Positions 1 through 44,308 of a stretch of DNA of 44,308 nt are shown piece after piece (the stretch's first letter is position 1; each line of letters opens with the position of its first letter). Below the pieces are notes generated by a model. That model was given only the letters and a program-made list of their open reading frames with translations. It was not told the DNA's origin and did not search any database. A program made the translations under genes and the position numbers. The stretch comes from Desulfonatronospira sp. (GTDB lineage Bacteria > Desulfobacterota > Desulfovibrionia > Desulfovibrionales > Desulfonatronovibrionaceae): the NCBI GenBank assembly GCA_007125075.1, contig SLDX01000090.1, positions 1-44,308 of the forward strand. The letters run 5' to 3'.

Positions 1-17
1 TCATGTTTGACATGAAA
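1..17. repeat. Palindromic intergenic motif, copy 1
   Basis: The first 15 bases form an interrupted palindrome: TCATGT, a 3-base spacer, then ACATGA. The same 15 bases, and 17 with the following AA, recur at 21984-22000, also between genes. This copy ends 56 bp before the pgeF start, a plausible operator position. No matching regulator is recognised, so a binding role is inference. Confidence 0.4.
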
Positions 18-72
18 TGGGTAAAAATTGCTTATCCTTTAAATAAACAGTTAAAATGAATACATTTTAGAC

Positions 73-819
73 ATGAATGGGCCTCAATATATACGCTTTG
101 CATTTCCAGGGCTGGGAAAAGTGTGCTGCATATTTGGAACCAGGCTGGGGGGGGTCAGTTCAGACGTATATGCTGAATTAAATGTTTCTCTTGAGGTTGG
201 TGATGAGCCTGAAAATGCTGCAGTCAACCGTGAAGTTCTGAAAAAAGAACTGGATTTGAAGGCTTGGACAGAGTTGAAGCAGGTACATGGAGACAGCATT
301 TTGTTCGACCCTTCAGAGGATTTACTCAAGGGTGCAGGCACTGAAGGTGACGGCATAGCTCTTTCCGGGCCAGGGGAAGGAGCTTTAATAAAGACCGCTG
401 ACTGCCAGCCAATATTTGTGGCCCATGAATCTGAAAGATACGTCCTGGCCATGCATTGCGGATGGAGGGGCAACAGGATGAAATTTCCGGAAACCGGGAT
501 CCGGGCTTTTTGTTCGCACTTCGGTCTGCCGCCTGCAGAGCTTATGGCTGTTCGCGGACCCAGTCTTGGACCCTGCTGTGCACGCTTTCATTCTTTTGAT
601 GAACATTGGAGTGCCGAATTTGCTGAATATTATAATACCGAAACCAGAAATATGGATCTGTGGTTACTCACTCGGGACCAGCTGATCCGGGCAGGGCTGC
701 ACCCGGAAAATATCTTTTCCCTGGATCTCTGCACCAGATGCCGGGAAGACCTTTTCTTTTCCTACCGCCGGGAAACGCTGTGCGGCAGGCAGGGTAACAT
801 CATATTTTTCAAGGAATAA
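73..819 (+). CDS. pgeF: PgeF/YfiH family purine nucleoside phosphorylase-like (multicopper-oxidase-fold) protein
   Basis: This 248-residue protein has the signature of the YfiH/PgeF (Cu-oxidase_4, DUF152) family. The metal-binding His-Cys-His set is visible as H72 (QVHGD), C111 (TADCQP) and H128 (HCGWRG). The C-terminal SYRRE and GRQGN blocks are also family hallmarks. Members are cytoplasmic enzymes that phosphorolyse or deaminate purine nucleosides, and some are linked to peptidoglycan quality control. Length is normal for the family. The start is the first ATG after an in-frame stop; no strong ribosome-binding site is visible. The gene stands alone, and the nearest plus-strand gene is over 400 bp downstream. 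Family assignment is firm; the precise substrate is not evident from sequence. Confidence 0.9.
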   Translation: MNGPQYIRFAFPGLGKVCCIFGTRLGGVSSDVYAELNVSLEVGDEPENAAVNREVLKKELDLKAWTELKQVHGDSILFDPSEDLLKGAGTEGDGIALSGPGEGALIKTADCQPIFVAHESERYVLAMHCGWRGNRMKFPETGIRAFCSHFGLPPAELMAVRGPSLGPCCARFHSFDEHWSAEFAEYYNTETRNMDLWLLTRDQLIRAGLHPENIFSLDLCTRCREDLFFSYRRETLCGRQGNIIFFKE

Positions 820-1234
820 GCGTGGTGAACTCTCATGCTCGGCAACAAAATCTCTTTATATTCTTCCTGAAAAAAATCAGGATGAGAGTTGCAAGGCTGT
901 AATCTAACTTCACGGATTCAGGTTAAAATATTGATCACCACCTGAGATGATTCTTTTTTCCGCCGCGCCAATGCTGGACGTCTTTCCTGGTCTGAAGAGA
1001 GAGTTTTTTTATTATCATTTAAGGACCTTGGTTCTTTTCTTCGGCCGGATTTTTCAATGAGATAGCTGAATATAATATGAATTATTCCACCATTCAGTTC
1101 TGGTTCAGAAACTATCTCAGCTGAACTTGCCAATATTTTATTGATCTCTGAAAATAGCATATTATTATTGTTAAAGACGGTAAAAAATCATGCTGATATT
1201 TAGTTTAACTGCTTGAAAAAATCGGGGGTGGAGT
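820..1234. other. 415-bp intergenic region with a two-part stem-loop
   Basis: No convincing gene is present. Directly after pgeF is a nested structure: bases 828-836 (AACTCTCAT) pair perfectly with 882-890 (ATGAGAGTT), enclosing a small hairpin made by CCTGA (866-870) and TCAGG (877-881). No T-run follows, so it is not a classical intrinsic terminator; it may protect the pgeF 3' end. An 80-codon minus-strand frame (918-1160) lacks a ribosome-binding site and recognisable similarity and was not called. The remainder is AT-rich and probably holds the promoter of the gene at 1235. Confidence 0.4.
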
Positions 1235-1945
1235 ATGCCAAAAATTTTATTTCAATTGTCATGTTTGATCGTTGGACTTGGAATTTCATTTTCATGCGTA
1301 TATGCCGGTCAGTTCGGACCGCCTGTTTCCTTTCAGGCCGATTATGTGCAGATCATTGATAATGAGGAACACACCGGAAAGTATTCTGCAGGACCCGAAG
1401 GAATACGTATGGAGGGTGAGATGGATGGGGAAGAGCATCTGGTTATCATCAACTTTTCCAGGGGCTTGACATGGGTGGTTATGGAGGAGGAAAAAGTTTA
1501 CTATGAGATGCCCCTTGGGCCTGATGCTCATGAAGATTTTGCCCGTGTATGCCCGGAGCTGACCCAGGAGGAAACAATGGTCGGCACAGAAACAATGAAC
1601 GGGCGCAGCGTGCAGAAATGGCACTGCGAGAAATGGGACGGTTCAGTGGACAAAGTCTGGTACGATACCCGGCTGCGCATGCCAGTTAAAGCGGAAGAAA
1701 ACGGGGATGTTTTTGAATTGCGCAATATTGAAGAGACTGATCTTCCCGCGGATGCTTTCGAGGTTCCCGAAGGTTATGAACGGATTACCATACCCGGAAT
1801 GGAGTTTGATGGATCTTTTTTTGATTCCGGAGAGCAGGAAGGAGATTTTTTTGGAGGAGCTTTTCAGGACATGGTTCCAAATGAGGTAATGGATGATAAA
1901 GGTGAGGGTCTGCTTGACAATTTCAGGGAAATTTTCAATCGTTGA
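1235..1945 (+). CDS. Exported DUF4412/LolA-fold-like protein of unknown function
   Basis: The protein has 236 residues. The first 24 form a Sec signal peptide: one Lys, a hydrophobic core (residues 5-21) and a small-residue site near VYAG. The mature part is acidic and beta-rich, with paired statements of 'expression, modified value, matched target' typical of DUF4412 or outer-membrane-lipoprotein-sorting-like domains, such as the WHCEKWDG and VWYDTRLRMPVKAE segments. The tail (190-236) is rich in Gly, Phe and Asp and probably disordered. A GGTGGAG ribosome-binding site lies 5-6 bp before the ATG. The next gene also encodes an exported protein on the same strand, 92 bp downstream. Periplasmic location is well supported; function is unknown. 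Confidence 0.7.
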   Translation: MPKILFQLSCLIVGLGISFSCVYAGQFGPPVSFQADYVQIIDNEEHTGKYSAGPEGIRMEGEMDGEEHLVIINFSRGLTWVVMEEEKVYYEMPLGPDAHEDFARVCPELTQEETMVGTETMNGRSVQKWHCEKWDGSVDKVWYDTRLRMPVKAEENGDVFELRNIEETDLPADAFEVPEGYERITIPGMEFDGSFFDSGEQEGDFFGGAFQDMVPNEVMDDKGEGLLDNFREIFNR

Positions 1946-2037
1946 GCAATAATTTCCCGTCTCGTGAGCAAGACTAGCGCGGGCAATCAGGCCTTGGCAA
2001 TGAGGGTTTTGGGCAATCAACCAAAGGTAGGCTGAAC

Positions 2038-2586
2038 ATGAAGACAATGATTCGATTTTTTGTGGTTGTGCTTTTGATTCTGGGAATGAATTCGCTTGTT
2101 TTTGCTCTGGAACCTATCGCGCCTATGATCAAGGTCAGTGATAAGCCCTCAGGGATATTTGAAGAATTAACGCAGGAGCAGTGGAATCAGCTTCTGGAAA
2201 CAATGCTTGCTGAAGAAAGGATACCTTCCAAAGAAGAGGTTGGGGTGCCCGCGCCTCCAGAATCCTATTATATGGGAGTTGGCAGCATTCAGGACATGGA
2301 TTATGTAAACCTGGTTTCCATGGAATCACCAGAGAAAATAATGAGCTTTTACATGGATATGCTGGGTGAAATGCCCGAATGGCAATGGAGCGAGGAGTTC
2401 AATATATTTTATAAGGCTGATGGAGAAATGAATATTGAAAGACTAATGTCCTTCTCTATTCCGGTCATTGAAGTCAAGGAAGTTTCTGATGATGATCCCT
2501 TTGCCGAACTTATGTTTGCCCATGTAGACGCAGAGGTCCGGGCGGGCTTGAAAACACTGGTGCAGATCACTTATTCTTCCAGGTGA
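2038..2586 (+). CDS. Small exported protein of unknown function
   Basis: The protein has 182 residues with a clear Sec-type signal peptide: Lys and Arg at positions 2 and 6, a hydrophobic core at 7-22, and a likely cleavage near FALE at residue 24. The mature chain is acidic and has no Cys or recognisable catalytic motif. I do not recognise the family. It lies 92 bp behind another exported protein on the same strand and may be cotranscribed with it. The start ATG overlaps a second Met codon at position 4 of the protein; the first was taken. Base composition matches the surroundings, so it is probably a genuine native gene. Confidence 0.65.
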   Translation: MKTMIRFFVVVLLILGMNSLVFALEPIAPMIKVSDKPSGIFEELTQEQWNQLLETMLAEERIPSKEEVGVPAPPESYYMGVGSIQDMDYVNLVSMESPEKIMSFYMDMLGEMPEWQWSEEFNIFYKADGEMNIERLMSFSIPVIEVKEVSDDDPFAELMFAHVDAEVRAGLKTLVQITYSSR

Positions 2587-2844
2587 AAATTGCTTGTCGC
2601 ATTACTCTCCAATAAGACGCAAGATCTCCACTGCTTTTTGAACTGCGCCTGGATCCGGACGGAAAATGCCTTGATTTCCGCAGCCTGAGATTTGAGAATC
2701 AAATCTTTGGAAACCTGAACAGATGGTTATCTATACTGCAGGTGGACAGCAATGATCTGAGGCAGTGTAAGGCTCAAGCTGAATGTCAGACTAAGGGAGA
2801 AAGAAGTAAGTGATCAATCACGCCAAAACTTCATAGGTTCGTGG

Positions 2845-3510
2845 ATGAGCAATAAGTTCGGAATTATTTTCGATCTTGACGGTACTCTGCTGGACACCCT
2901 TGAAGATCTGGCCGATTCTGTGAACATGGTTCTGTCCAGACATGGTCTGCCGGAGCATCCTGTGGATGCCTACCGCAATTTTGTCGGCAGCGGCATGCCC
3001 GTACTCGTCCGCAGAGCTCTGCCCGAAGAGGTACAGGACGAGGACCACTTCAATCAGTGCCTGGAAGAGGTAAGACAGGAATATTCCAGGCGCTGGGCAA
3101 ACAAAACAGCTCCCTATCCCGGCATTTTACAGGCTCTTGAAGCCCTTGCCGCTTCGGGCATACCCATGGCTGTTCTGTCCAACAAGCCCCATGAGGCGAC
3201 CGTTAAAACAGTTGCTCATTTTTTTGATATTTCACTTTTTAAAATCGTTCAAGGCGCAAGTCCCAGCAGACCTCTCAAGCCTGATCCTTCTGCGGCCCTG
3301 ACCATAACCGGGGATCTGGGGCTGGAAAAAGAGAGTGTTTATCTGCTGGGCGATTCCGATGTGGATATGTTTACTGCCAGAAATGCGGGAATAATAGCTA
3401 TGGGAGCAGCCTGGGGTTTCAGGGGAAGAAAAGAGCTTCAGCAGGCAGGAGCGGTGTGTGTGCTGGAGCATCCTCAGGATTTGATCGATTTTTTCAGATA
3501 CAGAGTCTAA
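2845..3510 (+). CDS. gph: HAD-superfamily hydrolase, phosphoglycolate phosphatase-like
   Basis: The 221-residue protein carries all HAD motifs in order. Motif I is DLDGTLLDT near residues 10-18, with the nucleophile and acid/base Asp. Motif II is the Ser of VLSNKP near 120-125. The Lys of LKPDPS is near 148, and motif III is GDSDVD near 169-174. A C1-type helical cap fits the 20-80 region. Family members dephosphorylate 2-phosphoglycolate formed during DNA repair or oxygenase side reactions, or other small phosphomonoesters. Length matches Gph and PpaX-type enzymes. The start ATG follows a weak GTGG ribosome-binding site. The gene converges on the regulator at 3675. Fold is certain; exact substrate is not. 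Confidence 0.85.
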   Translation: MSNKFGIIFDLDGTLLDTLEDLADSVNMVLSRHGLPEHPVDAYRNFVGSGMPVLVRRALPEEVQDEDHFNQCLEEVRQEYSRRWANKTAPYPGILQALEALAASGIPMAVLSNKPHEATVKTVAHFFDISLFKIVQGASPSRPLKPDPSAALTITGDLGLEKESVYLLGDSDVDMFTARNAGIIAMGAAWGFRGRKELQQAGAVCVLEHPQDLIDFFRYRV

Positions 3511-3674
3511 CAAAGTTGAATTCAGAACAATTTTTAGTCACGACACATGCCATCCGTCTTGATCAGGCCCTGGCATGATTATTCGTTCTGCATGTCATTA
3601 CAACGGGCTTCTCTGATCTCTCAGCCCGCAAAAATAATGTCTGCAGGCGAACCAAAGCAGGCTGTCCCAGGAGA

Positions 3675-5060
3675 TTAATCGGTACTTATGTTATAGTACT
3701 TGAGTTTTCGGTAAAGATAGCTGCGCTCCAGGCCGATGGCATCAGCCAGTCTGCTTACGTTGCCCCCGAATTCCTTGAGCTTGAGATCCAGAAATCTGGC
3801 TTCAAACATTGATCTGGCCTGCTTGAAATCCTGCGGAAGATCGTTTTGTTCAGTGACTGAAAATTCAAAGTTCTGTTCCGGATTGACTTGAGCCGCTTCC
3901 TTGATTTGTCCCGGAAGCATGTCCGAAGCTATCTCCATGCCTTGATAAAGGATATACATTCTTTCCACGAAATTTTTAAGTTCACGCACATTTCCGGGCC
4001 AGGGAAGCTTCTGCAGAATGCTGATGGCTCCAGGACTGAAGCTGAGGGGCTTGAAATTATGCTCCTGGCTGAGAAGAGAGACGAACTCCTCAAGAAGGAC
4101 AGGAATATCCTCACTTCTGTCCCGCAAAGGAGGAAGAACCAAAGGAAAGACATTCAGCCGGTAGAAAAGGTCATCCCTGAAATTACCCTTTTTGATTTCC
4201 TGCAGCAGGTCCTTATTAGTCGCGGCTATGACCCGGACATCCACGTTTATGGTCCTGTGCCCGCCTACGCGCTCAAAGCTCTGTTCCTGCAGGATGCGCA
4301 AAATCTTGGCCTGGGTCTTCAGGCTCATGTCCCCGATTTCATCCAGAAACAAAGTGCCTTCGTCAGCCAGCTCAAACTTGCCCTGTTTGGAGTTTGAAGC
4401 CCCGGTAAAGGATCCTTTTTCATGGCCGAAAAGTTCCGATTCGATGAGTTCTTCAGGAATGGCCGCGCAATTGACCGCAATCAGAGGATGATCAGCCCGT
4501 TTGCTCTTAAGGTGCAGGGATCTGGCCACAATCTCCTTGCCTGTTCCGTTTTCACCGGAAATGAGCACCCAGGCTTCGGTGGGGGCTACCTGTTCAATAT
4601 TGCGTTTCAGTTCCTGAATTAGTCTGGAATTTCCGGTTAAGTTGCGGACCTCGGAAGTCTTGCTGCTCAAACGCAGCTTGCGGTTTTCTCTTCTTAGTCT
4701 TGAGAATTCCAGGGCCTTTTCCGAGGTGATCAACACTTTTTCCAGGGAAAGAGGCTTTTCTATGAAATCAAAGGCTCCGCTCTTGATCGCCTGGACAGCT
4801 GTCTGGATGTTGCCGTGGCCGGAGATCATGACTACCGGCACGTAAGGATGGGAGTCGCGGATCCGGTCCAGGACTTCGAGTCCGTCCATTCCAGGAAGCC
4901 ATATGTCCAGAAGGACAAGGTCAACTCCGGGACCAAGATGCCTGAGGCCCTGTTCCCCGCTCTCGGCCTCCAGAATACGATATCCTTCGTCTTCCAGGAT
5001 GCCTCTAAGAGACAGTCTGATATCCTGTTCGTCGTCTATGATTAAGATGCTGCCGGGCAT
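3675..5060 (-). CDS. Sigma-54-dependent NtrC-family response regulator (NtrX-like)
   Basis: The 461-residue protein has a receiver domain (residues 3-120; phosphoacceptor D52, acidic pocket D9/D10, Lys102). An AAA+ sigma-54 interaction domain follows, with Walker A GENGTGKE at 169-176, the GSFTGA loop that contacts sigma-54, Walker B FLDEIGD, and an arginine-finger region. A C-terminal Fis-type helix-turn-helix (about 425-461) begins GGNVSRLADAIG. GSFTGA replaces the commoner GAFTGA and is a tolerated variant. The domain order and C-terminal signature resemble NtrX. No histidine kinase lies beside it; the partner must be elsewhere. It is transcribed 54 bp behind the HD-domain gene at 5115 and probably shares its transcript. 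Confidence 0.88.
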   Translation of the reverse strand: MPGSILIIDDEQDIRLSLRGILEDEGYRILEAESGEQGLRHLGPGVDLVLLDIWLPGMDGLEVLDRIRDSHPYVPVVMISGHGNIQTAVQAIKSGAFDFIEKPLSLEKVLITSEKALEFSRLRRENRKLRLSSKTSEVRNLTGNSRLIQELKRNIEQVAPTEAWVLISGENGTGKEIVARSLHLKSKRADHPLIAVNCAAIPEELIESELFGHEKGSFTGASNSKQGKFELADEGTLFLDEIGDMSLKTQAKILRILQEQSFERVGGHRTINVDVRVIAATNKDLLQEIKKGNFRDDLFYRLNVFPLVLPPLRDRSEDIPVLLEEFVSLLSQEHNFKPLSFSPGAISILQKLPWPGNVRELKNFVERMYILYQGMEIASDMLPGQIKEAAQVNPEQNFEFSVTEQNDLPQDFKQARSMFEARFLDLKLKEFGGNVSRLADAIGLERSYLYRKLKYYNISTD

Positions 5061-5114
5061 GTCTTGTGAAAAAAGTTTAATGGATTAATGGTTTGGCTTC
5101 TGATGTAGCCGTAT

Positions 5115-5930
5115 TTACCCATTCTGTCCAGTAGCTCTCCTTTCAAGATGAAAAAGTAATTTGTTCTGCAGGCCCAGCATTTCCCGGTTCCGGGGAAGCA
5201 TTTCAAAGATGGTGTGCACATAGCCCGCGTCAATTATTCTGGAACAGGAATAACTGTAGTTTAGATCATAAACCCAGGAGGCCAGAAGCAGCAAAAAATC
5301 ATTTTTATGGCGCATCAGGTTATAATCGGCCATTTGTCCGGATTTTACCTGGTCAAGAATTTGAGGATTGATCATATTCTGATTGTCCAGGTTCAAGGTG
5401 ATTTTGTTGCTTTCTTCTGTATTCTGAGACACGCTGGTGATTATAATGGGAAAAATGTCCAGCTTGTCCGCGTCGCGCACCGCTCTGGAAATTAAACTCA
5501 AATCCCGGGACAGACCTGCAGGCACTGATCTGCGGTTGTGGTAAAGAACTGCCAGGTAGACGATTTTCCTGTCCCTGTCGCTCAAATTGAACAGAGTGCG
5601 CCGGCTATGGAGGATCCTGACGCTGAGCCGGGCATGGTTAACTGAGAGCCTGTCATTGAATGTGTTGTATCTGATGTATTGCTCAAAGCGACCCAGATCA
5701 TGGAAAAGGGCCGCCAGGGATACCAGAAATTTAAGCCTGTTATCAAAGCCTTCTGAATGTGCCAGCTCACGGGCAAGCTCCATGACCCTGAGGCAATGCT
5801 TTTTTTTCAGCAGGCAATTATGATCTCCTGGTACTGCCAAATCCGTAAAGCTTCCGGCATAGCGCTCAAAATATTCCACATATGCTTCAATATCCGGTAT
5901 CCTCTCAAAATTCAGCTGATCATTGCGCAT
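5115..5930 (-). CDS. HD-domain metal-dependent phosphohydrolase-like protein
   Basis: The 271-residue protein contains an HD domain in its N-terminal half. Candidate metal ligands are H45, the H77-D78 doublet in FHDLGRF, H99, H131 in YHNRR and D153/D155 in RDADKLD. These match the spacing seen in uncharacterised HD proteins related to YfbR/SpoT-type hydrolases. No signal peptide, membrane segment or nucleotide-sensing domain is seen, so it should be cytosolic. The substrate is unknown. It is the promoter-proximal gene of a two-gene unit with the sigma-54 response regulator, which hints at a signalling or nucleotide-turnover role. It is divergent from ku across about 185 bp. Confidence 0.75.
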   Translation of the reverse strand: MRNDQLNFERIPDIEAYVEYFERYAGSFTDLAVPGDHNCLLKKKHCLRVMELARELAHSEGFDNRLKFLVSLAALFHDLGRFEQYIRYNTFNDRLSVNHARLSVRILHSRRTLFNLSDRDRKIVYLAVLYHNRRSVPAGLSRDLSLISRAVRDADKLDIFPIIITSVSQNTEESNKITLNLDNQNMINPQILDQVKSGQMADYNLMRHKNDFLLLLASWVYDLNYSYSCSRIIDAGYVHTIFEMLPRNREMLGLQNKLLFHLERRATGQNG

Positions 5931-6104
5931 GTCTTCATCACTAATTCATAATCAAGTAAAGGACAATATTTCAGCCTTAAGGGTTTTTTCTCTCTTCCGT
6001 AGTCTCCTCGAAAAATGCCGCGTTTTATTGTCCATCCTCCTGCCTGCATTATTATTAAAGTAGTAAATCAAAACTGAATTTTTCAAGCGCTGAACAAAAT
6101 GTGC

Positions 6105-6110
6105 GGGAGG
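6105..6110 (+). promoter_or_regulatory. Ribosome-binding site that fixes the ku start
   Basis: GGGAGG lies 5 bp before the ATG at 6116. A GTG at 6101 in the same frame would place the initiation codon upstream of and overlapping this site, so the ATG at 6116, encoding MPKPFWKG, is the better start. Confidence 0.7.
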
Positions 6111-6115
6111 AAGTG

Positions 6116-6886
6116 ATGCCAAAGCCGTTCTGGAAAGGAGCCATTAGTTTCGGTATGGTGGCTATCCCTGTACGCATGTCCATTGCCACGCAAAGCAAGC
6201 AGCCCAGCTTTCGTTTTCTGCACCGTAAGTGTCACACAAGGCCAAAACAGGTCCTGTACTGTCCCAAAGATGATGAATACATTTCCAGAGCTGATACCGT
6301 GCGCGGGTATGAATACGCCAAGAATCAATACGTGGTCTTCGAGGATGAGGACTTTGACAAAGTCCCGGTCAAGACTTCGCACAGTATTGATATAAAGGGG
6401 TTTGCCCGTATTGATGAGATAGATCCGATCTATTACGAGGGCAGCCATTATCTCGAACCCGAGGAGATGGGTTTGAAGCCGTTCCTAATGCTTAAAAACA
6501 TACTTGAGAAAAAGGAACTGGCCGGCATCGCCAAAGTTGCCTTTCAGCGCCGGGAACATCTTTGCTGTCTGCGTCCTTTTGAAGAAATTATGGCCCTGCA
6601 TACGATCAACTACCAGGAAAACATACTTTCTCCTGAAGATATGGCTCCAAAGGAGGTCGAGCTGGACGACGCGGAGATGGATATGGCGGCCAAACTTGTG
6701 GACGCCATGACCACGGGATTTCAGCCTGAAAAATATCATGATGAGTACGCCGTTGCTCTGCAGGAACTGGTTGAAGCCAAGCTGCAGGGCATCGAGCCTG
6801 AAGTCCCGGAAGAACCTAAAGCGGAAATAAAGGATCTTATGGAGGCTTTAAGGGCCAGTGTGGAGGCTGCCACCAAAAGCCAGTGA
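6116..6886 (+). CDS. ku: Bacterial Ku, DNA double-strand-break end-binding protein
   Basis: Starting at ATG 6116 the product has 256 residues, normal for prokaryotic Ku. It opens with the family hallmark W-K-G-A-I-S-F-G-M-V-A-I-P-V, and includes the CPKDDEY block and the IDPIYYEGSHYLEP segment of the beta-barrel ring. Homodimeric Ku encircles broken DNA ends in the cytoplasm and recruits LigD for non-homologous end joining. The C-terminal tail (about 225-256) is charged with mixed Lys and Glu, where family members contact LigD. ligD begins 81 bp downstream on the same strand, so the pair is a standard two-gene NHEJ unit. It is divergent from the HD-domain gene. Confidence 0.95.
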   Translation: MPKPFWKGAISFGMVAIPVRMSIATQSKQPSFRFLHRKCHTRPKQVLYCPKDDEYISRADTVRGYEYAKNQYVVFEDEDFDKVPVKTSHSIDIKGFARIDEIDPIYYEGSHYLEPEEMGLKPFLMLKNILEKKELAGIAKVAFQRREHLCCLRPFEEIMALHTINYQENILSPEDMAPKEVELDDAEMDMAAKLVDAMTTGFQPEKYHDEYAVALQELVEAKLQGIEPEVPEEPKAEIKDLMEALRASVEAATKSQ

Positions 6887-6967
6887 TTTGTCAATTCAGA
6901 TTATGCTGTTAAAAGCTAAATCACAACGCCGATAAAAAGAACGGTTAGTGCAAATTAGAATTATCAT

Positions 6968-9691
6968 ATGCTTGATGATTACCAGAAAAAGCGTGATTTT
7001 ACAAAGACCCCGGAGCCTTCCGAGAGGGAGCCCCGGTCCAGAGAAGGCCCGCTGAGCTTTGTTGTCCAGGAGCACAGCGCCCGAAGACATCATTTTGATT
7101 TCCGGCTCGAACTTGACGGAGTGCTCAAATCATGGGCAGTGACCAAGGGTCCTTCCTATAATCCCGAAGAAAAGCGCCTGGCGGTAATGGTTGAGGATCA
7201 TCCTCTGGATTATGCCTCCTTCGAGGGAAGCATACCGTCCGGCCAGTACGGAGCCGGCCAGGTCATTGTCTGGGACCGGGGCGTATACACTCCGGAGAAA
7301 AAAGGCCAGCTTTTCTTCCATGACCGAAACAAAGCAGCGGAGCTGATGCGGGAGGCCCTGGAACAGGGCAAGATTTCTTTAACCCTGCGCGGAGAAAAAC
7401 TCAAGGGCTCCTGGACCCTGGTCCGGATGAAGGGAAAAGGGGAGAACTGGCTGCTCATCAAACACAGGGATGAATTTCCCGGTCCGGAAATAGATATCCT
7501 AGAGCAAAAGGCTTCGGTGATTTCAGGGTTGACCATCGAAGATCTGAAATCCGGTAAAGTTCCGCCTGCTGAAACTTCAACAGTGCTCAAGCCAGAAAAC
7601 TTATCCGGTGCCATGCCCGCAGCCATGCCTGCCAAGCTTTTGCCCATGCTGGCTTCTACAGCATCCGATTCTTTTTTCCATGACGATTGGCTTTTCGAGC
7701 CCAAACTTGACGGATACAGAACGCTGGCCTTTCTGGACCGGGGCAGGATCCGGCTGCATTCCAGGCGGGGAATTGATGTAAGCGGGCATTATCCGTCCGT
7801 GACAGAAGGGCTCAAACGGCAGCCTGTTTCACAGGCCATTCTGGATGGAGAGATAATTGCTTTTGATTCTGAGGGCAGATTGTGTTTCCAGTGTCTGCAA
7901 GGCTACCTGAAGACCATTGGAGGAAGAAGACTCGAGGCCCCGGAGTATCCCTCAGCCTTGATATATTATGTTTTTGACGTTTTGTACCTGGACGGTTTTG
8001 ACCTGCGCCAGGCGCCTCTTGAGCAGCGCAAGGAGCTTCTGAAAAGAATTGTCGAAAATAGTGAGGTCAGACTGGTGGAGGGTTTTTTAAAAGATGGTGA
8101 AGCGGTGTATGAAGCAGCCGTGGAAAACGGCCTGGAAGGGATTATGGCCAAGCAAAGGGGCAGCGTCTACGAACCTGGCAAAAGGTCTCGCTACTGGCTG
8201 AAAATCAAGTCAGTCGCAAGTGATGATTTCGTGGTTGGCGGCTATACCAGGGGAAGAGGAGCCAGGTCCTCGACATTCGGGTCCCTGCTTCTTGGATATT
8301 ACGATGAAAGGCAAAATCTGCATTACGCTGGAAATGTGGGCACAGGCTTTGACAACCAGATGCTTGGAAGTTTGAAAAAAATTTTTGATGCCCTGAAAAC
8401 GGATAAAAGTCCTTTTTTCAAAGAAATCGATAAGGGTATGGAGGATATTACCTGGGTACGCCCCGAAATCGTGATTGAGGTGAAATTTTCTGAATGGACC
8501 AGAGACAGAAGACTCAGAGCTCCTGTCTTTCTGCGCGTCCGCGAGGACAAGCCGCCGGAATCCGTCCGGATCAGCATTTTTGAAAAAGGTTACGGTGTTG
8601 CTCACGAAAAAAAATACAAACCGGGTGTGCGTCATAATGACTCTAATAAGCCCAAGGATGTCCTGGAACAGTTAAGTCTGTCCAGGAGCGAATTAATCCT
8701 AGAAGTAGAGGGAAGCAGGATACCTCTCAGCAATCTGGACAAGCACATTTTTCCGGAGATTGAAAATAGAAAAGCACTGACAAAGCGCGACTTGATCACT
8801 TATCTGGCCGGTGTCGCACCGTATATTCTGCCGCACCTCAGAAACAGGCCCCTTTCTCTTAACCGTTTTCCCGACGGCATATACGGTGAGCATTTTTTTC
8901 AGAAGCACTATGACCCTCTTCCGGATTACGTGCAGACTGTGCTGATCGCCACATCCGACCAGCCGGAAAAAACATATGTCCTGTGCAACAATTTTCCGAC
9001 TCTTATCTGGCTTGGACAGATAGCATCCCTGGAAATCCATGCCTGGTTTTCACGCATTGTAGCGGATGAAGATCTGGATGTAGAAGAAGGCAAAAACGGC
9101 GATTATTGTACCCGTTTTCCTGATTTCATCATCTTTGATATCGACCCGTACATTTATTCTGGCCGGGAAGGCCGGGGCGAAGAGCCTGAACTGAATCGCG
9201 AGGCTTTTAAAAAGGCCTGTGAAGCAGCTCTGGAACTCAAAAAAATCCTGGAAAAGCTTTCCTTGCCCGCCTTTATCAAGACCTCGGGCAAAACCGGACT
9301 GCATGTCTTCGTACCTGTACAGCGCAGGCTGGATTACAGTGCCACCCGCTCCGCTGCTGAAAACATCAGCCGTTTTCTGGTCCAAAACAATCCTTCCTGG
9401 CTGACAACGGAATGGGCGGTAGAGAAAAGAAGGGGCAAGATTTTTCTGGATTATAACCAGAATGTACGCGGGAAAACCCTGGCTTCGGTTTATTCGCCCC
9501 GACCGGTTCCTGAAGCCAGTGTTTCCGTACCTTTGCGCTGGAATGAGCTGGACAGTATTTATCCTTCAGACTTTACCATATTAAATGTCCCTGAACGCTT
9601 AAAACAAAAAGGGGATCTCTGGGAAAACATCCTGGAGGAAAAGGCGGATCTTGAAAAGACCCTTTCAGACTTCGAAGTGTCTCATGATTAA
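6968..9691 (+). CDS. ligD: Multifunctional NHEJ DNA ligase D (PE-LIG-POL)
   Basis: The 907-residue protein has three catalytic modules. The 3'-phosphoesterase is at 1-190, with H36, H42 and the FRLELDG strand. The ATP-dependent ligase is at about 220-520, with nucleotidyl Lys246 in EPKLDGYR and the oligonucleotide-binding part after 420. The primase-polymerase is at about 590-890, with metal ligands D724 and D726 in FDIDPY, SGKTGLHV and QNVRGKTLA. This is the Pseudomonas-type order, not the mycobacterial POL-PE-LIG order. A short insertion of about ten residues (SGREGRGEEPE) follows the polymerase Asp pair. It acts with Ku, encoded immediately upstream, to trim, fill and seal double-strand breaks. 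The ATG start lacks a strong Shine-Dalgarno sequence. Confidence 0.95.
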   Translation: MLDDYQKKRDFTKTPEPSEREPRSREGPLSFVVQEHSARRHHFDFRLELDGVLKSWAVTKGPSYNPEEKRLAVMVEDHPLDYASFEGSIPSGQYGAGQVIVWDRGVYTPEKKGQLFFHDRNKAAELMREALEQGKISLTLRGEKLKGSWTLVRMKGKGENWLLIKHRDEFPGPEIDILEQKASVISGLTIEDLKSGKVPPAETSTVLKPENLSGAMPAAMPAKLLPMLASTASDSFFHDDWLFEPKLDGYRTLAFLDRGRIRLHSRRGIDVSGHYPSVTEGLKRQPVSQAILDGEIIAFDSEGRLCFQCLQGYLKTIGGRRLEAPEYPSALIYYVFDVLYLDGFDLRQAPLEQRKELLKRIVENSEVRLVEGFLKDGEAVYEAAVENGLEGIMAKQRGSVYEPGKRSRYWLKIKSVASDDFVVGGYTRGRGARSSTFGSLLLGYYDERQNLHYAGNVGTGFDNQMLGSLKKIFDALKTDKSPFFKEIDKGMEDITWVRPEIVIEVKFSEWTRDRRLRAPVFLRVREDKPPESVRISIFEKGYGVAHEKKYKPGVRHNDSNKPKDVLEQLSLSRSELILEVEGSRIPLSNLDKHIFPEIENRKALTKRDLITYLAGVAPYILPHLRNRPLSLNRFPDGIYGEHFFQKHYDPLPDYVQTVLIATSDQPEKTYVLCNNFPTLIWLGQIASLEIHAWFSRIVADEDLDVEEGKNGDYCTRFPDFIIFDIDPYIYSGREGRGEEPELNREAFKKACEAALELKKILEKLSLPAFIKTSGKTGLHVFVPVQRRLDYSATRSAAENISRFLVQNNPSWLTTEWAVEKRRGKIFLDYNQNVRGKTLASVYSPRPVPEASVSVPLRWNELDSIYPSDFTILNVPERLKQKGDLWENILEEKADLEKTLSDFEVSHD

Positions 9692-9779
9692 TGGGGTTAT
9701 ATGACAAAATGAAAATGCACCACTTGGTGGCCGGTATTTTCTTTTCAAATCACCGTTTAATCCATAATCTGGAGGAATT

Positions 9780-10925
9780 ATGCGCTGTGTCAAGGCTGAG
9801 CTGATTTATACGGGAACCGGGCTGGTAAAGGATGCATTTGTCATTCTAAATGATGCAAAAGTGGCGGGTATTTCAAGTGAAATGCAGGGTGAATTGATCA
9901 ATGAGTGCAAAGTGATCACCCCGACCTTTATCGATCCGCACAGTCATATCGGCATGATCCGTGCCGGCGAACCAGCGGCTGAATCCGAGTCCAACGACAA
10001 GCAGGACACTTTTCTGGTCCTGGCTGATGCCCTGGATTCGCTGCAGATGGATGATCAGTCCCTTAAGGATGCGGTTGAAGCCGGCGTGCTTTATTCCTGC
10101 ATCCTGCCCGGCAGCGGCAACATAATCGGAGGCAAGTCAGCGGTGATCCGCAATTATGCCCGGGACAGCAGCCGGGCTTTTATCGCTGACGCAGGGATTA
10201 AGGCCGCTTTTGGCTACAATCCCATGTCCACCACTTCCTGGTCAGGTTCAAGGCCTACCACCCGGATGGGAGCCCTGGCCATGCTGCGCAAAAAACTCGA
10301 TGAGGTGGTGCGTAAGGAAAAACGCTACAGGGATGCTGATGAGGAAAAGAGAAAAGAAATCGACTTTTCAGCTGAAGAAGAAGTTCTGCTTCAGGTGCTA
10401 AGAGGTGAAACCATCTTAAGGGTTCATGTGCATAAAATTGACGACATCGCTACCTTGCTCAGGCTGGTGGATGAATTTTCAGTGCGGGTCAGTGTTGAGC
10501 ATGCCATGGATGTGAACAAGACGCATATCTTCCAGGAGTTGTCAAGGCGCGGCATTTCGGTAATCTACGGACCGGTGGACGCCTTTGCCTACAAAGTGGA
10601 ACTCAAGCATGAACACTGGCGGAACATAAAACACCTTCTGGAGTCCGGCGTTGAGTTCGCGCTTATGAGCGATCACCCGGTTACTCCTGCCCGCCAGCTT
10701 CTCCTCCAGACCAGGTGGTTTCTGCGCTCAGGCTGTACCAAAGAGGAAGCTATCGAGATGATCACCCGCAGGCCGGCCAAACTGCTCGGCCTGGATGACA
10801 GGATGGGCACTCTGGAGCAGGGCAGGTGGGCCTCTTTTGTCTGCTGGAACGGCGATCCTTTTGACTTGGCCAGTTACCCGGCGGCAGTATTCGGAGAGGG
10901 AGAGATGCTTTTTCAGGAAGATTAA
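9780..10925 (+). CDS. Amidohydrolase-superfamily protein (imidazolonepropionase-like)
   Basis: The 381-residue protein belongs to the metal-dependent amidohydrolase superfamily. A small beta-sandwich part at the N terminus leads to the metal-binding H-x-H of DPHSHIG near residue 56. Further ligands are probably the His of HVHKIDD and the His of SVEHAMD, and the catalytic Asp is in SDHPVTP near 297. No carboxylated-Lys motif was seen, pointing to the mononuclear or imidazolonepropionase-related branch. Substrate is unknown; such proteins often cleave cyclic amides or serve in amino-acid or dipeptide turnover. A GGAGG ribosome-binding site precedes the ATG. It sits between ligD and cfa on one strand, 88 bp after ligD and 33 bp before cfa. 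Confidence 0.8.
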   Translation: MRCVKAELIYTGTGLVKDAFVILNDAKVAGISSEMQGELINECKVITPTFIDPHSHIGMIRAGEPAAESESNDKQDTFLVLADALDSLQMDDQSLKDAVEAGVLYSCILPGSGNIIGGKSAVIRNYARDSSRAFIADAGIKAAFGYNPMSTTSWSGSRPTTRMGALAMLRKKLDEVVRKEKRYRDADEEKRKEIDFSAEEEVLLQVLRGETILRVHVHKIDDIATLLRLVDEFSVRVSVEHAMDVNKTHIFQELSRRGISVIYGPVDAFAYKVELKHEHWRNIKHLLESGVEFALMSDHPVTPARQLLLQTRWFLRSGCTKEEAIEMITRRPAKLLGLDDRMGTLEQGRWASFVCWNGDPFDLASYPAAVFGEGEMLFQED

Positions 10926-10958
10926 TACGCGAAGGCAAATCTTTATTGGAGGCTGATC

Positions 10959-12080
10959 ATGATATCCAAAACAATTCAGAAAATGCTGGCAGAAGCCGAT
11001 ATAAGGGTTAACGGAAGCAGGCCCTGGGACATTCAGGTGCATGATGAGCGCTGGTACAAAAGGTTGTGGAGCGAGAAAAGCCTTGGCCTTGGTGAGTCCT
11101 ATATGGACGGCTGGTGGGACTGCGAACGGCTGGACGCCATGATTCACAGGCTGTTGTCCAGCGGTCTGGAAAAAAAGGTTCGCGGGGACATAAGCTACCT
11201 GATCAGGTTTTTGCCGGGGATTTTTTTCAATCTGCAATCCAGGGTGCGCTCCAGAATAATCGCTGAACGTCATTATGATCTGGGCAATGACCTGTTCTTT
11301 TCCTTTCTGGATCCCAACCTGCAGTACAGCTGCGCATTTTTTCAGGATAAGGATGATCTTGACCAAGCTCAGAGGAACAAGATGGAGCTGATTGCCAGAA
11401 AGCTTGATCTTGCACCAGAAGAGCACCTTCTGGATATCGGCTGCGGATGGGGCGGACTGGCAAGGTATGCAGCCGAAAATTACGGATGTCAGGTTACCGG
11501 GGTGAACATCTCCAGAGAACAGTTAAGCTACGCAAAGAAGTCCTGCAATGGATTGCCGGTGCGGTTCATTGATCAGGATTACCGATCGATCAACGAAGAA
11601 TATGACAAGATTGTCTCCGTAGGCATGTTTGAACATGTGGGCCGGAAAAACTACCGGACCTTCATGCAGGTTGCGCATGACTGTCTGAAAGAGGAGGGCA
11701 TATTTCTACTGCATACCATAGGTCACAATAAATCCAGAAGAAGTTGCGATCCCTGGATTGCCAAATATATTTTTCCGGTTGGCATGCTGCCCAGTATGGC
11801 TCAGATTTCCAGGTCCGCAGAAAGGCTGTTCGTGCTCGAAGACGTACATAACCTGGGTCCGCATTACGATAAGACTTTGATGGCCTGGAACCGCAATTTC
11901 CAGCAGGCCTGGCCGGAATTGCACAATAATAACGGCAAATACGATTCACGCTTCAAGCGCATGTGGGAGTATTACCTGCTCTCCTGCGCCGGTGCGTTCA
12001 GGGCCAGATACATTCAATTGTGGCAGATAGTCATGACCAGGTATCAGTCCGGCAGAAAGCAGCCTGAATGCAGGTTCTGA
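10959..12080 (+). CDS. cfa: Cyclopropane-fatty-acyl-phospholipid synthase
   Basis: The 373-residue protein has the N-terminal lipid-binding region of E. coli-type Cfa (1-110, with GLGESYMDGWWD). A class I SAM-dependent methyltransferase domain follows: the glycine-rich loop LDIGCGWGGLARYA is near 149-162 and the catalytic Glu lies in MFEHVGRKNY near 226-235. It transfers the SAM methyl group to cis double bonds of membrane phospholipids, forming cyclopropane rings that stabilise membranes under stress. Length is close to E. coli Cfa (382). GGAGG lies 8 bp before the ATG. It converges on tspO with a 45-bp gap and may be the last gene of the unit containing the amidohydrolase. Confidence 0.93.
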   Translation: MISKTIQKMLAEADIRVNGSRPWDIQVHDERWYKRLWSEKSLGLGESYMDGWWDCERLDAMIHRLLSSGLEKKVRGDISYLIRFLPGIFFNLQSRVRSRIIAERHYDLGNDLFFSFLDPNLQYSCAFFQDKDDLDQAQRNKMELIARKLDLAPEEHLLDIGCGWGGLARYAAENYGCQVTGVNISREQLSYAKKSCNGLPVRFIDQDYRSINEEYDKIVSVGMFEHVGRKNYRTFMQVAHDCLKEEGIFLLHTIGHNKSRRSCDPWIAKYIFPVGMLPSMAQISRSAERLFVLEDVHNLGPHYDKTLMAWNRNFQQAWPELHNNNGKYDSRFKRMWEYYLLSCAGAFRARYIQLWQIVMTRYQSGRKQPECRF

Positions 12081-12125
12081 TTTTAAAAGCTGACGATAAT
12101 TTTCCCTGCAGGTTCAGTTATGCTT

Positions 12126-12572
12126 TTAGTTCAATAAGACAATTCCCAGATTAAGGTATGCCGCAAAGGCGACCCACAGGGCGTATGGAATGAACAGCAG
12201 CGAAGCGGTCCTGCTTACCGGATAAGAGTATATTATGAACAAAATGATCAAAACCAGAAGCGCCAGGATGTCCACGAACGCTGCAGCCGGGTTTTCCAGT
12301 CCGAAGAAAAGAAAGGACCACAGGGCGTTTAAGACCAGCTGAGCTCCCCAGAGCATGACCGCAGGATGTTTCAGTGTTGCTGTCCTTATCCAGACCATCC
12401 AGCCGGAGATGGCGATCATCAGATACAAAACCAGCCAGACCGGGGTGAAGACCCAGCCGGGTGGAGTAAGAGCCGGCTTTTCAAGTTCAGCGTACCATGC
12501 TCCTGGGGTAAATATGGCCCCGAATAAAGAGGTCAGTATTACCAGGGCCAGAATGAATATGAAAGCGATCAT
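12126..12572 (-). CDS. tspO: TspO/MBR family tryptophan-rich membrane protein
   Basis: The 148-residue protein has five hydrophobic segments and the TspO signature: Trp-rich turns, PPGWVFTPVW near residues 38-47, and LNALWSFLFFG near 85-95. TspO proteins bind porphyrins and cholesterol-like ligands in the inner membrane and act in tetrapyrrole or stress responses; some degrade protoporphyrin IX. Its ATG overlaps the stop codon of the RND permease (ATGA, 4 bp), so the two are translationally coupled. It therefore forms the third gene of an efflux operon, which is an unusual setting for tspO. Family assignment is strong; the link to efflux is inferred from the overlap. Confidence 0.9.
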   Translation of the reverse strand: MIAFIFILALVILTSLFGAIFTPGAWYAELEKPALTPPGWVFTPVWLVLYLMIAISGWMVWIRTATLKHPAVMLWGAQLVLNALWSFLFFGLENPAAAFVDILALLVLIILFIIYSYPVSRTASLLFIPYALWVAFAAYLNLGIVLLN

Positions 12573-15500
12573 TTTTCCTCCTGTAAATCATCCTTGCGGG
12601 CTATAAAAGAGTACATCACCGGCACCAGGATCAGGGTGACCAGGGTGGAGCTGGCCAGTCCGCCGATGATGGCTCTGGCCATGGGGGCCTGGGTTTCTCC
12701 TCCTTCACCGGCGCCTATGGCCAGCGGAGTCAGGGCGAAAATGGTGGTCAGGGCGGTCATGAGGATGGGTCTCAGGCGCCTGCGCCCGGCTTCCCGGATG
12801 GCAGCCTGCATTGCAAAATCTTCCTTTTGACGCAGCGTATTGGTCATGGCCACCAGGAGAATGGCATTGTTCACCAGAATGCCCACCAGCATGATGCAGC
12901 CGATATATGACTGGATATTGAAGGTTGTGTCCGTCAGAAAGAGCATGAGGGTCACCCCGATAATGGCCATGGGCACTGCAAACATGACTATGAAGGGGTC
13001 GCGCAGGGATTCGTACAGGCAGGCCAGGACCATGTACACCAGGATCAGAGCCAGGATCAGGCCCAGAGCCAGTTCTGCAAAGGCCTCCTGCTGTTCTTCA
13101 TAATCACCGCCGAAACTGATGGAAAAACCCTGGGGCACGGGAAAATTATCAAGTTCCTGCCTGATGTCCCGGATGACTTCACCCAGGCTTCTTCCGGCGA
13201 AATCAGCGGAAACAGTGACAATTCTTTCCTGGTCCTTGCGCTCGATGTTCATCGGTCCTGTTCCGGAGACGGCATCAGCCAGATTACGAAGCACAACCTG
13301 TCTTTCCCCGGCTGCGCTTACGGTGATGTCCAGTATTTCATTCATGGACATTTTTTCCGCATCCTTAAGCTTGACCCGGATGGGATATTCCTCTCCACGG
13401 TCCCGGAAATAACCGGCGGTCGTTCCGGAAAGAACGGTCTGGAGGGCATTTCCGGCTGCAGACAAGCTTATGCCCATGCTTTCGGCCCTGGCCCGGTCTA
13501 TGATCAGCATCTCTTCCGGAGCTTCCGTTTCCCGGCTGATTCTGGCATCACTTATGCCTTCAATTCTGAGTACGGCTTCCTTGACCAGGTCGGCCAGGGC
13601 TGAACCAGTTCCCAGATCGTGGCCCCTGATTTCCACTTCAATCCGGTCCCCATCTGCGGCTCCAAGGCGGAGGATGAAAAGTCCGCCTCCCGCTCTGGTT
13701 CTGATGGTCGCTCCAGGAATGTGGTCAAGTTTCCTGCGCAGGTCACCGGCGATTTCCTGGCTGGAGCGGTTTCTTTTACTTTCTTCCACCAGGCTTACGC
13801 GGATCTCGCCAAGGTGCGATCCGGAAAAGCGCCAGCCCACACCTCCCAGTAGAGAGATGACGTTTTCAGCTTCCGGTACTTCTTTTCTGATTATATCCTC
13901 GACCTGCAGAGCCGCCAGGTCCAGAATATCGAGCCTGGAACCGGTCTCCATCTCCAGGTTGATGCGGACATCTCCTTCATCGGTTTCAGGCATCATCTCC
14001 GTGCCGATATGCGGGATCAGGGCCAGGCTGCCCATAAGCAGCATAAAAGCGGCAGAAATGGTCAACAGTCTGTGCCGCAGGGAGAAGTCAAGAGCTGAAC
14101 GGTAATTATTTTCCAGGCTGAAGAAAAATCCAGTGAAAACAGTATTTACCCGACCAGGTTCCAGGTTGTTCTTCCCGCCTGAAAGTGGAGAAATCATCCA
14201 TCTGGAATAAAGCATGGGCACCAGAAGCAGGGATACAGCCAGAGAGCAGAGCAGAGCAAATCCAACTACATAGGCCATCTGGGTGAACATGACCCCGGCC
14301 ATGCCCCGGATGAAGATTATGGGCAGGAATACGGCCATTGTGGTCAGGGTGCTGGCGGTGATGGCTGCGGCCACTTCTCCTGCTCCCAGAATAGATGCCT
14401 GCAGGGGCGGCTCACCTCCTTCCCGGCGCCGGTGTATGTTTTCCAGAACCACAATTGAGTTGTCCACCAGAAGCCCTGCGCCCAGGGCCAGACCTCCAAG
14501 AGTCATGAGATTGATGGTGAAACCGCCGAAGTAGATGATGATGAATGTGGCCACTATGGAGATGGGAATGGCTGCGGCCACAATGGCCGTACCTCTTAAG
14601 CTGCGCAGAAAAAAAAGCAGGACCATAACCGCGAAGAAGCTTCCGTACAATAAAGTTCCGGCCACGTTGGTGATCGATCTCTGGATATATTGAGACGTGT
14701 CGATTATCGGCGAGATGCCAAGCTGAGGGATATCGCGGTTGATGCGCTCCACTTCGGCCATGACCTGTCCGACAACCTCAACCGTATTTGCGCCGGACTG
14801 CTTGTTGATGGTCAGTCTGATCCCGGGTTGTCCATTGACCCGGACCATTCGAGTCACCCTTTCCCAGGAATCGCTGACTTCGGCGATGTCTTCAAGCCTG
14901 ATTACTGAACCGTTACGCAGGGCGATTGCAGTTGCGGCCAGTTCGTCAAGGTCTGTAAACTCCCCCAGTATGCGCACGGTGAACTCATAGGGGCCGTCCT
15001 CGCGTACTCCGGCAGGCAGATTCAGATTGGCTTCCCGGATGCGGGCGATGATTTCATTCATGGGCAGGCCAAGGGCCTGGATACGGCCTGGAATCAAGTC
15101 AACATGGATCTCGCGCTCGAGTCCTCCTCGGACTTCCAAAGCGGCCACTCCGGGCACTCTCTCCACCCGGTAGCGCACCTCGTCTTCGATAAGCCTGCGG
15201 GCCTCGATCGGGTCCAGGCGGGAGGACGCCCCAAGGATAAGGATGGGGAAGCTGGCCAAATCGAACTTGCGCAGAGAGGGTCTGTCCGCATCAGGGGGCA
15301 GACCGGGTACAACGCGGTCCAGGCGGTCTCTCAAGTCATTGGCTGCAGCGTCAAGATCCGTACCCCAGGCGAAACCGACCCGGATATCGCTTAAGCCTTC
15401 AACGGAACGGGAATAGATTTCCTCCACGCCGGGCACGGCGCTGAAGGCCCGCTCCAGAGGTCTGGTAATCAGATTCTCCACTTCCTGGGGGCCTGCGTGT

Positions 15501-15658
15501 TCATAACTCGTGCGTACACTGATGGTCGGATAGGTGATGTCCGGCATCAGATCGATGGCTATCCTGGAAAGGGAGACAGAGCCAAGAAGGAGAACGATTA
15601 ATGTGGCCATAGCCACCAGAACCGGGCGGGCCACTGCAAAGGAACTCAGTCTGTTCAT
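12569..15658 (-). CDS. RND (HAE1-type) multidrug efflux permease
   Basis: From ATG 15658 the product has 1029 residues, typical of AcrB/MexB-type permeases. The N-terminal transmembrane helix (about 10-30) is followed by the LMPDITYPTISV segment. Two large periplasmic loops follow TM1 and TM7, and TM4 holds the proton-relay Asp of LLVDNSIVVLEN. A longer frame reaching 15766 would overlap the adaptor gene and adds an unrelated 36-residue stretch, so the ATG 8 bp past the adaptor stop was chosen. The trimer exports substrates through the periplasm with the adjacent adaptor. No outer-membrane channel gene is beside it, so TolC must be supplied from elsewhere. The substrate cannot be told from sequence. 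Confidence 0.92.
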   Translation of the reverse strand: MNRLSSFAVARPVLVAMATLIVLLLGSVSLSRIAIDLMPDITYPTISVRTSYEHAGPQEVENLITRPLERAFSAVPGVEEIYSRSVEGLSDIRVGFAWGTDLDAAANDLRDRLDRVVPGLPPDADRPSLRKFDLASFPILILGASSRLDPIEARRLIEDEVRYRVERVPGVAALEVRGGLEREIHVDLIPGRIQALGLPMNEIIARIREANLNLPAGVREDGPYEFTVRILGEFTDLDELAATAIALRNGSVIRLEDIAEVSDSWERVTRMVRVNGQPGIRLTINKQSGANTVEVVGQVMAEVERINRDIPQLGISPIIDTSQYIQRSITNVAGTLLYGSFFAVMVLLFFLRSLRGTAIVAAAIPISIVATFIIIYFGGFTINLMTLGGLALGAGLLVDNSIVVLENIHRRREGGEPPLQASILGAGEVAAAITASTLTTMAVFLPIIFIRGMAGVMFTQMAYVVGFALLCSLAVSLLLVPMLYSRWMISPLSGGKNNLEPGRVNTVFTGFFFSLENNYRSALDFSLRHRLLTISAAFMLLMGSLALIPHIGTEMMPETDEGDVRINLEMETGSRLDILDLAALQVEDIIRKEVPEAENVISLLGGVGWRFSGSHLGEIRVSLVEESKRNRSSQEIAGDLRRKLDHIPGATIRTRAGGGLFILRLGAADGDRIEVEIRGHDLGTGSALADLVKEAVLRIEGISDARISRETEAPEEMLIIDRARAESMGISLSAAGNALQTVLSGTTAGYFRDRGEEYPIRVKLKDAEKMSMNEILDITVSAAGERQVVLRNLADAVSGTGPMNIERKDQERIVTVSADFAGRSLGEVIRDIRQELDNFPVPQGFSISFGGDYEEQQEAFAELALGLILALILVYMVLACLYESLRDPFIVMFAVPMAIIGVTLMLFLTDTTFNIQSYIGCIMLVGILVNNAILLVAMTNTLRQKEDFAMQAAIREAGRRRLRPILMTALTTIFALTPLAIGAGEGGETQAPMARAIIGGLASSTLVTLILVPVMYSFIARKDDLQEEK

Positions 15659-15665
15659 TTTACTT

Positions 15666-16826
15666 TCATCCAGCGTCTCCAGGTATAATAATGTCGGCTC
15701 CGTCCTCGAGCAGGTGATGGCCGGTGGTGACCACCAGACCCTCCAGAAGCGGCTCTCGGATTTCAATCAGGTCACTGTCTCTGATTCCTGTCTTTACCGG
15801 TACAAACCTGGCCTGCATCAAATCCGTACCTGCCATGAAAACTCCCTGTTCACCTTCACGCCTGGCCAGAGCGGATCTGGGAACTGCAATGGCATTTGGA
15901 CTTTGATCAAGAATTATCCGTACCCGGACAAACATTCCCGGAGCCAGGAGTCCTTCCTGGTTGGGAATCAAAATCTCGGCTCTTGCCTGGCGGGTCTCTG
16001 TTTCCAGAAGAGGAGCAATGCGAATCACCCGGCCTTCCAGTTCCGTGTCCGCCCGTGCGTCCGCGCGGATCAAGGCAGACTGGCCGGTGCTGATATGAGG
16101 ATAGTCGCGCTCGATTACGTTGACCACTGCGATCAGGTTATGCACTCCCACAATGGACACAATCGGTTCGTTAGCCTGGAGCATGTCTCCTTCACCGGCA
16201 AAGCGCCGGCCAACTCTGCGCGTCAGGTCTCCGCCTTCCCATGAGGCTTTGATCCTGGTGTACTCAAGCCTGACTCTGGCCGCCTCGAGTGAGGCTTCCC
16301 TTTGTCTCAGCTGGGCCAGAGCCACTTCATGCCTGGCCCGGCGCACGTCATAAGCGGACTGGATCTGGTCCATTTCGGCCAGGGACAGGGTCTCTCTTTC
16401 AAAAAGACGCTTTGCGCGCTCAAGCTCCTTTTCAAACAAGGACAGCTCGCTTGCGCTTTCAGCTAATCCAGCGCGGGCCACTTCTAGTTCTGCCGAGGCA
16501 ATAAGAACTTCCTGAGTAAATTCTTCGCTGTTGATTTCGGCAATCAACCGGCCATTGACCACTTCATCGCCGATGTCCACATAAAGCTTCTCCAGTCTGC
16601 CGGAGACTTTGGGAGCGACGATGAATTCCTTCTCAGCAATAAGTGTCCCGCTAAGCTCCGCACGCTTGTAGAGATCAGCGGTCCGGACAGGCTCCACTGT
16701 AACAGCCAGTGCCCGACTGCCGGGACCTGTCGGTGCTTCAGCCGGTCTTATCACCTCCTGATAGATCTTCATGCCCGCAAGGCCCAGAACTAAAAGGACC
16801 ATGGCCAGAGCCAAATATTTCCGCAT
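15666..16826 (-). CDS. RND efflux periplasmic adaptor (membrane fusion protein)
   Basis: The 386-residue product has an N-terminal signal anchor (about 4-22), then the lipoyl-like half-motif around ELSGTLIAEKEF and VSGRLEKLYVDIGDEV. A long helical hairpin (about 95-170) with Glu/Arg/Leu-rich repeats follows, then the second lipoyl half and beta-barrel domains. This is the HlyD/AcrA architecture that bridges inner-membrane permease and outer-membrane channel. The start at 16826 was preferred to one 57 bp upstream because GGGAGG lies about 9 bp before it and the signal anchor then begins at once. The permease starts 7 bp after its stop, so the two are cotranscribed. No lipobox Cys was seen. Confidence 0.9.
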   Translation of the reverse strand: MRKYLALAMVLLVLGLAGMKIYQEVIRPAEAPTGPGSRALAVTVEPVRTADLYKRAELSGTLIAEKEFIVAPKVSGRLEKLYVDIGDEVVNGRLIAEINSEEFTQEVLIASAELEVARAGLAESASELSLFEKELERAKRLFERETLSLAEMDQIQSAYDVRRARHEVALAQLRQREASLEAARVRLEYTRIKASWEGGDLTRRVGRRFAGEGDMLQANEPIVSIVGVHNLIAVVNVIERDYPHISTGQSALIRADARADTELEGRVIRIAPLLETETRQARAEILIPNQEGLLAPGMFVRVRIILDQSPNAIAVPRSALARREGEQGVFMAGTDLMQARFVPVKTGIRDSDLIEIREPLLEGLVVTTGHHLLEDGADIIIPGDAG

Positions 16827-17081
16827 CAACTTTTTCCTCCCAGGCATGACTTTAGCCGTTAAATAACTGTTAAACAAGGGCACACTTTCTGCGGCGCTTT
16901 TTATTTACAAAACTATTTAGATCAAGTTTTTAATTTTCACAGTCTTTATTAATATACATTTCTGAGTGGCTTGAAGTCGAGACTTAAATTTAAATCAATT
17001 GAAAATAAATTTTGCACTTAATTTTGTACTTTATTTGCTCTGGAAACAAGCTTATTATCGTCAAAAAAAGGTTGGCAAAGG

Positions 17082-18131
17082 ATGATTAATCGCAGGACAT
17101 TCATCAAAAGCATGGGCACGGCAGGCGGGGCAATGCTTTTCGCCGCCTGCTCCGATGCAGAGGTCCACCGGCCTGCAGGCTGGGTTCCGGCCTATGCACA
17201 GCTGGAAGAAAAAGGTGAGCTGGCCGCTCGAGCGGATACGGCCTATGCAAAGCTTGAACAATGCGATCTGTGTCCACACCGGTGCAAAGTAAACCGGATC
17301 AAAGGCGAGCAAGGCTTCTGCAATGCACCGGCCAGGGCGGTGGTCTACAGCCACTCTCCTCATTTCGGTGAAGAGCTGCCTCTGGTTGGGGAGCGGGGTT
17401 CAGGGACCATCTTTTTTTCCAACTGCAATCTGCGCTGCGTTTTCTGCCAGAACTGGCCCATAGCTCATCTGGGCAGAGGCCTGGAAGTCGATGATGAGCT
17501 TCTGGCGGAAATGATGCTCGATCTGCAGCGAAGGGGCTGTCACAACATCAATCTGGTCACCCCCACTCATGTCATGCCCAATATTGTAAGTGCGGCCAGG
17601 ATAGCTTTGAAGAAGGGCCTGCATCTGCCTCTGTGCTACAATACCGGAGGTTATGAAACCGTGGAGAATATCAGGCTGCTGGATGGAATAGTGGATATCT
17701 ATCTTCCGGACCTTAAGTTTATGGACGGCAGCCAGTCGGCCAGATACGCCATTGAAGGTCAAGACAACTATCCGGAAATGTCCATGCAGTCCATTCTGGA
17801 GATGAACAGCCAGGTGGGCGTGCTCGAAACTGATCAGCGGGGAATCGCCATGCGTGGAGTTATCCTGCGCCACCTGGTCATGCCCAACCGGGTGGCCGGG
17901 ACCAGAGAATTCGTCAGCTGGGTGGCTGAAAATCTGCCCAGGGATACTTACTTGAACATCATGTCCCAGTACAGGGTGGAGCACATGGCCTTCGAATACG
18001 AGGAGATCTCCAGGGCGATAACTTCAAGTGAGTTCACGGAAGCCATAGAATGGGCCAAAGAAGCCGGACTGACCAACCTGGATCAGAGATCCATGTCCCA
18101 GTACCGAATTCATCGGCGCTTTTCTTCTTAA
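17082..18131 (+). CDS. PflX-like radical SAM protein with Tat signal and lipobox-like site
   Basis: The 349-residue protein matches the uncharacterised PflX radical SAM family (COG1313). It has an N-terminal Cys cluster (CDLCPHRC and a later GFC, about 61-84), the SAM-binding CNLRCVFC motif near 113-120, then GCHNINLVTPTHVMP and NTGGYE. Unusually the first 25 residues form an export signal: RRTFIK at 4-9, a hydrophobic stretch, and FAAC ending at Cys22, resembling a Tat lipoprotein signal. Radical SAM enzymes normally act in the cytoplasm, where reductant and SAM are available. The target is unknown. It converges on a second Tat-signal radical SAM gene, which suggests a related pathway. The ATG start has an AAAGG stretch 6-10 bp upstream. 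Confidence 0.85.
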   Translation: MINRRTFIKSMGTAGGAMLFAACSDAEVHRPAGWVPAYAQLEEKGELAARADTAYAKLEQCDLCPHRCKVNRIKGEQGFCNAPARAVVYSHSPHFGEELPLVGERGSGTIFFSNCNLRCVFCQNWPIAHLGRGLEVDDELLAEMMLDLQRRGCHNINLVTPTHVMPNIVSAARIALKKGLHLPLCYNTGGYETVENIRLLDGIVDIYLPDLKFMDGSQSARYAIEGQDNYPEMSMQSILEMNSQVGVLETDQRGIAMRGVILRHLVMPNRVAGTREFVSWVAENLPRDTYLNIMSQYRVEHMAFEYEEISRAITSSEFTEAIEWAKEAGLTNLDQRSMSQYRIHRRFSS

Positions 18132-18173
18132 TGGCTGCAGAGAGATCAAAACTGCAGAGGCTGTAATCGAGCT

Positions 18174-18217
18174 GTTCAGGTCAATGTTCAGATTCTGGTC
18201 CTGCCGGCAGCCTGAAC
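18174..18217. repeat. Inverted repeat between convergent radical SAM genes
   Basis: GTTCAGG (18174-18180) pairs with CCTGAAC (18211-18217), and the 10-bp palindrome CTGCCGGCAG (18201-18210) lies inside. It occupies the gap between the two convergent genes, where a bidirectional terminator would be expected. There is no T-run on either side, so termination is only a possibility. Confidence 0.35.
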
Positions 18218-18243
18218 GGGGAATATTGAATCGCGTGCCTGAT

Positions 18244-19419
18244 TCATTGCCACAACCCGGGAATTTCCCTGGCGCAGTATCCACACCTGTTTTTGTTCAT
18301 GTGCATCCGGTCTATGATAAAGCCCACCCTGTGGATGATTATTTTCCCGCAATCAGGACAGAAGGTGTTTTCTCCTTCGTGTCCGGTTACTCTGGCCACA
18401 TAGACGAAGTTAAGCCCGGCGCCGAGCGCTGCTTCCCTGGCCCGGTCAAGGGTGGATACAGGAGTTCTGGGCAGTCCCGAAAGCCGGTACAGGGGATAAA
18501 AGCGGGCCAGGTGCAAAGGCACATCAGGACCCAGTTCGCCAGCTATCCATGAGCACATTTCTTTGATCATGCCCATATCGTCGTTTAGAGTAGGAATGAC
18601 CATATTGGTTATCTCCAGATGAACCCCCTTTTTCCTGAACATCCTCAGGGTATCCAGCACTGGATCGAGTTCTCCGCCCACTACCTGTCTGTAGAAATCC
18701 TGATCAAAGCTTTTGAAGTCCACGTTGGCTGCATGTACGTGTGCGCATAGTTCGCTCAAGGGTTCAGGCCGGATGTATCCGGCGGTATGCACCAGGTTGA
18801 GCAGGCCGGCCTTTAAGCCCAGCCGGGCTGTCTCCAGCATGTATTCATAGAAGACGACCGGTTCTCCGAAAGCAAAGCTCAAGGACTTAAGTTTTGCGGC
18901 CCGGGCGTGTTCAACCACTGCTTCAGGAGGCATGTGGTAAGCATGCAGATCTTCAGGATCAACCAGGGCCATGTCCCAGACTTCACAGAATTTGCAGTGC
19001 AGGTTGCACCCGGCCGTGGATACTGACAGGGCTCTGGTGCCGGGAAGGACGTGGAAAAAGGGTTTGCGCTCAACCGGGTCTTCCTGAATAAGCGCCGGAT
19101 TGGCGTAGGCCAGGGTGTAGCCTTTGCCGCGCCTGTTTTCCCTGACCCGGCAAAAAGATCTCTGATCCTTTTCCAGACGGCATTGTCTGGGGCACAAGGT
19201 GCATTTTACCGCTGAATGGGCAAGAGTCTCAAACCAGGAACCTTCCCTGGGATCCGTGAACCCTTTCACCGCCGGTTGAGCTGTTCCGGATGAAGGGAGG
19301 TATGCGGCTTCTGGTTTGCCTGGGGGCAAAACAGCGCAAAGCGAGCATGTTCCGGCAGCGCCCAGCTTTAAAAACCGTTTTCTGCTCATTTTATGAATTT
19401 TATTTATCTTCTCAGGCAT
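18244..19419 (-). CDS. AmrS-like radical SAM protein with twin-arginine-like export signal
   Basis: From ATG 19419 the product has 391 residues and resembles AmmeMemoRadiSam-type radical SAM enzymes (COG1180). It has an N-terminal CTLCPRQC cluster near 73-80, the core AGCNLHCKFCEVW near 140-152, and a C-terminal metal-binding-like set (FCPDCG, then CGYCAR) near 355-385. Its start carries a Tat-like signal, SRKRFLK at 12-18, where RK stands in for RR, then a hydrophobic segment with CSLCAV. The ATG lies inside the last codons of the upstream membrane gene (8-bp overlap), with AGGAGG four bases before it, so translation is coupled. No MEMO1 or AMMECR1 partner is nearby. The substrate is unknown. 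Confidence 0.83.
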   Translation of the reverse strand: MPEKINKIHKMSRKRFLKLGAAGTCSLCAVLPPGKPEAAYLPSSGTAQPAVKGFTDPREGSWFETLAHSAVKCTLCPRQCRLEKDQRSFCRVRENRRGKGYTLAYANPALIQEDPVERKPFFHVLPGTRALSVSTAGCNLHCKFCEVWDMALVDPEDLHAYHMPPEAVVEHARAAKLKSLSFAFGEPVVFYEYMLETARLGLKAGLLNLVHTAGYIRPEPLSELCAHVHAANVDFKSFDQDFYRQVVGGELDPVLDTLRMFRKKGVHLEITNMVIPTLNDDMGMIKEMCSWIAGELGPDVPLHLARFYPLYRLSGLPRTPVSTLDRAREAALGAGLNFVYVARVTGHEGENTFCPDCGKIIIHRVGFIIDRMHMNKNRCGYCAREIPGLWQ

Positions 19420-21844
19420 ACGACCTCCTGGAGACCAAAAGAATAAAAAAGGCTGTGACATTTGCCGCAGCAGCCAGCAGACAGCAGGCAATTATGCCCA
19501 GTATCGGGACCACCAGTACACTGGCCAGGGCCGCTCCCAGACAGGCCCCCAGAAGCTCTGCTCCATATACTCTGCCTGCGGATTTTTCTGCACGCCTGCT
19601 CACAGCCATGAAACAGGCGGCGGCCAACGGGTAATTTATGCCGTTTATCAGCCCGGCTGTAAAGGTAAGTATTGAAAATAATCCAAAAATTAATACCGGA
19701 GACTGAAGTGACGCTGTCAAGGGAAGGACAAGCCCGATCACTGCGGTCAGCGCGGCCATGAGCACCTGGAACAGGGCCAGGGTGTTAAGACTGGATTTGT
19801 TCGGAATAAAACGATGCGTGCAGTAAGCTCCCAGAGCCAGTCCAAGCATGAATAAGGCGACAATCAGTCCTACGGTTTCATAAATAAAGCCGTATATATT
19901 CTGGAAGGAAAAAAGCAGAGCTATTTGAAGGATCATTGTTGACATACCGGTGCTGAAGGCGGTTCCTGTAATTCCAAAGGAAGTGTCCATGAGAGATCCG
20001 CGGTTTCCAAGCAGCCTGAGCCCTGCCGCGGCAATAACGGGTGCAGCCATAAAGGGGAGGATCCACCAGGCGCGGATATGCAAAAGGGATTTGAGCAGGT
20101 CCCTCTCTCCGGTACGAGTCAGATGGTCCCAGTACATCAAGGTGTAATAATAGACTATGGGCTTAAAATCTGAATTTATGAACATGCTTTTTTCAACTGG
20201 ATTTAGCTTTGTTTCGGACATGAGCTGTTCGGAAAGTGGAACCGGGGTAATCGGAGGAGAAGGCGGTCCATGAATATGGGCAAGAGAATCTCGTCCATGC
20301 CGGCGAACGATCCAGTTGATGCGCAGAAGCCTGGTTTCCTCCAGCAGAATCTGAAAGTGAACAGGTGAAAAGCCCTGGGCGTGGACACCACGCTCATTAT
20401 AGCGTTCCCGCAGGATAAAAGGGTCTACAGAAACCTGGTCCTGATCGTCTGAGGCAAAATAAAACATGAACCTGTCTCCAGCTACAAGCACCAGGGAAAA
20501 TACATCGTTTAAAGTATGATAGACCGCGGCATTGCGGTTGGATATGGCCGTGCCCCGCAGATCAGGGGTAGAAGATGTTCCGGTGACCAAAACACCACCC
20601 CGATCCAGCAGTTTCCGGGTCTCCATGAAGAATTCACGGGTATAGAATCTGTTCAGGGCGGAAGTGGTGGGATCAGGCGTATCCACGATGATCAGATCAT
20701 AGGTTTGATCCGCCTGCTTTACGAACAGTCTGGCATCCGTATGTATCAGATTAACCCGGGGATCCTCAAGCACTTCCAGGGTTTCCGGGAAGACATACGG
20801 GGCGGCAGTCTGTATCAGTTTTTCATCTACCTCTATGTAATCGATTGACTGTACGGGGTGTCTGGCAATTTCCGCGAGAGTGCCTCTCAGCCCGCCGCCG
20901 ATGAGCAGGATCTTTTCAGGATTTTTGTGCTGAACCATGGCCAGATGGGCAAAGCTTACAGCCTCCTGCCCTTCCAGGCCAGGGACCAGAGTTTCCGGCC
21001 CGGCCGTACTGAAAACCAGATGTCCGCTTTGAAAGAAGCTGTACTGATCCTCAAGCTTGAGCACCGCGATGCTGCCGTGCTTGGACTGGCGGGTCTCCAC
21101 CAGTTCATGGTCAGGTGCGGTAAACGACCATTTAAGGCTGTGGGCAAACCCGTCCACTTTGTCCAGGAAATAAAACAGCGGGGCTCCAAGCAAAAAGATA
21201 AACAATATAAACAGGGGTATAAATGAAACTCTTGATCTTACGACCTGTCCCGGCAGGATCAGAAAAACCGCGGCAAGCATTACTCCTGCCGCAAGGACAG
21301 CGGATTGAAAGGGATTGAGCAGATGGACGAGAACAAAGGTGAACAGGATTCCTCCAACCATGTTTCCCGCGGCTTCGCTCATATAGGTCTTCCCTGCTCC
21401 GGTGGTGTCCGCAAGATTCTCCCTTTCCCGCCAGATTCTGGAAAGCAGGACGAATTGAGACCCAAGCAAAAGGCAGACCGGACCCATGAGCATAAAGCAG
21501 GATAAAAACATCTCCGGGAGAGTGAGCCAGGCACCTGGAAGCACGTCGAAAAAACCGCGAAGCGACCTGATGATCAAAATAGTTGCAGGCAGCAAGAAAA
21601 GCACTCCCAGAACGCTGATCTTCAGCCAGTAAACCGCCTGACCCATCCGGTCGACAAGATGGATGCCGATCCTGCTTCCCAGTCCGGTCCAGGCCAGCCA
21701 GGCCGAAAGGATGATGCCTATGGCCAGTTCATTGCCGTGGAAGACCATCAGAAGTTCGCGAAGCAGCAGTACCTGGCCGATCTGGGATACGACCCCAAGC
21801 ATGAGCACAGGATAGATATGAGCGGGAATTTTGCGGAATTTCAT
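19412..21844 (-). CDS. Membrane protein with spermidine-synthase-like domain
   Basis: The 810-residue protein has about seven transmembrane helices at 10-225, a soluble Rossmann domain at about 230-470, a linker, and about seven more helices at 600-810. The central domain resembles spermidine synthase SpeE: LLIGGGLRG for the SAM-type nucleotide, an acidic EVDEK, then VDTPDPTT with the likely catalytic Asp and a NRFYTREFF block. Such 'fused MFS/spermidine synthase' proteins are common in bacteria but mostly uncharacterised. The downstream radical SAM gene overlaps its end by 8 bp, implying joint function. Aminopropyl transfer is known for the family domain; whether this protein makes polyamines or modifies another substrate is open. 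Confidence 0.8.
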   Translation of the reverse strand: MKFRKIPAHIYPVLMLGVVSQIGQVLLLRELLMVFHGNELAIGIILSAWLAWTGLGSRIGIHLVDRMGQAVYWLKISVLGVLFLLPATILIIRSLRGFFDVLPGAWLTLPEMFLSCFMLMGPVCLLLGSQFVLLSRIWRERENLADTTGAGKTYMSEAAGNMVGGILFTFVLVHLLNPFQSAVLAAGVMLAAVFLILPGQVVRSRVSFIPLFILFIFLLGAPLFYFLDKVDGFAHSLKWSFTAPDHELVETRQSKHGSIAVLKLEDQYSFFQSGHLVFSTAGPETLVPGLEGQEAVSFAHLAMVQHKNPEKILLIGGGLRGTLAEIARHPVQSIDYIEVDEKLIQTAAPYVFPETLEVLEDPRVNLIHTDARLFVKQADQTYDLIIVDTPDPTTSALNRFYTREFFMETRKLLDRGGVLVTGTSSTPDLRGTAISNRNAAVYHTLNDVFSLVLVAGDRFMFYFASDDQDQVSVDPFILRERYNERGVHAQGFSPVHFQILLEETRLLRINWIVRRHGRDSLAHIHGPPSPPITPVPLSEQLMSETKLNPVEKSMFINSDFKPIVYYYTLMYWDHLTRTGERDLLKSLLHIRAWWILPFMAAPVIAAAGLRLLGNRGSLMDTSFGITGTAFSTGMSTMILQIALLFSFQNIYGFIYETVGLIVALFMLGLALGAYCTHRFIPNKSSLNTLALFQVLMAALTAVIGLVLPLTASLQSPVLIFGLFSILTFTAGLINGINYPLAAACFMAVSRRAEKSAGRVYGAELLGACLGAALASVLVVPILGIIACCLLAAAANVTAFFILLVSRRSYA

Positions 21845-21983
21845 GCCGGTCCTGATTCATTTAATGGTTCAGGCAGCAGAATATTAATGCGAATAATTGT
21901 TGTTGAGCCTGCCGGATCAAACATGCTCAACAATAGGCCAACTCTTTCCCGGGATCAAGAAAGAGCTTGAATATGGACAGGAA

Positions 21984-22000
21984 TCATGTTTGACATGAAA
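21984..22000. repeat. Palindromic intergenic motif, copy 2
   Basis: This is the second copy of TCATGT-N3-ACATGA followed by AA, identical to bases 1-17. It lies between the start of the spermidine-synthase-like gene (21844, minus) and the end of the sulfur operon (22039, minus), 140 bp upstream of the former, a position suited to an operator. Confidence 0.4.
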
Positions 22001-22038
22001 AAAGGGTTAAAAAACTTTTTATCTGTGCAGGGAAATAG

Positions 22039-22290
22039 TCACCCCTTCCTGATGAAAAAACTGACCAGACCTTTGTGTTTGGTTGTCATGCCCAGGAATT
22101 CATTTCCATTGCGCCTGCCCAGTCCAGGGATGTATGTCCTGGATCCAGGATCAGAGGCTATGATCTGCAGGATCTGGCCGGGCTTGATTTTTTCCAGAGC
22201 TTTTTTTGTTTTAAGCAGGGCTATGGGACAGCTGAATCTCTTCAGGTTCAAAACTTTGTCCGCTTTGATCTTTAAACTATCCACGATCAA
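22039..22290 (-). CDS. tusA: TusA/SirA-family sulfur-carrier-like protein
   Basis: The 83-residue protein has the TusA fold pattern: a beta strand, then the sulfur-binding Cys in FSCPIALLKTKKAL near residues 19-32, then the GQILQIIASDPGS strand and a C-terminal beta strand. TusA proteins carry a persulfide on this Cys and pass sulfur between cytoplasmic partners. The usual C-P-x-P motif is here C-P-I-A, so the second Pro is lost, as in some TusA-like paralogues. It is the last gene of the sulfur operon and overlaps torD by 14 bp. The stop is TGA, but the chain already has the normal length. Its partner here is unknown. Confidence 0.82.
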   Translation of the reverse strand: MIVDSLKIKADKVLNLKRFSCPIALLKTKKALEKIKPGQILQIIASDPGSRTYIPGLGRRNGNEFLGMTTKHKGLVSFFIRKG

Positions 22291-23005
22291 ATCCCATATG
22301 CTTTTGTTGTTCCTGACCGGTTAATTCCTCCGGCCGGTCATTGTTTTTGCCGCCCAGAAAATACAGCAGGTCCTTCATTGCCCCGGCTGAAAAAAAGAAG
22401 AATCTGCCCGGACCGCTGTCTGGAATTTTCCTCTGAAAGCGAATCACCCACGGAAGCATGAAATTACCGGAAAAATCAACGATTTCCAGGGTTAAACCGT
22501 TGTCTTGCTCCTGCATTTCCAGGCTCAAAAGAAGGTATAGATATTCAAGCTCAATACAGAGGTGGTCCGCAGGTTCCCCGGGATTGTCCCTGGAAAGGCC
22601 GGCGTCTTGCAGCCTGTCCAGCATGTCCAGGACCGGGTGCTGCATCAGGTGATTTCCGTTGTCGAGATAGCATGAATGATACAGTGGAGCACTGACACCC
22701 GCATGGGTATTGATAAAGATGCGCACAAACTCACTTTCGAAATCCTGAAGAATTTTTTGGCTCTGTTCCAGAGAATTTTGTCTTTGAATAAAATTTACTA
22801 TTTCAGGAGAGTCTTTGAACACAATCTTCTGCAGGCAGGACCATACCTGCGGGGAAAGATTCCAGAGTTCAGTCCAGTTTTTACGCTCCTGTCCACTCCA
22901 GAAGATGTTGATCAGCAGCCGCAAAGCATCCAGTATGCGTCTTTTTTCAACTGAATCGAGTGAGTGAAGTCCGCGGTCAAGAACATTTTTATTGCTCATG
23001 GACAT
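22277..23005 (-). CDS. TorD/DmsD-family redox-enzyme maturation chaperone
   Basis: The 242-residue, largely helical protein matches the TorD family, including the PADHLCIELEYL segment near 138-149 that mirrors the family EP-x-DH-x-x-x-E-L signature. Such chaperones bind the Tat signal of a molybdopterin enzyme and hold it in the cytoplasm until its cofactor is inserted. The obvious client is the Tat-dependent Mo enzyme encoded at 26006-28192 in the same operon. The ATG at 23005 has GGAG 7 bp before it and overlaps the end of the second rhodanese gene by 17 bp once the internal TGA of that gene is read through. This overlap itself supports the read-through. Confidence 0.85.
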   Translation of the reverse strand: MSMSNKNVLDRGLHSLDSVEKRRILDALRLLINIFWSGQERKNWTELWNLSPQVWSCLQKIVFKDSPEIVNFIQRQNSLEQSQKILQDFESEFVRIFINTHAGVSAPLYHSCYLDNGNHLMQHPVLDMLDRLQDAGLSRDNPGEPADHLCIELEYLYLLLSLEMQEQDNGLTLEIVDFSGNFMLPWVIRFQRKIPDSGPGRFFFFSAGAMKDLLYFLGGKNNDRPEELTGQEQQKHMGFDRG

Positions 23006-23492
23006 GGATCTGCTCCGGGTGTTTTATTTTCCAGACTTCAAATCCTGCAGGGTAGCGGTATACGTTTTCATAACCCAGGCGTACGGCCGACCTGGCCGCC
23101 AGTCCGCTTAAGAATCAGCGGAAATCCCGGCAGAAAAATACCACCCTGCGATGCTTATCCGGTCCCAGGGCATCCAGCATGGCCTGCCTTTTTTCCGGAG
23201 AAAGACCGAATCTGTCGCTCAGATCAAAAGGCAGGCTCCTGGCTCCGGGCATGGTGGAGTGCGCAAATTCGTAAGCAAAACGGGTGTCAATGACGGCCAT
23301 ATCCGAACCTTTTGAATACCGTGCGTACAGGCCTTCTGTAGTTATCAAACTGTAGCCGTCCTGAACCGCCTGATTTTCAGCCTGCTCCCACCAGATCTTT
23401 TCATCTTCCCCGGCATGGACCGGCAACGTTGTAAACATAAGTAAGATCCAGGTCCTCAAAAAATTTGTGAACACCTTTTTAAATAAGCGCAT
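22989..23492 (-). CDS. Exported single-domain rhodanese, probable selenoprotein (TGA = Sec126)
   Basis: Read through one in-frame TGA (23115-23117), the gene encodes 167 residues. Residues 1-27 form a Sec signal peptide ending near VHAG. A rhodanese domain follows (about 40-160): MAVIDTRF, then the active-site strand VVFFC with C121, RDFR, the TGA as residue 126, and LSGLAARSAVRLGYENVY, where the helix and GY-x-NV block continue the fold perfectly. Stopping at the TGA would cut the domain in half. A 6-bp hairpin with loop AGGUC follows at SECIS distance. ATG 23492 was chosen over an adjacent TTG. Rhodaneses transfer sulfane sulfur; Sec near the catalytic Cys should raise reactivity. Sequencing error is unlikely because the upstream paralogue shows the same arrangement. 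Confidence 0.8.
23083..23099 (-). promoter_or_regulatory. Putative bacterial SECIS hairpin, single-domain rhodanese
   Basis: Downstream of the TGA at 23117-23115 the mRNA folds as GCGGCC / GGCCGU (six pairs, one G-U) around the 5-nt loop AGGUC. Counting the U of UGA as 1, the loop is at nt 25-29. A G in the second loop position fits the bacterial SECIS rule, and the loop resembles AGGUCU of E. coli fdhF. The other rhodanese gene has its loop at the same place. Confidence 0.7.
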
Positions 23493-23537
23493 CAAGCATA
23501 CCTCACAAAATTTCCGTAAATTTCTGTTTTACCGGCA

Positions 23538-23567
23538 GTCCCGGGATAATCAGGAGTCCCCCGGGAC
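23538..23567 (-). other. Strong intercistronic hairpin between the two rhodanese genes
   Basis: GTCCCGGG (23538-23545) and CCCGGGAC (23560-23567) form an 8-bp, nearly all-GC stem with a 14-nt loop in the 108-bp gap between the two rhodanese genes. No U-run follows on the transcribed strand, so an RNA processing or stabilising element is more likely than a full terminator. It may set different levels for upstream and downstream genes. Confidence 0.5.
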
Positions 23568-23600
23568 CGGCCGGAATTATGAGGTTAGAGGAGGATTTTC

Positions 23601-24515
23601 TTATTTGACTTCAAAGCTGCCGTCAGAGTTTATGGACAGATTGGCGTCCAGGTAATAGACCTCGAGATCAGGCCTCATGTCCTGAAAAGTGAAATAGGCC
23701 TCCCCGCTGCGGGCTCCTGTGGAGCAGTACAGAACTATGGGCTTTTCCGAAGTGTCGAATTCTTCCATGGCCGCCCGGATCTCGCTAACATTCATGCGTT
23801 TGGCTGTGGGCAAGTGGCCCTTCTCAAACTCATCCTGCTCGCGCACATCAATCAGCTGAACACTTTCCGGATTGGTGTTCACCACTTCCTTGAAGAACTG
23901 CTCATCTATGGATCCCGGGAACTGACCCTGTTTGATTTCCGAAGTTTCGCCCGGCTGTTCAGCCGGATCCGGAACAGTATCGGCTTCAGCGATATCCTCT
24001 ATGGTCCAGAGCTTGTAGCCGTCAGCGGCCCACTGCTCATCTCCCAAAGGGTAGACGGCCACGTTTTCATAGCCCATTTCTTCAGCCTTCCAGGCTGAAT
24101 CATGGCTCAGACGTCAGCCGGGGTTCATGCAGTAAAAGATCAAAAGGGTTGATTTGTCTTCAGGCAGAACTTCATGAGCTCTTTCCTCGAATTCGCTGTC
24201 CGGAAGGCTGACGGCTGTTGGGATGTGTCCGCGGTCATAGCGCGGGCGTTTGGGCCGGGCGTCAACGATCATCACGTCCTGCCTCGGCTCTTGAAGGACC
24301 AGATTCTCGCTGACTATGGACTTGACGAACCCGGTGGAGACAAAGGTGTGGAAAGGCTTGGGAACATCTGTCTCCACCTCAATCGTGGGTATTGCTTCTC
24401 CTGGTACATAGCCGGCTTCAGCCAGAGGAGCCTGCTTCAATGCGGCCTGGCCGAAAACAAGCGTTAAAGCCAGAAAAAGGCCGGCAAGAGTGTGTGTGCC
24501 AAATCTTTTAAACAT
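23601..24515 (-). CDS. Exported tandem rhodanese, probable selenoprotein (TGA = Sec134)
   Basis: With TGA 24114-24116 read as Sec the product has 304 residues. After a signal peptide (1-34, ending near AEA), rhodanese domain 1 spans about 60-165: VMIVDARPKRP, RGHIPTAVSLP, the active strand LLIFYC with C129, MNPG, the TGA as residue 134, then RLSHDSAWKAEEMGYENV. Domain 2 (about 205-304) has IDVREQDEFEKGH and a standard Cys loop, YCSTGARSG, with C264. So domain 1 uses Cys-x4-Sec and domain 2 plain Cys. AGGAGG lies 8 bp before the ATG. It follows the cytochrome b gene by 32 bp. The periplasmic location matches the Mo enzyme, which it may supply with or relieve of sulfane sulfur. Confidence 0.82.
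24081..24099 (-). promoter_or_regulatory. Putative bacterial SECIS hairpin, tandem rhodanese
   Basis: After the TGA at 24116-24114 the mRNA has a perfect 7-bp stem UUCAGCC / GGCUGAA around loop UGGAA, placed at nt 25-29 counting the U of UGA as 1. Outside it GCCAU and AUGGGC can add five pairs with one bulge. G in loop position 2 fits the bacterial SECIS pattern. Confidence 0.72.
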
Positions 24516-24547
24516 AAGCTCAACCTCCTAAAGTAAAGGGTTTTTTT

Positions 24548-25255
24548 TTAAATTTTTTCCTTGACCTGCCGATACCACAGCTCATGATGATGTCTGGCAT
24601 AGCTTTCCGGAACAACTCCGGTCACCATGGATCTGAATGCCGGCCTTTCATCCCTGGAAACTGCGGCCATATAGATGTGCACCAGCAGTCCGGCCAGGGC
24701 CAGTGCGGCAAAGAGAAAATGAATGGTCCTGGACCAGGCGACCAGAGTCACGTTATCGATGACCATGGTGGAAAGAAACATGATCACTCCGGTGATCACC
24801 AGGAATATTCCTGCTATTATGGACAGCTGGGCAAAGGCTTTCTGTCCGGCATTGTAAAATCCCTGAGGGGGTATGTCCGTGCTCATCCCGAGCCTGTTCA
24901 GGGCTTTGTCCCCCAGGGTAAGCTGAATATTTCTCTTGATTATCCAGGTAAAATCCCTGGACGGGCTTATATTGACGGCCTCTCTGACAAAGGCCAGGCT
25001 GTGCCTGAATCTTGCCAGGATATATCCCAGCATGACCACGGCCCAGAAAAGGCCCAGATACATGTGCACATTGAGCAGCATCTCCGGGCTGCCGAACAAA
25101 GCGCGCATGGCATTGGGCCACCAGGCTCCCAGGGGGTTTATGTCTCCACTTAGCAGGCCCAGTCCGGTCAGAGTCAGAATAATCCAGCAGGCGGCGTTGA
25201 ACCAGTGGATGAACATGCTGCCTCTATCGTGACGATGGATCATTTTTTCCTGCAT
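24548..25255 (-). CDS. Cytochrome b membrane subunit (FdnI/PhsC-like)
   Basis: The 235-residue protein has four transmembrane helices and four His in the positions expected for two b hemes: H17 (MFIHWFN), H64 (NVHMYLG), H179 (TIHFLF) and H193 (LVHIYM). This is the formate dehydrogenase gamma/thiosulfate reductase cytochrome b architecture, which exchanges electrons with the quinone pool across the inner membrane. It starts 4 bp after the ferredoxin-subunit gene ends, with AGGAGG about 10 bp before its ATG. With the Mo and FeS subunits it makes a periplasm-facing three-part quinone-linked oxidoreductase. Confidence 0.9.
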   Translation of the reverse strand: MQEKMIHRHDRGSMFIHWFNAACWIILTLTGLGLLSGDINPLGAWWPNAMRALFGSPEMLLNVHMYLGLFWAVVMLGYILARFRHSLAFVREAVNISPSRDFTWIIKRNIQLTLGDKALNRLGMSTDIPPQGFYNAGQKAFAQLSIIAGIFLVITGVIMFLSTMVIDNVTLVAWSRTIHFLFAALALAGLLVHIYMAAVSRDERPAFRSMVTGVVPESYARHHHELWYRQVKEKI

Positions 25256-25259
25256 ATTC

Positions 25260-26006
25260 TCAAGCCTCCTCCTGCTTTTTCTCTTCTTGTCCGGAAGAAT
25301 CCGGAGAAGTTAAAAGCTGTTTGATGAACATTGCCGCCACACCCAGTCCGGACAGTCCGACCGCGATTTTAAACAAAGGATTGACAAAACCGGTCATGGC
25401 TCTGTGCGCAGCCGGATATTTCACCTCACCGGGCCAGTCCATGGGTTCCGTGGCAGCCAGGTAATACATGTTGGGCCTGGTATCCTCGGGCTCGGTGGTG
25501 ATTTTGACTGTTTCCCTTGTCCCGAGCAGGTTGGCGGCCTCGCTTTCAGGGTCATTCAAGTCCCCGAAGATCCTGGCCTTGGTGGGACAGGTGTCCACAC
25601 AGGCCGGCTGCAGGCCCATGGCCAGACGGTCCTGACAGAAGTCGCACTTGTCCGGGACCCGCCTGACCGGATGCCTGTAGCGGGCCGAATAAGGACAGGC
25701 CACGATACAATTGCCGCATCCTATGCACAGTCCTTCATTAATCCTTACCATGCCGGTATCGTCATCCTTGTAAGTTGCTCCGCTGGGGCAGGCGTGAACA
25801 CAGGTGGGATTATCGCAGTGCATGCAGTTTCCCGGTTGAAAATGGGCATAAGCGTACTTTCCCATGGAAAAATCAGCCCGCTTCTCCTTGATCCAGTTGC
25901 GCCAGTACCCTCTTGGCAGATCATGCTGGACCTTGCAGGAAGCCATACAGGCCTTGCAGTCGATGCACACCGAAGAATCGACGACCATGGCGTATTTCTT
26001 TTTCAT
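25260..26006 (-). CDS. Four-cluster [4Fe-4S] electron-transfer subunit with C-terminal membrane anchor
   Basis: The 248-residue protein has four Cys groups for four [4Fe-4S] clusters: CIDCKACMASC near 14-24, CMHCDNPTCVHAC near 61-73, CIGCGNCIVAC near 93-103, and CDFCQ followed by CVDTC near 121-140. This is the HybA/FdnH/PsrB pattern. A single hydrophobic helix at about 205-228 and a charged tail resemble the anchor of FdnH-type subunits. It passes electrons between the Mo subunit and cytochrome b. Its ATG overlaps the Mo-subunit stop by one base (TGATG), so they are tightly coupled. No own export signal is seen; it is probably co-exported with the Tat-dependent partner. Confidence 0.92.
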   Translation of the reverse strand: MKKKYAMVVDSSVCIDCKACMASCKVQHDLPRGYWRNWIKEKRADFSMGKYAYAHFQPGNCMHCDNPTCVHACPSGATYKDDDTGMVRINEGLCIGCGNCIVACPYSARYRHPVRRVPDKCDFCQDRLAMGLQPACVDTCPTKARIFGDLNDPESEAANLLGTRETVKITTEPEDTRPNMYYLAATEPMDWPGEVKYPAAHRAMTGFVNPLFKIAVGLSGLGVAAMFIKQLLTSPDSSGQEEKKQEEA

Positions 26007-28192
26007 CAGCTCACCTTCCTTACACTGACCAGAGTTTCGTGCATGGCCGCGTTTCCTGAGATTTTATCGTGGGTATCCTTCAGTATTTCGGCTATGCTGG
26101 CGCCTTTTTTGTAAATCAGGCTCATCTGCGGAGAAAGCGAGCCGAATCCGGTGGCCATGTACACAGTCTGACTTTCTATGCCTTCATCAATTTCCAGGCG
26201 CAGCCTGTCTTTGCCTGTTTCGCTTTCAACCTCCACCAGATCGCCGTGCCCGAGTCCCAGGCGGGACGCAGGTTCGGGATGCATGTGCAGGGTGTTTTCG
26301 TCCATAAACTCGGTCAGCAGTTCATTATTGGTCCTGCTCTGGGTGAATATCGCAGTCCTGCCGACCACCAGTCTGAACTTATCCTTACCCGGGTTGTCAG
26401 GTCTGCGGTAAACGGGCATGGGATCATCTCCGCTTCTCTCGTAACGCTGGTTGTAGATTTCCTTGACGCCGCTCAGAGTTTTGAGCGGCGAGCCTGCATA
26501 GATGCCGTAGACTTTGCTCGGATTAAAGTATATCCCGTCTTTGCGCAGGATTTCCAGGGCGCCGTCCAGTCCCTCAACCTGTTTTTCCCTGTACTCGTCT
26601 ATGGTGAAATCAAAAGAGTGGCCAAAGCCCATTCTTTTGGACAGCTCCTGCACAATCCACAGCGGAGGCCTGGATTCGAACATGTCCTCCACCACCGGCT
26701 CTCTCATGAAGGCGCATGCGCAGGCTGAAGACCCCTGCAGGGGATGAACCGGGTCCTTGCGCTCCAGGAAGCTGTTGCCGGGAAGGACCACGTCGGCAAA
26801 CCAGGCTGTATCGCTCATGAAGATGTCGATGTTGACGAAGAAGTCGATGTTTTCCAGCATGCGTATTGTTTTTTGGCGATTGGGGGCGGTCTGCATGAAA
26901 TTGGTCTTAAAGGAAAACCAGCCTCGAATGGGGTAGGGCTCTTCGGATATAACCGACTCGCGCATCAGCTGAAACGACCCTATGGCATCAAACAGACCGG
27001 TGGCTTTACCGGCTTCAACCCGGTCAAAAGGATTGTCGTCATACCAGGGGATATCGTAGTATGGGGATTTCACTCCCACCTCCCTGGCGGCCAGAAGTCC
27101 TCCGGGGCGGTCCCAGTTGTCCAGAAGCACATTGGTGATGGCCATGGCCCGTCTGATCTGAGTGGAATCCTCATAATCAGAGGTTCGCCGTCCAGGATAA
27201 ACCATGGCCCTGGGGGCGGCTTCAGTGATTTCTTCGGCGATGCGACGGATATCTTCGGCCGGGATTCCGCATTCCTTTTCCGCCCATTCCGGGGGATACT
27301 TGGCCACATGCTCCACAAATTGTTCATAGCCAAATGTCTTTTCCGGACAGCAGTATCTCTCCCCCTTGACTATTTCATGGCACAAGGCCAGAAAGAAGGC
27401 CATGTCCGTACCGGGCTTTATCTTATACCACTCATGGGCCAGAGCCGCGGTCTTGGTAAATCTGGGGTCCAGGACCACAATCTTGCAGCCTTGTTTTCTG
27501 GCTTCAATCAGGTCGATGGTGTCAGGGGTGATGAAGGCTTCCAGAGGATTGGCCCCGACAATGATTATATACCTGCTGTGCAGCACGTCCGGGTAGGGCA
27601 TCTCGCCGAAGGTGTCCAGATAAGCCCTGTTCCGGCTTAAAAGGCATAAGGATTCGTGGTTGGTTATGTTGTAGGAGCCGAAGACATCTGCGAACTGTTG
27701 AACAAACCTTGACTGTGAATCCACTCCCGGAGTAAACATCACCCCGCAGCGGGTATGCTTTTCCGCGATTTCAAGCAGTTGCTCGGCAGTATAATCCAGA
27801 GCTTCCTCCCAGCTGATACGCTCCCATTTGCCTTCACCGCGCCTGCCGGTGCGTCTTAAAGGGTACTTCAGCCGGTCAGGACTGTAGATATGCTTTACAG
27901 CAGCATTGCCCCTGGCACAGATCATGCCCCTGGACTTCAGGCATTTAGGGTTGGGATCAAGTTTTTTAATCACCCCGTTCTGCTTGAGGGCGATCATGCT
28001 GCAGCGATTGAAGCACATATCACATGCCGTAAAATGAGATGTAACTTCTCCAGCCGGTCTGGATCCAGCGGCTTCAGCTTCGGGGACCAGAGTCCTGACC
28101 AGGGGGCCCTGCAACCCGGCTCCGATTGCTGCGGCAGCCAGAGAGGTCTTTAAGAACCTTCTTCTGCTAATGGGGGTCTTGCCTTCCTGCAT
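26006..28192 (-). CDS. Tat-exported molybdopterin oxidoreductase, PhsA/PsrA-type
   Basis: The 728-residue protein has a Tat signal (RRRFLK at 10-15, hydrophobic to 29). The proximal [4Fe-4S] site follows (C57, C60, C64 and probably C92 in ICARG), then the Mo-bisPGD domains and a C-terminal cofactor-binding domain. The likely Mo ligand is C183 in NHESLCLLSR, as in the PhsA/PsrA thiosulfate/polysulfide reductase branch; the Cys-His or Sec-His pair of formate dehydrogenases is absent. It should reduce, or oxidise, a small sulfur species in the periplasm, and the neighbouring rhodaneses and TusA support sulfur chemistry. The exact substrate is open. GAGGA precedes the ATG. A 13-bp hairpin separates it from the cytochrome c gene. 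Confidence 0.9.
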   Translation of the reverse strand: MQEGKTPISRRRFLKTSLAAAAIGAGLQGPLVRTLVPEAEAAGSRPAGEVTSHFTACDMCFNRCSMIALKQNGVIKKLDPNPKCLKSRGMICARGNAAVKHIYSPDRLKYPLRRTGRRGEGKWERISWEEALDYTAEQLLEIAEKHTRCGVMFTPGVDSQSRFVQQFADVFGSYNITNHESLCLLSRNRAYLDTFGEMPYPDVLHSRYIIIVGANPLEAFITPDTIDLIEARKQGCKIVVLDPRFTKTAALAHEWYKIKPGTDMAFFLALCHEIVKGERYCCPEKTFGYEQFVEHVAKYPPEWAEKECGIPAEDIRRIAEEITEAAPRAMVYPGRRTSDYEDSTQIRRAMAITNVLLDNWDRPGGLLAAREVGVKSPYYDIPWYDDNPFDRVEAGKATGLFDAIGSFQLMRESVISEEPYPIRGWFSFKTNFMQTAPNRQKTIRMLENIDFFVNIDIFMSDTAWFADVVLPGNSFLERKDPVHPLQGSSACACAFMREPVVEDMFESRPPLWIVQELSKRMGFGHSFDFTIDEYREKQVEGLDGALEILRKDGIYFNPSKVYGIYAGSPLKTLSGVKEIYNQRYERSGDDPMPVYRRPDNPGKDKFRLVVGRTAIFTQSRTNNELLTEFMDENTLHMHPEPASRLGLGHGDLVEVESETGKDRLRLEIDEGIESQTVYMATGFGSLSPQMSLIYKKGASIAEILKDTHDKISGNAAMHETLVSVRKVS

Positions 28193-28232
28193 GTTATATT
28201 CCTCGCAATTTTAATGTCTGGTCTGTCGAAGC

Positions 28233-28265
28233 ACATCATCCGGAATCTACGTTTCCGGATGATGT
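28233..28265 (-). other. Perfect 13-bp intercistronic hairpin upstream of the Mo subunit gene
   Basis: ACATCATCCGGAA (28233-28245) and TTCCGGATGATGT (28253-28265) pair completely around a 7-nt loop. The structure lies in the 86-bp gap between cytochrome c and the Mo subunit. No U-run follows on the transcribed strand, so attenuation, processing or 3'-end protection of the cytochrome message is likelier than full termination. Confidence 0.55.
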
Positions 28266-28278
28266 TCCTCTGATGCAA

Positions 28279-28614
28279 TTATCCGCACCTTTCCGGAGTG
28301 GGAGAGTCTGCCGCTCCCTGGTGCAGATAGGTGTGAATGTGTATCAGCAGTTCTTCAGATACCTCCCAATGCTCATAACATGGCAGGGCTTGAACGTTTT
28401 CAAATACCTCATTCCATTCAGCCTGACGTTTGGCGTCCGGTCCCAGGTATTCCCCGGCGGGCTCACGCTGGGGGTTTTCCATGTGACACGGCCTGCATTC
28501 CTGGCGGAAAAGAAAACGCCCCTGACGCGGGTTGCCGTCGAGCATGGCCAGGGAGATGCCTACCTGGGTGATGAAAATTGCTGCAGCCATAAAGACAATG
28601 ATCAACCTTTTCAT
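28279..28614 (-). CDS. Exported monoheme cytochrome c
   Basis: The 111-residue protein has a signal peptide (1-23) and one heme c site, C40-R-P-C43-H44. It also has candidate axial Met (M45 or others) and a short C-terminal helical part. It is a small periplasmic c-type cytochrome, first gene of the operon that continues with the Mo enzyme, so it probably carries electrons to or from that enzyme. AGGAGGAG lies directly before its ATG. The sequence around the heme (RQGRFLFRQECRPCH) resembles class I cytochromes in sulfur-reductase loci. The fold is partly inferred; the heme motif is certain. Transcription probably starts from the sigma-54 promoter near 28701-28715. Confidence 0.85.
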   Translation of the reverse strand: MKRLIIVFMAAAIFITQVGISLAMLDGNPRQGRFLFRQECRPCHMENPQREPAGEYLGPDAKRQAEWNEVFENVQALPCYEHWEVSEELLIHIHTYLHQGAADSPTPERCG

Positions 28615-28700
28615 AACTCCTCCTACAAATTTAAATTATCGGGATATCATCCCGGGATACAAAGGTCTGAGGCTCTTCTTCTTCCTTTGATCGAAACAAT

Positions 28701-28715
28701 GCACAGTACATACCA
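28701..28715 (-). promoter_or_regulatory. Candidate sigma-54 promoter of the sulfur operon
   Basis: Reading the minus strand from 28715, TGGTATG-TACT-GTGC matches the -24/-12 pattern (consensus TGGCACG-N4-TTGC), with the invariant GG and GC exactly 10 bp apart. Transcription would start near 28689, about 75 bp before the cytochrome c ATG. A sigma-54 activator gene lies divergently next to it. Confidence 0.6.
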
Positions 28716-28808
28716 GTTTTTTTTCTGCAGCTTTATTATTTGTAAAATATTGTTTTTTATAGATTTTTTATAATGATAAAAATGTAGACTGTTGCTAAAA
28801 GCAGAATG

Positions 28809-28840
28809 TATGTTTAAACATATGTTTAAACACATGTTTA
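28809..28840. promoter_or_regulatory. Tandem palindromic repeats, candidate activator-binding site
   Basis: Two copies of TATGTTTAAACA follow each other, plus a partial third (CATGTTTA), with a 12-bp period. Each full unit contains the 10-bp perfect palindrome TGTTTAAACA (28811-28820 and 28823-28832). The array is about 100-130 bp upstream of the candidate sigma-54 promoter and just before the activator gene start, the usual place for an enhancer site, and could also give autoregulation. The DNA between is very AT-rich, which would favour looping. Confidence 0.55.
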
Positions 28841-28866
28841 GGAGGGCCAACACCCGGGGTAATACG

Positions 28867-30255
28867 ATGAACAGGAAAAAATCAGTGAATTTATACTGCA
28901 GGGATATTGTGGAGATCATGCAGGAGGGGCTTCTGGTGGTTGCCGATGACGGAACAATTCAGATGGTCAATAAAGCTTTGGAAGACATCACCGGGTACAG
29001 CAGGGAAGAGCTTCTGGGTCAACCATGCACCATATTTAAATGCGATGCCTGCAAACTGATAAGGGGAGGGCCAGGCCGATCCTGGTGCAAGCTCTTTAAG
29101 CACAGGGAACAGATAAAGCGAAAATGTCATCTGGCGCGAAAAGACGGATCATATGTTACGGCTATAAAGACCGCCACGGTTTTATGCGATGAACAGGGCC
29201 AGACCCTGGGAGCGGTAGAGATTGTCACCGACATTTCCGAGCTTGACAGGATGGACAGGGAGCTCAAGCAGCTTTCCAGGGTTCTGGATGAAGAATCCAC
29301 TTTTCAGGGCATGGTTGGCCGTTCGTCCCGGATGAAAAATGTTTTTGAACTCGTGGAGAAGGCTGCTCAGAGCGATTTTCCGGTATTCATCAGCGGTGAA
29401 TCAGGCACGGGCAAAGAGCTCGTGGCTCAGGCCATTCACAAGCTCAGTCCGCGCACGCATCAGCCCTATATGCAGGTGAATTGTGCCGCTCTTAATGAAT
29501 CACTTCTGGAAAGCGAACTTTTCGGGCACGTCAAGGGGGCATTCACCGGAGCTATGCAGCACCGCAAAGGCCGTTTCGAAGCCGCAGACAAGGGCTCGAT
29601 CTTTCTTGATGAAATCGGCGATCTGCCCATGTCCACGCAGGTAAAACTGCTCAGGGTCCTGGAAACCAAGTCTTTTGAACGCGTAGGAGAGAACAGGACT
29701 GTTTCCGTTGATCTGCGTTTAATAACCGCGACAAACAAGAATCTGCCTGAGCTGATATCCGCGGGCAGATTCAGGGAAGATCTATTTTACCGCATCAACG
29801 TCATTCCCGTCATTCTCCCTCCTTTAAGGGAAAGAAAAGAAGACATTCCGCATCTGGCTGAATTTTTTATTCAAAGGCTGTCCAGGAAAAACAATAAAAA
29901 CATAAAAGGGATCAATCCTGAGGCGATGCGCATTTTCATGCAGTACTCCTGGCCTGGAAATGTCAGGGAAATGAAAAGCGCCCTGGAGTACAGCTATGTC
30001 CTGACAGTTGGCCCGATGATCCGGCCTGAACACCTCCCCGAAAACATGCTCAAAGGTGCACAACCGCAGACGGTTCAGCGTCAGGCAGAGGGCATAAGCG
30101 ACATGCAGCAGCAGAAACAGGAGCTGATCAAAGCGCTTAAGCAGAGCAGGGGCAACAAGTCCCAGGCGGCCAGAGCGCTTGGCATCAACCGGGTGACCGT
30201 ACTCAACAGAATGCGCAAGTTCGGAATTGATCTGCAAAAAGATGTTGTTTACTGA
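28867..30255 (+). CDS. Sigma-54-dependent activator with Cys-rich PAS domain
   Basis: From ATG 28867 the protein has 462 residues. The PAS domain (about 12-130) contains an unusual Cys cluster: C54, C59, C62, C74 and C87 around CTIFKCDAC, suggesting a metal, Fe-S or thiol sensor. The AAA+ domain follows, with GESGTGKE and an intact GAFTGA loop, Walker B FLDEIGD and an arginine finger. A C-terminal Fis-type helix-turn-helix is at about 425-460 (NKSQAARALGINRVTV). The frame continues upstream through the tandem repeats (a TTG at 28792), giving a repetitive MFKHMFKH peptide; this is probably regulatory DNA, so the later ATG was chosen. There is no receiver domain. It likely controls the divergent sulfur operon. 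Confidence 0.85.
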   Translation: MNRKKSVNLYCRDIVEIMQEGLLVVADDGTIQMVNKALEDITGYSREELLGQPCTIFKCDACKLIRGGPGRSWCKLFKHREQIKRKCHLARKDGSYVTAIKTATVLCDEQGQTLGAVEIVTDISELDRMDRELKQLSRVLDEESTFQGMVGRSSRMKNVFELVEKAAQSDFPVFISGESGTGKELVAQAIHKLSPRTHQPYMQVNCAALNESLLESELFGHVKGAFTGAMQHRKGRFEAADKGSIFLDEIGDLPMSTQVKLLRVLETKSFERVGENRTVSVDLRLITATNKNLPELISAGRFREDLFYRINVIPVILPPLRERKEDIPHLAEFFIQRLSRKNNKNIKGINPEAMRIFMQYSWPGNVREMKSALEYSYVLTVGPMIRPEHLPENMLKGAQPQTVQRQAEGISDMQQQKQELIKALKQSRGNKSQAARALGINRVTVLNRMRKFGIDLQKDVVY

Positions 30256-30538
30256 AACGTGAGCTGAACGAGGAGCAAATTATTTCATTGCAGTTTCCTG
30301 TCACTTGGCTTCCTCTTTTAAGGCTGGTAAAAATTGACTTGATCATCTGCTTATGTACATGTAAGCGGATTTCACGGATGTTTAACCTGAGTTTAAACTT
30401 AAATAGTAGCTTTTGTCTAAAGATGTTTCTCAATGGCTGGACATAATTGCTTAAATGAAAAAGCAGGAGTCCATTACAGGCATCTTCCATCTTATTTTCA
30501 GTGATATTTTCTTTCCACCTACTTCAGGGTAAACAAAC

Positions 30539-33379
30539 ATGCTCCCAAAAAGTCCTCAGTCGAATAAGATGCTTTCAGAATACCTTTTTACGCATGAAAA
30601 CAGCAACATGCTGACCAACGCGCCTATCGGCATATACAGCACCACGCCCGGGGGACGTTTCCTGTCGGCCAACAATTTTTTTTCCAGGATGCTTGGTTAT
30701 GAAAACCCGGAGGAGCTGATGGAGCATATTTCGGACATAACCAGGCAGGTTTACGTGAATCCCGAAGACAGAAAAGAGGTAATGGGGCTTTTGACAGAAC
30801 ATGGAATGGTAGCCAATTTCGAATGCCAATGGGTGAGAAGGAATGGCTCTGTGTTCTGGGTATCCATAAGTTCCAGAGCAGTGCTGGATCACGAAGATAT
30901 CATCTGTTGCCGGGGATTTGTCTCTGATATTTCCGAACGCAAACAGGCAGAGGAAGCTTTAAAAATCAGTGAAGATAGATATTTGAAACTGTTTGAAGCA
31001 TCTCCTATTTCTCTCTGGGAAGAGGATTTTTCAGCAGTCAAAAGCCGGCTTGCTCAGATCCAGAGCGAAAACGGCAAAGATTTTAAAATATTGTTAACCA
31101 ATAGTCCTGAACTGGTTCAGGAACTGGCGGGACTAGTCAGAGTGATTAACGTCAATCAGACCACACTAAGACTTTATAAAGCCCGGTTCAGGGATTTTTT
31201 GACTGCAGGGTTAAATAAAATATTCACCAGGCGTTCATATGCAATATTTCTCGAGAACCTGATGGCTATTGCTGCCGGGGCCAAGGAGTTCTGTGCCGAA
31301 GAAGAACATCGAACTCTTGACGGTGAAAAGTTATATGTACAACTGCACTGGTCGGTTGCACCGGGATATGAAGATTCCTACAGCTGTGTTCTGGTGAGTA
31401 TACTCGATATTACCAGGAGCAAGCAGGCTGAGGAGAAACTGAAACGTCTGAATGCTGTATTGCGGGCGATTCGAGAAGTGAATAAAATTATCGTCCAGGA
31501 AAGGGACAGGGATGTATTGCTGAGCCAAACATGCAGGGTTCTGTCTGAATCCCTGGGGTATTACAACGTGTGGATAGCTTTATTTGATGATAAAAAAAAT
31601 ATCAGTGCTTACTACAGTGCCGGTCTGGAAGATAAGGATGATCTGTTAAAGAAGCATCTGAAAGAGGGTCTTAATCTGCACTGCATGGAAGCGGTCCTGG
31701 AAGGTAAATATATTCTGACGGTTGATAATCCGAAACATGATTGTATCGGTTGTCCCCTGAGCACCGGATATCAAAACAGACCAGGGCTTTCAGCAAGACT
31801 GGGATACCAGGATCGTCTTTTTGGACTGATCACCGCTTCGACCTCCAGGGATATTATTCATGATCATGAAGAACTGGAACTCTTTAAAGAACTGATCGGG
31901 GATATTTCCTTTGCCCTTCACAACCTGGAGATGGAAGAAGAACACAGGAAGACTGAAGAGGAGTTACGCAGAAAGGACGCCATGCTGCGCATAGCCGGTG
32001 ATCTGGCCCGGCTTGGGGGATGGAGTGTGGACTTTTCTGAAAACAGAATGGTCTGGTCTGATCAGTTGGCTGAAATTCATGAAATGCCCCCCGGCTATTG
32101 CCCGGCAATTGAAGAAAGTTTCAGTTTTTATGCTCCTGAATTTCAGGAAAGAATAAAACAGGTTTTCAGTTCATGCATAAATGAAGGGGTTCATTATGAT
32201 GAGGAAATGCAGCTCATATCCGCCAGGGGCCGCAAAGTCTGGGTGCGGACCATCGGGGTGGCTGAAAAGAATGAGTCGGGAGATATAGTCTGTGTTCACG
32301 GTGGTCTGCAGGATATTACCGATCGCAAGCTTGCCGAGGAGCAGCTCATGTACATGAGTCTTCATGATCGGCTGACCGGGCTTTATAACCGGACATATCT
32401 CGAAAACGAGATGCAGCGCATCTCAAAGGGCAGGGATTATCCGGTGACCATTATTTCCATGGATGTGGACGGTCTAAAACTGGTCAACGACTCCCTGGGT
32501 CATGATCATGGAGACAGGCTTTTGAAGCAGAGCGCGGACCTGCTTAAGGACTCTTTGCGCAAATCAGACATCCTGGCCCGGTTTGGAGGTGATGAGTTCA
32601 TAGCTCTGATGCCTAGAACCGGCTATCAAGCCGCCAGGAACATCGTCAAGCGCATCAAGGACAGGATCGCCGGATTCAATAAACAAAACGAACAGGATCA
32701 ACTTCCTTTGAGTATATCCATAGGCATGTCCGTTGCTGAAAGTTCGGACAAGGATCTGTACACAGCCTTTAAAGAGGCGGACGACCTCATGTACCGGGAC
32801 AAGCTGGCCAAAGAAGTGACCGCCAGATCCCAGATCCTGAGATCACTTATGGCCGCCCTTGAAGAGCGCGATTTCATCACCAGCGGGCACGCCTACAGGC
32901 TGGAAAATCTATGCCGCAAAATGGGGGAGCGCCTCGGGCTTTCGGAAATTCAGCTCTCAAATCTGGTTCTTCTGGCCCAGGTGCATGATCTGGGCAAGGT
33001 GGGCATTCCCGATCATATTCTGTTCAAGAAAGGTCCGCTGACTGAGGAAGAATGGAAAGTCATGCGCCAGCATCCGGAAAAAGGCTGTCGCATCGCTCAG
33101 TGCAGTAATGAGTTAAGTGAAATTGCCGATTTGATTCTCAAGCACCATGAGCGCCGGGACGGCCAGGGATATCCCCATGGACTGTCCGGAGAAGATATCC
33201 CGATAGAAAGCCGCATTCTGGCTATTGCTGATGCCTACGACGCCATGACCAGCGACAGGCCTTACAGAAAAGCCATGTCTTCTGCAGCGGCTGTCAAGGA
33301 GCTGAAAAAATGCGCAGGCACTCAGTTTGATCCACATCTTGTGGAAGTGTTCCTGAGAATAATCGATCTCGAAGACTGA
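30539..33379 (+). CDS. PAS/GAF-regulated diguanylate cyclase/HD-GYP phosphodiesterase-like protein
   Basis: The 946-residue protein has PAS domains (about 20-140, probably a degenerate one at 150-290, and 470-600) and a GAF domain (about 310-460). A GGDEF domain follows (about 605-770) with intact catalytic GGDEF near 682. The HD-GYP domain (about 775-946) has HDLGK near 816 and HHERRDGQGYP. Both catalytic motifs look complete, so it may make and degrade cyclic di-GMP under sensory control. No transmembrane helix is evident, so sensing is probably cytoplasmic. The substrate preference cannot be told from sequence. It lies 283 bp downstream of the sigma-54 activator on the same strand and probably has its own promoter. 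Confidence 0.9.
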   Translation: MLPKSPQSNKMLSEYLFTHENSNMLTNAPIGIYSTTPGGRFLSANNFFSRMLGYENPEELMEHISDITRQVYVNPEDRKEVMGLLTEHGMVANFECQWVRRNGSVFWVSISSRAVLDHEDIICCRGFVSDISERKQAEEALKISEDRYLKLFEASPISLWEEDFSAVKSRLAQIQSENGKDFKILLTNSPELVQELAGLVRVINVNQTTLRLYKARFRDFLTAGLNKIFTRRSYAIFLENLMAIAAGAKEFCAEEEHRTLDGEKLYVQLHWSVAPGYEDSYSCVLVSILDITRSKQAEEKLKRLNAVLRAIREVNKIIVQERDRDVLLSQTCRVLSESLGYYNVWIALFDDKKNISAYYSAGLEDKDDLLKKHLKEGLNLHCMEAVLEGKYILTVDNPKHDCIGCPLSTGYQNRPGLSARLGYQDRLFGLITASTSRDIIHDHEELELFKELIGDISFALHNLEMEEEHRKTEEELRRKDAMLRIAGDLARLGGWSVDFSENRMVWSDQLAEIHEMPPGYCPAIEESFSFYAPEFQERIKQVFSSCINEGVHYDEEMQLISARGRKVWVRTIGVAEKNESGDIVCVHGGLQDITDRKLAEEQLMYMSLHDRLTGLYNRTYLENEMQRISKGRDYPVTIISMDVDGLKLVNDSLGHDHGDRLLKQSADLLKDSLRKSDILARFGGDEFIALMPRTGYQAARNIVKRIKDRIAGFNKQNEQDQLPLSISIGMSVAESSDKDLYTAFKEADDLMYRDKLAKEVTARSQILRSLMAALEERDFITSGHAYRLENLCRKMGERLGLSEIQLSNLVLLAQVHDLGKVGIPDHILFKKGPLTEEEWKVMRQHPEKGCRIAQCSNELSEIADLILKHHERRDGQGYPHGLSGEDIPIESRILAIADAYDAMTSDRPYRKAMSSAAAVKELKKCAGTQFDPHLVEVFLRIIDLED

Positions 33380-33513
33380 TTTTAAAGGAAATTGGCTTAA
33401 TTAAGTCAAAATAAACCGTGTTCACAGAAGATGTTATCGATGCCTTTATGAAAGTAAGTCATAACTTGTTTTTTGAAATGAAGTGAACAAGAAGTTGTCA
33501 GTAAAGATTTTGT

Positions 33514-33608
33514 TGGCGGAGAGGGTGGGATTTGAACCCACGTATCCCGGTTAAGGGATAACCCGATTTCGAGTCGGGCGCGTTACGGCCGGACTTCGCT
33601 ACCTCTCC
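33514..33608 (-). tRNA. tRNA-Ser (anticodon CGA)
   Basis: The minus strand folds as a 95-nt class II tRNA including encoded CCA. Acceptor GGAGAGG (33608-33602) pairs with CCTCTCC (33524-33518), followed by discriminator G and CCA. The anticodon stem CCCGA/TCGGG holds loop CTCGAAA, anticodon CGA at 33569-33571, which reads UCG. The long variable arm (TATCCC...GGGATA) is typical of tRNA-Ser, and the T-loop GTTCAAATC is present. It is not tRNA-Sec, whose anticodon is UCA. It is on the same strand as tadA and lies 62 bp after it. Confidence 0.95.
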
Positions 33609-33670
33609 GTTTTTGACAACAGGCTATTAAGATTAAAAGATCCGGTGAAGGAAAGATGCCAATCAATCAT

Positions 33671-34174
33671 CTAACGCCTGTTTCGGAAGAAATCCTGGAG
33701 AAGATCCAGGCATTCATGTTCCAGAACCCCTTCGACAATCCAAAATTTACTATGAATCCAGGCAAAGTCAAGGATGTCATGCCTGGAAAACAGTGCCCCG
33801 GCCCTGGGATCCCTGGCACCGAAAACCAGCCCGGCAACCCTGGCCTGGACTATGGCTCCAAGGCACATAAGACATGGCTCCAGAGTGACCACCAGGACAG
33901 TATCCTGCAGGCGGTAGTTCTTCCTGATTCGTCCTGCGCGGCGCAGGGCAATGATTTCTGCGTGTGCGGACGGATCATTCAGCCCGATGCACTGGTTGCG
34001 GCCCTTGCTGACGATCCTGCCGGAATGAATGTCAGCCAGCACCGCCCCCACAGGCACTTCCCCTTCAGCCACAGCTTTTCTTGCTTCTGCGAGTGCGGCC
34101 TGCATGAGCGTGGTCCAGGCTGAACCCGTGGGGTGACTGGTTATTTGCATCAGTTTATGCGGACCCTTGGGCAC
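33671..34174 (-). CDS. tadA: tRNA-specific adenosine deaminase TadA
   Basis: The product has up to 167 residues. The zinc-dependent deaminase site is complete: H71 and E73 in SAHAEI, and P100-C101-x-x-C104 in LEPCLMC. The following GLVFGARDPRAGA block is diagnostic of TadA, which converts A34 to inosine in tRNA-Arg(ACG). The start is uncertain. A GTG at 34174 lies 5 bp after the purQ-like stop; an ATG at 34150 would give 159 residues. Neither has a strong ribosome-binding site, and the tight spacing suggests coupling to the upstream gene. It is cytoplasmic and usually essential. Confidence 0.92.
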   Translation of the reverse strand: MPKGPHKLMQITSHPTGSAWTTLMQAALAEARKAVAEGEVPVGAVLADIHSGRIVSKGRNQCIGLNDPSAHAEIIALRRAGRIRKNYRLQDTVLVVTLEPCLMCLGAIVQARVAGLVFGARDPRAGALFSRHDILDFAWIHSKFWIVEGVLEHECLDLLQDFFRNRR

Positions 34175-34179
34175 TTTTC

Positions 34180-34989
34180 TCAGGATGCGCGCAGATATTC
34201 AATGCCTCTGGCCAGAAGCTCCACTCCCAAAATGTTTTGTTCGCCCCGGGTCCAGGCGGGATGGTTGGTTGCGTGATTGTAAGCTTCCGGATGGGGCATG
34301 AGTCCAAGAATACTGCCCCCTGGATCGGTTAGTCCCGCGATTGCGGCCGGTGATCCATTGGGATTGTGCGGATATTCCTGGGTGGGGTCTCCTGTCCGGG
34401 GATGTATGTATTGCAGAGCCACAAGGTTGTTTTGCATCAGTTCTTCCTGCAAGGTGTCGTCCATACACACCAGTTTTCCCTCGCCGTGGCGAACCGGCAG
34501 GAAAAGACGATCCAGCCCGCGGGTAAACACGCAGGGTGAATGGGGGTTGCAGCTCAAATGTACCCATCTGTTTTCAAAGCGAGCGGAATCATTGTGGGTC
34601 AAACTGACCTGACGCTGAAAGTAAAGATTGTTCAAGGCAGGCAAAAGACCCAGTTTGACCAGAAGCTGGAACCCGTTGCAGATGCCCAGGATCAGCTTTT
34701 TCCGGGCATGAAACTGCTTCAGATCCTGCATAAGTGATCTTCCGGATGCAGTCCGGGCATATTGCCAGCGCATGGCCGCGGCCTGAGCCGCTCCCAGGTC
34801 GTCGCCGTCAAGAAAGCCTCCTGGAAAAACAATGAGGTTATAATCCTCAAGGCTTTCCCTTTCTGTCACCAGATCAGAAAAGAAACATATAGTTACCCGG
34901 TCAGCTCCGGCCAGACGGGCTGCATGGGCGGTTTCGCGTTCGCAATTGGTCCCGTAACCGGTCACAACCAATACTTCAGCCTGGCTCAT
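34180..34989 (-). CDS. purQ: Phosphoribosylformylglycinamidine synthase glutaminase subunit PurQ
   Basis: The 269-residue class I glutamine amidotransferase has nucleophile C104 in LGICNGFQ and the His/Glu pair in LMPHPE near 233-238. The N-terminal VTGYGTNCE and VFPGGFLDGDD segments match PurQ, which feeds ammonia from glutamine to PurL in the fourth step of purine synthesis. It is somewhat longer than B. subtilis PurQ, as in other deltaproteobacterial forms. No purL or purS lies in this window. tadA follows after 5 bp, so the two are cotranscribed. Confidence 0.9.
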   Translation of the reverse strand: MSQAEVLVVTGYGTNCERETAHAARLAGADRVTICFFSDLVTERESLEDYNLIVFPGGFLDGDDLGAAQAAAMRWQYARTASGRSLMQDLKQFHARKKLILGICNGFQLLVKLGLLPALNNLYFQRQVSLTHNDSARFENRWVHLSCNPHSPCVFTRGLDRLFLPVRHGEGKLVCMDDTLQEELMQNNLVALQYIHPRTGDPTQEYPHNPNGSPAAIAGLTDPGGSILGLMPHPEAYNHATNHPAWTRGEQNILGVELLARGIEYLRAS

Positions 34990-35094
34990 AAATATTCCTT
35001 AAATTTCATGGATATGCATTTAGCTGTTTATTTTAATCATCAGCTGAAAGAATTTTCAAATTGCCCTGAAATTGAAAAAGCTGCAATGGTTTGC

Positions 35095-36150
35095 TCAGCC
35101 GTCTCTCCCGAAAAAATCCCTGTACCAGCCGACAAATTCTTCTATGCCCTGTTCAATTCCTGTTTCCGGCTTATAATCCAGGTCCCTGACCAGATCATCT
35201 ACATCAGCGTAAGTGCTTGGCACATCACCCGGCTGCAGGGGCAAAAGATTTTTCCTGGCCTCGCGCCCAAGGGTCTTCTCCAGGGCGCGGATGAAGTCCA
35301 TAAGCCGGACAGGGTTGTTGTTGCCGATATTGTAAAGCTTATACGGAGCCATGGAGCTTGAAGGATCCGGATTTTTTCCGTCCCATTCGGGATTTCCTTT
35401 GGGCGGGCGGTCCATAACCCGGATCACTCCTTCCACGATATCATCAATATAAGTAAAATCGCGCTGCATGTCACCGTAGTTGAACACATCAATAGGCCTG
35501 TCCTCCAGGATGGCTTTGGTGAATAAAAAAAGTGCCATGTCCGGGCGTCCCCAGGGTCCGTAGACGGTAAAAAACCTGAGTCCGGTGCAGGGCAGCCCAT
35601 AGAGATGGGCGTAGGTATGAGCCATAAGCTCATTGCTTTTCTTGGTCGCGGCATAAAGGCTTATGGGGTGGTCCACGTTGGCATGGGTGGAGAACGGCTG
35701 AGTTTCGTTGAGTCCATAGACGCTTGAACTGCTGGCAAAGGCCAGGTGACTGACATGATTATGCCGGCAGCATTCAAGAAGATTGACATATCCAACCAGA
35801 TTTGAATCTACATAGGCATAGGGGTTGCTCAGGCTGTAACGCACTCCGGCCTGAGCCGCCAGATGGCAGACCCGGTCAAATTTATGATCCTGGAAGAGCT
35901 TTTGCAGGCCCTGGCGATCTTCAAGATTTAATTTTATGAATTCCAGGCCGGGAAATTTGTTTGACCGGATCAGATCCGCATAATCAAAAGGACCGTTAAA
36001 ACCGGATTCTTTCATTCGTCCGTATTTTATCCGCACATCATAGTAATCGTTGATGTTGTCCAGACCGATGACTTCCATTCCCTGCCTGGCCATGGTCAAG
36101 GCCAGCTTGAAACCTATGAATCCGGCTGTACCGGTGATCAGTGTTTTCAT
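35095..36150 (-). CDS. NAD-dependent epimerase, probable UDP-glucuronate 4-epimerase
   Basis: The 351-residue short-chain dehydrogenase-fold protein has the NAD-binding loop TGTAGFIG at 6-13, SSSSVYG at about 140-146, and the catalytic Y166-x3-K170 in LYAATKKS. The [14 protein letters not shown] block after the first strand is characteristic of UDP-glucuronate/galacturonate epimerases. Such enzymes supply acidic sugars for lipopolysaccharide or capsule. No other polysaccharide genes are next to it. It is divergent from gatB across a 316-bp gap. The fold is certain and substrate class probable. Confidence 0.87.
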
Positions 36151-36466
36151 CCTCGCTCCATCGGTTAAAATTTGTAAATCATGCGGAAGAATGTCTTTTA
36201 GTTGCCGGGCAATTAAGGCGTATCGGGAATAGGTTTTGACTTCTGCCTGGAGCTGGTCTAAAAAGATGGTTTATATTATTTTTCATAAGCTTTTAGCAAG
36301 CGTAAACATGCATGGTGAAGAAATCAAGATCAGGCAATGCGTTCTAAGCAACTGGAATTTAAACGCCCTGTATATAGAGGCGTTTTCAGGCCTGCCAGGC
36401 TGGAGCTCGCGCTGATTTGCTGTCCAAATACAAAAGTATGCCGACATTTGTCCAACGGTAAAAATC
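36151..36466. other. 316-bp divergent intergenic region with one hairpin
   Basis: No gene is seen. It separates the epimerase (minus) from gatB (plus) and should contain both promoters. AAACGCC (36361-36367) and GGCGTTT (36379-36385) form a 7-bp stem with an 11-nt loop. On the plus strand it ends in TTTT, so it might act as a weak terminator or attenuator upstream of gatB. Confidence 0.35.
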
Positions 36467-37897
36467 ATGAGCAAATATGAGACCATAATCGGCCTGGAAG
36501 TGCATGCCCAGCTCAAGACCAAGTCCAAGATATTCTGTGGCTGCTCCACGAGGTTTGGAGACGAACCAAACGTCAACACCTGTCCCATCTGCGCGGGTAT
36601 GCCCGGGGTGCTGCCTGTGCTGAATAAAAGAGCGATCGAATACGCGATAAAAATGGCTCTGGCTGTGGATTGCCGTGTTAATTCCAGATCGGTCTTCGCT
36701 CGGAAGAACTATTTCTACCCCGATCTGCCCAAGGGTTACCAAATTTCCCAGTACGAAAATCCTTTGGCCGAGCATGGACACATCATCATTCTGGTGGAGG
36801 GAAGGGAGAAAGACATCGGCATCACCAGGATTCATATGGAGGAGGATGCAGGCAAGCTGATCCATTCCCCTTCCGAAGGCGTAAGCTATGTGGATCTAAA
36901 TCGCTCCGGAGTACCTCTGATCGAGATTGTTTCCGAACCGGACATCAGGAGTCCCCAGGAAGCTTCTGCCTATCTGCGCGCCCTGCGAGGCATTCTGCGC
37001 TGTCTGGACATCTCCGACGGAAACATGGAAGAAGGCAGCTTTCGCTGCGATGCAAATGTTTCTTTGCGTCCATACGGTCAGCCTGAATTCGGAGTGCGTT
37101 CGGAGATCAAGAATCTGAACTCTTTTCGCAACGTGCAAAAGGCTCTGGAATACGAAGTTTCCAGGCAGACCGACATGCTCCTGGACCGGGAGGAAATGGT
37201 TCAGGAAACCAGGCTTTTTGATCCGGACAAAGGCGTTACCGTATCCATGCGCGGTAAAGAGGAGGCTCATGATTACCGCTATTACCCGGATCCGGACCTG
37301 GTGCCTCTGGTTGTCGATGAGAAGTGGATTTTGAAGCTACGACAGGACCTGCCTGAACTGCCCATGGCCAGGATAAACAGGTTTATCCGCGATTACGAAA
37401 TACCCGCCGAAGATGCCCAGCTGATTACCTCGGAAAGGGATCTGGCCGACTTTTTCGAGCGGACTGTGGATCTCTATCCCCAACCCAAGAAGATCAGCAA
37501 CTGGATTATGACCGATCTTCTGCGCGAGCTGAATCAGGCGGGGATCACCGTCAAACAGGCCGTGATCAAACCCGAACATCTGGCCTGTCTGGTGAGGATG
37601 GTGGATGATCAGGTAATAAGCACAAAAATTGCAAAGAATATTTTTGCGGAAGTGTTTTTCAAAGGAATAGATCCGGAAATGCTGGTCAAGGACAAAGGCC
37701 TGGTCCAGATTTCAGATCAGAGTGCACTGGAGCGGATCGTGGACGAAGTAATCGAGGCCAATCCGGATGAGGTGCAGAAATACCGCGGGGGGCGCAAGAA
37801 GCTCATGAGCTTTTTTGTCGGCCAGGTGATGAAGAAAACCAAAGGACAGGCCAATCCCGGTCTGGTCAATCAGATCCTGAAGGACAGACTGGATTGA
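36467..37897 (+). CDS. gatB: Aspartyl/glutamyl-tRNA(Asn/Gln) amidotransferase subunit B
   Basis: The 476-residue protein is a full-length GatB. The opening [42 protein letters not shown] and [16 protein letters not shown] blocks are diagnostic of the kinase/cradle domain. The helical and YqeY-like tail runs from about 300 to 476 and ends with the tRNA-binding Lys/Gln-rich region. It activates misacylated Glu-tRNA(Gln) or Asp-tRNA(Asn) using ATP with ammonia from GatA. The gatA and gatC genes are not in the window. mtnA begins 6 bp after its stop, so they share a transcript. Confidence 0.97.
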
Positions 37898-37903
37898 AAA
37901 CAT

Positions 37904-38920
37904 ATGCGGCACATATATTTTGATTCCGGAGATAATTGTCTGGTCCTGCTGGATCAGAGGCTGCTTCCCGGGCAGGAGCAGTGGTTCAGATGCGCAAAGA
38001 CCGCAGATGTAGTTTATGCCTTGCAGAAGATGGTGGTGCGCGGGGCACCGGCCATTGGTGTTTCCGCGGCCTACGGCTGTGTGCTGGCCGCTCTGGAAGT
38101 GGAGGGCAGGATGGACTGGCGGGAAATTCTGGCCGGGAAGACCGATGAAATCGCCATGGCCAGGCCCACCGCAGCCAATCTGGTCTGGGCGGTTAAGCGC
38201 ATGCGGGATTTCTGCCGGGACAAAGAATTTTCTACGCCCGCGGAACTGGCGGCTATGTGGCTGGAAGAAGCCCGAAGAATTCACCGCGAGGATGTGGAGA
38301 CGAACAAGGCCATAGGCATTAACGGCCGGGACCTGCTGCAGGACGGGGAAACAGTCATGACCCACTGCAATGCAGGAGCTCTGGCCACCGGCGGCTACGG
38401 CACAGCTCTGGGAGTGGTCAGGGCTGCAGTGGAACAGGGCAAAAATATTTCCGTCATCGCCAATGAGACCAGGCCGTTTTTGCAGGGGGCCAGGCTTACC
38501 GCGTACGAACTTGCCGAGGACAATATTTCCGTAAGAGTGGCCTGCGACAATGCCTGCGCCTTCCTCATGCAGAGACAGATGGTGCACAAGGTGCTGGTGG
38601 GAGCGGACCGCATTGCGGCCAACGGAGATACGGCCAATAAGATCGGTACCTACGCCCTGGCTGTGCTGGCCCAGAGGCATAATATTCCTTTCTATGTTGC
38701 CGCGCCTTTGTCCACTTTTGATTTCTCCATGGCCACAGGCAAAGAAATCCCCATAGAAGACAGAGAGCCACAGGAGGTCAGATATATTTCCGGACAGCTT
38801 ATAGTCCCGGAAGATGTGGATGCCTACAATTTCGCCTTTGACGTCACCCCGTATGAATTGATTTCCGGGATAATTACAGAAAACGGTGTTTTGACCCCGC
38901 CGCTTTCGAAGGCCGGTTGA
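37904..38920 (+). CDS. mtnA: Methylthioribose-1-phosphate isomerase
   Basis: The 338-residue protein has the MtnA signature: [13 protein letters not shown] near 46-58, the catalytic Cys in [14 protein letters not shown] near 152, and the catalytic Asp in [16 protein letters not shown] near 231. It isomerises 5-methylthioribose-1-phosphate to methylthioribulose-1-phosphate in methionine salvage, recycling methylthioadenosine left by polyamine synthesis. The other mtn genes are absent from the window. It follows gatB by 6 bp. Length is normal. Distinction from related eIF2B-like ribose-1,5-bisphosphate isomerases is supported by the [10 protein letters not shown] block. Confidence 0.94.
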
Positions 38921-39104
38921 TATCCAGAGCGCAAGCTGCGGAATTCAGAGGCTCGGAGGCTAAAGCGAAGTGTTAAGGTTGAAAGTACGAAAGCAAGAAA
39001 AACAGGAAAGCGGTATGATTGTTTTTTCCATTTTGAACCTTTTACCTGCACACCTTTAACCTTCCTGTTCTTTAATCCCTGATCCCGGACCAGGACTAAT
39101 TTTA

Positions 39105-40415
39105 ATGTTACCCCATGTTTTAATAGTTGGCCGGCCGAATGTGGGCAAATCCACTTTGTTCAACCGGCTGATCAGGCAGAACAAGGCCCTGGTCCACGAC
39201 CAGCCCGGAGTGACCAGGGATCGTCTTTATGGCCGGGTAAGGGGGAGACAAAAAGATTTCGCCCTTGTGGACACCGGAGGGCTGGTCCTGGACAGCTCAA
39301 GCAGGGTGGAGGAAGAGATCTATGAACAGGTGCTGGACGCGCTGGAAACAGCGGATCTGATTTTGTTTGTAGTGGACGGCCAATCCGGATTGACCTCTCT
39401 GGATGAACAGCTGGGGACCACGCTCCGGCAGGGCCGCAGTCCGGTGCATCTGGTCATAAACAAAGTGGACGGCCGGGAAAGGAGTTCTTTTCTGGAAGGG
39501 GATTTCTACTCTCTCGGTTTTGACGTTACCTCAATTTCGGCTGCCCACGGCTACAATATTCCCACGCTGCTGGAGACAATAGAGTCAAAGCTGCCGGAAG
39601 ACAGAGTGGAAGAGCCGCATATCCAGGGGCTGCGTCTTTCCTTTCTTGGCCGTCCGAATGTGGGCAAGTCTTCTCTGATCAATGCCCTGATCGGCGACGA
39701 CAGAATGATGGTCAGCTCCCTGCCCGGCACTACCAGGGACTGTGTAGACATTGTACTGGAGAAGAACGGGAAACGGTATATTTTCATTGACACGGCAGGG
39801 GTTCGCCGCAGGACCACAATCAAGGATGAACTGGAGAGATTCAGCACCCTGCGGGCCATTATGAGCAGCAAAAGGGCTGATGTGTCTTTGCTTGTCCTGG
39901 ATGCTATGACCGGAGTCGTGGCTCAGGATAAAAAACTGCTCTCCTTTCTTGAGCGGGAAAAAGTTTCTGCAGTTATTCTGGTGAATAAAATCGACCAAGT
40001 GTCCCGGGACAAAATGGGCAGGCTTAAAAGATATTTTCAGGATCAGCTGGCGTTTTGTTCTTATGCTCCGGTGCTCTACACTTCGAGCATCTCCAGGGCA
40101 GGCCTGGGCAGGCTGATTCCCCTGGCCGAGAAGGTTCTGGCTCAGAGTCGGGTACGCGTGGGAACAGGGGAGCTGAACAGGCTGATTAAGGAGGCTGTAC
40201 AGGGTCACCAGCCGCCTCTGGTCAAGGGTCGCCGGGCCAAGATCTATTATCTGACTCAACCCGGCACCAGTCCGCCGGAATTTGTTTTTTTCGTCAATGA
40301 TCCCCGGCTCATCAAGCCGGCATATGCCCGCTATCTGGAAAAACAGATCCGCAGGGTCTTTCACCTGGACATGACCCCGATCAAACTCTTTTTCAGATCC
40401 AGTCGCAGGGATTAG
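39105..40415 (+). CDS. der: Ribosome-assembly GTPase Der (EngA)
   Basis: The 436-residue protein has two tandem GTPase domains. The first has GRPNVGKST near 8-16, a DTGG switch and NKVD. The second has GRPNVGKSS near 182-190, DTAGVRRR and NKID. A C-terminal KH-like domain (about 350-436) contains GRRAKIYYLTQPGTSPPEF. This arrangement is unique to Der, essential for 50S subunit maturation. The ATG lacks a good ribosome-binding site but is the first after an upstream stop. The 184-bp gap before it holds long-range complementary octamers (39001-39008 with 39062-39069). Confidence 0.96.
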   Translation: MLPHVLIVGRPNVGKSTLFNRLIRQNKALVHDQPGVTRDRLYGRVRGRQKDFALVDTGGLVLDSSSRVEEEIYEQVLDALETADLILFVVDGQSGLTSLDEQLGTTLRQGRSPVHLVINKVDGRERSSFLEGDFYSLGFDVTSISAAHGYNIPTLLETIESKLPEDRVEEPHIQGLRLSFLGRPNVGKSSLINALIGDDRMMVSSLPGTTRDCVDIVLEKNGKRYIFIDTAGVRRRTTIKDELERFSTLRAIMSSKRADVSLLVLDAMTGVVAQDKKLLSFLEREKVSAVILVNKIDQVSRDKMGRLKRYFQDQLAFCSYAPVLYTSSISRAGLGRLIPLAEKVLAQSRVRVGTGELNRLIKEAVQGHQPPLVKGRRAKIYYLTQPGTSPPEFVFFVNDPRLIKPAYARYLEKQIRRVFHLDMTPIKLFFRSSRRD

Positions 40416-40526
40416 GATGGAACTTCCAAAACAAAGTTTGCGTATTTTCATGATCAAGAAAATTCAGTGAAGCAGTCTTAATAATGTATAAGAAACTCAG
40501 CTTGAAGAATTTTGCAAGGGGGAGAT

Positions 40527-41450
40527 ATGATTCAGAAATCGGATAAGATCTGGTTTGACGGCCGCCTGGTGCCCTGGGATGAGGCCCAGGTGCACGTGCT
40601 GACGCACACGCTGCACTACGGAGTCGGGGTATTTGAAGGGATCAGAAGTTATAAATGCAGCGATGGAACTTCAGCCATTTTCAGGCTGGAAGAGCACGTG
40701 GAGCGTCTTTTCAATTCCGCCAAGACCGTAGAGATGGTTATACCCTTCACTGAAGAAGATATCTGTCAGGCAGTTGTGGACACTTTGAAGGCCAACAAAA
40801 TGGACCAGGGTTATATCAGGCCTCTGGCCTTTATCGGAGACGGGGCCATGGGCGTGCACCCGGGAGAGAACTCGGTCCGTGTGGTCGTCGCCACCTGGCC
40901 CTGGGGGACATACCTGGGCGATGACGCCCTGCATAAAGGTATCCGGGTGAAAACCTCCACCTTCACCAGGCACCATGTCAACGTGATGATGACCAAGGCC
41001 AAAATTTCGGGCAACTATGTCAACTCGGTCCTGGCCAAGCGAGAGGCCATCGCCGACGGCTACAACGAGGCTTTGATGCTTGATGTTGACGGCTACGTGG
41101 CGGAGGCCACCGGCGAAAACATCTTTCTGGTCAAAAACGGCAAGCTCAAGACTCCGCCCCTGGGTTCCATCCTGGGAGGAATAACCAGGGACTCCCTGAT
41201 CACCCTGGCTCTGGATATGGGGTATACGGTTACCGAACAGCGCTTCACCAGAGATGAGCTTTATATGGCTGACGAGGCCTTTTTCTGCGGAACAGCCGCG
41301 GAAGTGACCCCCATCTGTGAAGTTGACCGCAGAGTGATCGGGCAGGGTAAGGCCGGTCCCGTGACCATGCTTTTTCAAGGCGAATATTTCAAGATTGTCC
41401 GCGGCGAAAATATGAAATATGCTGAATGGCTGTATGATTATGAGCTATAG
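40527..41450 (+). CDS. ilvE: Branched-chain amino acid aminotransferase
   Basis: From ATG 40527 the product has 307 residues. It has the class IV PLP-aminotransferase pattern: [12 protein letters not shown] near 31-42, the PLP-binding Lys probably in [14 protein letters not shown] near 157-170, the [10 protein letters not shown] segment, and the [13 protein letters not shown] loop. It performs the last step of Leu, Ile and Val synthesis or the first of their breakdown. A TTG 15 bp upstream is in frame, but AGGGGGAG (40517-40524) sits directly before the ATG, so the ATG is preferred. It lies between der and dnaX with short gaps. Confidence 0.95.
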
Positions 41451-41594
41451 CAACGTGGTTTTCGGTTATCACTCACTGACTGTCAGTGGTCTGCCGCGTG
41501 GAACCGGGTTTGCGTTTCCAGAAAAAGAATTAAGAAATAAAGATAAAGGTGAAGGACTATTTGCTTTCGCCGTTCTTTCTTTTTAGAGTTTATT

Positions 41595-43268
41595 ATGGCC
41601 AAAGCCGGACTTACATCCAAGTTCAGACCCCAGATATTTGCTGAAGTAGCGGGACAGGATTCCATCAAGACCATCCTGTCCAGGACCGCGGCCCGGGATT
41701 GTCCCGCGCACGCTTATCTGTTCAGCGGCACCAGAGGTGTGGGCAAGACGACGGTGGCCAGGATTCTGGCCAAGGCCATAAATTGCCGCAACGGGCCCGG
41801 ACCTGAGCCCTGCAATGAGTGCGACAATTGTGACCAGATCACCAGAGGGGCTTTCCCCGATGTGTGGGAGATTGACGGAGCCTCACATACGGGAGTGGAT
41901 CACGTGCGCAAGCTGCGGGAAGATGTGGTCTATACTCCCATGAGCGGACGCTACAAGGTGGTGATTATTGATGAGGCCCACATGCTCTCCCCGTCGGCTT
42001 TTAATGCTTTGCTCAAGACCCTGGAAGAGCCTCCCCGGCACTGCGTATTCATCATGGCCACGACTGCCCGGGAAAAATTTCCGGTCACCGTGCTCAGCCG
42101 CTGTCAGCACTACGTGTTCAAACGTCTGACTCAGAAAGAGCTGTCCCGGCATCTGGAGTTTGTTCTCAGAACCGAAAATATCTCCTATCAGGAAGAGGCG
42201 GTGCAGCTTCTTGCCCGGCGCGGAGCGGGGAGCGTCCGGGACAGCATGTCCATGTTGGGCCAGGTACTGGCGCTGGGTGAGGAAGGTCTGAAGACCGGCA
42301 ATGTGCGCGAAGTTCTGGGGCTCGCGGATCAGGAGGTTTTTCGCCGGCTGATGCAAAGTGTTCTGGAACGTGATCTGCCAGGCCTTTATGAGATGGTGCG
42401 CTATCTTCTGGAGCAGGGACTGGATCTGGGCTTTTTTCTCCAGGAACTGGCTCATTGCTGGCGCAACCTCTTTTTACTTTCCAGAGGCGGAGAAGAAGCC
42501 GGAAAGCTTTTGGATCTTGACCCTGAAGAAATTGAGCACTGGATGCACACGGCTCGAAAATTGCCCGCTCCCCAAATACATGCCGGATGGCAGATGGTGC
42601 TTGAAGGACGCAGGAGCATACTGGACAGCTACGAACCTGGCTTGAGCCTGGAACTTCTGCTGTACAGCCTGGCCTTCCTGTCCGAACTCGTACCGGTTTC
42701 TGAATATGAGCCTGCTCAGCCGGAGTTCAAGGCTCCTTCGGACAACCACGCGGAAAAAGAGACCGCGGGCAAAAATTCCAGGGCCGAAATCCAGGGCAGC
42801 CCCCGCGGCGAAACCGGAAAGAAAGCAGCTTCTGCTCCAGAAGTGAAAAAGGATGTTCTTTCACAGGAGGATGTAAAAAAAAACATTAAGCCCACGTCCA
42901 GGGAGGATGAAGACTTAAAGGATTTTCTTGACTTCTGCGCCTCCAGCACGGCGGAAGACCGGACATTGGCCAGAATGCTGGGGCATTGCCGGGCCAGAGT
43001 CGAGCAGGACCGGGTGGTACTTTCTCCGCAAAAAGATTTTGTTCGATCCAACCTGGAGCGCAACGGCCGTATGAATCAGCTTGCTTTGCTGGCCGGCAGA
43101 TACTTCAGCAGGAATATGCAGGTTGAGCTTGAAGATGAAGATCTGCAGAAGCGTTCGCGGATTTCGCTGGAGCAAAAGGTGCGCAAGCACCCGGGAGTGA
43201 AAAAACTCATCAACGATTTTGAAGCCAGGATTATGGAAGTTAGCCAAACACAGCCAAAACATAAATAA
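41595..43268 (+). CDS. dnaX: DNA polymerase III tau subunit (dnaX), with probable frameshift gamma form
   Basis: The 557-residue protein has the clamp-loader AAA+ domain. The Walker A GTRGVGKTT is near 45-53, the zinc-binding Cys set (NCRNGPGPEPCNECDNC) is near 64-80, and Walker B IIDEAHML and the SRCQHY sensor follow. Domain III extends to about 370, then a charged linker (375-440) and a C-terminal tau-type domain. It loads the sliding clamp and holds polymerase cores together. A run of nine A (42875-42883) after an AGGAGG lies at codon 428, with a stop in the -1 frame directly behind it. ybaB and recR follow, the common dnaX-ybaB-recR order. Confidence 0.96.
   Translation: MAKAGLTSKFRPQIFAEVAGQDSIKTILSRTAARDCPAHAYLFSGTRGVGKTTVARILAKAINCRNGPGPEPCNECDNCDQITRGAFPDVWEIDGASHTGVDHVRKLREDVVYTPMSGRYKVVIIDEAHMLSPSAFNALLKTLEEPPRHCVFIMATTAREKFPVTVLSRCQHYVFKRLTQKELSRHLEFVLRTENISYQEEAVQLLARRGAGSVRDSMSMLGQVLALGEEGLKTGNVREVLGLADQEVFRRLMQSVLERDLPGLYEMVRYLLEQGLDLGFFLQELAHCWRNLFLLSRGGEEAGKLLDLDPEEIEHWMHTARKLPAPQIHAGWQMVLEGRRSILDSYEPGLSLELLLYSLAFLSELVPVSEYEPAQPEFKAPSDNHAEKETAGKNSRAEIQGSPRGETGKKAASAPEVKKDVLSQEDVKKNIKPTSREDEDLKDFLDFCASSTAEDRTLARMLGHCRARVEQDRVVLSPQKDFVRSNLERNGRMNQLALLAGRYFSRNMQVELEDEDLQKRSRISLEQKVRKHPGVKKLINDFEARIMEVSQTQPKHK
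42865..42889 (+). promoter_or_regulatory. Candidate programmed -1 frameshift site in dnaX
   Basis: In order there are AGGAGG (42865-42870), a run of nine A (42875-42883) containing the in-frame slippery heptamers A-AAA-AAA and A-AAA-AAC, and TAA in the -1 frame at 42887-42889. A -1 slip adds one or two residues and stops at residue 431, the same length as E. coli gamma. I saw no strong stimulatory hairpin downstream. Polymerase slippage on the A run would have a similar effect. Confidence 0.6.
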
Positions 43269-43287
43269 CTTAAGGAGTGAAAAGATT

Positions 43288-43590
43288 ATGCAGGATTTAG
43301 TCAGACAGGCCCAGTTAATGCAGAAAAAAATGTCCCAGATGCAGGAAGAGCTGAGTAAAAAGATTGTTGAAGCTTCCGCGGGCGGGGGCATGGTAACGGT
43401 CAAGGTTACCGGAGGCCAGGAAGTAGTGGAGATAAAAATTGAAAAAGACGTGGTTGATCCTGAAGATGTGGAAATGCTTCAGGATCTGATCCTCGCGGCC
43501 ACCAACGATGCCCTGAAACGTTCCAAAGAGATGGTTCAGAATGAAATGGCCCAGTTGACAGGCGGAATGAAAATTCCAGGACTGTTCTAG
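43288..43590 (+). CDS. ybaB: YbaB/EbfC family nucleoid-associated protein
   Basis: From ATG 43288 the product has 100 residues, normal for the family. It has an N-terminal helix rich in Met, Gln and Lys, the SAGGGMVTVKVTGGQEVVEIKI strands, and a C-terminal helix with the GGMKIPG ending typical of YbaB. It is a small dimeric DNA-binding protein that coats the nucleoid. An upstream start at 43219 would overlap dnaX and is out of character. AAGGAG lies 10 bp before the chosen ATG. dnaX is 19 bp upstream and recR 3 bp downstream, so all three are one unit. Confidence 0.95.
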   Translation: MQDLVRQAQLMQKKMSQMQEELSKKIVEASAGGGMVTVKVTGGQEVVEIKIEKDVVDPEDVEMLQDLILAATNDALKRSKEMVQNEMAQLTGGMKIPGLF

Positions 43591-43593
43591 AGG

Positions 43594-44205
43594 ATGGCCG
43601 TGCAAAAGCTGCCCCGATCCATGCAGCTTCTGGTGGACCAGTTGGCCGATCTTCCGGGAATCGGTCCTAAAAGCGCCCTGCGCATGGCCATGACCCTGCT
43701 CAAGTGGCCGGAAGACAAAACCAGAAAACTGGGACAAAGCATTCGCGAATTAAGAGATAAACTGTGCATCTGTTCGCAATGTTCGGCTCTGGCGGACACT
43801 GATCCGTGCTCAATCTGCTCCGATCCAATGCGTGAGCAGGAGAAGCTCTGCGTGGTCTCTGAATGGGACAGCCTTCTGGTCATGGAGGACACCGGTTTTT
43901 TCAAGGGGCGTTATCTGGTGCTGGGAGGACTTCTGTCTCCCCTGGACGGTGTACGCCCCGATTCCCTGGAGCTGGACAAACTCCGCAGCAGGCTGCAGCA
44001 GGGACGGATCACCGAGGTGATTTTGGCTCTGGGCACAACTCTGGACGCGGAAAATACCGGCTCATACATCAAAAACATGGTGGAAAAGGAATTTGTCCAG
44101 GTCCGGGTCACCCGTCTGGCTCAGGGCATTCCCCTTGGTTCGGATTTGAAATTCATGGATAAGGAAACCTTAAAGCAGTCCATGCGTTTCAGACAGGTAA
44201 TATAA
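43594..44205 (+). CDS. recR: Recombination mediator protein RecR
   Basis: The 203-residue protein has the helix-hairpin-helix segment (LADLPGIGPKSALRMA, about 17-32). The C4 zinc finger follows (CSQCSALADTDPCSIC, about 57-72), then a Toprim domain with LCVVSEWDSLLVMEDTGFF and VILALGTTLDAENT. RecR with RecO loads RecA on gaps. The start ATG is 3 bp after the ybaB stop. Length is typical (about 200). It closes the dnaX operon. Confidence 0.97.
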   Translation: MAVQKLPRSMQLLVDQLADLPGIGPKSALRMAMTLLKWPEDKTRKLGQSIRELRDKLCICSQCSALADTDPCSICSDPMREQEKLCVVSEWDSLLVMEDTGFFKGRYLVLGGLLSPLDGVRPDSLELDKLRSRLQQGRITEVILALGTTLDAENTGSYIKNMVEKEFVQVRVTRLAQGIPLGSDLKFMDKETLKQSMRFRQVI

Positions 44206-44214
44206 TCATTCCCG

Positions 44215-44233
44215 GTGTCCAAATGGTGGACAC
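44215..44233. repeat. 7-bp inverted repeat after recR
   Basis: GTGTCCA (44215-44221) and TGGACAC (44227-44233) pair around a 5-base loop, 10 bp after the recR stop. No T-run follows, so it may be an RNA end structure or the edge of something beyond the window. Confidence 0.35.
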
Positions 44234-44308
44234 ATGGTAATTTCCAGCCCGAAATCCTTCCGAATTTTCCGTGAACAACAATTTTCTGATCCTCACTTGA
44301 TGCTTGAA

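Follow-up and report, generated by a model that had tools for sequence, protein, structure and literature searches.

Two predicted exported rhodanese selenoproteins with a Cys-x4-Sec loop beside a PsrA/PhsA-like molybdoenzyme in Desulfonatronospira

Does an in-frame TGA in the active-site loop of a rhodanese gene from Desulfonatronospira sp., a sulfur bacterium of soda lakes, end translation, or is it read as selenocysteine (Sec)? The question arises in a window of 44,308 nucleotides (contig SLDX01000090.1, the whole stretch of DNA analysed), where a sequence-only reading had joined two adjacent open frames on the minus strand into one gene, here called Rhd1 (23601..24515, -). The boundaries given for the two frames were correct; both lie in the same frame, and a single TGA (24116-24114, -) is all that separates them. 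The product of reading through this codon, 304 aa long, matched PF00581 over two rhodanese stretches (2.6e-28, 98.9 bits; curated cut-off 22.2), bearing out the proposal that a continuous rhodanese runs across both halves. The loop of domain 1 reads Cys129-MNPG-Sec134 (CMNPG-Sec), with the TGA as codon 134, so that the predicted Sec lies five residues past the catalytic Cys129, at loop position 6. The loop of domain 2 is an ordinary CSTGARS containing Cys264, and all three residues thus have the positions originally assigned to them. The N-terminus is a signal-peptide-like segment, in agreement with the predicted export of the protein. In a structure model of Rhd1, Cys129 ends a strand and Sec134 stands just ahead of the helix that follows, an arrangement typical of rhodanese active sites; the confidence of the model was modest (pLDDT 67, pTM 0.44), and no distances were therefore taken from it. 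A fold search of the PDB with this model confirmed the rhodanese fold and nothing beyond it.

The split selenoprotein gene proposed from the sequence was borne out, but it is one half of a pair, and the other half had been missed. Directly 3′ of Rhd1 lies Rhd2 (22989..23492, -), which encodes a second predicted exported rhodanese selenoprotein of 167 aa with the loop Cys121-RDFR-Sec126. Its in-frame TGA is at 23115..23117 (-), and its product scored 44.5 bits with PF00581 (cut-off 22.2). Because the same Cys-x4-TGA layout occurs in the two adjoining genes, we treat them as a pair of selenoprotein genes. At the TGA codon, 40 of the 45 genomes with an Rhd2 homologue encode Sec and the other five Cys; several of the homologues carry a C-terminal AhpC/TSA-like domain. 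Two further rows of the Rhd2 search, with A and R at loop position 6, were pattern errors in other frames and were discarded.

Decoding of UGA as Sec requires dedicated machinery, and the assembly to which the window belongs (2.17 Mb in 149 contigs, 97% complete) was searched for selA, selB, selC and selD. All four were present. The selA and selB genes lie on one contig (C33), the tRNA-Sec gene (selC), with anticodon UCA, on another (C83), and selD on a third (C47, locus L077); selD has an in-frame TGA of its own and is itself a selenoprotein candidate. With a tRNA-Sec (UCA) present, an alternative genetic code is not needed. Among the 73 genomes with these rhodaneses selA was found in 70. The three lacking a selA match were one genome 77% complete, which has Sec forms, and two with Cys-only Rhd1. 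Among the papers searched, none links Desulfonatronospira thiodismutans with selenocysteine.

Homologues of Rhd1 and Rhd2 were sought in 297 genomes of the order. Eight Rhd1 relatives from the family of the window have TGA at the same codon, giving nine Sec genes with the window included, and the frame downstream of the TGA is kept in all nine genomes (53-72% identity over the alignment). Their loops read CMNPGU, CMNPAU, CQNLAU, CQNFAU, CQNYAU and UQNLAU. Around 40 more distant genomes have Cys at position 134 of Rhd1 (CGGLHC and similar). In one member of the genus a Sec copy is accompanied by a Cys paralogue (65% identity) whose loop reads CQDTAC (L081:8204-9127, -). Sec loops also occur in other families of the phylum, as CGGPTU and CGGYTU in one gene, CGGLAU and CGGYGU. 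When all loci were counted with a pattern that left position 6 free, the 194 rhodanese domains had Cys in 123 cases, Sec in 71, and nothing else. At position 134, no residue besides these two was seen in homologues. Seven other matches to the pattern, with P, R, G, V or I at position 6, lay outside rhodanese genes. Cys129, Cys264 and Cys121 are conserved, except that Cys129 is replaced by Sec in one relative. Two homologues of Rhd1 contain more than one Sec: L104 (G060) has two in a single loop, UQNLAU, and in L187 (G600) the CGGPTU and CGGYTU loops belong to two domains of the one gene.

These comparisons also bear on the simplest alternative, that the TGA is a real stop and the gene yields a truncated protein or is a pseudogene. 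TGA does terminate other genes of this genome, and it is one base from TGC. However, the conservation of TGA in nine genomes together with the reading frame beyond it, the Cys otherwise found at this codon, the same layout in the adjoining gene in 40 genomes and the presence of the sel genes all argue against a stop, which we regard as highly improbable. TGA in eight relatives and Cys in every other homologous domain exclude chance. The sel genes, the Cys/Sec exchange and the conserved TGA instead favour the original reading of this codon, and we conclude from the sequences that UGA in both Rhd1 and Rhd2 is almost certainly selenocysteine, decoded by the genome's own SelA, SelB, tRNA-Sec and SelD.

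A bacterial SECIS-like hairpin, UUCAGCC-UGGAA-GGCUGAA, was found downstream of the Rhd1 TGA (24081..24099, -) and in all nine Rhd1 Sec genes. Its 7-bp stem (UUCAGCC/GGCUGAA) starts 14 nt past the UGA, and the apical loop UGGAA follows after 21 nt. One stem pair, A-U in this gene, is C-G in most relatives and U-G in one, the changes on both sides being synonymous. As the amino acids SAWKAE force part of this hairpin, its strength was compared with synonymous recodings of the same peptide. The mean z was -1.96 for the nine Sec genes and -0.42 for 76 Cys domains (Mann-Whitney p = 1.4e-5; p = 1.3e-5 against 27 Cys sequences with TGGAA), so the Sec genes fold more strongly here than recoded versions do; kinship among the sequences, which are not statistically independent, makes both p values optimistic. 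The Cys paralogue carries a silent G-to-A change by which the stem is weakened. The corresponding region of Rhd2 was not more strongly folded than synonymous recodings (mean z -0.29) and gave no consensus fold.

A tree of the domains was built after masking of the positions that hold Cys or Sec. It requires 15 Cys/Sec changes, at least six of them on well-supported branches. To judge by these sequences Sec looks derived within Rhd1, and the Rhd2/TsoB side of the tree is mostly Sec with some Cys. TsoB (NF045694), a rhodanese/DsbD fusion-like selenoprotein reportedly defined by Haft and Tolstoy in 2025, is the closest known system. The N-terminal domain of TsoB aligns with Rhd2 (99.7 bits), the two proteins fall together in the tree, Sec occupies the same sixth loop position as in Rhd1 and Rhd2, and TsoB and these rhodaneses occur together in relatives of the window's genome. 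TsoB also has Sec at the catalytic position, a DsbD membrane reductase part and a thioredoxin, whereas Rhd1 and Rhd2 keep the catalytic Cys, lack the DsbD part and belong to a molybdoenzyme operon. Membership of TsoB was rejected for both proteins, which scored 50 and 100 bits against a cut-off of 805, have no DsbD domain and carry CxxxxU; no NCBIfam model reached its cut-off on either.

The suggestion that Rhd1 is a distinctive form of selenoprotein was upheld, with one qualification. A 2026 review (PMC13188914) lists five rhodanese selenoprotein forms, UxxS, UxxG, CxU, UxxG and UxxxxU, and CxxxxU is not among them. Since TsoB (UxxxxU) is so close a relative, Rhd1 is a variant and not a wholly new kind. 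Forms 1-4 of the review likewise have Sec in or near the active-site loop of a rhodanese. In the UxxG and UxxS forms Sec appears, as read from the motifs, to replace the catalytic Cys that Rhd1 and Rhd2 keep, and the spacing of the CxU form is unlike CxxxxU. A Cys counterpart of the loop is known from a solved structure, BH2092 (PDB 3o3w, 3nhv), which reads C-WGPA-C with Cys at the Sec position; unlike Rhd1, this is a single-domain protein, from Bacillus halodurans, and no selenium is known in it.

The genes around Rhd1 form an operon that begins with a small exported cytochrome-c-like protein with a CRPCH motif (28279..28614, -), next to a divergent PAS/sigma-54 activator (28792..30255, +). 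There follow a PsrA/PhsA-type molybdopterin oxidoreductase with a Tat-like signal (26006..28192, -), a PsrB/PhsB-like 4Fe-4S electron-transfer subunit (25260..26006, -), a membrane subunit of the cytochrome b561 type, PhsC/FdnI-like (24548..25255, -), Rhd1, Rhd2 and usually, as here, a TorD-like chaperone (22277..23005, -). The arrangement is found again, with some variation, across the order and in one further family of the phylum. The nearest solved relative of the Mo subunit is the Thermus structure 2vpw (E 3.3e-109; next structure 3.2e-54), and the subunit is closer to PsrA/PhsA than to Fdh, Arr or Ttr. With the PhsA model it scored 467 bits against a cut-off of 694 and is accordingly not filed as PhsA. 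The Mo sulfur enzyme noted beside the rhodanese is thus a PsrA/PhsA-like enzyme, and its operon has a Mo subunit, an FeS subunit and a membrane anchor in common with PsrABC/PhsABC.

A PsrA/PhsA-like gene adjoins Rhd1 in most of the loci examined, over several families. In more distant lineages that also bear Sec, Mo-FeS-NrfD genes precede the tandem rhodanese; an NrfD/PsrC membrane subunit is present in two of these lineages. The Cys paralogue at L081 lies a few kb from a different large molybdopterin oxidoreductase and FeS pair, not the PsrA-like one, and four distant Rhd1 loci (L189, L191-L193) have no PsrA-like gene in the stretch examined; the partnership is therefore not obligatory.

Geobacter ExtH (NF040901) is likewise an exported multi-domain rhodanese encoded in an electron-transfer operon, although the operon differs. 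It raises the alternative that the Cys/Sec pair is chiefly there to bind or reduce metals or the oxyanions of metalloids (selenite, tellurite, arsenic). Cys/Sec pairs are able to bind metals, the operon of ExtH, itself a rhodanese lipoprotein of several domains, is tied to selenite and tellurite reduction, and one Rhd1 homologue gave a weak score with the ExtH model (28.9 bits, cut-off 200). Rhd1 itself (P0001) and P0002 did not match NF040901, the surroundings of Rhd1 showed neither an ext-type porin nor multihaem cytochromes, and its conserved neighbour is the PsrA/PhsA-like enzyme. A metalloid function is for these reasons improbable.

Starting from the Sec coding, the Cys/Sec exchange, the export signal and the operon, all of which are read from sequence, we infer a persulfide chemistry, a role for Sec, a partner enzyme and a direction. 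The catalytic Cys of rhodaneses forms a persulfide, and Sud is a periplasmic rhodanese that acts as a sulfur carrier. Once exported to the periplasm, the proteins would accept sulfane sulfur from thiosulfate or polysulfide on the catalytic Cys (Cys129 of Rhd1, Cys121 of Rhd2), which becomes a persulfide. This persulfide would be attacked by Sec, which follows five residues later where the next helix begins, so that sulfide is released or the sulfur passed on, and the resulting Cys-S-Se-Sec bond would then be reduced. A second Cys or Sec at loop position 6 is unusual; the exchange between Cys and Sec only, the double-Sec forms, the AhpC/TSA-like domain and the DsbD part of TsoB together point to a redox pair in the loop. 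Rhd1 and Rhd2 would be redox-active carriers of sulfur for the PsrA/PhsA-like molybdoenzyme of their own operon, a selenium-containing counterpart of the Sud-Psr system. Sud is a small Cys rhodanese, and the window has two selenoprotein rhodaneses, one of them tandem, within the operon. A sulfur-carrier role for the molybdoenzyme appears fairly probable, and resolution of the persulfide by Sec is more tentative. The explanation as a whole, genuine selenoproteins acting as redox sulfur carriers with Sec resolving the Cys persulfide, is the one we favour, with reasonable confidence. Disproportionation of sulfur compounds is recorded for members of the genus (strain table of PMC12998232), which fits the proposed substrate without proving it.

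The same disproportionation would also suit an oxidative role, in which Rhd1 and Rhd2 collect zero-valent sulfur that the Mo enzyme makes from sulfide, or a role in periplasmic thiol repair, with Sec as no more than a guard against overoxidation. Such molybdoenzymes are reversible in principle, and the AhpC/TSA-like domains of Rhd2 homologues are consistent with these roles. Against this, the characterised PsrA/PhsA enzymes are reductases. Sequence cannot give the direction, and we consider this alternative unlikely.

The reductive sulfur-carrier reading can be extended. Rhodaneses may have turned into selenium-dependent oxidoreductases (persulfide to selenenylsulfide, with sulfide release) wired to a PsrA/PhsA-type enzyme, Sec having several independent origins at loop position 6, and maturation of the Mo enzyme may be tied, through Sec insertion, to the supply of selenium. 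The last step is suggested by the overlap of Rhd2 with the TorD-like start; we hold this extended version to be rather doubtful. Rhd2 and the TorD-like gene share 17 nt, the end of the one and the start of the other (22989-23005, -), and relatives have similar overlaps (L080, L102, L103 and L104). Given this arrangement, Sec readthrough might be translationally coupled to synthesis of the chaperone.

Rhd1 and Rhd2 represent two predicted selenoprotein subfamilies, distributed across Desulfovibrionales and other members of the phylum, whose genes a standard gene finder would read as truncated or as pseudogenes. Sec does not take the place of the catalytic cysteine here: it occupies a second position in the loop, where Cys is the only alternative, and the two have been exchanged repeatedly. 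This points to an overlooked class of redox-active rhodaneses (C-x4-C / C-x4-U / U-x4-U) tied to anaerobic sulfur metabolism, in which natural Cys/Sec pairs are at hand for testing the contribution of selenium.

Elsewhere in the window, there is an 80-nt overlap (19412-19491, -) between the gene for a spermidine-synthase-like membrane protein and a radical SAM gene of the AmmeMemoRadiSam type. Both genes also follow Rhd1 in L100.
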